Source: Streptomyces sp. NBC_01314
GTDB lineage: Bacteria > Actinomycetota > Actinomycetes > Streptomycetales > Streptomycetaceae
Assembly (NCBI RefSeq): GCF_041435215.1
Contig: NZ_CP108394.1
Location: 2,604,001-2,668,000, forward strand
Direction of reading: 5' to 3'
DNA: 64,000 nucleotides
Part shown: positions 1 through 64,000 of the stretch, one piece after another
Position numbering within the stretch: position 1 is the first letter of the stretch
How the letters are laid out: each line of letters begins with the position of its first letter
Position numbers and translations under genes: made by a program
Notes under the pieces: model-generated
What the model saw: only the letters and a program-made list of their open reading frames with translations
What the model was told of the DNA's origin: nothing
Database searches by the model: none

Positions 1-944
1 ATCTCGGTGACCACCCGCTTCATCACCTCCACCGGGCACGGCGAGCCCGCCATGATGCCGGTACGCAGGGTGGAGAGGTCGTACGCGGCGAAGTCGGGGA
101 GGTTCAACTCCGCGATGAACATGGTCGGTACGCCGTACAGGGAGGTGCAGCGCTCCCGCTGGACTGCCTCCAGGGTGGCCTTCGGGTCGAAGGACGGAGC
201 CGGGATGACGACGCAGGCGCCGTGCGAGGTCGCCGCGAGGTTGCCCATCACCATGCCGAAGCAGTGGTAGAAGGGCACGGGCACACAGATCCGGTCCTGC
301 TCGGTGTAGGCGATCAACTCCCCCACGAAATAACCGTTGTTGAGGATGTTGTGGTGGGAGAGCGTCGCCCCCTTGGGGAAGCCCGTGGTGCCGGAGGTGT
401 ACTGGATGTTGATCGGGTCGTCGCAGGACAGGTCCTCGTACGGCACCGGCGTCCCGCGCGCGATCAGCGCGTCCCAGCTCGGGTCGCCGATGTAGACGGT
501 CTCCCTCAACTGCGGGCAGCGGGTGCGGACCTGCTCGACCATCGCCCGGTAGTCGCTCGTCCGGTGACTGAGCGAGGCGAAGAGCAGGCGGACACCGGCC
601 TGGTTGAGGACGTACTCGACCTCGTGGGTGCGGTAGGCCGGGTTGATGTTCACCATGATCGCGCCGATACGGGCGGTGGCGTACTGGACGAGGACCCACT
701 CCGCGCAGTTCACCGCCCAGATACCGACCCGGTCGCCCTTGGCCACGCCGCTCGCGAGCAGGGCGTACGCCAACGCGTCGACGTCGGCGGCGAACCGGGT
801 GTAGGTCCAGCGCCTCCCGGACGGTACGTCGACGAGGGCCTCGCGGTCCGGCCAGGCCGCGACCGCCCGGTCGAGGTTGGCGCCGATGGTGTCGCCGAGC
901 AGCGGGGTCCCGCCGGTGCCGTGCGTGTAGGACAGCTCGCTCAT
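1..944 (-). CDS. AMP-binding acyl-CoA synthetase (3' part outside window)
   Basis: Only the first ~314 codons are inside the window; the gene runs off the left edge. The protein begins [12 protein letters not shown] and carries the ATP/AMP-binding signature [11 protein letters not shown] at about residues 180-190 and the family segment [11 protein letters not shown] after it, so it is an ANL-superfamily fatty acyl-CoA ligase that makes acyl-CoA from a carboxylic acid, ATP and CoA. Its ATG overlaps the stop of the upstream synthetase gene in an ATGA, which points to translational coupling and one operon. The substrate cannot be read from the sequence. The family call is secure because motifs and spacing are normal. 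Confidence 0.9.
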
Positions 945-2620
945 CGGAAGTCCTCCTCGCGGTACTCCGCGTCCGAGCCCGCGGCCGTGGCCTCGCGCAG
1001 CGCGATGCGGCGGATCTTGCCCGACACGGTCTTCGGCAGGTCGCCGAACTCCAGGCGGCGCAGACGCTTGTAGGGCGCGAGGACGGTCCGGGAGTGCTCG
1101 AAGAGCACCTTCGCGGTGTCCGGGCCCGGCCCCCAGCCGGCCGCCAGCACGATGTACGCCTTCGGCACCGCGAGCCGCACCTCGTCCGGCGCGGGCACGA
1201 CCGCCGCCTCGGCGACGGCCTCGTGCTCCAGCAGGGCGCTCTCCAGCTCGAACGGGCTGATCTTGTAGTCGCTCGCCTTGAATACGTCGTCCGCGCGGCC
1301 CACGTAGGTGATGTAGCCGTCCTCGTCCCGTGCGCCGATGTCGCCGGTGCGGTAGTAGCCGCCGGCCATGGCCTCCGCCGTACGGTCGGGGTCGCCGTGG
1401 TAGCCCGTCATCAGGCCGACCGGGCGGTTGGAGAGGTCGAGGGCGATCTCGCCCTCGACGGCGTCGGGGGCGCCCGAGACGGGGTCGAGGAGGACGACCT
1501 TGAAGCCGGGGCCGGGCCGGCCCATCGAGCCCGTCTTCAGTTGCTGGCCGGGGCTGTTGGAGACCTGGACGGCGGTCTCGGTCTGGCCGAAGCCGTCGCG
1601 GATGTCCACGCCCCAGGCGCGGCGCACCTGCTCGATGACCTCGGGGTTGAGGGGTTCACCGGCCGCGACGACCTCACGGGGCGGGGTGCTCAGCTGCGTG
1701 AGATCGGCCTGGATGAGCATGCGCCACACGGTGGGCGGGGCGCAGAAGGTGGTGACGCCCGCGCGCTCCATCTCCGAGAGCAGCCGGCTCGCGTCGAAGC
1801 GGGTGTAGTTGTGGATGAACACGGTCGCCTCCGCGTTCCACGGGGCGAAGAGGTTGGACCAGGCGTGCTTGGCCCAGCCGGGCGAGGAGATGTTGAGATG
1901 GACATCGCCGGGTCGCAGGCCGATCCAGTACATGGTCGCCAGGTGGCCGATGGGGTACGACACATGGGTGTGTTCGACCAGTTTGGGCCGGGCGGTCGTG
2001 CCCGAGGTGAAGTACAGCATCAGCGGGTCGGTGGCGTTGGTCGCACCGTTCGGCTCGAAACGGGCGGCGGCCGCGTAAGCCTCCTCGTACGGCCGCCAGC
2101 CGTCCACCGTCCCGCCGACCGTCGTGCGGGTGTAACGGCCGGGCACGTCCGCGAACTTGGGGGCGTCCTCGGCCCGTACGATCACATGCTTGACCCGGCC
2201 GCGCTCGACCCGGTCGCGCAGGTCGGCGGGGCCGAGCAGCGGGGTCGCGGGGATGATGACGGCGCGCAGCTTCATCGCGGCGAGGGCGGTCTCCCACAGC
2301 TCCGTCTGGTTGCCGAGCATGACGAGGATGCGGTCGTCGGCGCGGACGCCCCGGTCCCACAGCCAGTTGGCGACCCGGGACGAGCGCTCGGACATCTCGG
2401 CGAAGGAGATCGATGTCTCGGTGCCGTCCTCCTCGACGATGTGCAGCGCGGTGCGGTCGTTCCCACGTGCGATCATGTCGAACCAGTCGAGCGCCCAGTT
2501 GAAGTACTCCGGGCGCGGCCAGGTGAAGCCCTTGTAGGCCGTGGCGTAGTCCTCACGATGGGCCAACAGGAAGTCCCGGGCCTCCCGGAACTCGTCCGTG
2601 GCGCTCGTCCTCGCCGACAT
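941..2620 (-). CDS. AMP-binding acyl-CoA synthetase, medium-chain/acetyl type
   Basis: A 559-residue ANL-family ligase. Phosphate-binding loop [11 protein letters not shown] is at residues 203-213; the aromatic motif region, the YRTGDIG segment and the C-terminal [10 protein letters not shown] with its adenylation lysine are all present, so the enzyme is full length. The N-terminal segment ([10 protein letters not shown]) and [10 protein letters not shown] resemble medium-chain acyl-CoA or acetyl-CoA synthetases more than long-chain FadD. It is the first gene of a two-gene operon with the ligase at 1-944 (4-nt overlap) and is divergent from a GAF-LuxR regulator. A perfect palindrome lies in the shared intergenic region. 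Having two different ligases together suggests uptake or recycling of an unusual acid, which is inference. Confidence 0.92.
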
Positions 2621-2681
2621 GTGTCCTCCTCATTGCCGGACCGTTGCCTGACATCGTGTAATGCGTGGTACACGTCTCACT

Positions 2682-2697
2682 ACCCCCGAACGGGGGT
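2682..2697. promoter_or_regulatory. Palindromic operator candidate between ligase operon and LuxR gene
   Basis: ACCCCCG and CGGGGGT arms separated by AA form a perfect inverted repeat. It lies between the divergent starts at 2620 (-) and 2724 (+), so it could serve both promoters. LuxR-type HTH dimers bind such short-spacer palindromes; that the neighbouring regulator binds here is inference. Confidence 0.5.
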
Positions 2698-2723
2698 GCG
2701 CCGCGCGGAAGGGGGGCGAGTTC

Positions 2724-3596
2724 GTGGCATTGGATTCCTCGGATTCCGTCGGGACGGCTTCGTCCGGACGGGCGGACATGCGCGGCGCTCTGGCCCGGCT
2801 GCGGCAGGCCACCGGGCTGCCGCTCGCCTTCGCGGGGCTGGTCGAGCCCGGCCCCGGGCAACTGCGCATCAGCGAACTCCACGGCAACCGGACCACCGCG
2901 CTCAGCGGCCTGGCCGTGCGCTCCGGGAACGGCCTCGGCGGCAAGACGGTGGCCCTGGCCCGTCCGTGCTGTGTGACCGACTACTCCGTCTCGCGCCAGA
3001 TCAGCCACGAGTACGACGCCGCGGTCGCCGCCGAAGGTATCCGCTCCGTCCTCGCGGTCCCCATCGTCGTACGACGCCAGGTGCGCGGGGTGCTGTACGG
3101 CGCCCTGCGCACGGCTCAGCCGCTGGGCGACCGCACGGTGGGAGCCGCGCTGGAGGCGGCGCGGGACATGGAGCAGACGCTCGTGGTGCGGGACGAGGCG
3201 TGGAGCCTGCTGGCCTCGGCGCGGGCGCCCGAGGGCGAGTCGGCCGGGGCGTGGGAGGAGGTCCGGGAGGCGCACGGGGCGTTGCGCGCGCTCGCCCCGC
3301 GCATCGACGATCCGGAGCTGCGGGCCGAGCTGCTGCGGGTGTGCGGGCGCCTGGCCGGCGTGGCCGGCGGGGAGAACACCGCGCCGGACGGTGGCGCCGG
3401 GGTCGCCCTCACACCGCGCGAGATGGATGTGCTGGCCTGCGTCGCGACGGGTGCGACCAACACGGTCGCCGGAAATCGGCTGGGGCTTCGCCCCGAGACG
3501 GTGAAGGCCTATCTGCGCTCGGCCATGCGGAAGCTCGAGGCGCATACGCGTCTGGAGGCGGTGGTGGCTGCCCGCCGGGCGGGGCTGTTGCCGTAG
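2724..3596 (+). CDS. GAF-domain LuxR-family transcriptional regulator
   Basis: I chose the GTG at 2724 (290 aa) because a GGAAGGGGGG ribosome site precedes it; an in-frame ATG at 2661 would overlap the palindromic operator. Residues ~15-155 resemble a GAF sensor domain (LAFAGLVEPG, then IRSVLAVPIVVRRQVRGVLYGA). The C-terminal ~65 residues are a LuxR helix-turn-helix: LTPREMDVLACVATG, then LRPETVKAYLRSAMRKL. The gene is divergent from the acyl-CoA synthetase operon, an arrangement common for LuxR regulators of these ligases, so that operon is its likely target. The ligand of the GAF domain is unknown. Confidence 0.88.
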   Translation: MALDSSDSVGTASSGRADMRGALARLRQATGLPLAFAGLVEPGPGQLRISELHGNRTTALSGLAVRSGNGLGGKTVALARPCCVTDYSVSRQISHEYDAAVAAEGIRSVLAVPIVVRRQVRGVLYGALRTAQPLGDRTVGAALEAARDMEQTLVVRDEAWSLLASARAPEGESAGAWEEVREAHGALRALAPRIDDPELRAELLRVCGRLAGVAGGENTAPDGGAGVALTPREMDVLACVATGATNTVAGNRLGLRPETVKAYLRSAMRKLEAHTRLEAVVAARRAGLLP

Positions 3597-3846
3597 TGAT
3601 CCGCGTGGACGTCTCGAACCGCGGGGCCGTGGGGGGCCGGTCGCGCCCACGCGGCGGAGCCGCACATGTCACGGTCCCGCGCCCCTTCCGGGGGCGTGAT
3701 GGACATCATCTTTCATGTAACGGGCATGTGAAATTCCTTATGCCGTACCCTTCCTGTTATTTCCCACACCGGGTCTACGTTCCGAAATTCAAAGACTCGA
3801 TGCCTAATATTGGCCCGGACACGACACTCGAGGGGAGCGGTGGCCC

Positions 3847-6705
3847 GTGCGACGGGAGTACAAGGAGCCTGGGAGACCCCGCCCCGACCTGGTCATAGGC
3901 CGGGAGGAGCTGTTCGCGGGGGCGCGTGAGCAGCTTGCGCGGAGCGGCAGCGTGCTCGTGCACGGCTCCGCGGGTATCGGAAAATCGACCGTCCTGCGCG
4001 CTCTGGCCGCGGAATACGAGGAATCGGCACGGACGGTGCTGCGCTGCTCGGCCACCGAGTCCGAGTCGCATCTGCCCTTCCTCGCGCTGACCGATCTGCT
4101 CGGGCTGGTCATGGACGAGGTGTCCGACCAGCTGCCCGCCCCGCAGCGCACCGCGCTGGAGTCCGCGCTCACCGGCCGTGGCGAGTCCACCCTCCAGCGC
4201 GACGGGCTCGCCCTCCGGCTGGCCGTCCTGTCGACCCTGCGCGCCCTGGCCGCCAAGGGCCCGGTACTGATCGTCGCGGACGACCTCCAGTGGCTGGATC
4301 CGGCCAGTGTCGAGCTGCTCGGGTTCGCGGCGCGCCGGCTGGGCGAGCTGCCGGTCCGCATGCTGTGCGCCGTACGTACCTCGACGGACCCCCACGGTCA
4401 CGAGCAGGACAGGTATCTACGCGCGTCCCCTCCCGGCACGCTGGCCCTCCGGGTCACCCCGCTGTCCAGGACGCACGTCGCCGAGCTGCTGGAGAACCGC
4501 GGCTACACCGGTCTGCCCCGGTCGACCGTGCGGGACATCCACCGCACCAGCGGCGGCAACCCGCTGTTCGCGCTGGAGCTCGGCCGTGCCCTCGCCGACA
4601 GCCCGACGCCGCCGCGTCCGGGCGAGCCACTGCCCGTGCCGACCTCACTGCGGACCCTGGTCCTGAACCGGCTGGACATGCTCTCGGCCGAGGCCCGCCG
4701 CACCCTGCTGGTCGCCAGCGCCGGTGCCCGGCCCACGGTGGCACTGCTGCACGCCGCCGGCCGGGAGAACGCCGAGGCGGAGACCGCGCGCGCCGTCGAG
4801 CTGGGGCTGCTCGCACCGGAGCGGGAGGGGCCGTACGTACGGTTCGCGCACCCCCTGGTGTCGGCCGCGCTGTACGCCGAGGCGACCGCCCAGGAGCGGC
4901 GGGCCGCCCACGCCGCACTGTCCACCGCCGCCGTCGACCCCATCGAACGGGCCCGGCATCTGGCGCTGTCCACCCACGGCACCGATCCGCTGGTCGCCGC
5001 GCGGCTGGGCGAGGCCGCTGCCGTGGCCCGGGACCGGGGCGCGCCCTCGGTCGCCGCCGAACTGGGGCTGCTCTCGGCCCGGCACACCCCGGCGGACGCG
5101 ACGCCGGGCCCCGACGAACGGCGGCTGCAGGCCGCCGAGGACGCGCTGACCGCCGGGGAGAACGACCTCGGCCGGGACATCGCCCGCGAGGTGCTGAGCC
5201 GGGCCACCGAACCCGCCGAGCGGGTCCGGGCCTGGATGGTGGTGATCGACGCGGCCGGACAGTCGCTGGCCGAGGTCGACGCCGTGTACCCGCAGGTCCT
5301 CGCCGACGCGGGCGACGACCCGCGCCTGCTCGGCCTGGTCCGTTACCAGCTGGCCTGGCGCGCCCTGGTCCTCGAAGGCGATTTCGCCCAGAGCCGGGAG
5401 GAGGCCGCGCGGGCGGCGGAGCTGGCGGCACGGGCCGAGGACCGGCGTACCGAGCTGCTCGCGCTCGCCTTCCAGGCGCAGGCCGAGATCCTGATGGGGC
5501 ACCCTGACGCGCCCATGACGATCAAGCGGGCGCTGAAGGAGCCGCAGGACCCGCAGCTCGCCTGCCATCACAACGGGGCGGGCGCGACCCGCTTCCGCTG
5601 GCTGATGATGAGCGACCAGCTCGGCGAGGCCCGCGCGACGATCACCTCGCTGCTCCGTGAGGTGCGGCGGCGCGGCATGGTCGAGAGCGAGGTGCACTAT
5701 GTGCGCTTCCTCGCCGAGACCGAGCTGCGCTCCGGGCACTGCGGCCGGGCCCTCGACCTCGCCCGCGAGGGCTATGTCCTCGCCCGTGACTCCGGTATCG
5801 GCGAGGGCGCGTCCGCCATGCTCACCTCGCTCGCCGAGGCCGCAGGCGGTGACGTGGAGCGGGCCCGGGCGCTCGCCCGCGAGGCCGCCGAGCGCGCCGA
5901 GCAGGACGGCGACCTGATGTACCTCTCCCGCGCCCTGGGCGCCCTCGGGCACGCCCAGTTGGTGGCGGGGGACGCGCCGGGCGCCGTGCAGGCCCTGCGC
6001 CGCGTACGGGAGCTGGAGGAGGGCCTCGGGGTCACCGACCCCGCACGCGGCCGGTGGCACGGCGATCTCGCCGAAGCCCTGGTGCGGGTGGGTGAGTCGG
6101 CAGAGGCACAGGACGTCATCGACGTCACCCGGCAGCAGGCGCTGCGGCTCGGGCGGGAGAGTGTGCTCGCCGTCCTCGACCGGGCCGAGGCGCTGGTGCG
6201 TGCGGCGCGAGGTGAACAGGAGGTCGCCGTACGGCAGTTGACGTCGGCGCAGGACCGGCTGGCGAAGCTGGGCTACGGCCTGGAGGAGGCGCGGGCCGCG
6301 TTCTCCCTGGCGGGGCTGCGCACCGTTCCGCAGGCTCTCGGTCTCGCCCGGCCAGGGGGGACACCCACGTCCGGACCGGGCTCGTACGACGAGGCGTCCC
6401 GGCTGTTCCGCCGCTGCCGTGCCCTGCCGTGGCTGCGTCAGGTGGAGGAGGCCTCGGTCACCCCGGCACCTCCGCAGCAGCCCGCGATCGCCCCCTCGGC
6501 GCTGGACGCCCTCGCCGTGCTCGCGGCGACGGAACGCCAGGTCGCGGAGCTGGTCATGGAAGGGGCGACCAACCGGGAGATCGCCGGTCGGCTGTACATC
6601 AGCGTGAAGACGGTCGAGGCGACACTTACGCGGGTCTACCGGAAGCTGGGCATCCGGTCGCGTGTGGACATCGTGCGGCTGGCGGCGGGACACCGTACGA
6701 ACTGA
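3847..6705 (+). CDS. LAL-type (large ATP-binding) LuxR-family regulator
   Basis: A 952-residue protein of the MalT/LAL type. The N-terminus has a Walker A motif (HGSAGIGKST, residues 39-48) and Walker B/sensor segment LIVADDLQWLD near residue 140. A long alpha-helical, Ala/Arg/Glu-rich central region resembles TPR repeats. The last ~70 residues are a LuxR helix-turn-helix (TERQVAELVMEGATNREIAG, then VKTVEATLTRVYRKL). The GTG at 3847 follows GAGGGGAG. LAL proteins activate catabolic or secondary-metabolite genes on binding ATP and an inducer. The target here is not evident; the secreted protease gene lies 350 bp downstream. A truncated AAA piece of a second LAL gene lies at 21.2-21.8 kb. Confidence 0.92.
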   Translation: MRREYKEPGRPRPDLVIGREELFAGAREQLARSGSVLVHGSAGIGKSTVLRALAAEYEESARTVLRCSATESESHLPFLALTDLLGLVMDEVSDQLPAPQRTALESALTGRGESTLQRDGLALRLAVLSTLRALAAKGPVLIVADDLQWLDPASVELLGFAARRLGELPVRMLCAVRTSTDPHGHEQDRYLRASPPGTLALRVTPLSRTHVAELLENRGYTGLPRSTVRDIHRTSGGNPLFALELGRALADSPTPPRPGEPLPVPTSLRTLVLNRLDMLSAEARRTLLVASAGARPTVALLHAAGRENAEAETARAVELGLLAPEREGPYVRFAHPLVSAALYAEATAQERRAAHAALSTAAVDPIERARHLALSTHGTDPLVAARLGEAAAVARDRGAPSVAAELGLLSARHTPADATPGPDERRLQAAEDALTAGENDLGRDIAREVLSRATEPAERVRAWMVVIDAAGQSLAEVDAVYPQVLADAGDDPRLLGLVRYQLAWRALVLEGDFAQSREEAARAAELAARAEDRRTELLALAFQAQAEILMGHPDAPMTIKRALKEPQDPQLACHHNGAGATRFRWLMMSDQLGEARATITSLLREVRRRGMVESEVHYVRFLAETELRSGHCGRALDLAREGYVLARDSGIGEGASAMLTSLAEAAGGDVERARALAREAAERAEQDGDLMYLSRALGALGHAQLVAGDAPGAVQALRRVRELEEGLGVTDPARGRWHGDLAEALVRVGESAEAQDVIDVTRQQALRLGRESVLAVLDRAEALVRAARGEQEVAVRQLTSAQDRLAKLGYGLEEARAAFSLAGLRTVPQALGLARPGGTPTSGPGSYDEASRLFRRCRALPWLRQVEEASVTPAPPQQPAIAPSALDALAVLAATERQVAELVMEGATNREIAGRLYISVKTVEATLTRVYRKLGIRSRVDIVRLAAGHRTN

Positions 6706-7055
6706 CCTCCCCGGGACCGGCTGACGAGCCCCTCCCGGGACCTGGGCCCTGTCGTCACATTCCCGTCCGTCACTCTTCGGCGGACCAGGTGCGCGCAGCG
6801 ACCTTGCGGCTCCAGCCTAGGCTCAAACCCCGGCCCGGGTCATCGAGGGTTTTCCCTCCCCAACTCGCCTAGGGGGATCCCCCCTTGGGAGAGGATCACT
6901 CCGGCTCCTATTTTTTGTGACGTGCCGCACGCCAGGGCACACAGACCGGCCCGTCGCCCCCGCTCGGCTCCCCCGAGCGGGGGCGGCACGGCAGGTTCTG
7001 TGCACCAACCCCCCACCCGCGCGTCCCCCACCGGCAACTCCCCATGAGGAGCACC
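6706..7055. other. Intergenic region upstream of the secreted protease gene
   Basis: About 350 bp with no gene that I can support. It holds two GC palindromes: GGGGGATCCCCC at 6872-6883 and CCCCCGAGCGGGGG at 6970-6983. The second differs by one base from the core of the operator candidate at 2682-2697. A ribosome site (GAGGAG, 7046-7051) ends the region. Confidence 0.6.
6970..6983. promoter_or_regulatory. Palindrome resembling the 2682 operator
   Basis: CCCCCG-AG-CGGGGG lies about 75 bp upstream of the trypsin start. It matches the CCCCCG-AA-CGGGGG core found beside the GAF-LuxR gene except for one base of the spacer. It could be an operator for a LuxR-type protein or a transcription-stopping hairpin; sequence alone does not decide. 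Confidence 0.35.
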
Positions 7056-7853
7056 ATGTTCGGGTTCAACCGCGTCAAGAAGTCGATGATCGCCGCCGTG
7101 GCCACCGCTGCCGCCGCCGCGGCCGCGCTGCTCACCGCCCCCGGCGCCGTCGCCGCTCCCCAGCCCATCGTGGGTGGTACGACCACCACCGCGAGCGCGT
7201 ACCCGTACGTCATGCAGATCACGAACGCCTCGCAGAGCCAGTTCTGTGGTGGCACCCTCGTGTCTCCGACCAAGGTGATCACCGCCGCTCACTGCATGGT
7301 CGGCAGAACCACCTCCAACACCCGTGTCGTCGGCGGCCGTACCTACCGCAACGGCACGAACGGCACCGTCAGCACGCTCAGCAAGATCTGGATCCACCCG
7401 AGCTACAACAGCTCCACCATGACCAGCGACGTGGCCGTGCTGACCCTCGCGGTCGCTCAGCCGTACACCACGGCGTCCTACGTCAGCGCCTCGCAGACGG
7501 GCGTCTACGCGGCCGGCACCACCGCCCGCATCATCGGCTGGGGCACCACCTCCTCGGGCGGCTCCTCCTCCAACCAGCTGCGCACCGCGACCGTGCCGGT
7601 CGTGGCCGACTCGGTCTGCGGCAGCTCCAGCGCGTACGGCTCCGAGTTCGTCGCCAGCTCCATGGTCTGCGCCGGTTTCTCTTCCGGCGGCGTCGACACC
7701 TGCCAGGGCGACAGCGGCGGTCCCCTGATGATCGGGGGCGTCCTGGCAGGCATAGTTTCCTGGGGTTACGGCTGCGCCGACGCGCAGTACCCCGGGATCT
7801 ACACCCGGCTGACCACCTTCTCCAACACGGTGGCCGCCCAGATCGCCTCGTAG
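7056..7853 (+). CDS. Secreted trypsin-like serine protease (S1 family)
   Basis: I chose the ATG at 7056 (265 aa) because GAGGAG lies 4 nt upstream; the ATG at 7044 overlaps that ribosome site. A signal peptide (RVKK, an Ala-rich core, then PGAVAAP) is followed almost at once by the mature trypsin N-terminus IVGGTTTT. The catalytic triad is visible: His79 in TAAHCM, Asp125 in TSDVAVL and Ser220 in CQGDSGGPL. Asp about six residues before the catalytic Ser (GVDTCQGDSGG) fits trypsin-like specificity for Arg/Lys. Length and cysteine pattern match Streptomyces trypsins (SprT-like). It acts outside the cell, and the short propeptide implies activation by another protease. Confidence 0.95.
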   Translation: MFGFNRVKKSMIAAVATAAAAAAALLTAPGAVAAPQPIVGGTTTTASAYPYVMQITNASQSQFCGGTLVSPTKVITAAHCMVGRTTSNTRVVGGRTYRNGTNGTVSTLSKIWIHPSYNSSTMTSDVAVLTLAVAQPYTTASYVSASQTGVYAAGTTARIIGWGTTSSGGSSSNQLRTATVPVVADSVCGSSSAYGSEFVASSMVCAGFSSGGVDTCQGDSGGPLMIGGVLAGIVSWGYGCADAQYPGIYTRLTTFSNTVAAQIAS

Positions 7854-7907
7854 CCGAGGCCCGGGCGCGAGCCGACAGACTCCTGAGGTACTCCCTCAGG
7901 AACTGCC

Positions 7908-7951
7908 AGGGGGTGCCGCGAACCTGCCACGAGCGGTTCGCGGCGCCCCCT
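7908..7951. terminator. Bidirectional terminator between converging genes
   Basis: Arms of 17 nt (AGGGGGTGCCGCGAACC and GGTTCGCGGCGCCCCCT) pair with a single G-U step around a 10-nt loop. It sits between the trypsin stop (7853) and the stop of the opposing gene (7979), so it can serve both. Confidence 0.85.
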
Positions 7952-7978
7952 CTCCAATGTCCGGGAGGCGTACGGAGG

Positions 7979-9184
7979 TTACGACGGGGCCACGGTGCCG
8001 AACCGGATGTCGTACGCGCCGTCCCCGTGCAGCGTCGTGAGGGTGCGCTCCGCCTCCGTCACCAGGTCGGCCCGCTGCCGCTGGGTGAGGCGGCCGAAGG
8101 GTTCGAGGGTGAGGACGTCGGCGTCGAGCTTCCAGATGCCGGCCAGGAAGCCGTCCACGAGGAACGTGCGATGGGCCTGATTCCCTTGCCAGGAACGGCC
8201 CTTGAGGTCCGGCGGGACCACGCGGGAGCGGTCGGCGTGGGAGAGGAGCAGGTTGTCGAACTCGGGGAGCAGCCGGGGCGGGGCCGGGGTCTCCGGGTCG
8301 GGGCGAGGCGCGTCCGGGAGGTCGAAGAGTTCGGTGCCGCTGTCGTCGCGGAAGACGAGCAGCTCCGGGCGCAGCCGCTCGAACGCCTCGCGCAGGCGGG
8401 TCAGTCCGGCCCAGGTCTGCATGTCCTTGACGGAGGCGGGCCCGAACGCGGCGAGATAGCGCCGGATGACGGTTTCGGGTGCCGGTGCCTCTTCGGCGGG
8501 GCGGCCGAGCCAGTGCTCCGCGGTGGTCAGGGCGACCTGTCCGCTCCTCCCCCACAGGCCGCGCGGGGTGACCTGGACGAGCGGAAGCCGGCAGCGCGCG
8601 GCGACACCGAGGGCGAACGGGTCGGCGTCGGGCCACTCCACGATCAACGCCTCACGCAACTGCTTCAGGGTGCGCGGCTCGGCCTCGACGAGTTCCCGCG
8701 CGATCGCCTCCAGCCGGTCCAGATCGACCCCGGCCAGCCCTTTGCGGAACAGGTTCAGCTCCCGCTCCCGGGCCGGCTGCACCAACGGCCGCAGGGCGAG
8801 GCAGTCCTCGGCGGTGTGCGTGTGGATCGTGGACCGCATGGTCACGATGCGTACGACGTCCCGGTCGGCCATCAGCGCCGACAACTGCTCGGGCGCGAAG
8901 CCGTCCAGCCGGGCGGCGAGCGCGTAGTACGGCGGCCGTACGTTCTGCGCCTGGAGCCCGAGGAGGTGCGTGATGGCGCCGTGGGCGGACATGGGCGGGG
9001 GCACCGAGTCGGCGGCCTTGGCGGAGGGGGTCTTGGCGGAGAGTGCCTTCACGGAGGGGGCTTTGGCGGGGGCGGCCTCGGCGGAAACGGGCGCCCGGTG
9101 CAGCAGGAGCTGGCGGGCCAGGGTCGCGCGGTTGAGGGCCTGGGTGCCGAGCCGGGGAGCGGTCTGGTCCGCCTTGTTCGTCAT
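7979..9184 (-). CDS. Winged-helix DNA-binding domain protein (AlkZ/YcaQ-like)
   Basis: A 401-residue protein from the ATG at 9184 (MTNKADQTAP). It matches the winged-helix family that includes AlkZ/YcaQ DNA glycosylases: LLGLQAQNVRPPYYALAARL, RSTIHTHTAEDC and HRTFLVDGFLAGIWK are typical segments. Family members unhook interstrand crosslinks or alkylated bases; many Streptomyces copies are uncharacterised. A low-complexity insert at residues ~35-60 has repeated AKAPS/AKTPS units between the N-terminal helix and the domain, absent from the members I know. The frame stays open ~250 nt upstream of this ATG, but that part does not look like family sequence. Confidence 0.8.
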   Translation of the reverse strand: MTNKADQTAPRLGTQALNRATLARQLLLHRAPVSAEAAPAKAPSVKALSAKTPSAKAADSVPPPMSAHGAITHLLGLQAQNVRPPYYALAARLDGFAPEQLSALMADRDVVRIVTMRSTIHTHTAEDCLALRPLVQPARERELNLFRKGLAGVDLDRLEAIARELVEAEPRTLKQLREALIVEWPDADPFALGVAARCRLPLVQVTPRGLWGRSGQVALTTAEHWLGRPAEEAPAPETVIRRYLAAFGPASVKDMQTWAGLTRLREAFERLRPELLVFRDDSGTELFDLPDAPRPDPETPAPPRLLPEFDNLLLSHADRSRVVPPDLKGRSWQGNQAHRTFLVDGFLAGIWKLDADVLTLEPFGRLTQRQRADLVTEAERTLTTLHGDGAYDIRFGTVAPS

Positions 9185-9435
9185 GGTGCGCACGCTAGCG
9201 GGGGTTGCGGACAGGTTCTGTCCGCGACAGTCCTGATGCGGTCCGCGGTCCGCCGCCGAGAGCGGAGAGCGCGACGGCGCGTCCCGTCCGCGATTGCCTC
9301 GCTCCCCCGCCCCCCTGCCCGACCCACTTCCGGTCCGGCCGGACATCGAATTCCCCGGCTCCCTCCTTTCCCACCCCTCCCCTCTCCTCTCCTCTCCTCC
9401 CCTTACGTATACGCGCAACTCGGGAGGCATCCACG

Positions 9436-9975
9436 ATGGCCGACCGGCTGTGGGTATTCGACCAAGTCAGCGGGCTGAGGACCGTCCCGGCGGATAGAAG
9501 GCCGCCGGGACAGCCGGGACGAGGAGCGGTTCGTCTACGAAAGGGTCAGCGCCCGCGGCGAAATACCGGGCGGCGAAGGACGTCTTCGCCGGCAGATCCG
9601 GAAACTGTAGGAACTCCGGGCGGCAGACGCCGAGGACCTTCGCCAACTGCGGGAGGGCAACGAAGCCCTTGTCGGAGCACTTCACTCGGCGATGACGGAG
9701 AATCAGGCTCGACGCTGCTGGAGCTGCCCGATCCGCAGCCGCCCGCGCCGCCGGACCCGAAACTGCCGGCCCAATCGGCCTACCAGCAGATCATGGCGCT
9801 GTTCGCCTCGGCCGACGCGCCGCTGCGGGCGCGGCGGGTGTGCGAGGCGACGGACATGAAGATCGCGCCCAACAACATCAACAACACCCGCTTGTAGCTC
9901 AAGCGGCTGACCGAGCGCGGAATCCCGGTCGAGACCGAGCAGAGCTTGTTCGCCCAGCCGCGGCCGCAGCCGTAG
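9436..9975 (+). pseudogene. Broken gene for a coiled-coil/winged-helix small protein
   Basis: Three reading frames are needed. 9436- starts MADRLWVFDQVS. A second frame has RLRRQIRKL, a stop at 9608, then ELRAADAEDLRQLREGNEAL. A third (from ~9720) has AYQQIMALFASADAPLRARR and NNINNTRL, then a TAG at 9895 where a lysine is expected, then LKRLTERGIPVETEQSLF to a stop at 9975. At least two frameshifts and two stops make it a pseudogene. The C-terminal half matches the remnant at 22198-22490, so both derive from one family of roughly 180 residues with a charged helical N-terminus and a winged helix. The function is not known to me. Confidence 0.7.
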
Positions 9976-10050
9976 CCGCCCGGCGACGCCGCGGCCGGCC
10001 GGCCTGCTCCTCCCGAAAGGGTGGAACAGACCTCAACTCATGTAACCCTC

Positions 10051-10479
10051 TCAGGACTGCAACTGGGCGAAGAGCGTCGCCAGGTCGATGAGGCCCCAGT
10101 GCTCGGTGAGCTTCCCGTCTGCCACCTTGAACATGCGGAGCTCCAGCACCTTGATCGATCGGCCGGTGGCGGGAGTGCCGTTGAAGGACCCGGTGTTCGT
10201 GCCGGTGAGGATGAAGTTGATCGCGAACCAATCGTCCTCGGCGACGACACGGACCGGCGTGGCGGCGAAGTCGGGGACCGCGTCGAGGAACGACGCCAGC
10301 ACCGCGCGGGTCTCCTCGAGGCCGGTGGCGGTGCCGTCGGCGGCGTGGTTGCGGAAGTCCGGCGCGTACAGGGCGAACAGGGCGTCGAGGTCACGCAGGT
10401 TGACGAGCTTGACGTACTCATCGGCAATTCGGTGCAAGTCGGCGGTGGACGCTTGGGTTTCGACATTCGAGGAAGACAT
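10051..10479 (-). CDS. SnoaL-like / NTF2-fold protein
   Basis: 142 residues from the ATG at 10479, preceded by GGAGAAG; a TTG 12 nt upstream is less likely. The segments RIADEYVKLVNLRDLDALFALYAPDF, GLEETRAVLASFLDAVPDF and KVADGKLTEHWGLID are typical of SnoaL-like polyketide-cyclase-fold proteins, small cone-shaped domains that bind hydrophobic ligands. The gene follows the old yellow enzyme gene on the same strand with a ~150-nt gap and may belong to the TetR-linked redox group. No enzymatic activity can be assigned. Confidence 0.85.
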   Translation of the reverse strand: MSSSNVETQASTADLHRIADEYVKLVNLRDLDALFALYAPDFRNHAADGTATGLEETRAVLASFLDAVPDFAATPVRVVAEDDWFAINFILTGTNTGSFNGTPATGRSIKVLELRMFKVADGKLTEHWGLIDLATLFAQLQS

Positions 10480-10632
10480 GTGCTTCTCCAATGTGGATGG
10501 ACGGAGCGGCTCCGCCCCGGTGATGGACAGCGGAATCGGGTCGAACCGGCGGGTTGGACGAGCAGGGTCCGGCGATGGCGCCGGGCAGCGGCTGCTTCTT
10601 CTCGCGGAGGCGAAGCGCCCGGCCGGGGTGTG

Positions 10633-11694
10633 TCAGGCGGTGTGGGTGGGGTAGTCGGTGTAGCCGGCCGCGCCGCCGCCGTAGAAGGTGTCCGGGTCGG
10701 GGGTGTTCAGCGGCGCATCGGCGCGGACGCGTTCGACCAGGTCGGGGTTGGCGAGTGCCAGCGTGCCGACGGTGATGACGTCGGCGATGCCGTCTTCGAC
10801 GTCCTTGGCGCGGGTGGCGATGTCGGTGCCGGCCCGGTTGAGGACGAGGGTGGTCGGCCACAACTTGCGGAGGGTGTGCAGGAGTTCGTCGTCGCCGCCG
10901 TGGAGGATGTGCAGGTAGGCGAGGTCGAGGGGGGCGAGGGCGCGTACGAGGGCGGGGTACAGCTCGTGGGTGTCGCTCTCGGCCATGTCATTGAAGGGGG
11001 TGGCGGGGGAGATACGGATGCCGGTGCGGCCGGCGCCGATCTCGTCGGCCACGGCGGTGGCGACCTCGACGGCGAAGCGGATGCGGTTCTCGATGGATCC
11101 GCCGTAACTGTCGGTGCGCTGGTTGGTGTTGGTGGAGAGGAACTGGTGCACGAGGTAGCCGTTGGCGCCGTGGATCTCGACGCCGTCGGCGCCGGCCGCG
11201 ATGGCTGCCGCGGCGGCGCGGCGGAAGTCGTCGACCACGGCGGCGACTTCCTCGGTGGACAGTTCGCGCGGTACCGGCATCTCCTGGAGCCCGGACGCGG
11301 TGAACATCTCGCCCGCCGGCTGGACCGGGGAGGGGGCGACCGGCTGCCGGTGGTGCGGGGTGTTGTCGGGGTGGGACATCCGTCCGGCGTGCATGAGCTG
11401 GATGACGATGCGACCGTCGGCCTTGTGCACGGCGTCGGTGACCTTGCGCCAGCCGGCGATGTGCTCCTCGGTGTAGATGCCGGGGGTGAGCGGGTAGCCC
11501 TGGCCGTCGGCGCTGGGCTGAGTGCCCTCGGTGATGATGAAGGCGTGCGAGGCGCGCTGGGCGTAGTACTCGGCGTTCAGCTCGGTCGGCGCGCCGTTCA
11601 GGGTGGAGCGGTTCCGGGTCAGGGGGGCCATGGCCAGCCGGTGCGGCAGGGGGATCTCTCCGGCGACGATCGGGTTCCACAGGGTGTTCGACAT
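10633..11694 (-). CDS. Old yellow enzyme (FMN-dependent alkene reductase, NemA-like)
   Basis: 353 residues beginning MSNTLWNPIVAG. Old yellow enzyme signatures are clear: LTRNRS near the N-terminus, IQLMHAGRMSHP, HGANGYLVHQFL with NQRTDSYGGS, and RISPATPFND. The enzyme uses FMN and NAD(P)H to reduce activated C=C bonds such as enones, maleimides and nitro compounds. Length is normal for NemA-type members. It lies in a minus-strand run with an SDR upstream (194-nt gap) and a SnoaL-like gene downstream, a common electrophile-response arrangement. A 13-nt direct repeat (TCGTACGGGAGGG) at 11808 and 11827 lies in its upstream region. Confidence 0.93.
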   Translation of the reverse strand: MSNTLWNPIVAGEIPLPHRLAMAPLTRNRSTLNGAPTELNAEYYAQRASHAFIITEGTQPSADGQGYPLTPGIYTEEHIAGWRKVTDAVHKADGRIVIQLMHAGRMSHPDNTPHHRQPVAPSPVQPAGEMFTASGLQEMPVPRELSTEEVAAVVDDFRRAAAAAIAAGADGVEIHGANGYLVHQFLSTNTNQRTDSYGGSIENRIRFAVEVATAVADEIGAGRTGIRISPATPFNDMAESDTHELYPALVRALAPLDLAYLHILHGGDDELLHTLRKLWPTTLVLNRAGTDIATRAKDVEDGIADVITVGTLALANPDLVERVRADAPLNTPDPDTFYGGGAAGYTDYPTHTA

Positions 11695-11888
11695 GGATGT
11701 TTCCTCAGGTGAAGGGTGTGAGTGAGAGAGCTGCGGGGTGGCGTGGTGGCGGCCCGGCCTGCGGGCAGCGGGTAGCGGGCGCCATCGTGGTGCTGGGTTC
11801 CGACTGGTCGTACGGGAGGGGACTGTTCGTACGGGAGGGAGGACGCCGAGCGTGTCGGTCCTCCCTCGCACCGGAGTCGGAGCGGCGG

Positions 11889-12680
11889 TCAGCCGCGGTA
11901 GCGATCGGCCGGGACCCGCAGGGACAGGTTCGGTACGAGCGCCTGACGCGCCTTCTCGAACGACTCCCAGTCGCTGATGTCCGGCAGCGACAAGATGGTG
12001 ACGGGCTCCCCGGCGTCGAGGCCGGCGAGCGCCGCGTCGACGGCGTCGTCCACGTTCATGACGATCTCGTCGGGAAACGTCTCGAGGTCGACACCGGAGC
12101 CGTCCCAGAGATCCGTGCGGACAGCGCCCGGCAGCACGGCCTGCACCGTGACGGGGCTCTCGGCGAGTTCCTGCTGCAGGGCCTGGGTGAACGTCAGCAC
12201 GTAGCTCTTGGTGCCGCTGTAGACGGCGCTGATGGGCAGGATGTTGAGAGCCATGGCGGAGGAGACGTTCACGACGGTGCCGCGCCCGCGGGCCGTCAGG
12301 CCCGGCAGGACCGCGATGGTCAGCCTGGTCAGCGCTGTCACATTGAGGTTGATCAGCGCCTCGTAGGCCGCCGCGTCGGAGCCTGCCAGCGGCGTGAGCA
12401 GCGCACCGCCGGCGTTGTTGACCAGCATGTCGATGCTCTCGTCGGTCCGCAGACGCTCCTCGACCACGGAGATCTGCGCCGCATCGGTGAGGTCGGCGGC
12501 GACGATGTCCACCGCACGGCCCGTGCGGCTGCGGATGTCCGACGCCAGCGTTTCCAGCCGCGCGGCGTTCCGGGCCACCAGGATCAGGTCGTAGCCCCGG
12601 TCGGCAAGCCGCTGCGCATAGGCGGCACCCAGGCCGGCGGACGCACCGGTGACGACAGCGGTCTTGTTCTGCGTGGTCAT
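11889..12680 (-). CDS. Short-chain dehydrogenase/reductase
   Basis: 263 residues of the classical SDR family. NAD(P)-binding motif TGASAGLG lies at residues ~11-18, NNAG near residue 90, and the catalytic tetrad is represented by NVSS and YSGTK (Tyr-x-x-x-Lys). PGAVRTDLWD follows in the substrate loop. The gene is divergent from a TetR regulator, and two matching inverted repeats in the 203-bp gap suggest direct repression. It probably acts with the old yellow enzyme downstream on carbonyl or enone compounds, which is inference. Confidence 0.92.
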   Translation of the reverse strand: MTTQNKTAVVTGASAGLGAAYAQRLADRGYDLILVARNAARLETLASDIRSRTGRAVDIVAADLTDAAQISVVEERLRTDESIDMLVNNAGGALLTPLAGSDAAAYEALINLNVTALTRLTIAVLPGLTARGRGTVVNVSSAMALNILPISAVYSGTKSYVLTFTQALQQELAESPVTVQAVLPGAVRTDLWDGSGVDLETFPDEIVMNVDDAVDAALAGLDAGEPVTILSLPDISDWESFEKARQALVPNLSLRVPADRYRG

Positions 12681-12748
12681 GGGGTGGATCTCATTTCTGG
12701 TCCGGCGGATGAGCGGATGAGCAGGGGCCAGAGCGTCGGCCCCTCGCT

Positions 12749-12770
12749 TTAGATTACGGTAACTATCTAA
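12749..12770. promoter_or_regulatory. Operator-like site 1 for the divergent TetR regulator
   Basis: TTAGAT and ATCTAA arms are separated by 10 nt (TACGGTAACT). The right half AACTATCTAA recurs in site 2. It lies ~70 bp upstream of the SDR start. TetR-family dimers bind inverted repeats of this size. Confidence 0.6.
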
Positions 12771-12846
12771 AACCGTCCAGTCAACGGCCCGCGACGCCGC
12801 ACGGAACGAGGTCCCTACTGCCGACCGCCCGACACTTCGCGTACGA

Positions 12847-12866
12847 TAGATGCACTTAACTATCTA
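12847..12866. promoter_or_regulatory. Operator-like site 2 for the TetR regulator
   Basis: TAGAT and ATCTA arms with the same 10-nt spacer as site 1 and the same AACTATCTAA right half. It ends 17 nt before the tetR start, so it overlaps the leader and is well placed for autorepression. Confidence 0.6.
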
Positions 12867-12883
12867 ACGTGAGCAGGTGACTG

Positions 12884-13450
12884 ATGAGTCGGGTTTCGCA
12901 AGCACAAGCGATCGAGAACCGCAGACGCGCGGTCGCCGCGGCCTCCCAGCTCTTCCGGGAGCGCGGCGTGAACGGCATCAGCGTCGCCGATCTGATGAAG
13001 TCCATCGGGCTGACCACGGGCGGCTTCTACAAGCAGTTCCCCTCCAAGGAGGCCCTGATCGCCGAGGCCGCCCAAGCCGCTTTCGGAGACGTTGACCTGC
13101 TCCTGGCTTCGTTCGACACGTCCCACGGCGATCACGACACCGCGCGCGCGGCCCTCGTCGACTACTACCTGTCGGCCGACCACCGTGACCAGCCCGGCAC
13201 CGGCTGTCCCACCGCGGGATTCGCAGGGGACATGGCTCGCGAGCCCGCAGCCGGGGAGGTACGCGAAACGTACGCGGCCGGAGTCCAGGACTTCGCCGCA
13301 TGGATGTCCACCGACACCAACGACGGCCTTCCCCTGGTGGCCACCCTGGTCGGCGCGATCCTGCTCGCCCGCGCCACGGCCGGCACAGAACTGTCGGAGA
13401 AGATCCTGGAGTCGACCCACACAGCCCTGACCGCACCACACGGACCTTGA
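12884..13450 (+). CDS. TetR/AcrR-family repressor
   Basis: 188 residues. The N-terminal helix-turn-helix is typical (AIENRRRAVAAASQLFRERG, ISVADLMKSIGLTTGGFYKQF, SKEAL). The C-terminal domain resembles the group that controls electrophile- or quinone-responsive SDR and reductase genes (GCPTAGFAGDMARE). The gene is divergent from the SDR, with two AT-rich inverted repeats in the gap, and likely represses itself and the SDR, possibly also the old yellow enzyme. The ligand is unknown. Confidence 0.92.
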   Translation: MSRVSQAQAIENRRRAVAAASQLFRERGVNGISVADLMKSIGLTTGGFYKQFPSKEALIAEAAQAAFGDVDLLLASFDTSHGDHDTARAALVDYYLSADHRDQPGTGCPTAGFAGDMAREPAAGEVRETYAAGVQDFAAWMSTDTNDGLPLVATLVGAILLARATAGTELSEKILESTHTALTAPHGP

Positions 13451-13479
13451 CCCGAAATCACGCGCACGGACTGTGCGGC

Positions 13480-13640
13480 TGGGGCCGAACGCCACGCGGT
13501 CAAGCACCCTCCGGAATCCCAGCGGCACGCGGTGCCGGTAGCCCTCCGGCCGCCCTCCCCACCCCTCCAGCGATGCCGGAATGGGCAGCAACGGCGGGAT
13601 GACCTGCCATTTGGCCTCCGCCAAGTCGCAGGCGTAACAC
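13480..13640 (-). pseudogene. IS5-type transposase N-terminal fragment
   Basis: Reading leftward from about 13627, the frame gives DLAEAKWQVIPPLLPIP, then EGWGGRPEGYRHR, matching the N-terminal domain of Streptomyces IS5-group transposases (DLTDAQW...LLP...GGRPE). Only ~50 codons remain and the DDE catalytic region is absent. It is an IS relic between the TetR gene and the hemicellulase locus. Confidence 0.65.
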
Positions 13641-13836
13641 CGCACGAGCTCCGGCCCGTCCGCCACGTTGCCGAACCGGTGCGCGAGGCAGTCACACGAC
13701 AGGGACGGCGAGTGGGACTCCACGCACGCGAGCGCGAAAGACTGCGGCAACGGTCTCCTGGTGACCGGTTACGCACTCCGAACCGCCGAGAGAACCTGCT
13801 GTCATGCGCCGTCTGATCCCGGATGGACGTCGACGG

Positions 13837-13865
13837 AGTGGAGCCAGGATCATCCTGGCTCCACT
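13837..13865. terminator. Hairpin terminator of the xylanase/esterase operon
   Basis: Arms AGTGGAGCCAGGAT and ATCCTGGCTCCACT are perfectly complementary (14 bp) with one central base. The hairpin ends 16 nt past the stop codon at 13882 of the minus-strand esterase gene. Confidence 0.8.
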
Positions 13866-13881
13866 CAGTGGTGCGGGCGTG

Positions 13882-15267
13882 TCACTGGAACTGTGCGAAG
13901 AACCTCCAGATCTCTGCTTTCGTCCAGGTGGCGACGCCGCTTTCGCCGGAGGAGCCGTCGACCGGACCGGGTATGTGGCCTCCGTCGAACGCGGCCCATT
14001 GGACCGGGTATCCGGCGCGACAGCCCGAGTAGGTGGTGGTGATGTGCGTTCGGCTGCCCGGGGCGGGCTCGCGCGGGCTCTGGGCAGTGCAGCCGTTGTT
14101 GGCGACGAACTTGTCGCGCAGGGACCGTCCTTGCGCGATGCCGAGGACGTTGTCGCTGATGCCGTGGATTCCGAAGTAGGCGATGGGCTGGGTGCCGCCG
14201 CTGCACCCGCTGATCTGAGCGCCGGACATGACCGCGACGGCCCTGAAGACGTTCGCCCGGCTGCATGCGAGTGCGTAGCTCATACCGCCGCCCCAGCTGA
14301 ATCCCGTGGCGAAACGCTGTGCCGGGTTGACACAGAGGCCGCCCTCGATTCGCCGGATCATGTCGTCGACGAAGGTGATGTCCTCACCACCCGCATTGGC
14401 CCAGCCGTTGCCGAGCCCCTGGGGGGCGACGAGGATCGCGCCGTTGTTCGACTGTTCCTGCTGGCCGTAGTAGGACCACGCGTTCCCGCTCGTGCCGCCC
14501 GAAGCGACGTCGCCGGCGGTTCCGCCCCGCCAGTGGAACGCGAAGATCAGCCGGTAGGGGTGGCTGTTGTCGTAGTTGGCGGGAACCCTGAGGATGAAGC
14601 TGCGGCTCTTGCCGCCGCTCTGAATCGTGTGCGTACCGCTCGCCAGAGTCGGGGTGCTGCCGCATCCGCCGCCACCGCCACCGCCACCGCCACCGGACGA
14701 CAGCTTGATCATCTGCCATTGCTGGTTGGCGCCGCCCCAGTCGGAGTACTGGACGACGTTGCCGCCATCGGCGGTGGAGGCGCCCTGCACCTCCACCGCC
14801 TTGCCGCTGGTGCGGTTGATCAGCCGGACGTGGCCCGCGTCGGAGTCGGCCAGGCGGAACTGCTGGTTGGCCCCGTTGTGGTCGGCCCACTGCTGGATCG
14901 CGGCACCGTCTGCGGTCGAGGCGCCGGCCACGTCGAGGACCTTGCCCGAATGCCGGGCCTTGAGGCGGTAGAAGCCGTCGCCGGAGTCCACGAACTGCCA
15001 CTGCTGGTTGGCTCCGTCGCCGCGCGTCCACTGGCCGGCCCGCGCGCCGTCGGCGGTGGACGAGCCGGAGACGTCCAGCGCCTTGCCGCTGTTGCGATTG
15101 ACCAGGACATACCAGGCATTGGTGTCCACCGTCGCCGCCTCGGCGGGCGCCGGATTCACCGCGGCGAGCATGCCGATCGCGAGGGTCGCCGCCACCACGG
15201 CGGCGATCCGGGACCACCAGCGATGTCGTCGTGGAGGGGCGGGGGAAGCCGCACCGTAGGTCTTCAT
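13882..15267 (-). CDS. Secreted feruloyl-esterase-like enzyme with N-terminal ricin-type lectin domain
   Basis: 461 residues. A signal peptide (RRHRWW, hydrophobic core, APAEAA) ends near residue 45. Residues ~47-190 form a ricin-type beta-trefoil with repeated SGKALDV, STADG and NQQW units. A run of glycines links it to an esterase domain of the PHB-depolymerase/feruloyl esterase type: GFSWGGG with nucleophile Ser324, a likely Asp in HGISDN and His in FDGGHIPG. Such enzymes release ferulate from arabinoxylan. The gene lies 31 nt downstream of the GH10 xylanase on the same strand, so the two probably share a transcript. The lectin domain closely resembles that of the GH62 enzyme at 17664-19130. 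Acetylxylan or PHB activity cannot be excluded. Confidence 0.88.
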   Translation of the reverse strand: MKTYGAASPAPPRRHRWWSRIAAVVAATLAIGMLAAVNPAPAEAATVDTNAWYVLVNRNSGKALDVSGSSTADGARAGQWTRGDGANQQWQFVDSGDGFYRLKARHSGKVLDVAGASTADGAAIQQWADHNGANQQFRLADSDAGHVRLINRTSGKAVEVQGASTADGGNVVQYSDWGGANQQWQMIKLSSGGGGGGGGGGCGSTPTLASGTHTIQSGGKSRSFILRVPANYDNSHPYRLIFAFHWRGGTAGDVASGGTSGNAWSYYGQQEQSNNGAILVAPQGLGNGWANAGGEDITFVDDMIRRIEGGLCVNPAQRFATGFSWGGGMSYALACSRANVFRAVAVMSGAQISGCSGGTQPIAYFGIHGISDNVLGIAQGRSLRDKFVANNGCTAQSPREPAPGSRTHITTTYSGCRAGYPVQWAAFDGGHIPGPVDGSSGESGVATWTKAEIWRFFAQFQ

Positions 15268-15298
15268 CGATTCACCCTTTCGTTTGTGACAGGTCCCA

Positions 15299-16855
<1,557 letters not shown>

Positions 16856-17082
16856 TCATGGGACCGTGACGATCTCAACCGGCACGGGCGTCACCCGTCA
16901 CCCGCCGGCCGTCGGGTGACGTACGGCGGGCGGCGCCGGTGTTTCGACACAGGCATGGGCGTACTCCATCGCAGCTCAGCCGGGGGACCGCCACGCGGCG
17001 TCGCGTACCTCTCCAACTGCGCGAAGAGCCAGGATGCGCTGGTGCGAACCTCACCGGAACGAAACGGGGTGGCGCAGGTGCT

Positions 17083-17151
17083 CTGTGCGCGGATCTGTCG
17101 TGCGGCTGTGCGTGGATCTGTCGTGCGGCTGTGCGTGGATCTGCCGTGCAG
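17083..17151. repeat. Three tandem copies of a 23-bp repeat
   Basis: Units start at 17083, 17106 and 17129, each beginning CTGTGCG and containing GGATCTG; the copies differ at one to three positions. The function is unknown; it could be slippage-derived. Confidence 0.8.
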
Positions 17152-17220
17152 CACAGATTGCCCAGGGCCGACGTAGCTCGATATCTCGAACTACGGCCGG
17201 TTCTCAGACTGGGAGATTGA

Positions 17221-17246
17221 AGTATTGACGATGCATCGTCAATACT
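17221..17246. promoter_or_regulatory. 26-bp perfect palindrome
   Basis: AGTATTGACGATG is followed at once by its exact reverse complement. It is AT-rich compared with its surroundings and contains TTGACGATG on both strands. Size and symmetry fit a dimeric repressor operator. The cognate protein is not in the window as far as I can tell. Confidence 0.55.
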
Positions 17247-17273
17247 CACCGCAGAAGAAGTTTCGGTTCTTCG

Positions 17274-17288
17274 TCCGAAACATTCGGA
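17274..17288. promoter_or_regulatory. CGAAACATTCG-type inverted repeat, copy 1
   Basis: TCCGAA and TTCGGA with an ACA spacer. The central 11-mer CGAAACATTCG (17276-17286) is found reverse-complemented at 17574-17584. CGAAA-type palindromes have been reported upstream of Streptomyces xylanase genes, so a xylan-response role is plausible. Confidence 0.5.
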
Positions 17289-17572
17289 ATCCCGGCGAGC
17301 CGGACGGTGGACCCCGGCGCCGCCGCCGGCGGAGCTCGTAGGGCCGGGGCCGGGGCCGGGACGAGTGTGCGGACGCCGCTTACTCAACTCCTCTCCTCTG
17401 CGTGGACGCCTTGGAGTGGCGAGCGGGTATCGCAGACTCCGGAGCGTTTCCGGTCGACGTGACAGCTCGCCAAGCCCGAAGGGGAGGCGCTATTTGTGGA
17501 CAGATCGGCGACAGGCCTTGACCAGAGGGCCCCACATTCCTAGCTTGTGGCGTCGAAGCATCCGGGAATTCT

Positions 17573-17585
17573 TCGAATGTTTCGA
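17573..17585. promoter_or_regulatory. CGAAACATTCG-type inverted repeat, copy 2
   Basis: TCGAA-TGT-TTCGA is a perfect inverted repeat, with its 11-bp core the reverse complement of copy 1. It lies ~80 bp upstream of the arabinofuranosidase start, a normal operator distance. Confidence 0.5.
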
Positions 17586-17663
17586 GATTGGTCCCTCCCC
17601 CGGCACGTCCGCTCCGCGGTTCATCGGAGTCACCTCACCCCCGCCCCCCAAGGAGGCCCTCTG

Positions 17664-19130
17664 ATGTGGTTTCGCCACCCTTCCCCGGTCCGTCGCAGAC
17701 GCCTACTCGCCGTCCTCGCACCCTTGCTGCTCGTGGCTACCTTCCTCGGCGCCCAGCCCGCCGCCGCGGCGACCGTAGACCCCAACGCCTCGTATGTGCT
17801 GGTCAACCGCAACAGCGGCAAGGCCCTGGACGTCTACAACATGGCGACCGACGACGGCGCCCGCATCACTCAGTGGTCCAGGAACGACCAGGCCCAACAG
17901 CAGTGGCAGTTCGTCGATTCCGGGGGCGGCTACTACCGCATCAAGTCCCGCCAGTCGGGCAAGGTGCTGGACGTCCACAACTGGTCCACCGCGAATGGCG
18001 GCGCGATCGTCCAGTGGACCGACCTGAACGCCACCAACCAGCAGTGGCGGCTGGCCGACAGCTCGGACGGCTACGTGAGGCTCATCTCGCGCCACAGCAA
18101 CAAGGCCCTCGAAGTGCAAGGCGCCTCCACCGCCGACAGCGCGAACATCGTCCAGTACGACGACTGGGGCGGCACAAACCAGCAGTGGCAGCTCGTCAAG
18201 GTCGGCGGCGACACCTCCGGCCCGTGCGATCTTCCGTCGACCTATCGCTGGACATCAACGGGCGCGCTGGCGCAGCCCAAGCAGGGATGGGTCTCGCTCA
18301 AGGACTTCACCGTCGTCCCCTACAACGGCAGGCAACTCGTCTATGCGACGACGCACGACACGGGGACGAGTTGGGGTTCGATGAACTTCGGCCTGTTCAC
18401 CAATTGGTCGGAGATGGCCTCGGCCAGTCAGAACACGATGTCGTCCTCCACCGTCGCGCCCACGCTCTTCTACTTCGCGCCGAAGAACATCTGGGTGCTC
18501 GCCTACCAGTGGGGCGGGACCGCCTTCTCCTACCGGACGTCGAGCGACCCCACCAACCCGAATGGCTGGTCATCCCAGCAGGTGCTCTTCTCCGGAAGCA
18601 TCTCCGGCTCCGGAACGGGACCCATCGACCAGACGCTCATCGGTGACGGGACGAACATGTACCTGTTCTTCGCCGGTGACAACGGCAAGATCTACCGGGC
18701 CAGTATGCCGATCGGGAACTTCCCGGGCAGCTTCGGCACGACCTCGACAGTGATCATGAGCGATACGACGAACAACCTGTTCGAAGCCCCGCAGGTCTAC
18801 AAGCTGCAGGGCCAGAACCGCTACCTCATGATCGTCGAGGCGATCGGCTCGCAGGGCCGCTACTTCCGCTCGTTCACGGCCACCAGTCTGAACGGCTCAT
18901 GGACACCCCAGGCCGCGACCGAGAGCAATCCCTTCGCCGGCAAGGCCAACAGTGGCGCCACCTGGACCAACGACATCAGCCACGGCGAACTGATCCGCAC
19001 CAGCGCCGATCAGACCATGACCGTCGATCCCTGCCATCTGCAGTTGCTCTACCAGGGGCGCAGCCCCGACTCCGGCGGCGACTACGGCCTCCTGCCCTAC
19101 CGTCCGGGTCTGCTGACACTGCAGCGTTGA
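17664..19130 (+). CDS. Secreted alpha-L-arabinofuranosidase, GH62 with N-terminal ricin-type lectin domain
   Basis: 488 residues from the ATG at 17664, behind AAGGAGG. A signal peptide ([14 protein letters not shown]...AAAA) precedes a ricin-type beta-trefoil at residues ~40-185 ([25 protein letters not shown]). The rest is a GH62 five-bladed propeller: [34 protein letters not shown] and [21 protein letters not shown] are family segments. The enzyme removes arabinose side chains from arabinoxylan, complementing the divergent xylanase and feruloyl esterase. Its lectin domain is much closer to that of the esterase than to the xylanase's. Length is normal for a two-domain GH62. Confidence 0.94.
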
Positions 19131-19147
19131 CGGCGTGACACCGATCC

Positions 19148-19197
19148 GGCTCCGGTAGGGAGCCGGCGTGGCGGGCTCGGCGGAAGGCCGAGCCCGC
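19148..19197 (+). terminator. Terminator pair after the GH62 gene
   Basis: A small hairpin (GGCTCC/GGAGCC, 19148-19164) is followed by a perfect 11-bp stem GCGGGCTCGGC/GCCGAGCCCGC with a GGAAG loop (19171-19197). Both lie within 70 nt of the stop codon. Confidence 0.85.
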
Positions 19198-19215
19198 CCG
19201 GGTCACGCGACCATC

Positions 19216-19600
19216 TCAGCGCTCATACGGCGACGGAGCGCGGGGTCGGGCAACGCTCACCAGCCCGAGGGCCATCCCGTAACGCGGTGCCGCCGCCGGT
19301 GGCGCTTGCCAACGGTCCAGGCGCACCGGGTCGCCTGGTGCGCTGCGGCGGACGAGCCGGGCTTCGGTGATGTGGGTGAACATCGCCTCGGCCGCACCGC
19401 TCGGGTCGCGGGCGGCGACGCGCTCGTACACGCGGCGATGGCCGCGGTTGGAGGCGACGCACATGGCGCGCTCGGGCCGGCCCATGTACCGCGCGGTGTC
19501 GACGACCTGGCTCTCCAGCGCGCGGACCACCCCACGGGCGATGCGGTGTCCCGACGCCTGCATGATGACGTCATGGAAGGGGACCCAGCTCGCCCGGCGC
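19216..19600 (-). pseudogene. GntR-family regulator remnant (FCD domain only)
   Basis: Reading leftward from ~19578, the frame gives FHDVIMQASGHRIARGVVRAL, ARYMGRPERAM and YERVAARDPSGAAEAMFTHI, a typical FCD ligand-binding domain of FadR-type GntR regulators. No N-terminal winged helix is present upstream; the sequence there is unrelated. It is a truncated, probably dead gene. Confidence 0.7.
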
Positions 19601-19978
19601 GTCCGGTGAAGGGAATCCGCGCCTGACGAGTGTCTGGTCTGTCCTGTGCCGATCGCAAAGTTGGTTGATCTTTGAGTGCCCAGGTAGTGGGCATGGACAA
19701 GTCCAGAGGGACAGTGGCCTCCCGGTCCGCACCGATGCGAGTTCTCACCCAACGCATCGTCGCGAAACCAGCCAGGAGGCTCCACTGGCGGCCATACCAA
19801 GCCGGGGCAGTAGTGCCCTGATCGCGGCTCATGCCGAGGGAGGTGTCTGCGGCGGAGTCGTGCCATCCCGCAGAGAACCCTTCGCCCCAAGGGGCCTCGC
19901 CCATGAACGCCGGTCCGGGCGGCCCGAGGGCGACCGGATACAGTGCGCGAGACCGCAGCCTGGTTTGTGAGGGGAAGC
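19601..19978. other. Region with no supported gene
   Basis: About 380 bp between the GntR remnant and the metallophosphoesterase. Frames are open on both strands but I recognise no family, and no frame has a good ribosome site. A GAGGGG ribosome site at its right end serves the next gene. Confidence 0.5.
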
Positions 19979-21199
19979 GTGACCGACACCAGCGACACCC
20001 GACCCGCCGACAGCGAAGCGCAGGCGCCACGGCAGAGCCGGTTGCACCGCCTGATGCGCTACATCCCGCTGGTCGCCCCTGTCCTTCTGTGGGCCGTGCC
20101 GTACTGGGTGCTCCTGCACACCGGCCAGCACTGGCCCCTGCCCGTCACGCTCGCCGGCACCGCCCTGTTCGCCCTCGGCCTCGTCGGCATGCCGCTCGCG
20201 ATGACGCGCGGCCACGGCCGGCGCCAGCAGGACCGGGCGGCGATCGTCGGTGACACCCTGCTGGGCGCCAGCTGGGTCCTGTTCACCTGGTCCGTTCTAC
20301 TCGGCGTCCTGCTACGGCTCGCCCTGACCGTGGCCGGCGTCGGCGAGGGCCAGGACCGGGCCCGAATCGTCACTTGGGCCGTCCTCGGCGTAACCGCCGT
20401 ACTGCTCGCCTGGGGGTACGCCGAGGCCCGCCGCGTGCCACGCGTGCGCCGACTCGACGTGCAACTCCCGCGCCTGGGTGCAGGGTTGGACGGCATCCGC
20501 GTCGCCCTCATCACCGACACCCACTACGGCCCCCTCGACCGCGCCCGCTGGTCGGCCCAGGTGTGCGAAACGGTGAACACCCTGAAGGCCGACCTGGTCT
20601 GCCACACCGGCGACATCGCGGACGGCACGGCCGAACGCCGCCGCGCCCAGGCCGCCCCGCTCGCTACCGTGCAGGCGACTCGTGCCCGGGTCTACGTCAC
20701 CGGCAACCACGAGTACTACAGCGAGGCCCAGGGCTGGGTCGACCTGATGGACGAGCTGGGCTGGGAACCGCTGCGCAACCGCCATCTGCTGCTCGAACGC
20801 GGAGGCGACACCCTCGTCGTCGCCGGCGTGGACGACGTCACCGCCGAGTCCTCCGGCCTGGCCGGCCACCGCGCCAACCTCGCCGGAGCCTTGAACGGCG
20901 CCGACCCCGACCTCCCCGTCCTGCTCCTGGCACACCAGCCCAAGTTCATCGACCGGGCCGCAGCCGACGGCATCGACCTCCAGCTCTCCGGCCACACCCA
21001 CGGCGGCCAGATCTGGCCCTTCCACCACCTGGTCCGCATCGACCAGCCCGCCCTCGCCGGCCTCAGCCACCACGGCACCCGCACCCTCCTCTACACCAGC
21101 CGCGGCACCGGCTTCTGGGGCCCGCCATTCCGCATCTTCGCCCCCAGCGAGATCACCCTGCTCGTGCTCCGCTCCCCGCACCTGCCCACCTCGCCGTAG
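19979..21199 (+). CDS. Membrane-anchored calcineurin-like metallophosphoesterase
   Basis: 406 residues from the GTG at 19979, behind GAGGGG. The N-terminal ~150 residues contain four hydrophobic segments (IPLVAPVLLWAVPYWVLL; LAGTALFALGLVGMPL; WVLFTWSVLLGVLLRLALTV; WAVLGVTAVLLAWGYA). The C-terminal domain has metallophosphoesterase metal ligands in order: ITDTHYG, CHTGDIADG, VTGNHEYY, LLAHQP and SGHTHGGQIW. This is the YkuE-like arrangement of an active site on a membrane anchor. The substrate is unknown; UDP-sugar lipids or phosphodiesters are possibilities. It stands alone, with a broken LAL gene converging on it. Confidence 0.9.
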   Translation: MTDTSDTRPADSEAQAPRQSRLHRLMRYIPLVAPVLLWAVPYWVLLHTGQHWPLPVTLAGTALFALGLVGMPLAMTRGHGRRQQDRAAIVGDTLLGASWVLFTWSVLLGVLLRLALTVAGVGEGQDRARIVTWAVLGVTAVLLAWGYAEARRVPRVRRLDVQLPRLGAGLDGIRVALITDTHYGPLDRARWSAQVCETVNTLKADLVCHTGDIADGTAERRRAQAAPLATVQATRARVYVTGNHEYYSEAQGWVDLMDELGWEPLRNRHLLLERGGDTLVVAGVDDVTAESSGLAGHRANLAGALNGADPDLPVLLLAHQPKFIDRAAADGIDLQLSGHTHGGQIWPFHHLVRIDQPALAGLSHHGTRTLLYTSRGTGFWGPPFRIFAPSEITLLVLRSPHLPTSP

Positions 21200-21203
21200 C
21201 ACT

Positions 21204-21775
21204 GGGCGGGCCGACACCTCGTGCGGAGCGACGGCACGGGCGAGGAGCCGAGCGTCCTCGTCGTCCAGCTCCCGCACCTCCATGGCCGCCAGCTTCTCCC
21301 AGTGACCCTCGACAGGATCGTCGTGTCCGGTGAGGAGCATGACCACGGGCTCGCTGCGCAGCCGACGCGCGACGAAGGCCAGGCACCGTGCGGACGGCTC
21401 GTCGAGCCACTGAGCGTCGTCGGCGACGATGAGCACCGGCCGTTCCCGGGCCAGCTCCCCGACGAGCGTCAGCACGGCCACACCGATCAGAAACCGGTCC
21501 GCCACGTCGCCGCTCATCCCGAGCGCCCCGTTCAGGGCCTTGGCCTGCGGCTCCGGGAGTGCGCTGATCCGCTCCGTCACCGGCCACAGCAATTCGTGCA
21601 GCGCGGCGAACGTCAGCCCCGACTCCAGGCGAGTGCCCCCGCACCGCAAGACGGTGAAGTCCACGGCGGCTGACTCGGCCACGTATTCGAGGAGGGCGGT
21701 CTTACCGATGCCGGGTTCACCCCACAACATCATGGTCGCTCCGGATCCCTGACGGGCACCGTCAACGATACACAA
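21204..21775 (-). pseudogene. LAL-type regulator remnant (ATPase domain only)
   Basis: The frame from ~21775 leftward gives GARQGSGATMMLWGEPGIGKT (Walker A), LTFAALHELLWPV, DRFLIGVAVLTL and LIVADDAQWLD (Walker B), then ends near LLARAVAPHEVSARP beside the metallophosphoesterase stop. The helical middle and the LuxR helix-turn-helix of a full-length ~900-residue LAL protein are missing, so this is a truncated gene. It is related to, but clearly distinct from, the intact LAL at 3847-6705. Confidence 0.75.
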
Positions 21776-22197
21776 AGCCACTACCGGCCAACCGAGTTCA
21801 ACGACACCAGGCCAAATCTTGACGGACACGGTGACGGACACGGTGACGGATCCGCTGCCATCCCTTCATCAGTAGCGTCGGATACGTGATCAGCGCATTC
21901 GCGAGACTGCCCTACGCCGTCGGCCCGACAACCCGACGGCATCAGCACGCTCCGCCATGTCGTTCCCGTCCGGGACTTCGACAGACAACTCCGCACACTC
22001 AGCGGGGCGTTTGATGGTGATTCGCGCTGGCTGCTTCAGCACGCTTGCCGCATCCGTCGCCAACACGCATGGCCTGAAATGCTTGGAAGCTCCCTGCCGG
22101 AGGAGAGCTTCCATGCCCACTCGGCAGGCGGTTCGTGGGGTGATATCCGCTTTGTCGGTGACGTTGAGGCAGGGCGCTGGTCGCGGGTTTCGGGCGG
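21776..22197. other. Region with no supported gene
   Basis: About 420 bp between the LAL remnant and the winged-helix remnant. Short open frames exist, but none has a family signature or ribosome site I can support. Confidence 0.5.
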
Positions 22198-22490
22198 CTA
22201 CTGCTTCCTGGAGAAGCTGCCGGCGTCAGCCTCGGTGAGGACGTCGAGCCTGACGAGGCGTTTCAGCTTGGCACGGGTGCCTTCGATGTTCTTCGGCAGC
22301 AGTTCGTGGCCGAGGGCTTCGCACATACCACGGGCCCGGAGGGGGCCCGTGACCTCGCTGAAGGCGGCGAGGATGCGGGGGGGGCAGTCCGGATACTCGG
22401 GCAGGTGTCGGGCGCGGCGTCTGGGCCGGGAGGCGGTCCGCGAGAGCAGTGATGGTCTTCGGGGTGATCCTCAAGCGTTCGCCATCGCCG
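22198..22490 (-). pseudogene. Second remnant of the small winged-helix protein family
   Basis: Read leftward to the TAG at 22198-22200, the frame gives LPEYPDCPPRILAAF, GPLRARGMCEALGHELL, then KNIEGTRAKLKRLVRLDVLT and EADAGSF. This aligns with the remnant at 9436-9975 (LRARRVCEATDMK...NNINNTRL...LKRLTERGIPVETEQSLF). Upstream, after an 8-G run (22377-22384), family-like sequence (LRITPKTITALADRLPAQ) continues in another frame, so the gene is frameshifted. No start codon with ribosome site remains. Confidence 0.65.
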
Positions 22491-22642
22491 GCGCGGCGCG
22501 CTCACCTGCCGCACACACTGCGCCCCGTTCTCCGCCGTGACGTCCCCGGCTGAGGGCGTGCGCCGGCGCTCGACCGGTAGGCCGCCACACGGTCCCCCTC
22601 ACCTCGGAACTCGCTTGCGGTCTCTCGGTCACCCCGATAGGA

Positions 22643-22654
22643 TTACGATCGTAA
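22643..22654. promoter_or_regulatory. TTACGATCGTAA palindrome upstream of the hydrolase operon
   Basis: A perfect 12-bp palindrome in an AT-rich patch ~195 bp upstream of the first gene of the 22.8-25.5 kb set. It fits a TetR- or MarR-type operator, but no regulator gene lies beside it. Confidence 0.45.
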
Positions 22655-22847
22655 GTTAATGAAGTCGCCCTCCCGGTGATGGCGCTCGTGACCGGCGAGT
22701 CCCGGGCCCGGAAGGGGGGCCGCACAGCCCCTGCCCCGTGGTGGCGTCCGAGGCAAAGCAAGTCATCACCGGCAGCTACTGATCCCGCCGTGACCGTGAC
22801 GGGCGGCGCAGACCGCACCGACGCAAGACAAGCAAGGAGAAGTCATC

Positions 22848-23714
22848 GTGAGCACCAATGTCACCCCGAACGAACCCGTCGTCACCTCCTACGCGCATGC
22901 CCCGGCCCGCACCGTCAGCGCCGGCGGCGTCACCTACGCCTACCGCGAGCTGGGACCGAAGGGCGGTATCCCCGTCGTCTTCTTCGTCCACCTCGCCGCG
23001 ACCCTGGACAACTGGGACCCCCGCATCATCGACCCCATCGCCAGAGGCCGTCACGTCATCACCTTCGACAACCGCGGTGTCGGAGCCTCCACCGGCCAGG
23101 TGCCGGACAGCGTCGAGGCCATGGCCGACGACGCCTACACCTTCATCTCGGCGCTCGGCTTCGACAAGATCGACATCTTCTCCTTCTCGCTGGGCGGCTT
23201 CGTCGCCCAGGCCCTGGTGGTGAAGCACCCCGAACTCGTCCGCAAACTCGTCCTCACCGGCACCGGGCCCAAGGGCGGCAAGGACATCGAGAAGGTGGTC
23301 GCCACCACGTACTGGGACACACTGCGCGCCACCGTGACCCGGTCGGACCCCAAGGAATTCCTGTTCTTCAACCGCGACTCCGCCGGCAAGGCCGCCGCGC
23401 GCGCATTCGTCGACCGGCTCAAGGAGCGCACCGTCGACCGCGACGCGGAGATCAAGGTCAAGGCGTTCCAGACGCAGCTGAAGGCGATCAAGAAGTGGGG
23501 GCTCTCCACCCCCGACGACCTGTCGAAGATCACCCACCCCACGCTGATCGCCAACGGCGACAACGACCGCATGGTCCCCACCAACCTCTCCGAGGACCTG
23601 CACCGGCGCATCAAGGACAGCGAACTGATCATCTACCCCGACTCCGGTCACGGCGGCATCTTCCAGTACTACAAGGAGTTCGCCCCCGTCGCGGTCGAGT
23701 TCCTCGCCCGATGA
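22848..23714 (+). CDS. Alpha/beta hydrolase
   Basis: 288 residues from the GTG at 22848, with AAGGAG 8-10 nt upstream. A classic alpha/beta-hydrolase fold: FDNRGVGAS after strand 4, nucleophile Ser in FSFSLGGF, acid in ANGDNDRM and His in SGHGGIF. The enzyme resembles the haloperoxidase/esterase-like hydrolases common in actinomycetes. It leads a run of three genes on the plus strand (EthD-like, then enoyl-CoA hydratase), suggesting catabolism of a small acid or ester. The exact substrate is unknown. Confidence 0.9.
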   Translation: MSTNVTPNEPVVTSYAHAPARTVSAGGVTYAYRELGPKGGIPVVFFVHLAATLDNWDPRIIDPIARGRHVITFDNRGVGASTGQVPDSVEAMADDAYTFISALGFDKIDIFSFSLGGFVAQALVVKHPELVRKLVLTGTGPKGGKDIEKVVATTYWDTLRATVTRSDPKEFLFFNRDSAGKAAARAFVDRLKERTVDRDAEIKVKAFQTQLKAIKKWGLSTPDDLSKITHPTLIANGDNDRMVPTNLSEDLHRRIKDSELIIYPDSGHGGIFQYYKEFAPVAVEFLAR

Positions 23715-23747
23715 CCACCACCTGACCAGGAAAAGAAAGGCAACACC

Positions 23748-24554
23748 ATGAGCACGCCACCGGCCGCCCTCCAACTGGACGTGAAGAAGCACTTCACCTC
23801 CTCGATCCTGTTGTGGGTGCGCACCGACCAGCCCCGCCAGACCGGCATGGACTACTGGAAGGGCCCGCACTCGGGGATCATCTCCGCCACCCCGGGCCTG
23901 GAGGAGTACCGCCAGATCCACCTCGCCGAACACAACCCCGGCCTGTGGCCGGCCACCGACGGAGTGGAGACCTCGATCCCCGCCGACCGGAAGATCGACG
24001 GCATCGCGGAAGTCACCTTCCGATCGGCCCTCGCGCCCTCACAGGGGCGCAAGCAGACGAAGCTGGCCTACCAGGACGAGATCAACGTCTTCCGCCGCAC
24101 CCTGCTCTACGCCGGCCCGCCGAACTCATCGCGCTGGTACGACGTCGCAGGCCCGGAAGAAAAGGCCGGTGCCCGCGTCCTGGTCTACCTGCGCCGCCGA
24201 GACGGGGCCGGCGCAGGCGAGCTCCGGAAGTTCATCAAGAACCAGCTCGTCCCCGCACTGGCCGGCACCGCAGTGCTGAAGGAGCTGCGCACACAGACGT
24301 TCCTGCCCTGGATCGAAAAGCTCTGGGACACCCCGAACGTCGCCCACGACAACCCCCACGACCAGCACTTCCACGCCTCACTCAGTCTCGGGTTCACCGA
24401 CACCACAGCACGGGACGCCTTCCTCAGCAGCAACGTCATCCAGGACCTGTCCCACCAGCTGGCACCGCTGGTCTCCGCGATCCACGCCTACGACGTCACC
24501 GCCGCTCTCACCTACGTCAAGAACGGCGAGATCCTCCCGCACTACCAGGAGTGA
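23748..24554 (+). CDS. EthD-like / dimeric alpha-beta barrel protein (internally duplicated)
   Basis: 268 residues, 33 nt after the hydrolase and probably co-transcribed. The first half contains MDYWKGPHSGIISATPGLEEY with HLAEHNPGLWP, the pattern of EthD-type ferredoxin-like domains (YW...H...PGL). The second half (GELRKFIKNQLVPAL, then LSLGF and VSAIHAYDV) looks like a diverged second copy. I do not recognise a named family with certainty; the fold assignment rests on local pattern. EthD-like proteins often accompany oxidation or hydrolysis of aromatic or ether compounds. Confidence 0.6.
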   Translation: MSTPPAALQLDVKKHFTSSILLWVRTDQPRQTGMDYWKGPHSGIISATPGLEEYRQIHLAEHNPGLWPATDGVETSIPADRKIDGIAEVTFRSALAPSQGRKQTKLAYQDEINVFRRTLLYAGPPNSSRWYDVAGPEEKAGARVLVYLRRRDGAGAGELRKFIKNQLVPALAGTAVLKELRTQTFLPWIEKLWDTPNVAHDNPHDQHFHASLSLGFTDTTARDAFLSSNVIQDLSHQLAPLVSAIHAYDVTAALTYVKNGEILPHYQE

Positions 24555-24671
24555 GCGGCAACGGCCGGAAGCAAGACCGCCGGACCTGCTCGGTAACCCA
24601 TCCGCCCCAGGTGTCTCCGTCCCACTGACGCCCGGTCCCATCCGATATCCCTCACGCATCTGGAGCCGACC

Positions 24672-25502
24672 ATGAGCGAGCAGAGCACCATCCACTACGA
24701 GCGCACCTCGCCCCAGGTCGCGAAGATCACCTTCGCCAACCCGCCCGCCAACATCATCGTCGGCGAGACCGTCCTGCGCCTCATCCAGATCGTCGAGGAA
24801 CTGGCCACCGACCCGGACATCCAGGTCGTGGTGTTCGACAGCGCCACCCCCGACTTCTTCTACAACCACTTCGACCTGGCCGCCGCCGCCGACTTCCCCG
24901 CCCCCGAGGACGAGAAGGCAGTGCCGGTCTGGACGAACCTGGTCCTGGAACTCTCCAAAGCGCCCTACATCACCATCGCGTCCATCCGCGGACGCACCCG
25001 CGGCGGCGGGAACGAGCTCGCCCTGGCCCTCGATCTGCGGTACGCCAGCCGGGAGAAGGCAATCTTCGGGCAGCCGGAAGTCGGCAGCGGACTGCTCCCC
25101 GGCGGTGGCGGCAGCGAACGCCTCCCGCGCGCCATCGGGCGGGACCGCGCCCTGGAAGCCATCCTCACCAGCGACGACTACGACGCCGACACCGCCGAAC
25201 GCTGGGGCTGGATCACCCGTGCCCTCCCCGACAGCGAACTCGACGCCTTCGTCGACACGATCGTCGGCCGGCTCGCCTCCTTCGACCGCACCTCACTCGC
25301 CTCGGCCAAAGCCCAGATCAACCGGGCCTCCCTGCCCCCGGACGCGGATCTGATCGCCGCCTACGGCGAGTTCGCCCACTCCCTCACCCTCCCCGGGTTC
25401 CTCGCCCGCGCCGCCGGCACGCAGGCCATCGTCGAGCAGGCCGGCATCGACTTCGAGTACCGCCTCGGGCAGTACATCGGCATCGCCAACCAGCAACTCT
25501 GA
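24672..25502 (+). CDS. Enoyl-CoA hydratase/isomerase family protein
   Basis: 276 residues. Crotonase-fold segments are recognisable: ITFANPPANIIVGETVLRL near the N-terminus, RGRTRGGGNELALALDLRYAS forming the oxyanion region, and FGQPEVGSGLLPGGGGSERLP, which carries the acidic residue. Such enzymes hydrate or isomerise acyl-CoA thioesters. The gene follows the EthD-like gene by 117 nt. A stranded fragment of a haloacid dehalogenase gene lies directly downstream, so the set may once have handled halogenated acids. Confidence 0.9.
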   Translation: MSEQSTIHYERTSPQVAKITFANPPANIIVGETVLRLIQIVEELATDPDIQVVVFDSATPDFFYNHFDLAAAADFPAPEDEKAVPVWTNLVLELSKAPYITIASIRGRTRGGGNELALALDLRYASREKAIFGQPEVGSGLLPGGGGSERLPRAIGRDRALEAILTSDDYDADTAERWGWITRALPDSELDAFVDTIVGRLASFDRTSLASAKAQINRASLPPDADLIAAYGEFAHSLTLPGFLARAAGTQAIVEQAGIDFEYRLGQYIGIANQQL

Positions 25503-25520
25503 CACCCCAGCACGCCGGAA

Positions 25521-25652
25521 GTGCCTTGGCGGTCGCTGGACGAACTACACCGGATGAGGCTCGACGAAGTGCTCATCGAGCACGGCCTGACCGAGTTCAC
25601 CGGCACCGACCGGGCCGAACTCGTCAACGCCTGGCACCGCCTGAGCCCATGA
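25521..25652 (+). pseudogene. Haloacid dehalogenase type II fragment
   Basis: 44 codons beginning VPWRSLDELHRM and containing LDEVLIEHGLTEFTG and ELVNAWHRL. This is the region just after the N-terminal catalytic strand in 2-haloacid dehalogenases (WRSLDDLHR...AWHRL). The nucleophilic Asp motif (DxxGT) and everything after AWHRL are missing, so it is a small internal relic. Confidence 0.7.
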
Positions 25653-25766
25653 GCAGGTCCGCAAGACCAAACGGATGCCCGGATGACCGGCTGACGTCGC
25701 CACCAGCACATCGACCTGACCGCGCGCGACAAGCGGACGCAGCAGTGACCTGAAAGGAATACCACC

Positions 25767-26678
25767 ATGGGAACCAGTGCAGAAGCACAGCAGTTCGCGG
25801 AGTTCCTCGCGAGCACGAACGCGAGGGCGGCCACACCCGGCCTCGACCTGGCCGTCATCCGCGACATCGTCGACTCGAACCACAAGGCGTCGACCGAGCC
25901 GGAAGGCGTCACCTACGCCGAGGTGGACGCCGGCGGCGTCCCCGCCCTGTGGGCCATCCCGGAGGGCGCCGACCCCGACAAGGCGCTGCTTCACTTCCAC
26001 TTCGGCGGATCGGTCACCGCCTCGATGCACTCGGACCGCAAGGCCGCGGGCCACATCGCGAAAGCGGCCGGAGCCCGCTCCCTCGTGGTGGACTTCCGTC
26101 TGGCGCCCGAACATCCCTACCCCGCCCAGCTCGACGACGCCGAGACGGCCTACCGGTGGCTGCTCTCCCAGGGCTACGAGCCGCGGAACATCGGCAGCAC
26201 GGGCCACTCGATCGGCGGCACGCTCGCCGTGATGCTGCCGCTGCGTCTGCTCGCCAAGGGCGAGGCGACCCCGGGTGCGATCGTCAGCGTCTCGCCGTGG
26301 ACCGACCTCACCATCCAGAACGCGTCGGTCGACGCGAACGAGGACAACGACAAGATGCTCAGCCGGGGCACACTGGAGCTCTTCCGGGGAGCCTGGCTGC
26401 AGGACCCCGCAGTGGACTTCACCGACCCGCAGATCAGCCTCGTGAACGCCGACCTGACCGGTCTGCCGCCCACGACCGTCCACTACGGCGAGTACGAGAC
26501 CCTCGCCGACGACGGCGCCCAGCTCGGCCGCCGCCTCGCGGACTTCAAGGTCACCTCCGAAGTCCACCCGATGCCCGAGGGACAGCACTCGTTCGTCCTG
26601 GGCGCGGGGCGCGTACCCGAGGTTGACCAGGCGATCCAGCAGATGGGTCAGTGGCTCCGCAAGCACCTCGGCGCCTGA
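25767..26678 (+). CDS. HSL-family (lipase fold-3) esterase
   Basis: 303 residues; ATG with AAAGGA upstream. RLAPEHPYPA (residues 111-120) is the hallmark of hormone-sensitive-lipase-type esterases. The nucleophile lies in GHSIGG (Ser148), and a C-terminal EGQHSF supplies His. The oxyanion motif is odd: HFHFGGS (residues 76-82) replaces the usual HGGGF/W, and the acid position reads GEYETLADD instead of GxxDxLxD. Small acyl esters are likely substrates. The strong hairpin at 26701-26728 terminates the unit. Confidence 0.88.
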   Translation: MGTSAEAQQFAEFLASTNARAATPGLDLAVIRDIVDSNHKASTEPEGVTYAEVDAGGVPALWAIPEGADPDKALLHFHFGGSVTASMHSDRKAAGHIAKAAGARSLVVDFRLAPEHPYPAQLDDAETAYRWLLSQGYEPRNIGSTGHSIGGTLAVMLPLRLLAKGEATPGAIVSVSPWTDLTIQNASVDANEDNDKMLSRGTLELFRGAWLQDPAVDFTDPQISLVNADLTGLPPTTVHYGEYETLADDGAQLGRRLADFKVTSEVHPMPEGQHSFVLGAGRVPEVDQAIQQMGQWLRKHLGA

Positions 26679-26700
26679 ACAGAAGAACCCTCGTAGTCGT

Positions 26701-26728
26701 CGGTGGTCCTCCGCACGGAGGACCACCG
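26701..26728. terminator. Terminator after the HSL-type esterase
   Basis: CGGTGGTCCTCCG and CGGAGGACCACCG pair perfectly (13 bp) around CA, 23 nt after the esterase stop codon. Confidence 0.85.
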
Positions 26729-26844
26729 GCTTCTGTGCCCAGACCAGTCCCGACTCCCGAGCACGGTCAGCCGTGCGTAACGGTCCGTTCCGAGTCCTTC
26801 CGCATCGTCGTCGGCAGGCGGGCCCGGACGCCCTCCCCGATCGC

Positions 26845-26878
26845 CGGGGGCCGCGTCCGCCTGCCGACGCGGCCCCCG
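26845..26878. terminator. Second strong hairpin in the same gap
   Basis: CGGGGGCCGCGTC and GACGCGGCCCCCG form a perfect 13-bp stem with an 8-nt loop. It may be a backup terminator or the relic of another unit; there is no T-tract. Confidence 0.55.
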
Positions 26879-27059
26879 GACGAGGAGGCGTGGACCGGCT
26901 CGGTCCGCTTCGCACGCGTTTGAGCACCGCCCGGGGCAGCCGAATCGGGCACGGCCGACCACATCCCGGTGGCGTCCACGAAACCCCCAATCGGGCACGT
27001 CCGCAGCGTTGCTTCGGAAGGACGTCCCGAGCAGCACAACCCGGCGAAGGAGACGACTG

Positions 27060-27743
27060 ATGACTGAGAAGGCCACGCCCGGTGCCCTGCACGGCCCCGG
27101 CCTGACCGACGTTCGCGACATGGTCATGGCACATGACGCGTTCCGTCGTGCCCTGCGCTCCGGTGCGTCTCTGGTGAGCGCGGTCAACGAGGGTGACCGT
27201 AAACGGGCCGGCGTGGTCGCCGGCCACCTGGAGTTGATGCTCGGCCTGCTGGTCCACCATCACGAGGGCGAGGACGCGTTGCTGTGGCCCATGCTGCTGC
27301 AGCGTGTGCCCGAGGAACTGGCTCCCCTGGTGCGCCTGATGCAGTCCCAGCACGAAGCGGTGCACGGGATGCTCGACGAGGTCACCGCCCTGATTCCGCC
27401 CTGGCGAGTCAACCCCACCAGCGCGACCCGCAATCGGCTGGCCGACCGCGTCGATCATCTCCTCGTCCTGCTGGAGGAGCATCTGCACGACGAGGAGAAG
27501 CATCTCCTGCCGGTCGCCGCACGCACCGTCACCCAGCCCGAGTGGGACGCTGTCGCCGAACGCAACCTCAAGAGCCTGCCGCCCTCCAAGGCCCCCATGG
27601 TCTTCGGCCTGTTCATGGAGGTCGGTGACCCGGAGATCATCGCGCAGCAACTCGTCAAGGCGCCTGCGCCTATCCGTCTGCTGCTGCGCCTCACCGCCCG
27701 CCCCGCCTGGCGTCGCTACCAGGCCCGCGTTTTCGACGCCTGA
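27060..27743 (+). CDS. Hemerythrin-like (HHE) domain protein
   Basis: 227 residues from the ATG at 27060, behind GAAGGAGA. Two HHE-type helical halves give the di-iron ligands: MAHDAFRR, LLVHHHEGEDALLWPML, then SQHEAVHGM and LLEEHLHDEEKHLLP. The C-terminal 60 residues (SKAPMVFGLFMEV... RYQARVFDA) match actinobacterial HHE proteins. These bind oxygen or NO-type ligands through a di-iron site, or act in redox sensing. It appears monocistronic. Confidence 0.9.
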   Translation: MTEKATPGALHGPGLTDVRDMVMAHDAFRRALRSGASLVSAVNEGDRKRAGVVAGHLELMLGLLVHHHEGEDALLWPMLLQRVPEELAPLVRLMQSQHEAVHGMLDEVTALIPPWRVNPTSATRNRLADRVDHLLVLLEEHLHDEEKHLLPVAARTVTQPEWDAVAERNLKSLPPSKAPMVFGLFMEVGDPEIIAQQLVKAPAPIRLLLRLTARPAWRRYQARVFDA

Positions 27744-28032
27744 CGATCGCCCGGCCGCATCGACCACAGCGGCAAGCGGAGCGGGCGCCGCCCCACGCGA
27801 GTCCGAGACGGCGTCTGCCCCGATGGGCCACCGGCCGCCGCCCCTCATCGTTCGGGGTCGGCGGTCGGGTTGGCGTGGGTCAGGGTCTTCGACTGTTGGT
27901 GGTTTTGTTGCGGTTTCCTGTGTGAATCGGGTGGTGGCACAGGGGTGCGTGTCTTTGTGTGATGGTCGGTCGTTAGGTCGATCGGATACGGGGTGTGCCC
28001 GGTGCGGAGCCGTGTGGGAGGGGGTGGTGGGT

Positions 28033-30168
28033 GTGGGCCGGTTGATGGCGACAGCTCCATGTACCGCCTTCCGTGGCATGGTCGAGGGCAGTGATGAGCA
28101 GGTCGGGGCACGTCTGCTGCATCAGCGGGTGTCGTTCCTGACCGGGCTGTGCGGGGATCTCACCCGGCAGCTGGTGGCTGCCCGGTGGGACGTGGACTGT
28201 CTGGATGTGCTGGCCGCCGGGGTCGACGGGCAGGGCGAGCGGTTGCCGTCCAAGGGGTGGATGGCGCTGCGGCGTCTGGGCTGGGCGCAGAGCGCCGCGG
28301 CGGCTGGAGGCGTGTATGTGTCGGACCGGGTGCGGCGGGCGGCGGAGGAGTACGCGGCCCGCATGCTGCGGCTGGCCCTGCACCGGCGCACCCTGATCGC
28401 GGCGATCCTGGCCGCCTGGCCCGCCGATCCGCGCCGGCGCACCGCGGCGGAGTGGACGGCGCTGCGGGCCGCGCTGCCCGCAGGTGCCGGCAACGCCGAG
28501 ATCCGTAACCGTACCCGGCAGGTGAGCGGCTATGTGCGCGAGCACGGGCGGCTTCCGGTGGGGTTGTGTGAGCTGGAGGACCCGCCCGAGGTGGCGGGGC
28601 TGGTGGTGCTGGCGGCGATGGACCGTCAGCAGGTCACCTTGGTCCGGGTGGACGAGGTCACGGCCCGGCTGCGGGTGAAACTCCCGCTGTGCGCGGCACC
28701 GGCCTCGGGGCGGGACTGGGCCTGGCATGTGATCGACATCCGGCTGCCGGGCACCGTGCCACCTGATGCGGTGCTGCACACCCCGCCCCTGCGCCCCACG
28801 CGTGGTGGGCGGATCGCGGTGGACCTTCCCCATTCTCGCCCCGCCCCCACTGCCTCAGCTTCCGGGCACCGGGTGGCGGTGGGGTTCGACTGGGGCGTCA
28901 ACACCCTGCTCACCGGCACGGTGGGCCGCCTGTCCGGCCAGGGCGAGACGGCGCGGGTGGTCACCTACGGCCGCCCCCTGATCTTCGACGCCACCGCGGT
29001 CAGTGCGAAACTGCACCGGCTGCGCGGCCACCGCGAACACCTCGCCGCCAAACGCGACCACTACCAGCACCTCGCCGACGGATACGGTTCCCCGCACCTG
29101 GCCCGGGCCGAACTCCTGGACCGGGCGGCCGTGCTTCAGGTGGAGCATCAGCGGGTGTGCGCGCGGATCCGGCACCTCAACCAGGCACTGGCCTGGTCGG
29201 CGGCCCGCTGGGCCATCGACCAGAGCACCGCACTCGGCGCCACCGTCATCTACCTGGAAGACCTCACTACCCTGGAAGCCCGCGGGCGCAGGCGCGGTAA
29301 CGCCCGGTTGTCCGGGCAGGTCCGCGGCACCGTCGCCGACGCGATCCGGCACCTGGCCACCAAGGCGGGGATCGCGGTGGTCACCGTCCCGGCCCGCGGC
29401 ACCTCCGCCCAATGCCCCGGATGCCTGCACCCACTCGGCCACCACCCCGCCCCCGACCGGCTCGAGGAGCGGGGCCGGAGCTGGGCCCACTGCGCCCGCT
29501 GTGGGCTGTCCATGGACCGTGACCATGCCGCAGCCCGGCGGATCGTCGCACGCGGCCTGCTCGCCCAGTCCCACACCGTCACCGAGCGCGCCACCGGCAC
29601 CCGCACCATCCGCACCACCGTGGAAGGCACCGTCCGCCCGGTACGCCGACCGAAGAAGACCACCCGCCGCCTGCGCCGCGCCCGCCAGGCACATACGGCC
29701 CCACCCCGGCCGCGCGGGCCGAAGACCACCCCCGGCAAGAGCCGCCCCACCCCCAGCAGACCGATCGGCCCCCACCGGCGGCGCGCCCCACGCGCCGCCG
29801 GACAACCCGTCACAGCCCCGGCCTTGGCCGCGTCTGTGGCGGTGAAGACTTCCCGCCGTATGCCCGAAGTGCGTACGGTTCCCGCCACCACCCCCACCGG
29901 GGTGGTCCAGCGTCCGGCGGGGCATGACACACAGACACCAGCCGCACTTCCCGGGCCGGAGTCAGGTCATGGAGTACCCGCCCCACCCCACCCGGAGCCT
30001 CCTCCGGCAGGGCGGGAGCGGCTCTCCCGCGGAACCTGTCGGCGGCGTACCCATGCCGCCGAGCGGACCGGCTTCCACCACCTGAACGCCACCGAAGTCC
30101 ACACCCTCACCCCGAGGTTCGGACCCCACCCCGGCGACAGACGGCCACACCGCGCCCGAAAAGCCTGA
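28033..30168 (+). CDS. tnpB: Very large TnpB-like RNA-guided nuclease (RuvC fold, zinc ribbon)
   Basis: About 711 residues if it starts at the GTG at 28033, 8 nt after GGAGGGGG; the ATG at 28045 is an alternative. RuvC-like catalytic residues are all present: Asp286 in VGFDWGVNT, Glu409 in YLEDLTT and Asp497 in DRDHAAAR. The zinc ribbon has CPGC (461/464) and CARC (487/490). The N-terminal part before RuvC-I is ~285 residues, longer than in standard ~400-residue TnpB, and a ~200-residue Arg/Pro-rich tail follows the last motif. No tnpA is adjacent. Downstream 30215-30254 has two small hairpins like those of a TnpB right end/omega RNA. TnpB proteins cut DNA guided by an RNA from the element's right end. 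Confidence 0.82.
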   Translation: MGRLMATAPCTAFRGMVEGSDEQVGARLLHQRVSFLTGLCGDLTRQLVAARWDVDCLDVLAAGVDGQGERLPSKGWMALRRLGWAQSAAAAGGVYVSDRVRRAAEEYAARMLRLALHRRTLIAAILAAWPADPRRRTAAEWTALRAALPAGAGNAEIRNRTRQVSGYVREHGRLPVGLCELEDPPEVAGLVVLAAMDRQQVTLVRVDEVTARLRVKLPLCAAPASGRDWAWHVIDIRLPGTVPPDAVLHTPPLRPTRGGRIAVDLPHSRPAPTASASGHRVAVGFDWGVNTLLTGTVGRLSGQGETARVVTYGRPLIFDATAVSAKLHRLRGHREHLAAKRDHYQHLADGYGSPHLARAELLDRAAVLQVEHQRVCARIRHLNQALAWSAARWAIDQSTALGATVIYLEDLTTLEARGRRRGNARLSGQVRGTVADAIRHLATKAGIAVVTVPARGTSAQCPGCLHPLGHHPAPDRLEERGRSWAHCARCGLSMDRDHAAARRIVARGLLAQSHTVTERATGTRTIRTTVEGTVRPVRRPKKTTRRLRRARQAHTAPPRPRGPKTTPGKSRPTPSRPIGPHRRRAPRAAGQPVTAPALAASVAVKTSRRMPEVRTVPATTPTGVVQRPAGHDTQTPAALPGPESGHGVPAPPHPEPPPAGRERLSRGTCRRRTHAAERTGFHHLNATEVHTLTPRFGPHPGDRRPHRARKA

Positions 30169-30214
30169 AACCCACAGGCACACACAGAGTTCCAGAGACG
30201 CTGCTCTACCTTCT

Positions 30215-30254
30215 GGACCGGGCTGGTCCTCCCGTTCGTAGGGTGAGGACACCC
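30215..30254 (+). ncRNA. Candidate right-end/omega-RNA hairpins of the large TnpB
   Basis: GGACC-GGGCT-GGTCC (30215-30229) and GGGTG-AGGA-CACCC (30241-30254) lie 47-86 nt after the TnpB stop, directly before the junction with host regulator sequence (~30262-30270). TnpB guide RNAs come from this position. This is a structural guess with no expression evidence. Confidence 0.35.
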
Positions 30255-30267
30255 AGGGGTATCGGGT

Positions 30268-30444
30268 GATCCGGCCGTCGGGGAACTCGTCCTGGACTGG
30301 GACACCCTCACCGCCAACACCGATCCCGACCAGCATCTGACCGTGTGGACCGCCGAGCCCGGCTCCCCCACCCACGAGCGGCTGAGCATCCTCGCCTCCT
30401 GGGCCACCGACCAGAACCTGCCAGCGTCCCGGCCGCTCACCTGA
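30268..30444 (+). pseudogene. 3' fragment of an XRE/MmyB-like regulator gene
   Basis: 58 codons reading PAVGELVLDWDTLTANTDPD, then HLTVWTAEPGSPTHERL and ILASWATDQNLPAS to a TGA. It is nearly identical to the C-terminus of the intact regulator at 40866-41747. The rest of the gene is absent; the large TnpB gene lies immediately upstream. Confidence 0.85.
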
Positions 30445-30887
30445 CGCCGTCAGAGACGGCTGAGGTCGGGCGCGCCCACGGGCTTGGGCGGTCGCCGCTG
30501 GTGCAACACGGCTGACGACTGGGACCGCGCCGACCGCGGCCCTTGTCCCGCCGTGCCCGGGTGCGACCCGCCCCGCGGTCGGTGCGGGGTGTCAACCCCG
30601 CCGCGCGCGCGGTGAAAGCCGCGGGAGGCGACCGGACACGCCCTCAAGGAAATCCGATGCAAGTCCTACTCGGAGATGAAGAGTTTTCTCCTATGGCCCG
30701 TATTCGCGGTCAGGAAAACCAAGGGGGGACAAAACTCTCCCAGTCACAGCCGTTACTCGTGATGCAAAACTTCCCGCATCGACGGCCGCAGCAAGACGTG
30801 CGGTCGCCAGGTATGCGGCGACGACGATCTCATCTCCTGTCGTGCCGCTCCGTATGGCCGGTCCGTCCGTGATGCGAAGGCATACAA
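30445..30887. other. Upstream region of the molybdenum hydroxylase operon
   Basis: 443 bp without a supported gene. The right half (~30650-30780) is clearly less GC-rich, as expected of a promoter region. It holds inverted 7-mers GAGTTTT (30681-30687) and AAAACTC (30731-30737). No known riboswitch (for example Moco) is evident by eye. Confidence 0.5.
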
Positions 30888-31538
30888 ATGTCTATTGACC
30901 TCCCTGAATCTGCTGTTCCACCCCCCACCGGATCCGGAGAGTCCCCCTCGACGCCCACTCGGCGCGCCTTCATCGCCACCAGTACCGCGGTCGGCGGCGC
31001 CGTCGTTGCCGGCGGCGCGATCGGAGGATCCCTCCTCGCCGGGCCGGAGGAGGCGAGCGCCGCTGACGCGTCGCCGTCCAGCCGTGTCTCTCTGACGGTC
31101 AACGGCACCCGCCGGACCGTGACGGTCGACAACCGCACCTCGCTGCTGGACCTGCTGCGCGAGCACTTCGACCTCACCGGCTCCAAGAAGGGCTGTAACG
31201 CGGGTGCCTGCGGTGCGTGCACCGTGCTCGTCAGCGGCCATCGGGTCAACTCCTGCCTGACACTCGCCGTCCGGCTGGAGGGCGCCGAGGTCACGACCAT
31301 CGAGGGCCTGGCCAAGGGCGACAAACTGCACCCGCTGCAGCAGGCGTTCATCGACGAGGACGCCTTCCAGTGCGGCTACTGCACCCCGGGCCAGATCCTC
31401 TCCGGTGTCGGCTGCATCCAGGAGGGCCACACCGGTTCGCCGGAGGAGATCCGGGAGTGGATGAGCGGCAACATCTGCCGCTGCGGCTGCTACGTCAAGA
31501 TCGTGCGCGCGGTCGAGCAGACCGCCGCCCGGAAGTAA
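30888..31538 (+). CDS. Molybdenum hydroxylase, [2Fe-2S] subunit with Tat signal
   Basis: 216 residues. A twin-arginine signal (TRRAFIATSTAVGG, then a hydrophobic run) occupies residues ~25-55. The rest is a two-cluster iron-sulfur subunit: plant-type cluster Cys in GCNAGACGACTV, and second-cluster motifs QCGYCTPG and CRCGCY. This matches PaoA/YagT-type subunits of periplasmic aldehyde oxidoreductases. It transfers electrons from the Moco site to FAD. Two downstream genes supply the FAD and Moco subunits, and the Tat signal implies the assembled complex is exported folded, the partners travelling with it. Confidence 0.93.
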   Translation: MSIDLPESAVPPPTGSGESPSTPTRRAFIATSTAVGGAVVAGGAIGGSLLAGPEEASAADASPSSRVSLTVNGTRRTVTVDNRTSLLDLLREHFDLTGSKKGCNAGACGACTVLVSGHRVNSCLTLAVRLEGAEVTTIEGLAKGDKLHPLQQAFIDEDAFQCGYCTPGQILSGVGCIQEGHTGSPEEIREWMSGNICRCGCYVKIVRAVEQTAARK

Positions 31539-31551
31539 GGAGCAGCCCACC

Positions 31552-32532
31552 ATGCATCCCTTCTCCTACACCCGCGTCTCCGACACCCGGCAAGCTCTCA
31601 ACGCCGCTCGCGCAGGCGGGCGTTACATCGCCGGTGGCACCACACTCGTCGACCTGATGCGCGAGACCGTCGAGCGTCCCGACACCCTGGTCGACATCTC
31701 CGCTCTGCCGCTGGACGAGATCACCGTCACCGAGCGCGGGGGCCTGCGGATCGGTGCGCTGGTGACCATGTCCGAGGCCGCCGCCCATCCCAAGGTGCGC
31801 ACCCTTTATCCCGTCGTCTCGCAGGCCCTGGAGCTGAGCGCTTCGGCCCAGCTCCGCAACATGGCCACCATCGGCGGCAACATCATGCAACGCACCCGCT
31901 GCACCTATTTCCGTGACGTGACCGCCGACTGCAACAAGCGTCAGCCGGGCTCGGGTTGTGCCGCGCGGGAGGGCGTCAACCGTACGCACGCGATCCTCGG
32001 CACCTCCGACGCCTGCGTGGCCACCCATCCGTCCGACGTCGCCGTGGCGTTCGCCGCGCTGGAGGCGACCGTGCGTCTGCTGGGCCCGGATGGGAAGCGC
32101 GGTGTACCTTTCGCCGACTTCCTGCTGCGGCCCGGTCGTACTCCCGATCGTGAACAGGCCCTCCGGAAGGGCGAGTTGATCACGTCGGTGGAGATCCCCG
32201 CCCTTCCACAACCGCTGAAGTCCGGCTATCTGAAGGTGCGCGACCGGCAGTCCTACGAGTTCGCCCTGACCTCGGCCGCTGTCGCGCTGCACATGCGCGG
32301 CGGCGTGATACGGGAGGCGAAGGTCGCCGCCGGTGGTGTGGGGACCGTGCCGTGGAAGCTGCCCGAGGTCGAGCGGGCCCTCATCGGCCGACGCCCCTCG
32401 GACGCACTGTGGACGGCAGCCGCGGAGAAGGCGGCGGAAGGGGCACGCCCGCTCACGCACAACCGCTTCAAGGTCGCGCTGCTGAGGCGGACCGTCGAGC
32501 GCCAGCTGCGCATCGTAGGAGGTACGAAGTGA
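31552..32532 (+). CDS. Molybdenum hydroxylase, FAD-binding subunit
   Basis: 326 residues, 13 nt after the iron-sulfur subunit. The FAD-binding PCMH-type domain shows AGGTTLVDLM at residues ~38-47 and a second loop with NMATIGGNIMQRTRC. CTYFRD, followed by CNKRQPGSGCAA, resembles the extra 4Fe-4S-type cysteine insertion known in PaoB/YagS. The C-terminal CO dehydrogenase flavoprotein domain follows (YEFALTSAAVAL). It passes electrons to an acceptor. The stop overlaps the next gene's GTG. Confidence 0.93.
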   Translation: MHPFSYTRVSDTRQALNAARAGGRYIAGGTTLVDLMRETVERPDTLVDISALPLDEITVTERGGLRIGALVTMSEAAAHPKVRTLYPVVSQALELSASAQLRNMATIGGNIMQRTRCTYFRDVTADCNKRQPGSGCAAREGVNRTHAILGTSDACVATHPSDVAVAFAALEATVRLLGPDGKRGVPFADFLLRPGRTPDREQALRKGELITSVEIPALPQPLKSGYLKVRDRQSYEFALTSAAVALHMRGGVIREAKVAAGGVGTVPWKLPEVERALIGRRPSDALWTAAAEKAAEGARPLTHNRFKVALLRRTVERQLRIVGGTK

Positions 32533-34724
32533 GCCCCCAGCCGCAGGCAGCCGTGGGCGCGCCACTGTCGAGGGTGGACGGCCGGCTGAAAGTCACCGGC
32601 CAGGCGACGTACGCCGCCGAGCACGAGGTCGACGGAGTGGTGCACGCCGTCATCGTGGACGCGAGCATCGGTCGCGGCCGTGTCACGGGCGTCGACGCGG
32701 ATGCCGCGCTCGCCCACCCGGAGGTGCTGCGGGTGATCCATCACCGCAACGCGCCGACGCTGCCGTACCGCGACAATCCGGGGTCGAACAATCTGCCCGG
32801 CCGCAAGTTGCGTGTGTTCCAGGACGACCGGGTGCTCTTCCACGGCCAGCCGGTCGCCGTCGTGGTGGCCACCACCCTGGAGGCCGCGCAGCACGGCGCG
32901 AGCCTGGTCAAGGTCGAGTACGACGCCGAAGACCCCTCGACCGACCTGCACGAGGCCGAGCCGGGCCCACCGGACAACTACGCGCGCGGCGACGTGGAAG
33001 CCGGGCTGCGGGACGCGGCCGTACGGCTGGACCTGACGTACCAGCTGGCGCGCAATCATCACAACCCGATGGAGCCGCACGCCACCATCGCCCGCTGGGA
33101 CGGCAACCGGCTCACCGTGTGGGACAAGAGCCAGTGGGTGGCGGGCGGCACTCAGACGGAGCTCTCCACGGTGTTCGATGTGCCGCTGGACTCCGTGCGC
33201 GTCATCAACCCCTTCGTCGGGGGCGCATTCGGCAGCGGGCTGCGCTGCTGGCCGCACACCGTGGTCGCCGCGCTGGCCGCCCGGGAGACCGCCCGTCCGG
33301 TCAAGCTGGTTCTGACCCGCAGGCAGATGTACTTCGGCACCGGCTTCCGGCCCTCCTACGACTACCGGCTGAGCCTCGGCGGCGACCGGAACGGCCGCCT
33401 GGTCGCCGCGGACCACCGCATCGAGGCGGAGACCTCGTCGTACGAGACGTTCACCGAGGCAGTCATGTCGCCCGGCCAGATGCTCTACAGCACGCCCGGC
33501 GTCCGCCAGGCGTATCGGACGGTGCCGCTGGATGTGAACAGCCCGATCTGGATGCGTGGTCCCGGTGCTGCCACGGGGGTCTACGCCGTGGAGTCGGCCA
33601 TGGACGAACTCGCCCATGAGCTCGGCATGGATCCGATCGAACTGCGCCGGCGCAACGAGCCGGCCCAGGATCCGTCGAACAACACGCCGTTCTCCACGCG
33701 CCGGCTGCTCGAGTGCTACACGGTCGGTGCCCGCGAGTTCGGCTGGCAGCGGCGCAACCAGAAGCCACGCTCAAGGCGTGATGGCGACTGGCTGATCGGC
33801 ATGGGCATGGCCGCGGGTGTCTACCACACCGCGGTTGCCCCGGCCCAGTCCCGGGCCCGCCTGAACGCCGACGGCACGGCGGTGGTCGAGTCCGCCACCA
33901 GCGACATGGGCCCGGGAACCTACACCGCCCAGACCCAGGTCGCCGCCGACGCGCTGGGGCTCGCCGTGCGCGCGGTCACCTACCGGCTCGGCGACTCCCT
34001 GTATCCGCAGACTCCGCCGCACGGCGGCTCGATGACCATGGCCAGCGTCGGCTCCGCCACCCTCGATGTCTGCAACCAGCTGCGTCGGCAGGCGATCCGA
34101 CTGGCTGTCGAGGATGAGGAATCGCCACTGTACGGGGTGCCGGCCGACGAGGTTGTGGTCCGGGGCGCCCGACTGCATGTGCAGGGCAATCCGGCACGCG
34201 GTGAGACGTACCAGCGGCTGCTGACCCGCAACAACCGCGACCGCCTCGAAGCAAGCACGTCTTTCTCCCCGCCGCAGGGGGAGAGGCGCTCCATCAGCGC
34301 CTACAGCGCTGTGTTCGCCGAGGTTGCGGTGGATTCGACGCTGGGCCTGGTGCGGGTGCGGCGGATGCTCGCCGTGTACGACGCGGGCCGCATCATCAGC
34401 CCCAAGCTGGCGGACAGCCAGGCCCTCGGCGGCATGGTGGGCGGCATCGGCGCGGCCCTGCTGGAGCACACTGCCACCGACCACCGCGACGGCCGGATCG
34501 TCAACGCCAACCTCGCCGACTACCTGGTCCCGGTCAACGCCGACGTCCCCGATCTCCGGGCGATCTACCTCGACGGGGAGGACTACGACGCCGACCCCCT
34601 CGGTGTGAAGGGCCTCGCCGAACTCGTGATCGTCGGCGTGGCGCCCGCCATCGGCAACGCGGTCTTCAACGCCACCGGCCGCCGCGTCCGCGAAATCCCC
34701 ATCACGGCAGAGGCGTTGCTCTGA
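32529..34724 (+). CDS. Molybdenum hydroxylase, Moco-binding catalytic subunit
   Basis: 731 residues from a GTG inside a GTGA overlap with the FAD subunit stop, preceded by GGAGG. Xanthine-dehydrogenase-type large-subunit segments are present: GQATYAAEH near the N-terminus, NPFVGGAFGSG, MRGPGAATG and YDAGRIISP, and the C-terminal GVKGLAELV, which carries the catalytic Glu of this family. Length and sequence fit PaoC/YagR aldehyde oxidoreductases using molybdopterin cytosine dinucleotide. It should oxidise aldehydes or N-heterocycles. The XdhC gene downstream supports cofactor insertion. Confidence 0.93.
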   Translation: MSPQPQAAVGAPLSRVDGRLKVTGQATYAAEHEVDGVVHAVIVDASIGRGRVTGVDADAALAHPEVLRVIHHRNAPTLPYRDNPGSNNLPGRKLRVFQDDRVLFHGQPVAVVVATTLEAAQHGASLVKVEYDAEDPSTDLHEAEPGPPDNYARGDVEAGLRDAAVRLDLTYQLARNHHNPMEPHATIARWDGNRLTVWDKSQWVAGGTQTELSTVFDVPLDSVRVINPFVGGAFGSGLRCWPHTVVAALAARETARPVKLVLTRRQMYFGTGFRPSYDYRLSLGGDRNGRLVAADHRIEAETSSYETFTEAVMSPGQMLYSTPGVRQAYRTVPLDVNSPIWMRGPGAATGVYAVESAMDELAHELGMDPIELRRRNEPAQDPSNNTPFSTRRLLECYTVGAREFGWQRRNQKPRSRRDGDWLIGMGMAAGVYHTAVAPAQSRARLNADGTAVVESATSDMGPGTYTAQTQVAADALGLAVRAVTYRLGDSLYPQTPPHGGSMTMASVGSATLDVCNQLRRQAIRLAVEDEESPLYGVPADEVVVRGARLHVQGNPARGETYQRLLTRNNRDRLEASTSFSPPQGERRSISAYSAVFAEVAVDSTLGLVRVRRMLAVYDAGRIISPKLADSQALGGMVGGIGAALLEHTATDHRDGRIVNANLADYLVPVNADVPDLRAIYLDGEDYDADPLGVKGLAELVIVGVAPAIGNAVFNATGRRVREIPITAEALL

Positions 34725-34902
34725 CGACCCGCGCTCCGGTCGGCCGGCGGCTCACCGGCCGGAGCGCCCACCGAGGTGTCCGGCAGCAGGTCATCCCCCG
34801 TTTCCGCTGCCGGAACCTCCAGGGCCGCCGCCGCGCAGAGCGCCGCTCTCCGGCGACGCGGCGGCGGCCCGCTCCCACACCCTTTGCACGAAGGACCCGT
34901 TC

Positions 34903-36048
34903 ATGCTGAACATCTCGGACGCACTGCACCGCTGGTGCCGCGCAGCCCGCCCCTTCGCCCTGGCCACCATCGTCGACGTCCGGGGCAGCGCGCCTTTGCC
35001 GGTCGGTACGTCGGTCGCGGTGGACGAGGACGGCAACGCGGTCGGCAGCGTCTCCGGCGGCTGTGTCGAGGGAGCGGTCTACGAGCTGTGCAGGCAGGTA
35101 CTCGGCGACCGGGGCGCCCCGCAGCGCGCCTGGTTCGGGTACTCCGACGACGACGCCTTCGCCGTGGGCCTCACCTGCGGCGGCGAACTCGACGTCCTCG
35201 TCCAGCGCATCGACCCCACGGCACAACCGCATCTCACCGCCGCCCTCACCGACATCGCGGAGGGCCGGCCCGCCGCTGTGGCCCAGGTCGTCGACGGTCC
35301 GGAGGAGCTGAGGGGCGGAATGCTGTACGTCGACGCGGCGGGAGGCATCCATCCCGGCACGCTGACCGGCACGCTGACCGGAGCGATGCGACGGGAGGTC
35401 GGCGCACAGGCGTGGGCGCTGCTGCGGGCCGGACGCACGACCAGGTCGGAGGTCGGCGGGAATGCCGGCACCTGCCCGGAACGGCTCTCCGTGCTGGTCC
35501 ACGTCCACGCGTCCCGGCCCCGGATGCTGATCTTCGGCGCGGTCGACTTCGCCACCGCCCTCAGCGAGGCCGGCCGCTTCCTCGGCTACCGGGTGACCGT
35601 CTGCGACGCCCGCCCCGTCTTCGCCACACCCGCTCGTTTCCCGCACGCCGACGAGGTGGTGGTCGACTGGCCCCACCGCTACCTGGAACACACGACCGTG
35701 GACGCCCGTACCGCCGTCTGCGTCCTCACCCACGACGCCAGATTCGACATCCCTCTGCTGCAGTTCGCACTCGACCTACCGGTCGCATACATCGGCGCGA
35801 TGGGCTCCCGACGCACCCATGACGAACGCCTGTGCCTCCTGAGGGAGGCGGGCGTGACCGCGGAGCAGTTGGCCCGGCTGCGCTCCCCGATCGGCCTCGA
35901 CCTCGGCGCCCGTACGCCCGAGGAGACGGCGGTCTCCATCGCCGCGGAGATCATCGCCTCCAGCAACGGCGCAAGTGGCCTGCCCCTGTCCGACCTGTCC
36001 GGCCCGATTCACCGGGAAAGGGAGTTCGTTCTGGGGGCCGTTCACTGA
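34903..36048 (+). CDS. xdhC: XdhC/CoxI-family Moco maturation factor
   Basis: 381 residues. N-terminal XdhC/CoxI domain: ATIVDVRGSAPLPVGTSVAV, GSVSGGCVEGAV with the conserved Cys, and VGLTCGGELDVLV. The C-terminal Rossmann domain has YIGAMGSRRTHDERL and RSPIGLDLGARTPEETAVSI. XdhC proteins bind, sulfurate and insert molybdenum cofactor into hydroxylases, so this is almost surely the chaperone of the enzyme encoded just upstream (179-nt gap). A decayed C-terminal copy of the same family lies at 41802-41946. Confidence 0.94.
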   Translation: MLNISDALHRWCRAARPFALATIVDVRGSAPLPVGTSVAVDEDGNAVGSVSGGCVEGAVYELCRQVLGDRGAPQRAWFGYSDDDAFAVGLTCGGELDVLVQRIDPTAQPHLTAALTDIAEGRPAAVAQVVDGPEELRGGMLYVDAAGGIHPGTLTGTLTGAMRREVGAQAWALLRAGRTTRSEVGGNAGTCPERLSVLVHVHASRPRMLIFGAVDFATALSEAGRFLGYRVTVCDARPVFATPARFPHADEVVVDWPHRYLEHTTVDARTAVCVLTHDARFDIPLLQFALDLPVAYIGAMGSRRTHDERLCLLREAGVTAEQLARLRSPIGLDLGARTPEETAVSIAAEIIASSNGASGLPLSDLSGPIHREREFVLGAVH

Positions 36049-36155
36049 GCCTCGGCCGGCCGCCGGGTGCCGTGAAAGGCCCGGCAACCGCCGGCTGGAG
36101 CTGCCGACGCCGCCACAGGATTCACAAACCACCATCTGGAGACGCGGGGGTCCAC

Positions 36156-36370
36156 GTGCTCATCGGCACCTGTGGCCGAGTGGCCACCGACCTGATGGTC
36201 TCGCTGACCGACCGCCGCAACCTGCGCTGCGCCTACTGCTCCGCACCGGCGCCCCCGACGAGGAGACAGCCCGTATCCGGCGCCTGGCGATGTGAGGCAA
36301 GAAGGCGGGAGCAGGGCTGGACGACCCGTCATTCGTACAGCCGGACAGGCCGATGTCGGCCATCGGCGGC
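36156..36370 (+). pseudogene. moaA: moaA reduced to its two ends
   Basis: The start reads VLIGTCGRVATDLMVSLTDR and NLRCAYC, the N-terminus of MoaA (GTP 3',8-cyclase), though the first cluster Cys has become Arg. At ~36236 it switches frame directly to the MoaA C-terminus: LLRTGAPDEE, a TGA at 36293 where the conserved Trp codon is expected, then GKKAGAGLDDPSFVQPDRPM and SAIGG. About 250-270 central codons are missing. The gene follows the molybdenum hydroxylase and xdhC genes, so it was probably part of their Moco supply. Confidence 0.85.
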
Positions 36371-36383
36371 CATCGGCGGCCAG

Positions 36384-36775
36384 GGTGCTTCCTCGCAATT
36401 GCACCAAGTGCCGGATCCCCGCAGCCGCAAGGGGCGGATCTACCCGTTCGACGCCCTGCTGAGCGCGGTCGCCACCGGCGTCCTGACCGGTGCCGGAACA
36501 CTGACGGCGATCGGGGAATGGATCACCGACGCACCGGGACGGGCCCTGCGAGTCCTGGGCTTCGCTCCGGATCCGCTGACCGGATCGGATACCCGTGCCG
36601 CACCCCGCGACCGGCAGCCTGGTCGCCGGTCCAGGCCCCAGGAAGGCGGGTTGGGCCGGCCATCGGACCGCTACCTCGGCCGGCGCGCCCCACCACTTCC
36701 CGAACCACCGGACCGGAGCGCGATCCGCCGGGCAGTCGCGATGGACGGCAAGATGTCCGCCGACCACGCACAGAA
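36384..36775 (+). pseudogene. ISAs1-family transposase remnant
   Basis: The frame gives DPRSRKGRIYPFDALLSAVA and TGVLTGAGTLTAIGEWITDA, the N-terminal domain of ISAs1-type transposases, then scrambled sequence and AVAMDGKMSADH, resembling their VDGK catalytic segment. Much of the DDE domain is missing. It begins right after the moaA remnant. Confidence 0.7.
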
Positions 36776-37106
36776 CACCAAGGTCCGGCCCGGCAATCCC
36801 CACCTCAAGGCGCCCTCGGCCTCGCGGCGTTCGGCATGGCAAGAAACCAAGGACACCTATCCGCAGGCCCGTTACAAGCGTCTGACCGCCCGCCGTGGCC
36901 CGCTCACAGCCCTGGTCGCCGTCGAGCACTCCATCATCACCGCGATCTGGCACATACCCACCGGCCACATCGCCTACCAGGACCTCGGCGGCACCCACTT
37001 CACCCAACGCGACACCGAACGCGCCGCCCGCCGGGCCATCAACCAGCTCAACCAGCTCGGCTGCACCATCACCATCACCCTCGATCCGAGAGAGAGCGCC
37101 GCCTGA
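36776..37106 (+). pseudogene. IS110-family transposase C-terminal remnant
   Basis: TKVRPGNPHLK, then ARYKRLTARRGPLTALVAVE, HSIITAIWHI and YQDLGGTHFTQRDTERAARR match the transposase_20 half of IS110 enzymes. A short stretch near 36812-36850 reads correctly (GALGLAAFGMARN) only in another frame, so two compensating frameshifts are present. The N-terminal DEDD domain is absent. Confidence 0.7.
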
Positions 37107-37188
37107 CCGACAGCCCCAAACACCCGGCGGCCCACCGCGACCACCGGGCGTCGGGTCCGTATCGGCACTACGCGGATCCGGGCCTGCG

Positions 37189-38394
37189 TCAGTGCTGCGA
37201 CGGCACCTGCTCGGGTTCGTCGTGCCGCGCGTGCGTGGGAGCACTGCTCCGGGCCACGGTCCGGCCGTGGCCGGAAGAGCCGTGGACAGCGAGGGCGATC
37301 AGGGGCAGCAGCGTCAGGGCCGCGATGACGGTGCCGACCAGGGGCGGGCCGGTCAGGCCGAGGGAGGAGTCCAGGGCCGTACCGGCGATCGCCGATCCGG
37401 CGGCGACGCCGACGTTGAAGGCGGAGGTGGTCAACGCTGAGGTGAGGGTGGGGGCGTCACCCGCGAAGCGCATGGCGAGGGCGGTGACGACCGGGTTGAC
37501 CGTGAAGCCGGTCAGGCCCATGAGGAAGACGAGGAGGGTGGCCGTCACCGGCTTGGTGGACAGCGGAATCATCAGGAGCAGGACCAGAGCGGTGGCCGCG
37601 GCGGCCGTGATGGTGGTGACCGTAGGACGTCGGTCACCCAGACGGCCTCCAACAACGGTGCCACCGAGGGCACCGACGCCGAAGGCGATCAGGACGAGCG
37701 GCACGGCGCCCGCGGGGACGCCTGCGCGGTCGGTCAGCAGCGGCGTGACATAGGTGTACGTCGCCAGCACACCGCCCATGATCAGCATCGCGGCGCCGAG
37801 CGCCAGCCACAGGCGCCCCTGTCGCAGCGCCCGGACCTCGGCCCGGATGGACACCTCGACGCGCTGCTCCTGGGCCGGGATGAAGCGGCCGATGAACACG
37901 GCGGCCAGGGCGGAGAGGACGGCCAGGGCCCAGAAGGGGCCGCGCCAGCCGGTGAACTGGGCGGCGAAGGAACCGATCGGCACACCGACGACGTTGGCCA
38001 GGGTCAAACCGCCGATCATGGCACCCGTGGCGCGGGTGGCATGGTGCGGTCCTGCGGCTGTGGTGGCGACGACGAAGCCGACGGACCAGAACGCTCCGGT
38101 GGCCAGGGCCGCGATGACCCGGGCGGCGAGGACAATCGTGAAGGAGGCGCTGAGGGCGGCGACCAGATGTCCGAGGCAGAACACGGACAGGGCCAGGATC
38201 AGCGTCTGGCGCTGGGGAAGGCGCAGGGTCGCCATCGCCATGGTCGGCGCACCGACGATCATGCCGACGGCGAAGGCGGTGATCAGCAGGCCGGCGTGGG
38301 AGACGCCGACTCCGAGGTCGCCGGCCAGTTCCGGCAGCAGGCCGGCGACGACGAACTCGGTGGTTCCCATCAGGAACGTGCCTGCGGCGAGCAC
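37189..38394 (-). CDS. MFS drug efflux transporter (DHA1/Cmx-like), probably 5'-frameshifted
   Basis: 401 residues from the GTG at 38394; twelve hydrophobic segments. TTEFVVAGLLPELAGDLGV and GMIVGAPTMA are typical of actinobacterial Cmx/AraJ-type exporters. The true start is probably ATG 38446, which has AAGGAGAG 9 nt upstream but reads out of frame: removing one C from the six-C run at ~38420 would give MPSASGTTPGKLPFVV joined to this protein, matching SKLPSVV in the paralog at 41939-43189. Either the gene is broken, the run is slippery, or translation starts at GTG 38394. The substrate is unknown. Confidence 0.85.
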   Translation of the reverse strand: MLAAGTFLMGTTEFVVAGLLPELAGDLGVGVSHAGLLITAFAVGMIVGAPTMAMATLRLPQRQTLILALSVFCLGHLVAALSASFTIVLAARVIAALATGAFWSVGFVVATTAAGPHHATRATGAMIGGLTLANVVGVPIGSFAAQFTGWRGPFWALAVLSALAAVFIGRFIPAQEQRVEVSIRAEVRALRQGRLWLALGAAMLIMGGVLATYTYVTPLLTDRAGVPAGAVPLVLIAFGVGALGGTVVGGRLGDRRPTVTTITAAAATALVLLLMIPLSTKPVTATLLVFLMGLTGFTVNPVVTALAMRFAGDAPTLTSALTTSAFNVGVAAGSAIAGTALDSSLGLTGPPLVGTVIAALTLLPLIALAVHGSSGHGRTVARSSAPTHARHDEPEQVPSQH

Positions 38395-38560
38395 CCGGAC
38401 GACGAAGGGCAGCTTGCCGGGGGGTGGTCCCGGATGCGGAAGGCATACGCGTGGTCTCTCCTTGCGTGGAGGTCGGCGGATCAGGGGGCCGCTGAAGCTG
38501 TCGCGGCGGTCAGCGGACCGCGTGGGCGGGGTCTCCGTGCGGGGCGGGCGGTGGGGTGGG

Positions 38561-39076
38561 TCAGGGCGCGGCTTCGATGGTGATCTCGTCGGCGGTGGCG
38601 AGTTGCTCGGTGCCGCCGTCGGCCATGCGCCCGAGGGGGACCAGCCCGGCCGCGTAGGGGGCGTCGCGGTAGTAGGTGGCGAGCTGGCCCCAGGGCGCGT
38701 AGTACGCCAGGTCGCCGAGCTTGGGGTCGGCGCCTTCCGGGGCGCCGGAGGTGGACAGGCTTCGGGGCAGGTCGGCGATCTTCTCGGCCTGGTGGAAGTC
38801 GCGCAGGGGCAGGGTGATAGGGAGCTGGGCGGCGAAGTCCCGGGCGGTGGCGCTGTCGTTCAGGGTGGCGGCGATGTGGTGGCCGTTGAGGATGAGCCGG
38901 ATGTTCATGGCGGTGGTCCTGCCGGACTGTGCGGTGGCGGCCGGGGCCGTCGAAACCTGTGGCAACGCGGGCTCGGAGGGGGAGGACGGGGAATCGTTGG
39001 TGCAGGCGGTCACGGCCAGCAGCAGAGCGGCGGCCGGGATCACGTGGGCGAGAGTGCGGAGGGGTGCCGGGTTCAC
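38561..39076 (-). CDS. Cyclophilin-like-fold lipoprotein
   Basis: 171 residues if started at the GTG at 39076 (VNPAPLRTLAHV). A lipoprotein signal ends in VTAC, with Cys as the likely lipidation site. After a Ser/Pro/Ala linker, the domain MNIRLILNGHHIAATLNDSA, DFAAQLPITLPL and DLAYYAPWGQLATYY matches bacterial cyclophilin-like-fold proteins (cyclophilin_like family), usually of unknown function. The ribosome site is weak. The frame is continuous with the tail of the SDR pseudogene upstream, so the gene may now be read as part of a longer open frame. Confidence 0.72.
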   Translation of the reverse strand: MNPAPLRTLAHVIPAAALLLAVTACTNDSPSSPSEPALPQVSTAPAATAQSGRTTAMNIRLILNGHHIAATLNDSATARDFAAQLPITLPLRDFHQAEKIADLPRSLSTSGAPEGADPKLGDLAYYAPWGQLATYYRDAPYAAGLVPLGRMADGGTEQLATADEITIEAAP

Positions 39077-39577
39077 GAGGTCGTCCAGTGGCTGGTCGGG
39101 CAGGGGGTCGGCGTGGTGGCGGAAGCCGTCGCGCTTGGTGTGGATGTCGTACAGGCGCTGAGCCAGGGCGTCGGGGCCGCTGTGTTCGGCGTCAGGGCGG
39201 ATGGCTCCGGGGGTGATCAGTTGCGCGGCGTGGATGTTCTCGGGCGCGGGGTGTCGTGGAGCATGCGGGCGTAGGCGCTCTCGGCGGCGAACGCGATCGA
39301 GGTGTCGGCCACCTTCGGGTTGGGTCGTACGGCGCTGGAGCCGTTGACGAACAGCACGGTGCGGTGCCGCGGCCGAGGGCACGCATGCCGGGCAGGACGG
39401 CGTTCACGCAGGTGACGGGGCCCTTGACGGAGAAAGCGAGCGGGGCGTCGAGGACGTCGGCGGTGGTGTCGAGGACGTCGGCGGTGAAGCCGCGGGCCTG
39501 GACGTTGTCACGGGCTGGGTCGGCCGTCAGACCGTCCAGCTTCTCCGCGTTGCGGGCGACGGGGAGAAGGTCGTCAT
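39077..39577 (-). pseudogene. SDR-family oxidoreductase, decayed
   Basis: Three frames together recover an SDR like the intact one at 56828-57496: ARNAEKLDGLTADPA, VNAVLPGMRALGRGT; then in a second frame TVLFVNGSSAVRP and SIAFAAESAYARMLHDT; then in a third PENIHAAQLITPGAI and HTKRDGFRHHADPLPDQPLD. The N-terminal glycine motif and part of the centre are missing. It follows the alcohol dehydrogenase gene on the same strand. Confidence 0.8.
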
Positions 39578-39633
39578 GGTCAGTCCTTGTGCGAGCGGCG
39601 GGCACCGGTCCGGGCCCCCGCCTGCGTGCGGCC

Positions 39634-39681
39634 CCGGGTGTGGACGCGTCTGTGGTCCCGGGTGTGGACGCGTCTGTGGTC
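39634..39681. repeat. Two tandem copies of a 24-bp repeat at the 3' end of the ADH gene
   Basis: Copies at 39634-39657 and 39658-39681 share CCGGGTGTGGACGCGT and CTGTGGTC. The second copy overlaps the alcohol dehydrogenase stop codon. Confidence 0.8.
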
Positions 39682-40696
39682 AGGGCTTGAGGAGGGCCTT
39701 GATGGCGCGGCGCTCGTCCATCGCCTTGTAGCCTTCGGCGACCTGTTCCAGGGGCAGGGTGAGGTCGAAGACCTTGCCCGGGTTGATCCGGCCGGACAGG
39801 ACGCGGTCGATCAGGTCGGGCAGGAAGCGGCGGACGGGTGCCGGACCGCCGCGCAGGCCGACGTGGGAGAAGAACAGCTCCTGGCCGTCGATGGCCACGT
39901 CGTGCGGGACACCGACGAAACCGACGTTGCCGCCGGGCCGGGCGGAACTCAGAGCCTGCCGCATCGCCTCGGAGGTGCCGACGCACTCCAGCACGGAGTC
40001 GGCGCCGAGGCCGCCGGTGAGGTCCTTGACGCGGGCGATGCCTTCGTCGCCGCGTTCGCTGACGATGTCGGTGGCGCCGAACCCCAGGGCGAGCTTCTGC
40101 CGGGTCTCATGGCGGCTCATGGCGATGATCCGCTCGGCGCCGAGTTCCTTCGCGGCGATCACACCGCACAGACCGACCGCTCCGTCGCCGACGACGACGG
40201 CGGTGGAGCCGGGCTTCACCTCGGCGGCGAGAGCGGCGTACCAGCCGGTGCCCATCACGTCGGAGACGGCGAGCAGGCCCGGCACGAACGCACCGTCCGG
40301 GTGCTCGTCGGTGGCGACGAGGGTGCCGTGCGCGTTGGGGATGCGCACGTAGTCGGCCTGACAGGTGCTCATGAACTCGCGGTGCAGACAGGAGGACTGC
40401 CAGCCGTTCAGGCAGTTCACGCAGGTGTTGTCCGACGTGGCGAAGGAGCCGACCACGAACTGGCCCGGTCTGACGTCGGCGACCTCGCTGCCGACCTCCT
40501 CGACGATGCCGACGTACTCGTGCCCCATCGGGTGCGGGTCGCCGATGGGTTCCGCGCCGCGGTAGGGCCACAGGTCCGAGCCGCACACGCAGGTGGCGAC
40601 CGTACGGATGATCGCGTCGGTCGGCTGGATGATCTTCGGGTCGTCGAGGTCTTCGAAGCGCACGTCGCCGGGGGCGTGGATGACTGCTCCGTGCAT
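39680..40696 (-). CDS. Zinc-dependent alcohol dehydrogenase (threonine-dehydrogenase-like)
   Basis: 338 residues of the medium-chain dehydrogenase family. Catalytic zinc ligands lie in CVCGSDLW and GHEYVG; a structural-zinc cysteine cluster is present (CVNCLNGWQSSC). The NAD(P)-binding segment is VVVGDGAVGLCGV. Sequence is close to the zinc-dependent dehydrogenases widespread in actinomycetes, with substrates ranging from alcohols to formaldehyde adducts. It is divergent from the XRE regulator across a gap containing direct repeats, so that regulator probably controls it. Confidence 0.93.
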   Translation of the reverse strand: MHGAVIHAPGDVRFEDLDDPKIIQPTDAIIRTVATCVCGSDLWPYRGAEPIGDPHPMGHEYVGIVEEVGSEVADVRPGQFVVGSFATSDNTCVNCLNGWQSSCLHREFMSTCQADYVRIPNAHGTLVATDEHPDGAFVPGLLAVSDVMGTGWYAALAAEVKPGSTAVVVGDGAVGLCGVIAAKELGAERIIAMSRHETRQKLALGFGATDIVSERGDEGIARVKDLTGGLGADSVLECVGTSEAMRQALSSARPGGNVGFVGVPHDVAIDGQELFFSHVGLRGGPAPVRRFLPDLIDRVLSGRINPGKVFDLTLPLEQVAEGYKAMDERRAIKALLKP

Positions 40697-40802
40697 GGGG
40701 CATTTCCTTCGGTGCGAGTGTCGATGTGCGCAGCCGGAGTCAGGAACGGCTGCTCACGGTCGAGCCTCACACTTGAGGGCAGGCGGGAAAAGCGGAGAAA
40801 TT

Positions 40803-40828
40803 CATCCTGGGAAGGGAACATCCTGGGA
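40803..40828. promoter_or_regulatory. Direct repeat CATCCTGGGA x2
   Basis: Copies at 40803-40812 and 40819-40828, 16 nt apart, lie between the divergent ADH and XRE genes, ~40 bp from the XRE start. Spacing near 1.5 helical turns fits dimer binding. The region around it is AT-richer. Confidence 0.45.
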
Positions 40829-40865
40829 GTGTTTTCTCCCCCCTTCGACGGGTGGGATCGGTGTC

Positions 40866-41747
40866 ATGCTGGGCAGCATGACCGCCAACGTCCCCCTCAA
40901 TGAGCTGGGAGAATTCCTCAAGAAGCGCCGCTCCGAGCTGAGCCCGCGAACGGTCGGTCTCCCCGAGACCGACAGGGCCCGCCGGGTGGAGGGACTTCGC
41001 CGCGAGGAGGTCGCCCAGCTCGCCAGCATCAGCACCGACTACTACACCCGCCTCGAACAGGGCCGCATGCAGGCATCGGCACCCGTGTTGGACGTCCTCG
41101 CCCGCGTGCTCCATTTGGACGACGACGAGCGCGGCTACCTCTTCCAGCTCGCGGGCAGGACCAGCACGCGCGCCCGGCGACGTGGTCGGCAGAAGGTCCA
41201 GCCGCAGCTGCAGCGGGTCCTGGACGACCTCACCGCCACTCCCGCCGTCGTGCAGGGCCGGCGCGGGGACATCCTGGCCTGGAACGCGCTGGCCGCCGCC
41301 CTGGTCACCGACTTCTCCCGCATCCCGGAGAAGCACCGCAACTACCCGCGGATCATCTTCACCGATCCCGCCATGCGCACCCTGTACGCCGACTGGGAGA
41401 CCTCGGCACACATCTCCGTGGCCCAACTGCGGATGGAGGCCGCGAAGTATCCCGAGGACCCTCGCCTGATCGAGCTGGTCGGTGAACTCTCCATGCGTGA
41501 CCAGCAGTTCGCCCGCTGGTGGGGCGATCACCACGTCGCCGCCCGCACCGTGGGCACGAAAACCCTCAACCACCCCGCCGTCGGCGAACTCGTCCTCGAC
41601 TGGGACACCCTCACCGCCAACACCGACCCCGACCAGCACCTCACCGTCTGGACCGCCGCCCCCGGCTCCCCCACCCACGAACGGCTCCGCATACTGGCCT
41701 CCTGGGCCGCCGACCAGGATCTGCCGGCCTCCTCGCCCCTCGGCTGA
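40866..41747 (+). CDS. XRE-family regulator with MmyB-like ligand domain
   Basis: 293 residues from the ATG at 40866; ATG 40878 is possible. The N-terminal helix-turn-helix is typical (LGEFLKKRRSELSP, RRVEGLRREEVAQLASISTD, YYTRLEQGR). The C-terminal half is an MmyB-like domain (LAWNALAAALVTDFS, NYPRIIFTDP, DWDTLTANTDPDQHLTVWTA). These regulators usually control one divergent oxidoreductase or transporter gene; here the zinc ADH. The last ~58 codons are duplicated as a fragment at 30268-30444. Confidence 0.93.
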   Translation: MLGSMTANVPLNELGEFLKKRRSELSPRTVGLPETDRARRVEGLRREEVAQLASISTDYYTRLEQGRMQASAPVLDVLARVLHLDDDERGYLFQLAGRTSTRARRRGRQKVQPQLQRVLDDLTATPAVVQGRRGDILAWNALAAALVTDFSRIPEKHRNYPRIIFTDPAMRTLYADWETSAHISVAQLRMEAAKYPEDPRLIELVGELSMRDQQFARWWGDHHVAARTVGTKTLNHPAVGELVLDWDTLTANTDPDQHLTVWTAAPGSPTHERLRILASWAADQDLPASSPLG

Positions 41748-41801
41748 CCGCTACGGGCCGCCGCGTGGCAGGAGCGGCCGGTGGATCGTGACTGGGGCCT
41801 G

Positions 41802-41946
41802 TCACAGCGGCAGACCCGCGATCTGGTCGGTGTGGGCGATGAGCTCCACGGCGATGGACATTCCCGTTTCCTCGGGTGCGCGCATCGAGATCAAGGCCGA
41901 TCGGCGAGCGCCGCATCAAGAGCTCCTCTGCGAGGTCTTCAGACAC
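41802..41946 (-). pseudogene. XdhC C-terminal remnant
   Basis: Leftward from 41946 the frame reads MRRSPIGLDLDART, then shifts by one base to PEETGMSIAVELIAHTDQIA and GLPL before a stop. Only the XdhC Rossmann tail is recognisable; compare RSPIGLDLGARTPEETAVSI in the intact gene at 34903-36048. It overlaps the last codons of the MFS gene. Confidence 0.8.
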
Positions 41947-43189
41947 TGTCCTGATGGCCGGCCTCTACGGACTGATCTGCGGGACTTCCCGGCCCGGGCA
42001 GTGGTACGCCGGAACAGGTGGCGCGCATCAGCCCGAGGGCCGTCAACGGTACGAGGGTGAGTGCGGCAGCGACCGCGCCGACCAGCGGTGGCCCTGCCTG
42101 CCGAAGTGACGACGCCAGGGCGATACCCGCCACTGCGGAGCCGATGGCGATACCCACGTTGGACGCCGAACTGCCCAGCGCGGAGGCCAGCGTGGGCGCG
42201 GAACCGGCGAAGCGCATGATCAGCGCGCCGAGCACCGGGGCCGCGGCAAAACCGGTCACCCCCATGACCGTCACAAGCACCACGGTCGCCACCGGGCTCG
42301 TGGACAGAAACACCAGCAAGAACAGGACCACCGTGCTGGCGGCGGCGGCCGTGATGAGCGTGGCGAGCGGTCGACGGTCACCCAGGCGTCCGCCGACCGT
42401 GGTGCCCAGCAGGGCACCCAGGCCGTAACCGGTCAGGACCAGGGGCACCGCCCATGCAGGAATCCCGGCGCGCTCGGTGAGCAGGGGCGAGATGTAGGTG
42501 TAGGTCGCCAGGACGCCTCCCAGAAGCAGGGCCGTGGCGCTCAGCACCAGCCAGACCCGGCCCTGGCGCAGCACGGTCAGCTCCGCCCGCACGGAGCGCC
42601 TCTCGCACCGCTCCTCGTCAGGGATGAAACGGCCGATGACCACCGCGGCACCGGCCGACAGAGCGGCCAGCACCCAGAACGGCCCTCGCCAGTCCGACAC
42701 CTGGCCCAGCCACGAGCCCAGCGGTACGCCGGCGACATTGGCGAGGTTCATTCCCCCCAGCAGCAGGCCCAGGGCCCGTGAGGTCGCCGCTGGTCCCGCC
42801 GCGGTCGTCGCAACGACCGCCCCGACGCACCAGAAGGCACCTGTGGCCAGTGCGGTCACCACGCGGGCCGCGAGCACAACGGTGAAGGACGAGCTGAGCG
42901 CGGCGACCACATGGCCGAGGGCGAAGACGACGAGCGCGAGGATCAGTGTGGACCGCCGCGGCAGGCGCAGCGTCGCGATCGCCATCACCGGCGCCCCGAC
43001 GATCATGCCCGCCGCGAACGCCGTGATCAGCAGGCCCGCGTGGGACACGCTGACACCCAGATCGTCGCCGATCTCGGGCAGCAGGCCCGCGATGACGAAT
43101 TCGGTGGTGCCCATCAGAAAGGTCCCGGCGGCCAGTACCAGGACGACCGAAGGAAGCTTGCTGGAGCGGTCGCGGAGCAAGGGTGGCAT
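41939..43189 (-). CDS. MFS drug efflux transporter (DHA1/Cmx-like), paralog
   Basis: 416 residues from the ATG at 43189 (MPPLLRDRSSKLPSVVLVLA). Twelve hydrophobic segments; TTEFVIAGLLPEIGDDLGV and GMIVGAPVMAIATLRLPRR are family motifs. It is a close paralog of the transporter at 37189-38394, with most segments aligning without gaps. Its C-terminus (PADQSVEAGHQDSV) runs into the XdhC relic, so the natural end may have been lost. It is likely a proton-coupled exporter of a small lipophilic compound. Confidence 0.9.
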   Translation of the reverse strand: MPPLLRDRSSKLPSVVLVLAAGTFLMGTTEFVIAGLLPEIGDDLGVSVSHAGLLITAFAAGMIVGAPVMAIATLRLPRRSTLILALVVFALGHVVAALSSSFTVVLAARVVTALATGAFWCVGAVVATTAAGPAATSRALGLLLGGMNLANVAGVPLGSWLGQVSDWRGPFWVLAALSAGAAVVIGRFIPDEERCERRSVRAELTVLRQGRVWLVLSATALLLGGVLATYTYISPLLTERAGIPAWAVPLVLTGYGLGALLGTTVGGRLGDRRPLATLITAAAASTVVLFLLVFLSTSPVATVVLVTVMGVTGFAAAPVLGALIMRFAGSAPTLASALGSSASNVGIAIGSAVAGIALASSLRQAGPPLVGAVAAALTLVPLTALGLMRATCSGVPLPGPGSPADQSVEAGHQDSV

Positions 43190-43329
43190 GTGGCGGAGTT
43201 CTCTTCCAGAGCGGATTGCGATGATCCGCGAGCAGCGCGGACGCCGCACAGCCTCGCACCGGACATCCGTTCTGTGAGGGGGAGGAATTTCTCCCTTGCC
43301 GAATATGGAAAACTGGCATTCCGATCAAG

Positions 43330-43760
43330 CGCTCGGCCCCGGAAGTACCCATGGAGCTTGGCAATCTCCTGAGCAGCCCGCACGGCCTCGTCCCTCGTGC
43401 AGCCGTCCGACTGCCGTACGAATCCCTCCCTGCCAAGATCCTCCATGAGCACTGAACCGGCGTCGCCCGCAGTGCAGCACCCACGGCACCGCAGCCGCTC
43501 CCGCGAGGCCGAGTTCGTAGAACCTCTGTTCCACCGCCGCGAAGGCCTCTCCCTCGGCCACCCGCGGAAGCGGAGTCTTCAGCACGAGCGACCCAGGGGA
43601 AGCACCGTTGTCACCCGTGTACGAGACGAGCAGCCGACGTACCTGCCCGACCAACCCCGAACCGGTCAGTCCCCCGTCTTCGAGACCGCTCACGCTCCTG
43701 TTCCCGGGAAGCAGGCCCGCTCGGCGCGGAGACCTCGCAACCATGCCAGTGCTGGGGCGC
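43330..43760 (-). pseudogene. Aminoglycoside-phosphotransferase-like gene, decayed
   Basis: One frame gives VRRLLVSYTGDNGASPGSLV and LKTPLPRVAEGEAFAAVEQR, FYELGLA; after a frameshift near 43460 another gives LMEDLGREGFVRQSDGC and AVRAAQEIAKLHGYFRG. Together these are the N-lobe and hinge of a phosphotransferase-fold kinase. The catalytic loop (HGD) and the rest are absent. Confidence 0.7.
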
Positions 43761-43915
43761 CATTCCTGGACCGTGTGACGTGTCAATTCGCCCTCCAGCC
43801 GATCATGACGATCGTCAGGCTGTCCAGGCACAGTGATACGGCGTCAGCTCCACATTCGTCGCTCGGCATACTCTGCCCGGCACGAACAGTGGCATCGACA
43901 GACAGGTTGACCTCC

Positions 43916-44449
43916 ATGCGGTACTTCGACTCGGACATCCTCACCGTGGCCGACGAGCTCACCGACGCGTACGTCGAGATCTTCACGGCCCCACCCTGGC
44001 ATCAGCGGGATCCCGATGCGACACGCTCGGCGTTCCGGGAACGCTTGGAGACAGATGCCCGCCGCTCGGGATTCCGGGCAGTTCTCGCTGTATCTGCTGA
44101 CGGCGAGGTGGACGGTTTCGCCACTGGCTGGCTCACCCAAGCCCCGTTCCGCACCGATCGGGCCTACGGAAAGGTGATACGTCGACTCGGCGCGGACTGG
44201 GTGGAGGAGTTTCTGGTCGGCAGCTTCGAAATCGACGAGTTGGGTGTCCGTTCGCGGGCCCGGGGCACAGGTCTGGCGCGACTCCTGCTGTCCGCCATCA
44301 CCACCACCGCTCCCCACGGCCGGGCGTGGCTGCTGACCTGGAGCGAGGCACTCGACACCCTCGCGTTCTACCGCCACCTCGGCTGGCAGGAGCCCGACCC
44401 TCTTCCCGGCTCCGAGACCGACATCGTGGTGTTCCAGGCACCGGGCTGA
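43916..44449 (+). CDS. GNAT-family N-acetyltransferase
   Basis: 177 residues from the ATG at 43916. The sequence shows a GNAT pattern: an N-terminal YVEIFTAPPWHQRD segment, strand FRAVLAVSADGEVDGFATGW, the acetyl-CoA-binding loop SRARGTGLARLLLSA (R/Q-x-x-G-x-G/A type), and AFYRHLGWQEP near the end. Such enzymes acetylate amines; the substrate cannot be predicted. It stands alone between two decayed stretches. Confidence 0.88.
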   Translation: MRYFDSDILTVADELTDAYVEIFTAPPWHQRDPDATRSAFRERLETDARRSGFRAVLAVSADGEVDGFATGWLTQAPFRTDRAYGKVIRRLGADWVEEFLVGSFEIDELGVRSRARGTGLARLLLSAITTTAPHGRAWLLTWSEALDTLAFYRHLGWQEPDPLPGSETDIVVFQAPG

Positions 44450-44929
44450 TCCTGCGGAAGCCCGGTCAGCGGCGTGCAGGTTCCCCGATCCGGGATGCGG
44501 CGAAGCGCACCGGGGCCCGGAACCTTGAGGGCCGGCCCCTCCCTCACCGGGCCCGTCGGTCATTCGGCGACGTCAACTCCGTAGCCGCGAACGAGGTCAG
44601 CCAGATCATGGTGGGTCTTGGTCCTGGGCGGCCCTCACGAGGCAGCCGCGGAAGCACGTGGTCAGGCCGTGGCTCTCGGCGCTTCCGCAGCCGTCAACCT
44701 GTCGGCCAGTGTGTCCGACGTCGTCGCGCTTCCCGGTGGTGAAGCAGACCGGCGCATGAGTCGCATCGCCGCCCTTGGCCTTCCTGTGCACAGCGCCGAC
44801 TGGAGGCTCGTCGGCAGTGAACTCCGCAACCAGGTCGGGCCGTACGGGTGGTAACTCAGTCCGCACGACCGGAATGGCGGTAGCCTACAATTAACTGTCC
44901 ATGGAAGATGATTCTTCGGAAGATGAGTG
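44450..44929. other. Region with no confidently recognised gene
   Basis: 480 bp. An open frame at 44618-44854 (78 codons, ending DWRLVGSELRNQVGPYGW) looks mildly protein-like, but I do not recognise it and it has no ribosome site; it may be another relic. The right end has the TCCATGGAA motif (44898-44906) in an AT-rich promoter-like stretch. Confidence 0.45.
44898..44906. promoter_or_regulatory. MarR box candidate upstream of marR
   Basis: TCCATGGAA, ~25 bp before the MarR start. The same 9-mer is the core of the perfect palindrome at 47006-47019, which precedes the VOC gene. Confidence 0.4.
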
Positions 44930-45445
44930 ATGGCTGACGCCGACCTGAAGCTGCTGTACCGGGAACTGGTCTCGCTGGAGATCGAGTTGTGGGACGGCAT
45001 CGAGGGGCGACTACGGGCCGAGTACGACCTGGCGCTGACCTCGTTCGAGGTACTGCACCTGCTGCTGCGGCGGCCCGGGCGGCGGATCCAGGACATCGCG
45101 GAGGCGTTCTCGATCACGGTGGGCGGCACGAGCAAGGTGGTCGACCGCTTGGAGGCGGCGGGACTGTGCGAGCGGCGGGCCAATCCGAACGACCGCCGTT
45201 CCTCGATCGTCGAGCTGACGTCCGAGGGGCGGAAGCTGGTGGACGGGGCACTGAAGGTCTTCGAGGAAGAGCTGGAACTGCGGATCGGGTCGGTGATTCC
45301 CGAGCACTCCGTACGCGAGGTGACCGCGGTCCTCAGCACGCTGCGGGCAGCCGGACGCGCCCTGAACGCGGAGCGGAGGGGCGCTGGGAAGTCGCCGGTG
45401 CCGGCCGTGCGGGCGCCGAAGCAGTCCGGCCGACCGGCATCGTGA
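44930..45445 (+). CDS. MarR-family transcriptional regulator
   Basis: 171 residues from the ATG at 44930 (GTG 44927 also possible), behind GGAAGA. A MarR winged helix: TSFEVLHLLLRRPGRRIQDI, ITVGGTSKVVDRLEAAGL, then the wing DRRSSIVELTSEG. The C-terminal tail is Lys/Arg/Pro-rich. The TCCATGGAA motif upstream, matching a palindrome 2.1 kb away, suggests autoregulation and control of the minus-strand VOC/SnoaL/PPOX set. The ligand is unknown. Confidence 0.9.
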   Translation: MADADLKLLYRELVSLEIELWDGIEGRLRAEYDLALTSFEVLHLLLRRPGRRIQDIAEAFSITVGGTSKVVDRLEAAGLCERRANPNDRRSSIVELTSEGRKLVDGALKVFEEELELRIGSVIPEHSVREVTAVLSTLRAAGRALNAERRGAGKSPVPAVRAPKQSGRPAS

Positions 45446-45530
45446 GCGGCGACGGCTCCGCAGTGCCCGTGGGCTGACGGGCCGGGGCCGGACGAACACC
45501 ACTCCCGGCCCGGGCCCGTCGGCCCACGAT

Positions 45531-45956
45531 TCAGTCGGCGATGCCGTCGAAGGCGATGACCTTGTCGATGCGGCCCCGGACGAGGAGGTTGCCGGGGCCG
45601 CCGTTGCGTGCGGCGTACTCCTCCGTGCGGTCGTCGCCCATGTATCGGGCGCCGAGGAGGCCGCCCCAGCGTGCCATGTCCTCCGGGTCCTCGGAGATCG
45701 TCGCGCGGCCCTGGAGGAGGACGAACGCGTACGGGGGCCGGTCCTCGTCGACGCAGAGGGCGAACCGTCCGTCACGGGCGAGGTTGCGGCCCTTGACCCC
45801 GTTCTTCTCGGTGGTGAGCACGATGTCGTCGCCGTCGAGGAGGAACCAGACCGGTGTGACGTGGGGGCTGCCGTCGGCGCGGACGGTGGACAGCTTGCCG
45901 GTGCGGGTGCCGTACGTGACGAACGCCCGCCACTGCTGCTCGGTCATCTTCCGCAT
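45531..45956 (-). CDS. PPOX-class (pyridoxamine-oxidase-like) F420/flavin-dependent protein
   Basis: 141 residues from the ATG at 45956. The split-barrel fold signature is present: FVTYGTRTGKLSTVRADGSP, HVTPVWFLLDGDDIVL, then GRNLARDGRFALCVDED. Proteins of this class bind F420 or FMN and reduce small electrophiles or act on heme-type substrates. It is the third gene of a minus-strand set (VOC, SnoaL-like, PPOX) with ~75-90-nt gaps. A second PPOX protein lies at 63390-63821. Confidence 0.88.
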   Translation of the reverse strand: MRKMTEQQWRAFVTYGTRTGKLSTVRADGSPHVTPVWFLLDGDDIVLTTEKNGVKGRNLARDGRFALCVDEDRPPYAFVLLQGRATISEDPEDMARWGGLLGARYMGDDRTEEYAARNGGPGNLLVRGRIDKVIAFDGIAD

Positions 45957-46030
45957 GCGGGTGCCTTTCGTGTGCGTACGGATCGGCTTGTGGGTGCCCG
46001 AGGCCGAGTCGGCTCCGGGCACCACGGGTT

Positions 46031-46423
46031 CTAGCCCCAGAAGGCGTCTTCGGCGGCCGGGTCGGCGGAGAAGAGCCACATCTCGACGATCTTGCCGTTC
46101 TCGATGCGCAGGACGTCGACGCCGTCCATGCTCATCGACGCGTCGCCGTGGCGGCCGGTGAAGTGGATGGTGGCGGCGACCAGGTCGCCGTTGCCCATGA
46201 GGGTGTGGATCTTGTCGATGGCGAAGGTGCCCTGGCTGGCCTCCATCATGCTGCCGAGCATCTGGAAGACGGCGCCCTGGCCCTTGTGCTCGCCGGAGAA
46301 CCGGTTGGCGCCGGGCTGGTGCCAGACGATGCCGGCGTCGAGGAGTCCGCCGAGAGCAGCCATGTCTCCGGTCTGGACGGCCTGGAAGTAGGTGCGGGCG
46401 ATGTCGATGTTCGCGCTGGTCAT
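46031..46423 (-). CDS. SnoaL-like / NTF2-fold protein
   Basis: 130 residues. IARTYFQAVQTGDMAALGGL, VWHQPGANRFSGEHKG and RIENGKIVEMWLFSADPAA are characteristic of the SnoaL-like family of small ligand-binding or cyclase/isomerase domains. It lies between a VOC gene and a PPOX gene on the same strand. No catalytic role can be assigned. Confidence 0.88.
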   Translation of the reverse strand: MTSANIDIARTYFQAVQTGDMAALGGLLDAGIVWHQPGANRFSGEHKGQGAVFQMLGSMMEASQGTFAIDKIHTLMGNGDLVAATIHFTGRHGDASMSMDGVDVLRIENGKIVEMWLFSADPAAEDAFWG

Positions 46424-46509
46424 GTCGTGTGCTCCTTGGGGTTGTTGGGCGGGGGTGGGTGGCTATGTCTGGCGGCCCGACGGTGCCGTGCGGCAGCCTG
46501 CGCGGCCTG

Positions 46510-46902
46510 TCAGGAGGCGGGTGCGGAGGCGGGTGCGGAGAAGACGCCGAAGTGGTTGCCGGCCGTGTCCTGCAGCCGGGCGAAGCTGAAGCCCGCAGAG
46601 TCGGAGACCGGCTCCATGAGCACTTCGGCGCCCAGTTCGCCGGCGCGCTCGACTGTCGCGGCGACGTCCTGGACGAGGACGTAGAAGATCGCGTAGTTGG
46701 GGAACTTGCCCTCCGACTCCCACACGCCGCCCCCCGGCTGCTGGGCACCGGGCGGCATCACCGAGTGATAGGTGACGCCCGGGGTGCTGGTGTTGAGGAC
46801 GTAGTTCCAGTCGAAGAGCTCTCCGTAGAACTCCTTGACCTTCTCCGGCTGGTCGGTGCCGAACTCGAACCAGGCGACCGAGTTGAAGGCGGGAACGGTC
46901 AT
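46510..46902 (-). CDS. VOC-family (glyoxalase-like) protein
   Basis: 130 residues from the ATG at 46902, chosen because GGAG lies 8 nt upstream. One VOC module pair: VAWFEFGTDQPEKVKEFYGE and FDWNY, then FYVLVQDVAATVERAGELGA and FARLQDTAGNHFGVF. Metal-ligand positions are partly recognisable. It is the first gene of the set led by the palindrome at 47006-47019. Roles include glyoxalase-type detoxification or resistance binding. Confidence 0.9.
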   Translation of the reverse strand: MTVPAFNSVAWFEFGTDQPEKVKEFYGELFDWNYVLNTSTPGVTYHSVMPPGAQQPGGGVWESEGKFPNYAIFYVLVQDVAATVERAGELGAEVLMEPVSDSAGFSFARLQDTAGNHFGVFSAPASAPAS

Positions 46903-47005
46903 GGCACTCACTCCTTTACGGCCTCACTGGAATGGCTCACAGGGCCTGCCCGCTGGAGCAGGCAACCGAGGCCCCGGATCAGCCGCCCGCCCAGCAAACC
47001 ATTTA

Positions 47006-47019
47006 GATTCCATGGAATC
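47006..47019. promoter_or_regulatory. Palindrome GATTCCATGGAATC upstream of the VOC operon
   Basis: A perfect 14-bp palindrome in AT-rich sequence, ~105 bp upstream of the VOC start on the minus strand. Its core TCCATGGAA recurs in front of marR, which supports it as that regulator's operator. Confidence 0.55.
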
Positions 47020-47141
47020 AACTTCCTGAGATTATTGTTCCCTGTGATGCAGGTCCGGCGTCCAGTCGCCTCGCCCCGCGCACAGCACAGGAACGAGGCC
47101 GGCCCGGGAGCGGGCGGCCGACATCGGAGAGGAAGCCCGTC

Positions 47142-48023
47142 ATGGAACCGGTCGAGATCGAGGCGAAGACCCTGATCCAGAAGTCGAAGACCCCGTCGAA
47201 CGACTACGTGATCAATCCCTACACCGGCTGCGTTCTGGGCTGCGCGTACTGCTTCGCCTCCTTCGCGGGGCGGCAGTTCGGCCGGACGGCCAACGAGTGG
47301 GGCGACTACCTGTACGTGAAGAAGAACGCCGTCGACCTGGCCCGCAGAGAGCTGGCCAGAATGCCCGAGCACAAGCGCCACGGCACGATGCTGCTCAGCT
47401 CGGTCACCGACCCCTACCAGGGCCACGAGACGCGCTACCGGCTCACCCGCGGCATCCTGCACGAGCTGAAGTCGGTCGAGTACCCGGGCCTGGTACGCAT
47501 CCTGACCAAGTCGCCCGTGGTCACCCGCGACATCGACCTGCTCACCAGCCTGCCCCGGGCGGAGGTCGGCATGACCGTGACCACCGCGGACGACAAGGTC
47601 AGCCGCTGGCTGGAGGTCCGCGCCCCGCTCGCCTCCCGCCGCCTGCGCACCCTCACGGAACTATGCGAGGCCGGCGTCCCCACCTTCGCCTTCGTCGGCC
47701 CGCTCCTGCCCCACTTCGCCACCCAGCCCGAACTCCTGGACCAGCTCTTCGGACAGCTCGTCGAAGCGGGCATCACCGAGGTGTTCATGGAGCACATCAA
47801 CCTCAAGCGGTACATCCGCGAGCGCATGGACCAGGTCCTCGCCGATGAACCCGACGAGGTGCGCGAGGCATACGTACAGGCCCGCACCAAGGAACACCGC
47901 GAGCAACTCGACGCGATCGTGGCCGGGCTGCTGGCCAAGCACGGGCTGCGGCTGCGCTTCGACGAGGTCGTCCACCACGACGACAACGACGCCCTGCGGC
48001 AGAGGCTGGCCGACCCGGCGTGA
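47142..48023 (+). CDS. Radical SAM protein (SplB-like / Rv2578c type)
   Basis: 293 residues. The 4Fe-4S motif CVLGCAYC follows NPYTGC near residue 30, as in the SplB-like radical SAM family typified by Rv2578c. Later segments fit: LLSSVTDPYQGHE, RILTKSPVVTRDIDLL, VGMTVTT. Family members cleave S-adenosylmethionine; this subgroup's substrate is unknown, though DNA-photoproduct repair and metal-site chemistry have been suggested. Monocistronic. Confidence 0.9.
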   Translation: MEPVEIEAKTLIQKSKTPSNDYVINPYTGCVLGCAYCFASFAGRQFGRTANEWGDYLYVKKNAVDLARRELARMPEHKRHGTMLLSSVTDPYQGHETRYRLTRGILHELKSVEYPGLVRILTKSPVVTRDIDLLTSLPRAEVGMTVTTADDKVSRWLEVRAPLASRRLRTLTELCEAGVPTFAFVGPLLPHFATQPELLDQLFGQLVEAGITEVFMEHINLKRYIRERMDQVLADEPDEVREAYVQARTKEHREQLDAIVAGLLAKHGLRLRFDEVVHHDDNDALRQRLADPA

Positions 48024-48054
48024 GCGCGTCGCGTCCCGTCGGCGGGATAGTCAG

Positions 48055-48265
48055 GTGACGGCGTCGGGCTCAGGGCCGGGGCCGGGGCCCGCCTGCGCCC
48101 AAGCGCCCATGGCGTTGAGGACGTCGCGGAACCCGTCACCGAGGGGGAGCCGGTATTCGACGCGTGGGGGGGATCTCCGCGTAGGCGGTGCGGATGACGA
48201 TGCCGTGGGTCTCGAACCGGCGCAGTCGGCTGGTCAGGGTGTGGGGCTGATGCCGTGTCAGTCGC
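48055..48265 (-). pseudogene. HxlR-family regulator remnant
   Basis: Leftward: TLTSRLRRFETHGIVIRTAY and AEIPPTRR in one frame, then after a shift near 48165 VEYRLPLGDGFRDVLNAMGA and WAQA in another. This is the wing and last helix of an HxlR winged helix. The N-terminal half is missing. Confidence 0.75.
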
Positions 48266-48315
48266 TGCCGATGGCAGCCGACCTCGCCAGGGCTCACCGG
48301 CCGGCAGGGCGAGGC

Positions 48316-48681
48316 ATGGCAGGCGAGGCGCTGCTTGCCCGCAACGAGGACGGCTACCTGCCAGGGCGCACCTCGCAGTGGAAGGGGCAGCGGCGCCGGG
48401 CACTGTCCCGGCAAGCCGCCGACGCGCTCTCATCGGCGGCCGACCTCGCCCTGCACCTGCACCTGCACCGGTTCGGCGGCGCCGTCCGCCTGTGCGCCCA
48501 GGCAACCGCGATCGACCCGCTCCGCGAGGTGGCCTGGCGTGTACGGATACGCGCAGCGAACGCGCTGGGCGACGACGACGGCGTCCTCGCGGCGTTCCAG
48601 GGCTGCGAGACAGCACTGGCCCAGATCGACGCGACGCCCTCTCCCAGCACCCGCAAGCTGCTCAAGCGGCTACAGCGTTGA
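48316..48681 (+). pseudogene. BTAD-domain regulator fragment
   Basis: 122 codons ending at the TGA beside the IS element. DALSSAADLALHLHLHRFGG, AVRLCAQATAIDPLREVAWR, VRIRAANALGDDDGVLAAF and ATPSPSTRKLLKRL fit a bacterial transcriptional activator domain as in SARP regulators. No N-terminal DNA-binding domain precedes it, so it is a 3' fragment. Confidence 0.65.
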
Positions 48682-48687
48682 CTTGCT

Positions 48688-48707
48688 CCTCGGGCTGAAG
48701 CCCGAGG
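48688..48707. repeat. IS right-end hairpin
   Basis: CCTCGGGCT-GA-AGCCCGAGG is a perfect 9-bp stem beside the tnpB 3' end. It shares CGGGCTGAAGCCCGA with the other end of the element. Confidence 0.75.
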
Positions 48708-48729
48708 ATTCTGGCCTTCCCGTCCGTTG

Positions 48730-48750
48730 CTGTGCCGCTACGCGGCACAG
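48730..48750 (-). ncRNA. Candidate omega-RNA hairpin at the 3' end of tnpB
   Basis: CTGTGCCGC-TAC-GCGGCACAG is a perfect 9-bp stem overlapping the tnpB stop codon (48738-48740). Together with the 48688 hairpin it fits the scaffold of a TnpB guide RNA, whose guide would then be the flanking sequence below ~48685. Confidence 0.45.
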
Positions 48751-49961
48751 TCTTCGGAGGGGAATCCGTGGCTTCCTGCTTCGTCGCGCTGTGCCGGGAC
48801 GAGTCCTGGTCTGACCTGCGCTCCACAGGCTGTCACCGCCAGTCCGGCGGCCGTTTTCACGTTCTTCGCGGCATTGTGGTCCCGGTCGTGGACCGCACCG
48901 CAGGCGGCACAGGTCCAGGTCCGGATGTGCAGGGGCTTGGGGCCGTCCTTCGCCCCGCACGCCGAACAGACCTGGCTGGTCGGTGTGAACCGGCCGATTT
49001 TCACCAGGGTCCGGCCGTACCTGACCGCCTTGTACTCCAGCATGTGCACGAACTGCGCCCGGCCCGCGTCATGCACACTCTTGGCCAGCCTGGTGCGCGC
49101 CAGTCCTTTGACCGCCAGGTCCTCCACACCGATCGCTTGGTTGTCGCGGATCAGCTTCGTGGAGAGCTGGTGGTGGAACTCGCGGCGGGCGTCGGCCACG
49201 TGCGCGTGGGCGCGGGCGGCCTTCAGGCGGGCCTTCTCTCGGTTGTTCGATCCCTTCTGTTTGCGGGACAGCTCGCGCTGGGCGCGCTTGAGTTTCTTCT
49301 CGGCACGGCGCAGAAACCGAGGGCTGTCGATCTTCGTGCCGTCGTCGAGGACCGCGAAGTGGGTGAGACCCAGGTCGATGCCGACGCTCCGGTCGGTGTC
49401 GGGCATGCGGGCGGCGTCGGCGTGCGGGTCGGTGTCGACGACGAAGGAGGCGAAGTACCGCCCGGCCGCGTCCTTGATCACCGTGACCGAGGAGGGCTGT
49501 GCGGGCAGGGTCCGTGACCACTTCACTGCCACCGCACCGATCTTGGGAAGGTTCAGCCTCCCGGAGGCGGTGACCGACCAGCGGGCATTGGCCGTGAAGC
49601 GGATCGACTGCCGGTTGTCCTTGCGGGACTTGAACCGGGGCGCACCACTCTTCACGCCCTTGCGCTCGCCCTTGAGGGAGGCGAAGAAGTTCTTGTAGGC
49701 GGCCTCCGCATCGCGCAGGGACTGCTGGAGCACGACGGCGGACACCTCGCCCGGCCACGACCGTGCGTCCGTCTGCTTCGCCTCGGTGATCAGCTTCCTG
49801 GACAGCTCGCCGGCCTTCGGGAACGCAGTCCCTGCCACCCGGGCGTCCTCGCGGGCGCGCACCGCGTCGTTGAAGACGACGCGGGCGCACCCGAACGCCC
49901 TCGCCAACGCGATGCGTTGGATGGCGTTCGGGTACAACCTGAAGGCGTACCGAAGCTGCAT
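48738..49961 (-). CDS. tnpB: TnpB, RNA-guided endonuclease of the IS200/IS605 element
   Basis: 407 residues from the ATG at 49961 (ATG 49967 possible), normal length for TnpB. The N-terminal segment MQLRYAFRLYPNAIQRIAL is typical. Catalytic RuvC residues are intact: Asp in VGIDLGLTHFAV, Glu in GVEDLAVKGL and Asp in DRDHNAAKN. The zinc ribbon has CSACG and CAACG. It should bind the RNA made from its own 3' end and cleave matching DNA next to the element's target motif. Its partner tnpA is inactivated, so the copy is probably immobile but may still be an active nuclease. Confidence 0.92.
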   Translation of the reverse strand: MQLRYAFRLYPNAIQRIALARAFGCARVVFNDAVRAREDARVAGTAFPKAGELSRKLITEAKQTDARSWPGEVSAVVLQQSLRDAEAAYKNFFASLKGERKGVKSGAPRFKSRKDNRQSIRFTANARWSVTASGRLNLPKIGAVAVKWSRTLPAQPSSVTVIKDAAGRYFASFVVDTDPHADAARMPDTDRSVGIDLGLTHFAVLDDGTKIDSPRFLRRAEKKLKRAQRELSRKQKGSNNREKARLKAARAHAHVADARREFHHQLSTKLIRDNQAIGVEDLAVKGLARTRLAKSVHDAGRAQFVHMLEYKAVRYGRTLVKIGRFTPTSQVCSACGAKDGPKPLHIRTWTCAACGAVHDRDHNAAKNVKTAAGLAVTACGAQVRPGLVPAQRDEAGSHGFPSEDCAA

Positions 49962-49986
49962 GACCATCACGCTACATACTTGGGTT

Positions 49987-50432
49987 ATGGGCGAGATCCA
50001 GAAGATCAGAACTGGCCGGCACTGTGTTTTCGTGATGCATGTCCACTTGGTCTTCGTGACCAAGTTCCGGCACAAGGTGTTCACGGATGTTCACCTGACG
50101 CGGATGGAGGAGATCATGCGGTCGGTGTGCGCGGACTTCGAGTGCGAGCTGATGGAGTTCAACGGCGAGGACAACCACGTCCACCTTCTGGTGAACTTCC
50201 CGCCCAAGGTCACCGTCACCAAACTCGTCAACTCCCTCAAGGGCGTCTCCTCCCGCCGACTGCGCCTGGGGGCACCTCCCGGCCGAAGGCTGGGGGAGAA
50301 TTCCCCGACCTGGTACGCCACTACTGGCGCGCCAACAAACTCTGGTCCGGCTCCTACTTCGCCGGAACCGTCGGCGGCGCCCCGCTCACCGTGGTCAGGC
50401 AGTACATCGAACGGCAGAACCGGCCCGTGTGA
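49987..50432 (+). pseudogene. tnpA: tnpA (Y1 HUH transposase) split by a 33-bp insertion
   Basis: The frame from 49987 encodes the N-terminal part: VMHVHLVFVTKFRHKVF and the HUH motif DNHVHLLV, then LVNSLKGVSSRRLR. The expected continuation EFPDLVRHYWRANKLWSGSY and VVRQYIERQN, with the catalytic Tyr, is in another frame, ending at 50432. Between them lies the palindromic insertion at 50266-50298. As read, the protein lacks the catalytic tyrosine. Confidence 0.88.
50266..50298. repeat. 33-bp palindromic insertion inside tnpA
   Basis: It begins CTGGGGGCACCTCCCGG and ends GGCTGGGGGAG, with self-complementary parts (CTCCC/GGGAG and GGCC/GGCT). It replaces about 4 nt of the normal tnpA sequence, a net +29, which shifts the frame. 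It resembles short GC-rich interspersed palindromes that I recall from Streptomyces genomes. Confidence 0.6.
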
Positions 50433-50745
50433 GCATCACCGGGCTCCACCGGGACCGGCCTCGCGGCGCTCCGCGCCAGGAGTGAGGAACACGTCGTCCG
50501 GCTCCGCCGGACAGGAACCTGCGACGCTCCGCGTCGCAGCCATCAGATTCGCTTCACCACCGGGCTGAAGCCCGATGCACTGCGAATGAATCCCGGTAGC
50601 GCCGTTGATCCGTCACAGGCGGGGCGGCACTCATGATCTGCCTCCCTCCGCCTCGGCGATGAAACTCCCACCGGTCGACACTTCACGGCGCGCATACGGG
50701 CATCACCGTTCACGTGCCACGCTTGTCCGAACGGAAGGATGGTCT
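50433..50745. other. IS left flank and sulP upstream region
   Basis: 313 bp. A perfect hairpin CTGCGACGC-TCC-GCGTCGCAG (50519-50539) and the end palindrome at 50561-50575 belong to the IS element. The rest (50590-50745) holds no gene; GGAAGGATGG just before 50746 is the sulP ribosome site. Confidence 0.6.
50561..50575. repeat. IS left-end palindrome
   Basis: CGGGCTGAAGCCCGA, identical to 48691-48705 at the other end of the element. Confidence 0.75.
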
Positions 50746-52545
50746 GTGACGACCCAGCGCAAGAGCCGAGGGCTTCTCTCCCGGGTACGGGCCGTTCCCG
50801 GGGTCCGTGCGGTGTCGTCCTACCGGCGCGAGTGGCTGGTCAAGGACCTGGTCGCGGGGGTCGTCCTGACCACGCTGCTGGTGCCGCAGGGCATGGCGTA
50901 CGCCGAGTTGGCGGGCCTGCCGCCCATCACCGGTCTGTACACGACGATTCTCTGCCTGCTCGGATACGCGGTGTGCGGGCCGTCCCGGATCCTGGTGCTG
51001 GGCCCGGACTCCTCCCTGGGGCCGATGATCGCCGCCACCGTACTGCCCCTGGTGGCGGCGGGCGGGGACCCCGACCGGGCTGTCGCGCTGGCGTCGATGC
51101 TCGCGCTCATGGTGGCGGCCATCATGATCCTGGCCTCGGTCGCGAAGCTCGGGTTCATCGCCGATCTGATCTCCAAACCGACGATGATCGGCTACATGAA
51201 CGGCCTGGCCCTGACCATTCTCATCGGCCAGCTGCCCAAGTTGCTCGGCTTCAAGGTCGAGGCGGACAACCTGATCGGCGAGTGCGTCGGCCTCGTGCGG
51301 AAACTCGCCGACGGGGCGGTTGTACCGGCCGCCGCCGCGGTCGGCGGCGGCGGGATCGTCCTCATCCTGGTCCTGCAACGCCTCCTGCCGAAGATCCCGG
51401 CCGTGCTCGCGATGGTGGTCCTGGCGATCGCCGCCACGACCGTCCTCGACCTCGGCGCGCACGGCGTCAGCCTGGTCGGAGAACTGCCCGAGGGCTTCCC
51501 GCCGTTCACGATCCCCGCCATCCGACTCTCCGACCTCGTACCGCTGTTGGGCGGTGCGCTGGGCATCGCCCTGGTGTCCCTGGCGGACACGATCTCCAAC
51601 GCGTCGGCCTTCGCGGCCCGCACGGGTCAGGAGGTCCGCGGCAACCAGGAGATGGCCGGGGTCGGTGTCGCAAACCTGGCGGCCGGTCTCTTCCAGGGGT
51701 TCCCGGTCAGTACGAGCGGATCCCGTACGGCGGTGGCGGAGCGCGCGGGGGCCAGGAGCCAGCTCACCGGCGTCGTGGGAGCGGCGCTGATCGTCCTCAT
51801 GCTCGTGCTGGCTCCGGGCCTGTTCCGCAATCTTCCCCAGCCGGCCCTGGCCGCCGTGGTCATCACCGCGTCGCTCTCGCTGGCCGACGTACCGGGGGCG
51901 GTACGGCTGTGGAGGCAGCGCCGGGAGGAGTTCCTGCTGTGCCTCGCGGCCTTCGTCGGCGTGGCCCTGCTGGGTGTGCTGCCCGGGATCGCCGTGGCCG
52001 TGGCCCTGTCCGTCCTCAACGTCTTCCGGCGTGCCTGGTGGCCGTACAACACCGTGCTGGGACGGGTGCAGGGCCTGGAGGGCTACCACGACGTCCGCTC
52101 CTACCCGGGGTCCGGGCAGCTGCCGGGCCTGGTGATCTACCGGTTCGACGCCCCGCTCATCTTCGCCAACGCCAGGGCTTTCCGCGACGAGGTCAGGCGG
52201 CTGGCCGAAGCCGACCCGCGGCCGAGCTGGATCGTGATCGCGGCGGAGCCCATGACCGACGTGGACACCACCGCCGCGGACGTCCTGCAGGAACTCGACG
52301 AGAACCTCAACGCCCAGGACGTGCACCTGGTGTTCGCGGAACTCAAGGACCCGGTACGCCGCAAGATCGAACGGTACGGGCTCACCCGCACCATCGACCC
52401 CCGGCACTTCTTCCCCACGGTGGAGGCCGCCGTCGCCGCTTTCCGCCTGCGCACCGGAGCGGAGTGGACACCCCTCACCACCCCCGGACAACCCACCCGG
52501 CCCCAACCGGACACCGCTGCTCCTCCGCCCGCCGACGAGCAGTGA
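50746..52545 (+). CDS. SulP-family anion transporter with STAS domain
   Basis: 599 residues from the GTG at 50746, behind GGAAGGATGG. SulP signature regions are clear: VPQGMAYAELAGLPPITGLY in the N-terminal bundle, PDSSLGPMIAATVLPLV, SKPTMIGYMNGLALTILIGQ, and FQGFPVSTSGSRTAVAE. Ten or more membrane helices are followed by a C-terminal STAS domain (VIYRFDAPLIFANARAF, then DVDTTAADVLQEL). Typical cargo is sulfate, bicarbonate or dicarboxylate. It appears monocistronic and has a terminator-like hairpin downstream. Confidence 0.94.
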   Translation: MTTQRKSRGLLSRVRAVPGVRAVSSYRREWLVKDLVAGVVLTTLLVPQGMAYAELAGLPPITGLYTTILCLLGYAVCGPSRILVLGPDSSLGPMIAATVLPLVAAGGDPDRAVALASMLALMVAAIMILASVAKLGFIADLISKPTMIGYMNGLALTILIGQLPKLLGFKVEADNLIGECVGLVRKLADGAVVPAAAAVGGGGIVLILVLQRLLPKIPAVLAMVVLAIAATTVLDLGAHGVSLVGELPEGFPPFTIPAIRLSDLVPLLGGALGIALVSLADTISNASAFAARTGQEVRGNQEMAGVGVANLAAGLFQGFPVSTSGSRTAVAERAGARSQLTGVVGAALIVLMLVLAPGLFRNLPQPALAAVVITASLSLADVPGAVRLWRQRREEFLLCLAAFVGVALLGVLPGIAVAVALSVLNVFRRAWWPYNTVLGRVQGLEGYHDVRSYPGSGQLPGLVIYRFDAPLIFANARAFRDEVRRLAEADPRPSWIVIAAEPMTDVDTTAADVLQELDENLNAQDVHLVFAELKDPVRRKIERYGLTRTIDPRHFFPTVEAAVAAFRLRTGAEWTPLTTPGQPTRPQPDTAAPPPADEQ

Positions 52546-52586
52546 TCACGGAACGGACGGGTCGGGCACGATCCGGTGGTCTCCCA

Positions 52587-52607
52587 GCCCCGAGAGCGCT
52601 CCGGGGC
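52587..52607 (+). terminator. Terminator-like hairpin after sulP
   Basis: GCCCCGAG-AGCG-CTC(C)GGGGC pairs with one bulged base and is followed by TCTTCTTTC, ~42 nt past the stop. Confidence 0.6.
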
Positions 52608-52886
52608 GTCTTCTTTCAACGGTTCTCTCAAGCGGCGGGGACCCCGCAGGCGAGGGGGCCAGGTGCAGGGCGTCGGTGGCCGGGGGGCTCTGGCGGCCAT
52701 GCCCGCGACAGGCGGGGGCCGCGATCACGCATGTGTCGTACTGGACTGCTGAGGTCAACAAGGACCGGGCGGCCGGACGCTCGCCGCCCGACGGAATGCC
52801 GAGGGATGCCCACGGGATCCCATCGCGATCCCGACGGGGTTCCCGTCGCCCACCTCCCGACCGGGATCCTGGCCGTACGCTGTCTG

Positions 52887-52912
52887 CCCGGCCTCCCGGA
52901 AGGAGGGCCGGG
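52887..52912 (+). promoter_or_regulatory. Leader hairpin upstream of the MBL gene
   Basis: CCCGGCC-TCC and GGA-(G)-GGCCGGG fold around CGGAA, ending 47 nt before the GTG start. It may be an attenuator or the end of an upstream transcript; its loop contains GGAAGGAGG, which resembles a ribosome site. Confidence 0.35.
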
Positions 52913-52959
52913 AGCGAGCCGCGTCCTTCTCTCGTCGACACCCCGAAAGCGGTACTGCC

Positions 52960-53745
52960 GTGAAGGTCCACCATCTCAACTGCGGAACCATGCTCCCGCT
53001 CACCGGCGCGCTGGTCTGCCACGTCCTGCTCGTCGAGGCGCCGGGCGGACTGGTCCTGGTGGACTCCGGGTTCGGGTTGCGCGACATCGCCGATCCCGGA
53101 CGCCGTGTGGGGCCGGCCCGGCGGCTGATCAGGCCCGTGCTCCGGGCGGAGGAGACGGCCGCGCGCCAGGTCGAGGCTCTCGGGTTCCGGCGTGACGACG
53201 TCCGCCACATCGTCGTCACGCACTTCGACTCGGACCACATCGGAGGGCTGTCCGACTTCCCCGACGCCCAGGTCCACACGACCGCGGCCGAGGCCCTGGG
53301 GTCCGTGATCTCCCCCTCCCGGCGGGAGCGGTTCCGGTACCGGGCGGCCCAGTGGGCCCACGGCCCGAAGATCGTCGAGCACACCCCGGACGGCGAGGCG
53401 TGGCGCGGATTCGCCGCCGCCAAGGAACTCGGCACCATCGCCCCGGGAATCGTCCTGGTCTCCCTGCCAGGACATACCCGCGGCCACGCCTGCGTCGCGG
53501 TACGCACCGGAACCCGCTGGATCCTGCACGCCGGCGACGCCTTCTACCACCGCGGAACGCTCGACGGGCACTCCCCGGTACCGCGCGCCCTTCGCACCAT
53601 GGAGAACCTGGTGGCGTACGACCTGAGGAAGGTCCGCGACAACCACGCCCGCCTCGCCGAGCTGCACCGGCGCGACGACGCCGACCTGACCGTCGTCAAC
53701 GCGCACGACCCCGTCCTGTACGAGAGGGCTCGCGGTACGGCGTAG
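52960..53745 (+). CDS. Metallo-beta-lactamase-fold hydrolase (lactonase-like)
   Basis: 261 residues from the GTG at 52960. Zinc-binding motif HFDSDHIGG (HxDxDH) sits near residue 87, with further ligands in [11 protein letters not shown] and LHAGDAFYH. The N-terminal strand pair [12 protein letters not shown] fits. Overall similarity is to the AttM/AiiA-like N-acyl-homoserine-lactonase group of the MBL fold, though many such proteins hydrolyse other lactones or thioesters. Monocistronic. Confidence 0.9.
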
Positions 53746-53809
53746 GAGTCGGAGTCGGAGCCACCCAGGAGCAGGTGGTCCGGACACGTGGGAGTCGAGG
53801 GCGAGGAGG

Positions 53810-54505
53810 TCAGATCCAGCCGTCCAGGGACTGCATGAAACCGTCGAAGTCGTCGCGGTGGATGGTGTGTCCCGCGCCGGCGACCGTACGGATTTCGAAG
53901 CCGCTCGCCCGGAGCCGGTCCGCGTCCTCGGTTCCGACCAGGAAGCTGGGGTCGGCGAGTTGGACCAGGGAGGGCACGGCGGGACGGTCGGGGACGAAGC
54001 CCGTGAGCGGGCGGCCACCGAGGAAGTGCGCGGAGGCTGCGTCCCAGGCGGCCAGCGTGGCCATCTCGATGTCGACGTCCTCGGTGTCCCAGCGCGGGTT
54101 GAGCGCGGTGGTCTGTGCGCGGGTGGCGTGCTTGAAGGAGGCGAAGACCTCGGGGCCGATGTGCCGGCCCGGGTCGGCCGAGGACCATGCCGGGTCCGAG
54201 TAGACCGCCCGCGAGGGCCGCAGCCGCTCCACTGCGAGCGAGAGGGCGAGCCCGCCCAGGGAGTGGCCGATGGCCAGGTCGGCCTGGCGGGGCAGCGTGT
54301 CGACGAGGTCGTCGGCGAAGAGCTGCGGACCGTACTCGCCGCGCGGTGAGATTCCGTGGCCGCGCAGGTCCACGGCGATCACCCGGTAGCCGTGCTCCTC
54401 AAGTGCCGGGGCCACCCGCCGCCAGGTGCGGGAGTCGGACATGATGCCGTGGACGAGCAGAGCCGTCCGGTCACCTGCGCCCCACTCGCGGGTGTTGAGC
54501 CGCAC
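53810..54505 (-). CDS. Alpha/beta hydrolase
   Basis: 231 residues. Fold markers: LLVHGIMSDSRTWRRV (oxyanion region), IAVDLRGHGIS, nucleophile Ser in IGHSLGGLAL, and His in AGAGHTIHRDDF. Length and motifs fit small carboxylesterases or lactonases. It ends 64 nt from the converging MBL gene. Confidence 0.9.
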   Translation of the reverse strand: MRLNTREWGAGDRTALLVHGIMSDSRTWRRVAPALEEHGYRVIAVDLRGHGISPRGEYGPQLFADDLVDTLPRQADLAIGHSLGGLALSLAVERLRPSRAVYSDPAWSSADPGRHIGPEVFASFKHATRAQTTALNPRWDTEDVDIEMATLAAWDAASAHFLGGRPLTGFVPDRPAVPSLVQLADPSFLVGTEDADRLRASGFEIRTVAGAGHTIHRDDFDGFMQSLDGWI

Positions 54506-54756
54506 GTCGTGCCTTTCCTTCGTGGGGTCGATCAGGGGGCCGGCCTCGGGCGTCGCCCCAGGGCTCCCCCTGTTGCGGGTTGCCGCGAAGCGGATAGCTG
54601 TCCGTTACACGTAACCGTACCGGCCGGCTGCCCCCCGTACAAGCGTCCACCGGCGGCACGGCACCTCGGCCGGCCGTGAACCCGCGTCGCCGACGGGCCA
54701 CTTCGACGTGCGGCCACTTCGGCGCAAGGCCCCGCCGACGCCAGCCCGCGCCGGTG

Positions 54757-55668
54757 TCAGCCCGCCTCGGGGGTGGCCGCGCCGAGGGCGGTGCGCAGGG
54801 CGTCGGCCATCAGCTCGATCGCTTCCTTGCCGGCCGGCACCGGGCCGGTGTGCGTGAAGTAGTGGTCGACGCCCTCGAAGACGCGGTGGTCGACCTGGAC
54901 GCCCGCGGCCTCCAGGGCCTTGGCGTAGGCGTCACCCTCGTCGCGCAGGCGGTCGTTCTCGGCGGTGATGACGAGCGCGGGCGGCAGTCCGGCGAGGTCG
55001 TCGGTGAGTCCGGGCGAGACCAGGGGATCGGAGAGGTCGGCCGGATCCGGGACGTAGGCGGCGGTGAAGATCCGCATCAGCTGGGGGCTGAGCAGCGGCT
55101 TGGCGATGCGGGACACCTTGGTGGCCGGATCGGCGACCAGGTCGACCGGGGCGGAGTCGATGATCTGGAGTCGCGGCGTGAAGGTGCCCCGGTCGCGGGC
55201 CGTACGGCAGACCGCGGCGGTCAGGTTGGCTCCCGCGCTGTGTCCGCCCACGGCGACCCGTGAACCGTCCCAGTCGTTGGCCGTGCCGTTCTCGACGACC
55301 CACTCGGTGACGTCGTACGCCTGGGTGACGGCGACGGGGAAGACCCGCTGCGGGGCGACGGCGTAGTCCACGTTGATCACGACGCAGCCGGCCGTGGCGG
55401 CTATGTAGCGGCAGATGTGGTCGTCCTGCTCGGGGCGGGCCACGATGAAGCCGCCGCCGTGGAAGTTGATGTACACGGGAGCGGGGGTGCCGATGCCGGC
55501 CGGCGGGCGGTAGACGGTGCAGTCGACCGGCCCGGCACCGGTCTCGACCCGTAGGGTTTCCGTCCGCTTCGGGACGTCGGTGAAGCGCAGGTCCTTGTGG
55601 ACACGGGACATGACGCCGCTGAGCAGCAGCTGAACCCCTCTGGCCTGGATTCTGGCACTGAACGACAT
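54757..55668 (-). CDS. HSL-family (lipase fold-3) esterase
   Basis: 303 residues from the ATG at 55668; GTG 55680 is possible. Canonical HSL motifs: NFHGGGFIVA for the oxyanion hole, VDYAVAPQRVFP, nucleophile Ser in GGHSAGANL, Asp in ENDRLRDEGD and His in GVDHYFTH. Unlike the HSL protein at 25767-26678, its motifs are standard. Upstream lie an inverted repeat (55702-55716) and a 9-bp repeat, suggesting local regulation. It likely cleaves short-chain esters. Confidence 0.92.
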   Translation of the reverse strand: MSFSARIQARGVQLLLSGVMSRVHKDLRFTDVPKRTETLRVETGAGPVDCTVYRPPAGIGTPAPVYINFHGGGFIVARPEQDDHICRYIAATAGCVVINVDYAVAPQRVFPVAVTQAYDVTEWVVENGTANDWDGSRVAVGGHSAGANLTAAVCRTARDRGTFTPRLQIIDSAPVDLVADPATKVSRIAKPLLSPQLMRIFTAAYVPDPADLSDPLVSPGLTDDLAGLPPALVITAENDRLRDEGDAYAKALEAAGVQVDHRVFEGVDHYFTHTGPVPAGKEAIELMADALRTALGAATPEAG

Positions 55669-55701
55669 GATCGGTCCCACCCATCGCTACAACGTTGAAT
55701 T

Positions 55702-55716
55702 AACAGGATTCCTGTT
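55702..55716. promoter_or_regulatory. Inverted repeat AACAGGA-T-TCCTGTT
   Basis: Perfect 7-bp arms with a single central base, ~35 bp upstream of the HSL esterase gene. The half-site AACAGGATT recurs on the opposite strand at 55735-55743, so a dimer plus an extra half-site is possible. Confidence 0.5.
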
Positions 55717-55814
55717 GGTGGGATGATGGACGCGAATCCTGTTTTGCGCAACGGTTTGGGATGCCTCTCGCGTACGCGGGGCCTCGCGGGGCGTGGGGAC
55801 CTGCGCGGCTCGGG

Positions 55815-56630
55815 TCAGCTCTCGGCAGGGGCGAGGAGCACGAAGTCCGCGTTCGACGGGTCCAGACAGACGGCCAGTCGGCCGACACCCTCCATGTCCT
55901 GCGGTCCCATCTGCACACTGCCGCCGCTCCCGGTGACGGCGGCGACCGCCGCGTCGCAGTCGGTGACGGCGAAGACGGGGTGCCAGTAGGGCCGTCCGGC
56001 CGTAAGGGCGAGGCCTTCCGCCGGGAGTTCCATCACGCCGCCCTGCATCCGCTCCTCGGGGAGTCCGGAGGGCGTGACGAGGCTGTACGTGCCCGCCTCG
56101 CCCGGCAGGGGCATGTCGCCGAACTGCCAGCCGAAGACGCCGCCGTAGAACTCCTTGGCGGCCGCGGCGTCGGTCGTGTACAGCTCGGTCCAGGACAGTG
56201 AGCCCGGCTCGTCGGCCAGCTCGAACCCCTCGTTGCTGCCCGGCTGCCAGACGGCGAACTGGCCGCCCAGCGGGTCGCTGTACTGCGCCATCCGGCCCCA
56301 GTCGCCGAGGTCCTTCGGCGCCACCCGCACCGTGCCGCCGGCGCGCTCCACGGCCTGGGTCGCGGCGTCCGCGTCGGTGACGGCGTAGTAGATCATCCAG
56401 GCCGGACGCGCACCCTTCTCGGTGAGTTCACCGAGCCCGCCGACGATCTTGCCGTCCTTCCGGAAGACCCCGCCCTCGCCTGCCATTTCCTCCCCTTCGC
56501 CCCCGCCGTCACCCATGGGCTCGTACTCCCAGCCGAGCACCGCGGCGTAGAAGGCCGCCGTGGCCGGTACGTCGGGGACGCCGAGGTCGAGCCAACAGGG
56601 GGAGCCGGGAGTGAGGTCGGTAGTGATCAC
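55815..56630 (-). CDS. Double VOC-domain protein
   Basis: 271 residues from the GTG at 56630, with GGGGAA upstream. Two glyoxalase-like modules: residues ~8-130 (PCWLDLGVPDVPATAAFYAA... GGQFAVWQPG) and ~140-265 (SWTELYTTDAAAAKEFYGGV... DFVLLAPAES). A Gly/Glu-rich insert (GDGGGEGEEMAGEGG) lies in the first module. Such two-module proteins (CFP32-like/SCO-type) are common in actinomycetes; the substrate is unknown. Confidence 0.92.
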   Translation of the reverse strand: MITTDLTPGSPCWLDLGVPDVPATAAFYAAVLGWEYEPMGDGGGEGEEMAGEGGVFRKDGKIVGGLGELTEKGARPAWMIYYAVTDADAATQAVERAGGTVRVAPKDLGDWGRMAQYSDPLGGQFAVWQPGSNEGFELADEPGSLSWTELYTTDAAAAKEFYGGVFGWQFGDMPLPGEAGTYSLVTPSGLPEERMQGGVMELPAEGLALTAGRPYWHPVFAVTDCDAAVAAVTGSGGSVQMGPQDMEGVGRLAVCLDPSNADFVLLAPAES

Positions 56631-56719
56631 GGGATTCCCCTTCGCGTTCGCGGATCCGGTGATGCCAGCCTGACACCCGCCCCGGACGACCGCGCGTCGA
56701 CCGCGGTGCGCGAGCCCGC

Positions 56720-56762
56720 CACGCGGGAGGCCGTCACGCGGGAGGCCGTCACGCGGGAGGCC
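56720..56762. repeat. Three tandem copies of a 15-bp repeat
   Basis: CACGCGGGAGGCCGT at 56720 and 56735 and a partial third copy at 56750, between the SDR and VOC genes on the minus strand. Simple slippage is likely. Confidence 0.8.
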
Positions 56763-56827
56763 GGGGCCGTCGCGGGTCAGCCCTTCGGGGGTCGGCCCAT
56801 TACCGGTCGGCCGTGTCGCGGGCCGCC

Positions 56828-57496
56828 CTACGAGGCGTCGAGGTCGTCGGCGAAGTGGCGGAAGCCGTGGCGGTCGCGATGGAGGCCCCACAGGGTGTCG
56901 GCGAGGACGGCCGGGTCCTTCCTGGGGTGACCGGGGACGATCGCGCCCGGGACGACCAGCTGGGCGACATGGATGCCCTCGCGCGCGAGGGTGTCGTGCA
57001 GCAGGTGGCCGTACGCGCTCTCCGCGGCGAACGCGATGGACGTGCCGGCCCGGTCGGGGTGCGGGACCACGGCCGTACCGCCGTTGACGAAGAGGACGGT
57101 GCCGCGGCCGAGGTCGCGCATACCGGGCAGCACCTGCCGTACGGCGGCGACCGCGCCGTAGACGGAGAACTCGATCGGGCCGACGAGGTCGGCATGACCG
57201 GTCTCCAGCACCGGCAGCATGAAGTCGCGGTGCGGCAGCGGGCTGTACTGCAGGACCTCGATCGGCCCCAGCGCCGTGTGCGCCGCGTCGAGTGCGGCGG
57301 TCAGGGCCTCCGGGTCGCGTACGTCGGCGGCGAACCCCTGCGCCGGGACGCCCTGGCCGGTCAGGTCGGCGGCGAGCGCCTTCGTCCGCTCAGGGTCGCG
57401 GGCGACGAGCGCCACGGCGAACCCCTCACGGCCGAAGCGACGCGCGACCGCCGCGCCGAGACCCGGTCCGGCTCCGATGACGGCGATGGTGGTCAT
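56828..57496 (-). CDS. Short-chain dehydrogenase/reductase
   Basis: 222 residues from the ATG at 57496, behind GGAAG. The glycine motif GAGPGLGAAVARRF differs from classical TGxxxGIG, and the active-site region reads FVNGGTAVV and FAAESAYGHLLHD: no standard YxxxK is visible, so it is an atypical or divergent SDR. A broken paralog lies at 39077-39577. Substrate and cofactor are unknown. Confidence 0.85.
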   Translation of the reverse strand: MTTIAVIGAGPGLGAAVARRFGREGFAVALVARDPERTKALAADLTGQGVPAQGFAADVRDPEALTAALDAAHTALGPIEVLQYSPLPHRDFMLPVLETGHADLVGPIEFSVYGAVAAVRQVLPGMRDLGRGTVLFVNGGTAVVPHPDRAGTSIAFAAESAYGHLLHDTLAREGIHVAQLVVPGAIVPGHPRKDPAVLADTLWGLHRDRHGFRHFADDLDAS

Positions 57497-57791
57497 GGCT
57501 TCCTTGCTTCCTGGAGAAGGGTCGGGCTCTCGTCCCGAGTCGGCCCCTGGACGGGCCTGACGGTGTTCGGCGACGTTCGACTGTCTTCGACGGCTCCCAA
57601 CGGTCCTCGACGACCCTCGGCGGTCTTCATCGTGATGTAACGCCCGCTTGCGGTGGCAAAGTTCCGGGCGCCCTCGGCCCGCGACTGTCACGCACCTGTC
57701 CCGCGACCGTCAATGTTGGGCACTTTCTTGACGATGGTTATTCAAGCGCCTAAGTTCACGGTTGTCCTTCCCCCGGTCAAGGGAGACCGCG

Positions 57792-59159
57792 ATGCCCTCG
57801 TCCCCCGTCGTCCCACCACCCCCGAACCCCGAACAGGCCGAACGCAGAAGCCAGTTGCGTCGTGTGGCGCTGTCGGGTCTGCTCGGTACGGCCGTCGAGT
57901 TCTACGATTTCCTGGTGTACGGAACGGTCGCCGCGCTGGTCTTCGGTGAGCTGTTCTTCCCGGGCGCGGACCCGGCTGTCGGTACGATCGCCGCGTTCGG
58001 CACCTTCGCCGCCGGATACCTCGCCCGCCCGCTGGGCGGCATCGTCTTCGGGCACTTCGGCGACCGTCTGGGCCGCAAGTCCATGCTGCTGCTGACCATG
58101 GGCCTGATGGGCGGCGCCAGCTTCCTCATCGGCCTGCTGCCCACCTACGACACCATCGGCGTGTGGGCACCCGTCCTGCTGATCACCCTGCGGGTGCTGC
58201 AGGGCATCGCCATCGGCGGCGAATGGGGCGGCGCCACCCTCATGGTCGTCGAGCACGCCGGCGAGAAACGGCGCGGACTGTGGTCCAGCTTCACGCAGAT
58301 GGGAGCACCGCTCGGCTCCCTGCTCTCCTCGGTCGTCGTCACCTTCGTCGTCGCCATGCCCCGTGAGGAGTTCGCCGCGTGGGGCTGGCGCGTGCCGTTC
58401 CTCCTCAGCGTCGTCCTGCTCGGCGTCGGACTCTTCGTCCGCCTCAAGGTGGTCGAAAGCCCCCTGTTCACCCAGGTCAAGAAGGACCGGGCCGAGGCCC
58501 GGCTGCCGATCGTCGACGTCCTGCGGCGCCCGCGCCCCCTGCTGCTGGCCTGCTGCGTCGGCATCGGCGCGTTCACCGCGCAGTCCCTGCTGACCAGCTA
58601 CCTGATCGCCTACGCCACCGGCATCGGCTACCCCCGCCCGCAGGTGCTCACCGCGCTCACCGTCTCCGCGTCCGTCGCACTCGTCGTCCTGCCGTGCGCG
58701 TCGGCGCTCTCCGACCGTGTCGGGCGCCGCCCGGTCGTCCTCACCGGAGCCCTCGCCTCCGCCGCGCTCGCCTTCCCCGTGCTCGCGCTGGTGGACTCCA
58801 GGTCACCCGGACTGCTCGTCCTCGCGGTCGTCCTGGGCCACGGATTCGCCCAGTCCGTGATGTACGGACCCCTGGGCGCACTGCTCACCGAGATGTTCGG
58901 GACCAAGGTCCGCTACACCGGCGCCTCCCTCGGCTACCAGGGCGCCACCCTCATCGGCGCCGGATTCTCCCCCATGATCGCCGGGAGCCTCGTGGCCGGG
59001 AGCGGAAACAGCACCCCCGTCGCCCTGCTGCTGTGCGGCGGCGCCTTGATCACCGCGGTGACCGTCTGCTTCGTCCGCGAGAGCGCCCAGACCTCGCTCG
59101 CGGACCCGGACCCCACCGAACGCCCCGCCGTCCCCCACACCCAGGAGATCTCCGCATGA
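57792..59159 (+). CDS. MFS transporter, MHS type (shikimate/citrate-proton symporter-like)
   Basis: 455 residues from the ATG at 57792, behind GGGAGA. Family signatures: GTAVEFYDFLVYGT, FGTFAAGYLARPLGG, the MFS motif FGDRLGRK, and RVLQGIAIGGEWGGA, diagnostic for the metabolite:H+ symporter (MHS) group. Expected cargo is an organic acid such as a citrate, shikimate or aromatic acid. Its stop overlaps, in an ATGA, the start of the truncated hydrolase gene at 59156, so the two were once coupled. Confidence 0.93.
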   Translation: MPSSPVVPPPPNPEQAERRSQLRRVALSGLLGTAVEFYDFLVYGTVAALVFGELFFPGADPAVGTIAAFGTFAAGYLARPLGGIVFGHFGDRLGRKSMLLLTMGLMGGASFLIGLLPTYDTIGVWAPVLLITLRVLQGIAIGGEWGGATLMVVEHAGEKRRGLWSSFTQMGAPLGSLLSSVVVTFVVAMPREEFAAWGWRVPFLLSVVLLGVGLFVRLKVVESPLFTQVKKDRAEARLPIVDVLRRPRPLLLACCVGIGAFTAQSLLTSYLIAYATGIGYPRPQVLTALTVSASVALVVLPCASALSDRVGRRPVVLTGALASAALAFPVLALVDSRSPGLLVLAVVLGHGFAQSVMYGPLGALLTEMFGTKVRYTGASLGYQGATLIGAGFSPMIAGSLVAGSGNSTPVALLLCGGALITAVTVCFVRESAQTSLADPDPTERPAVPHTQEISA

Positions 59160-59266
59160 CGACCGACACCCCGGGACCGAGTCACGCCGAGGGCCAACTT
59201 CCTTCCAGTACACCGCACTTGGTGGACCTGCCCGCGAACTGGAACGGCGTCGTGCCGCTCTGCTGA
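59156..59266 (+). pseudogene. N-terminal stub of an alpha/beta-hydrolase-like gene
   Basis: 36 residues (MTTDTPGPSHAEGQLPSSTP, HLVDLPANWNGVVPLC) then a stop. The LPANWNG segment recalls the start of secreted or cytosolic alpha/beta hydrolases, where a Y-S-H-G motif would follow. The gene is translationally coupled to the MHS transporter but nothing of the catalytic domain remains. Confidence 0.5.
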
Positions 59267-59473
59267 TCACCACCCTCGGTCGGCGTGGCACGGACGCGGA
59301 GTCCCGCAACTCCCGTGCGGCGTCGGCCGTTGCGACAGCCCCGGCCCGGTTTGCGCGGTACCGCCCGAACCCCTGCCCGCGGCCGTACGACGGCCCCGCC
59401 CACCCCGCCGACGGCCGGTGACCTGGTACGGCCGCCCGCCGGAGTGTCGGAGGGCGGCCGTACGCTTGCCCCT

Positions 59474-60337
59474 GTGGAGGACTACGACATCCTGGACACC
59501 CCGGACAGCGACACCACGGACGGCCCGCAGCCGCGCCCGCAGTCGCTCATGCTCGCCTTCTTCGGCAACCACGTGCTGGAGGAGGACGACCGTGACCTGT
59601 GCGTGTACTCGGGCAGCATCATCGACGTACTCGGCCGTGTCGGCGTCGGTGAACAGGCCGTACGTTCCACGCTGACCCGCATGGTCAACCGCGGTCTGCT
59701 GCGGCGCCAGCGCGAGGGCCGCAGGATGTACTTCGGTCTCACACCGCAGGCGACGCGCGTTCTGTGGGACGGCCGCACCCGCATCTGGAAGCAGGGCGCG
59801 GTCAACGACGACTGGGACGGCACCTGGACCCTCCTCGGCTTCTCCCTCCCCGACTCCTGGAAGCGCCAGCGGCACGACCTTCGCTCGCGGCTGACCTGGT
59901 CCGGGTTCGGGGCCCTGTACAGCGGGCTGTGGATCGCCCCGGGGAACGTCGACATCGCCGGTGTCGTCGCGGAGCTCGGACTCACCGACCACGTCAAGAT
60001 CTTCCACGCCCAGGCGAACGTGGCCACCGACATCGAGCTGATGATCCGCGACACCTGGGACCTGGAGAGCATCGCGGCCCGCTACGTCACCTTCGACAAG
60101 CGCTGGACGGCCCACCTGGGCGGCGGTTCCGGTGACGACCCGATCGGGACCCGTCTGCGGCTCGTCAGCGAGTGGCTCTGGACCATCCGCACCGACCCCC
60201 GCCTCCCCGCCCGCCATCTTCCCCACGCCTGGCCGGCCCGCCCCGCCGAGGACACCTTCCGCCGCGTCGCCGACCAGACCGCGGCACCCGCCGCACGGAT
60301 GGCCGGGGAACTCCTCGACACGATGCCGCTGCGCTGA
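59474..60337 (+). CDS. PaaX-family transcriptional regulator
   Basis: 287 residues from the GTG at 59474; GTG 59444 is an alternative, as neither has a strong ribosome site. PaaX-type features: the winged helix GSIIDVLGRVGVGEQAVRST and MVNRGLLRRQREGRR, then the PaaX central domain DDWDGTWTLLGFSLPDSWKR and YSGLWIAPGNVDI. PaaX proteins repress phenylacetate or related acyl-CoA catabolic genes in response to acyl-CoA thioesters. The adjacent MHS transporter is a likely target. Confidence 0.92.
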   Translation: MEDYDILDTPDSDTTDGPQPRPQSLMLAFFGNHVLEEDDRDLCVYSGSIIDVLGRVGVGEQAVRSTLTRMVNRGLLRRQREGRRMYFGLTPQATRVLWDGRTRIWKQGAVNDDWDGTWTLLGFSLPDSWKRQRHDLRSRLTWSGFGALYSGLWIAPGNVDIAGVVAELGLTDHVKIFHAQANVATDIELMIRDTWDLESIAARYVTFDKRWTAHLGGGSGDDPIGTRLRLVSEWLWTIRTDPRLPARHLPHAWPARPAEDTFRRVADQTAAPAARMAGELLDTMPLR

Positions 60338-60387
60338 CCGCGCCTGGCCGGGTTGGGGCGGCGTGCCGGATCATGCGGAGGTCGCGC

Positions 60388-60447
60388 CGTCCGCCGGCTC
60401 GGCGTCCGCCGGCTCGGCGTCCGCCGGCTCGGCGTCCGCCCGCTCGA
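60388..60447. repeat. Four tandem copies of a 15-bp repeat
   Basis: CGTCCGCCGGCTCGG at 60388, 60403 and 60418, with a diverged fourth copy at 60433. It is followed by a 19-nt direct repeat (GGTTCAGGACCCACCCTCC) at 60471 and 60491. Confidence 0.85.
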
Positions 60448-60539
60448 CGGGTCGCGTCGCATCCTCTGCCGGTTCAGGACCCACCCTCCTGGTTCAGGAC
60501 CCACCCTCCGGGCCCGTCCCGAGCAACCCGTCGAGCACG

Positions 60540-60737
60540 AGTGCCGCCGCGGACTACCTGGTCGGCAGGAACCCGAAGGACCCCACCGTCGTCGCCCAGG
60601 CCGGGCTGGAGGCCTACTCCACCGCGTACTGGTGGTCCGCCGTCTTCTTCGTCGCGGGCGTGGCCGTCAGCTTCCTGCTCTACCGACGCGGCGCCCCCGT
60701 CCAGGACCCCGACGCGGCCCCCGCCGTGCACATGTGA
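60540..60737 (+). pseudogene. C-terminal fragment of an EmrB-type MFS transporter
   Basis: 65 codons: ADYLVGRNPKDPTVVAQAGL, AYSTAYWWSAVFFVAGVAVS, FLLYRRGAPVQDPDAAPAVH and M. This is the last membrane helix and tail of a DHA2/EmrB-type exporter; the preceding 400+ residues are missing. The frame upstream is open only through the tandem repeats. Confidence 0.75.
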
Positions 60738-60914
60738 GCCGAGGGCTCCCGAAGCCGCGTCAGGGCCGCTCCCCCTGCGCCCCGACCTCCGCGAGCGGCC
60801 CGCCGGACATCCGGCGGGCCGCTTCTTCGGCGTCCTCGACTGTTCACGGTGGCCGCGGCGGCGCGGAACAGGCCGCTGGAGGGCGGCAGTTCCGCGGGCG
60901 GACGGACGCGTGGG

Positions 60915-63338
60915 CTAGAGGGCGGTCAGCGCCGGGAACACGGCGGTGGCGGAGTCGTTCAGCTCGGCCCACACCGTCTTGCCCTGGCGGGCCCGACGGG
61001 TTCCCCAGTGCTCGGCGAGCTGGGCGACCAGGAGGAGACCCCGCCCGCCCTCGTCGAAGACACGGGCGCGGCGCAGGTGCGGGGTGGTCCCGCCGGAGTC
61101 CGAGACCTCGCACATGAGGGTGCGGTCGTGGATGAGGCGCAGCCGGACGGGAGGCCGGCCGTAGCGGATGGCGTTCGTGACGAGTTCGCTGACCACCAGC
61201 TCGGCGGTGAACTCCAGCTCCTCCAGGCCCCAGTCGCTCAGCTGCCGGGTGACGTTCACCCTTGCCCTCGCGACGGCGGCGGGTTCGGCCTCCAGGTCCC
61301 AGGTGGCGACCTGGCCCGCGCCGAGGGCCCGGGTCCGCGCCAGGAGCAGGGCTACGTCGTCGGGCGGCCTGGCGGGCAGCAGGGTTTCGAGTACGGCGTC
61401 GCAGGTGGCCTCCAGGGAGGGGGCGGGCCGGGCGAGGGCGTCGCGGAGCCGGGACAGGCCCGCGCCGATGTCGTGGTCCCGTGCCTCGATCAGACCGTCG
61501 GTGTAGAGCGCGAGCAGGCTGCCCTCGGGCAGTTCGATCTCCGCCGCCTCGAACGGCAGCCCGCCCAGGCCGAGCGGCGGCCCCGGGGGCAGGTCCAGGA
61601 TGTCGACGGTGCCGTCCGCCCTCACCACGGCGGGCAGCACATGCCCCGCGCGGGCGAGGGTGCAGCGGCGCGAGACGGGGTCGTACACGGCGTAGAGGCA
61701 GGTGGCACCGATGTCCCCGCCTCCTCCGGCGGCGGCTTCGGCCGCTTCCGTGGCGGCGTCCGCGGTGGCTTCCGCGGCTCCGGTGTCCCGGGCGGCGGCG
61801 GAGGGTGCCGTGTCCGTGTCCATGACGGCCCCGGCGTCGTCGTCCGCGCCGTTCTCCTCCGCCTCGGCGGCCAGGCGGATCACCACGTCGTCCAGATGGG
61901 TGAGGAGTTCGTCGGGCGGCAGGTCGATGTCGGCCAGGGTGCGTACGGCGGTCCTGAGGCGACCCATCGTGGCGGCGGCGTGGATGCCGTGGCCCACGAC
62001 GTCACCCACGACGAGGGCGACCCTGGCCCCGGAGAGCGGAATGACGTCGTACCAGTCGCCGCCCACACCGCCGTGGGCGTCGGCGGGGAGGTAGCGGAAG
62101 GCGACGTCGACGGCGGACTGCCTCGGGGTGCGGCGCGGGAGCAGGCTGTGCTGCAGGGTGAGGGCGGTGGCGCGGGCGTGGGTGTAGCGGCGGGCGTTGT
62201 CCACGGCGACCGCCGCCCGCGCCGCGATCTCCTGGGCCAGCAGCAGATCCTCGTCGTCGAACGCGGCGGGGTTGTGGTCCCGGCAGAACTGCGCGACCCC
62301 GAGGGTGGCGCCCCGGGCACGCAACGGCACCACCAGCGTGGAGTGGACCGGGTGGGCACGGCCGACGGGACTCCCGTCCACGGCCGCCCGGCCCCTGTCC
62401 ACGGCACGGTCACCATCGGCACGCCCGACATCGCCACCGCCCACAGCGTCAGCGCTGCCCGCGCCCCTGTCGCCCTTCCCGGCACACGCACCGGTCGCAG
62501 GCTCCGGGGTCTCGTGCGGTCCTCGGCGACGGCCGTCGAGACGGTGCCTGGTCGGCTGGCCCGTCGTCAGGGCGCGGGCCGCTGGTGAATCCGGCGGGAA
62601 GGTGTGGGGTTGCGGGCGGGCGGGCTCCGGCGCCCGGTCGGGGTGGGCGGCCGAACGCTGGGCGACCCGGTGGAGTACGGGCGGTGCGAGGGGGTCGTCC
62701 GCCGGGGTGTCGTGCCCGTTGAGCGCGGAGTCGAGCAGGTCGACGGTGACGAGGTCGGCGAAGTGCTCGGTGGCGAAGTCGGCCAGCTCCTGGGTGGTGC
62801 GGGCGATGTCCAGGGTGGTGCCGATGCGCATGCTCGCCTCGTTCACCATCGACAGCCGCCACCGCAGTCGCCGGTCCCGCTCCTCCTCGTACGCCACGAC
62901 GCCCTGCTCGGAGGTGCGGTCCACGTACCCCGTCGCCGTGGCGATCAGGCTGCGCGTGGCCTCGCTGATCAGGGCCGCGTCGTCGGTGCGCCGGGCCATC
63001 TCTTCGAGCAGGCGGTCGAGGAGGATGCCCTGGGCGAGCCGGAAGGCCCGCAGCACCGCGCTGACGGGGATACCGTGCCGGGCGACGCGGCGGACGCGCT
63101 CCAGTTCGGTCGCGGGTACCTCGATGCCGCCCGGGTCGACGCCGTACCGGAGGGCGGACAGCACCGCGACGACGTGCTCGGCGACGCTCTCCGAGACCCT
63201 GGCGTCGGGGCGCTCCCACAGCTCGGGCATCTCGTGGCGCAGGCACTGCTCCACCTCGCCGATCAGCACGTCCGCCCTCGGGACGAGCTCACGCGCGACT
63301 CGGGACACGAGACCGTCAGCCGTGGAGTCCACAGTCAC
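60915..63338 (-). CDS. SpoIIE-type phosphatase with RsbRD-like, GAF and HATPase domains
   Basis: About 807 residues from the GTG at 63338; start codon choice is uncertain. N-terminal RsbRD-like helical domain (residues ~8-150: ELVPRADVLIGEVEQC, VSAVLRAFRLAQGILLDRL). A GAF domain follows (LADFATEHFADLVTVDLLDS... LVVPLRARGATLGVAQF), split by a ~110-residue Arg/Gly/Ala-rich insert. Then a SpoIIE PP2C phosphatase (GGDWYDVIPL, VVGDVVGHGIHAA, DDVALLL) with an Ala/Asp-rich insert, and a C-terminal RsbW-like HATPase (ELVVSELVTNAIRYG). Such proteins control anti-sigma/antagonist switches of stress sigma factors. No sigma gene lies beside it. Confidence 0.9.
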   Translation of the reverse strand: MTVDSTADGLVSRVARELVPRADVLIGEVEQCLRHEMPELWERPDARVSESVAEHVVAVLSALRYGVDPGGIEVPATELERVRRVARHGIPVSAVLRAFRLAQGILLDRLLEEMARRTDDAALISEATRSLIATATGYVDRTSEQGVVAYEEERDRRLRWRLSMVNEASMRIGTTLDIARTTQELADFATEHFADLVTVDLLDSALNGHDTPADDPLAPPVLHRVAQRSAAHPDRAPEPARPQPHTFPPDSPAARALTTGQPTRHRLDGRRRGPHETPEPATGACAGKGDRGAGSADAVGGGDVGRADGDRAVDRGRAAVDGSPVGRAHPVHSTLVVPLRARGATLGVAQFCRDHNPAAFDDEDLLLAQEIAARAAVAVDNARRYTHARATALTLQHSLLPRRTPRQSAVDVAFRYLPADAHGGVGGDWYDVIPLSGARVALVVGDVVGHGIHAAATMGRLRTAVRTLADIDLPPDELLTHLDDVVIRLAAEAEENGADDDAGAVMDTDTAPSAAARDTGAAEATADAATEAAEAAAGGGGDIGATCLYAVYDPVSRRCTLARAGHVLPAVVRADGTVDILDLPPGPPLGLGGLPFEAAEIELPEGSLLALYTDGLIEARDHDIGAGLSRLRDALARPAPSLEATCDAVLETLLPARPPDDVALLLARTRALGAGQVATWDLEAEPAAVARARVNVTRQLSDWGLEELEFTAELVVSELVTNAIRYGRPPVRLRLIHDRTLMCEVSDSGGTTPHLRRARVFDEGGRGLLLVAQLAEHWGTRRARQGKTVWAELNDSATAVFPALTAL

Positions 63339-63389
63339 GACGGTACGCCGAACACGCGCCCACACCCCACCGCCGGCCCGCGGACGCCG

Positions 63390-63821
63390 TCAGCCGATCG
63401 CGGCGCCGTACACGTGGTCGACCGTCAGGGTGATGAGGACCCGGCGGTCGGAGACCATCACCGAGCGGTACTCGTCCCAGTCCGGGTGCTCCCCGGCGGC
63501 TGCGCGGTAGTAGTCCACCAGGGCCTGGACCTCCGGGCCCTCGGGGTCGGTGCCCGGTCCGGTGAGGTGGACCGTGCCCTCGGCCGTGGCCCAGGACATG
63601 CCGTCGGCGCTGGTCACCTCCAGTGCGGCGCGCGGGTCCCGGCGCAGGTTGGTGGTCTTGGCGGTCGCCTCGGTGGTGGAGATGCGGATGACTCCGGCCT
63701 CCTCGTCGTAGGAGGGCATGACGGGCGACAGCTGGGGGCGGCCGTCCGCCTTGAGGGTGGCGAGGACACCGAGCCGGCTCTTCGCCAGCAGGGCACGCGG
63801 GTTGAACGAAGTGGCGGTCAT
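63390..63821 (-). CDS. PPOX-class F420-dependent oxidoreductase-like protein
   Basis: 143 residues. FNPRALLAKSRLGVLATLKA, DGRPQLSPVMPSYDEEAGVI, TTNLRRDPRAALEVTS and YRSVMVSDRRVLITLTVDHV match TIGR03618-type actinobacterial PPOX proteins, which bind F420. These reduce small molecules or protect against oxidants. It is distinct from the PPOX protein at 45531-45956. Convergent gap to the phosphatase ~50 nt. Confidence 0.9.
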   Translation of the reverse strand: MTATSFNPRALLAKSRLGVLATLKADGRPQLSPVMPSYDEEAGVIRISTTEATAKTTNLRRDPRAALEVTSADGMSWATAEGTVHLTGPGTDPEGPEVQALVDYYRAAAGEHPDWDEYRSVMVSDRRVLITLTVDHVYGAAIG

Positions 63822-63967
63822 ACGACAATCATCGACCCTCGCATGGGATCCAGGGCCCCACCGCCCACCTCATGCCCCCGGACCGGTCCTCCTCCCTGGC
63901 TCTTACCCGGGGCCGGTTATTGTGACGAGGCGAATCGAACGTACGCAGGGTTGGCGGAGGGCACGTG

Positions 63968-64000
63968 GTGTCGGACGTAGGGCGGCTCGTCGCCGGGCGC
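63968..64000 (+). CDS. Start of a probable serine/threonine protein kinase (cut by window edge)
   Basis: Eleven codons (VSDVGRLVAGR) from a GTG preceded by GGAGGG; GTG 63965 is also possible. The opening GRLVAGR is the usual N-terminus of Streptomyces Ser/Thr kinases before the RYRL segment. The kinase core lies outside the window, so the call rests on this short motif. Confidence 0.45.
   Translation, partial: MSDVGRLVAGR

Follow-up and report, generated by a model that had tools for sequence, protein, structure and literature searches.

The locus considered here, part of a 64,000-nucleotide stretch of the Streptomyces sp. NBC_01314 genome (the window), raises the question of what an outsized TnpB-like nuclease gene is doing beside the broken remnant of an XRE regulator gene, and to which DNA such a nuclease would be guided. 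A first-pass annotation had the nuclease gene passing directly into the regulator gene as the outcome of an insertion or a recombination, with a regulator-derived guide that could turn the nuclease against an intact twin of that gene. Our analysis leads to a different answer: the locus very probably represents a tnpB-only insertion sequence of the IS607 type, with a TnpB guided by RNA from the element's own 3' end, AGGCT as its target and a TnpA acting in trans. Coordinates are collected in Table 1.

The nuclease itself was correctly described as a 711-residue protein with a RuvC triad and a zinc ribbon. The open reading frame is present, and D286, E409, D497, C461, C464, C487 and C490 show no variation in any of 81 aligned sequences, comprising the window protein, 44 relatives at 71-85% identity and 36 at 43-46%. 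Compared with profile HMMs, residues 436-504 match the PF07282 TNB zinc ribbon with 44.4 bits (Pfam cut-off 26.3), the sole Pfam domain over cut-off in the protein, and residues 274-507 align to the NCBIfam guided_TnpB profile (length 389) with 52.6 bits, below its cut-off of 100; this miss weakens the label, not the proposed mode of action. Structure prediction returned a TnpB/Cas12f-type fold resembling the solved structures of ISDra2 TnpB (aligned over residues 2-514) and AsCas12f (residues 3-533), from which the window protein, at 11-13% identity, differs by its larger N-terminal half and by an extra low-confidence C-terminal tail of about 150 residues. Sequence and model together suggest that the oversized nuclease is a type V, TnpB/Cas12f-like enzyme with predicted cleavage activity.

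The limits of the element emerge from its copies in the same genome, four of them full (the window one included) and one a 5' fragment. Identity to the window copy is 90% for L010, whose reading frame is halted after about 132 codons, 81% for L011 and L012, and 98% for the fragment, L015. In each full copy homology runs from AGGGTCTTC through to GAGACGCT, and since the copies elsewhere start and stop at these sequences, the window element spans 27882-30202. L011 and L012 are 99.96% identical over exactly 2302 bp and lie between unrelated flanks, pointing to recent movement; alternatively, gene conversion between two older copies could have made them alike. No target-site duplication is visible at the flanks of the full copies, and a single 5-mer is present in empty sites. 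In this 11.3 Mb genome, where the window occupies G000:C1:2604001-2668000, PF07282 matches occur at 31 places. The genome also harbours a sister family: at L015 the 5' fragment of the window-type element (7002-7684) adjoins a sister-family element (7768-9947), and sister-family copies at G000:C1:41111 and 11286500 lie in mirror-image positions close to the two chromosome ends, as would be expected of terminal inverted repeats.

Table 1. Features of the tnpB element and of its surroundings (window positions)
Feature	Position	Strand	Basis or remark
Whole tnpB-only element, 2321 bp	27882..30202	+	homology with three other full copies breaks off sharply at both ends
Left end AGGGTCTTCGACTGTTGG	27882..27899	+	same motif at left boundary of relatives
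tnpB	28033..30168	+	711 aa from GTG; start codon predicted
RuvC Asp286 codon	28888..28890	+	invariant in 81/81
RuvC Glu409 codon	29257..29259	+	invariant in 81/81
Zinc ribbon C461/C464/C487/C490	29413..29502	+	Pfam match, alignment invariance
RuvC Asp497 codon	29521..29523	+	invariant in 81/81
C-terminal tail, residues 562-711	29716..30165	+	pLDDT <50; 3' part shares DNA with RNA scaffold
Right-end RNA scaffold (predicted)	30020..30202	+	extent from structure support
End helix of scaffold	30020-30026 with 30195-30202	+	consensus fold
Second helix of scaffold	30031-30038 with 30185-30193	+	consensus fold
Hairpin	30163-30179	+	inside right end of element
Right end GAGACGCT	30195..30202	+	identical in 25/25 aligned copies
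Predicted guide, first 20 nt past right end	30203..30222	+	inferred from right-end RNA; first 16 nt checked for uniqueness
IS110-family-end-like sequence, outside TnpB element	30203..30268	+	similarity to DNA beside IS110-type frames
3' fragment of XRE (HTH_31/MLTR_LBD) gene, outside element	30269..30445	+	homology to intact twin
Intact XRE regulator gene, twin	40689..41747	+	HTH_31, MLTR_LBD domains

Relatives of the element proved to be numerous. Genome scanning identified 21 further loci in Streptomyces and Actinacidiphila, with the right end present in 18 and the left end (at most 4 mismatches) in 16, several others being cut by contig ends; the right-end pattern occurs in 7 of 295 Streptomyces genomes, own one counted. 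At the protein level (E <= 0.001) there are at least 990 relatives of the window protein and at least 1190 of the sister family, whose public names, among the matches listed, are mostly zinc ribbon domain-containing protein, transposase or hypothetical protein. Seven of 72,556 plasmid records match residues 1-556, three at 60-80% identity and four lower, three of the latter belonging to Mycolicibacterium (31-32% identity). The sister family was sampled as 54 loci taken by right-end pattern, many with only tnpB pieces or no tnpB, which are fragments or chance matches; 24 of the 54 entered the left-end comparison and 16 gave an accepted left end.

A serine recombinase gene, its product bearing an N-terminal helix-turn-helix, sits between the left end and tnpB in L083, L087 and L095. 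The L087 TnpA matches Pfam Resolvase (76.3 bits) and HTH_17, and passes the NCBIfam transpos_IS607 model (NF033518; 118.5 bits, cut-off 110). As a tblastn query it picked out related genes in six of the 30 distinct own-family loci searched: L083, L087, L090, L095, L142 and L146, those of L083, L095 and L142 being frameshifted. In five of the six the gene lies between left end and tnpB; in L090, a locus for which no left end was found, it is upstream of tnpB. The remaining 24 own-family loci, some cut by contig ends, gave no tnpA match, and 6 of the 54 sister-family loci were positive (L179, L183 and L200; in part L210, L211 and L217). That no tnpA is near the window copy, as previously noted, was borne out: tblastn of the 64-kb window with the L087 TnpA revealed no cognate gene, the best E being 0.33, and the nearest relatives in the same genome are 33-37% identical. 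Given an IS607-type tnpA in some relatives and none in the window, the window copy is very probably a derivative, reduced to tnpB, of an IS607-type family. Copies with tnpA are spread over at least two parts of a tree built from 24 own-family copies, in which several supports are low. The recombinase encoded by relatives is of the serine type, and no strong motif, such as the fixed one that IS200/IS605-style elements have just beyond the left end, appears in 35 left flanks (maximum 0.46 bits, small-sample corrected). We note that the window also encodes an ordinary-sized TnpB of 448 aa (48738-50084, minus strand), beside which lies, in opposite orientation, a frame at about 49786-50568 (plus strand) that we take, by eye, to have the look of an IS200-type Y1 tnpA; the two look like a separate, unrelated IS605-like element.

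The right end of the element looks like the end of a structured RNA of about 200 nt, predicted from 25 of the 27 copies, whose terminal 201 nt were aligned (L012, identical to L011, and the fragment L144 were left out). In the consensus fold, the terminal GAGACGCT pairs with GGCTCTC some 170-180 nt upstream, within tnpB, and a second helix follows. On the helix structure 97.5% of cells are paired, a count to be read with the facts that 23 of the 43 pairs are invariant, that the sequences are related and that the structure was drawn from the same alignment. Five pairs are changed on both sides against a mean of 2.7 in shuffles (matched by 5 of 500), and 20 cells against 6.5 (matched by none of 500); the covariation score of 0.059, against 0.034 in shuffles, was likewise reached in none of 500, and structures shifted by 1-3 columns gave zero such compensatory change. 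The signal is carried mainly by two pairs of helix 2, 31-199 and 32-198. Further pair types do not strengthen the case (9, with 9.6 in shuffles; 481 of the 500 shuffles do as well), RNAalifold did not recover the end helix from 31 sister-family sequences, some of which have a matching helix by eye, and an Rfam search of 27800-30600 returned no family match except one sub-threshold match on the other strand. Two small hairpins had been reported past the stop codon; one lies inside the right end of the element, and the second, by eye, falls beyond it. The RNA may start as far upstream as about 29830. At L144:4969-5026 just the last ~58 nt of the element are found, directly after a regulator-like gene (by eye), and no left end was found at that locus. 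This solo right end lacks the strand needed to close the RNA end helix and so is probably a fragment.

The coding sequence bears a mark that fits such an RNA. Across 14 full-length genes, differences at four-fold sites amount to 0.19-0.39 over residues 1-600 and drop to 0.08 at residues 601-630, 0.12 at 661-690 and 0.08 at 691-720; residues 631-660 break the pattern (0.22). Amino-acid differences in the three low blocks (0.13-0.17) remain inside the range of the other blocks (0.08-0.43). In the Arg/Pro-rich tail, four-fold sites are thus conserved in places to an unusual degree, as fits DNA that is held partly by an RNA.

The target site was sought by joining the flanks of 19 copies, with nothing between them, and searching them in 392 Streptomyces genomes; the set was then widened by the comparison of 12 further loci and 12 more own-family copies. 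An aligned empty site was obtained for 11 of 31 copies, in 49 copy-relative pairs, 33 of which have AGGCT between the flanks. AGGCT was present in at least one relative for nine of the 11 copies (L012, L075, L078, L146, L189, L195, L201, L216 and L223), among them L078, with AGGCT in 14 of 14 relatives, and L012, which shares its genome with the window copy. AGGCC was found in one of six relatives of L223 and in two of three of L200, the third being unclear; of the four relatives of L084, one reads AGGGT, one AGGTT and two are unclear; neither L200 nor L084 has an AGGCT relative. AGCCT, the reverse complement of AGGCT, occurs in 3 of 7 relatives of L201 and 4 of 7 of L075; these copies, from two families, appear to have entered one and the same conserved site in different genomes, in opposite orientation (empty-site loci L231, L234, L235, L237, L243, L246 and L260). 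A flank of L011 was matched in 30 of 61 genomes, own one counted; in several relatives both flanks lie close together, a diverged spacer hiding the junction.

As the left end begins with AGG and the right end closes with GCT, insertion splits AGGCT, which appears to be the family's target site and, by prediction, its TAM. In the own family, 18 of 19 left ends start with AGGG, that of L075 with AGGC. GC or CT would suit most sister-family copies as exchange dinucleotide (AGGCT..GACGCT); in the own family, where 18 of 19 copies read AGGG..CGCT, the left end differs from the AGGC of the target, so that the IS607 rule of matching dinucleotides is not plainly observed. For the window copy, queried with the inferred AGGCT, none of the matches listed from the 392 genomes spans most of both flanks, a few reaching some bases across it. 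Its nearest left-flank relative has AGGCG at the expected place, and the five relatives of its right-hand unit are preceded by AGGCG, AGGCA, AGGTG, AAGCG and AAGTG; AGGCT is predicted here from relatives and from L012. Other views of the target were discarded. Neither the 19 left and 27 right flanks nor the set enlarged by the sister family, of 35 and 51, shows a strong motif outside the ends, a picture that is misleading because AGGCT is absorbed into both ends and visible only in empty sites. Four empty sites look palindromic by eye, as a hairpin or terminator target would be, but folding of the 19 joined sites showed no enrichment (mean -19.0 kcal/mol at the junction against -18.6 to -23.0 at other offsets within 300 nt). 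As to the interruption of genes by insertion, reading frames that span the joined flanks were compiled for the 19 copies, and of ten viewed by eye most did not look like interrupted genes.

With these boundaries at hand, the relation between the element and the regulator gene can be addressed. What speaks for a TnpB inserted in, or recombined with, an XRE gene is the XRE 3' fragment downstream and the intact twin about 10 kb away, as had been stated; the fragment is 86% identical over 175 nt to the end of the twin. The element, however, does not pass directly into that gene: it ends at 30202, and 63 of the 66 nt that follow (30203-30268) share 76% identity with a sequence immediately preceding an IS110-type transposase frame at another place in the genome. 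This unit recurs at five places in other genomes (L294-L298; 85-89% identity), followed at all five by an IS110-type frame, full or truncated (assigned by eye). In the 392-genome comparison, homology to the XRE part sets in from query position 305 onward, for most matches at 306-309 (window 30269-30272). Thus the XRE gene is, on this sequence comparison, cut at the IS110-like end by another element or a deletion, and the TnpB element adjoins the remnant without relation to the break. As three of the five relatives carry an AGG-type motif before the IS110-like end (AGGCG, AGGCA or AGGTG), IS110-type and TnpB elements may favour similar sites. The right boundary also places the start of the predicted guide at 30203, not at about 30262 as first proposed, so that the guide would derive from the IS110-like end, XRE homology beginning 67-69 nt on. 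Its first 16 nt match nothing else in the genome at 0 or 1 mismatch, which argues against a nuclease aimed at the intact twin; at up to 2 mismatches there are 7 matches (itself counted) against 27 for a reversed control. An element inserted in, or recombined with, the XRE gene and carrying a guide from it against the twin is barely credible.

Two other readings concern the fate of the element. The absence of tnpA from the window copy and the lack of a match in 24 of 30 own-family loci, some of them cut by contig ends, would suit a TnpB domesticated as a TldR-like regulator or a host nuclease, with mobility lost, a possibility that had also been raised earlier. Constant nuclease residues in 81 of 81 sequences, the intact ends of the window copy, the near-identical L011 and L012 between different flanks and the short right flanks of 27 copies, all different, do not indicate domestication, which we regard as quite improbable. 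Rated nearly as low is a decaying fossil in which tnpB without tnpA is kept just by chance: the interrupted frame of L010 and the short open frames of L077, L078 and L079 are suggestive of decay, but ratios of amino-acid to four-fold differences of 0.30-0.70 in seven of eight blocks of residues 271-510 (1.23 in the eighth), the compensatory changes in the RNA and the L011/L012 pair all speak against it.

In the preferred reading of a tnpB-only IS607-type element, the nuclease would bind RNA made from its own 3' end, and the 16-20 nt past the right end would serve as guide. The protein would then cut DNA in which AGGCT precedes the guide sequence, that is, the allele lacking the element, and repair from the element-bearing copy would restore the element at the cut allele. 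Once the element is in place, the junction reads ..GACGCT and no longer AGGCT, which would protect this copy from cleavage. No close TnpA turned up in this genome, so that movement to new sites is most likely the work of an IS607-type TnpA that acts, or once acted, in trans. A bolder proposal, which we consider a long shot, is that this oversized streptomycete TnpB clade spreads to AGGCT sites without a TnpA of its own, nuclease and RNA sharing in mobilisation; if so, a target or donor cut with copy-in by repair would let TnpB take over part of the transposase role.

These findings delimit a large group of TnpB-like nucleases that are almost double the common length, and assign to it the ends of its elements, a predicted start of the guide and AGGCT as a specific predicted motif for recognition. 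They point to one DNA stretch serving as both protein tail and structured RNA, and raise the question of how tnpB-only elements continue to move. Among the titles and abstract openings listed by searches of open-licence PMC papers, none gives an account of this oversized TnpB group or of an AGGCT TAM.

Comparison with known systems places the window family beside the IS607 elements. IS607 TnpA (PMC6188088) has its counterpart in the L087 enzyme, which lies over the NF033518 cut-off, and in the window family no target-site duplication is seen; in contrast, no such gene was found in the window copy or in 24 of the 30 own-family loci searched. In ISXfa1, the RNA scaffold has as its 3' end a fixed nucleotide that follows the right end and comes from the target (PMC10711439), and measured IS607 TnpB TAMs are AGGAG in 18 of 22 strains and GAGGG in 4 of 22 (PMC11061315); by analogy, the expected TAM of the window family is AGGCT, immediately 5' of the guide. 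The last letters of the predicted window scaffold, GCT, likewise equal the right part of the AGGCT target; ISXfa1 exchanges a GG dinucleotide (PMC10711439), whereas AGGCT is split between both ends in the window family. Close parallels also exist with the ISFba1-type IS607 TnpBs and their RAGATH-18-derived reRNA (PMC11061315). Those proteins average 390 aa against 711 aa for the window TnpB, and the predicted window RNA, unlike that reRNA, lies largely within the tnpB frame and, apart from the sub-threshold match on the other strand, has no match among Rfam families. Shared by both are the RuvC triad, an RNA at the right end, a short G-rich motif (AGGAG there, AGGCT as predicted here) and the occurrence of an IS607 tnpA among relatives.
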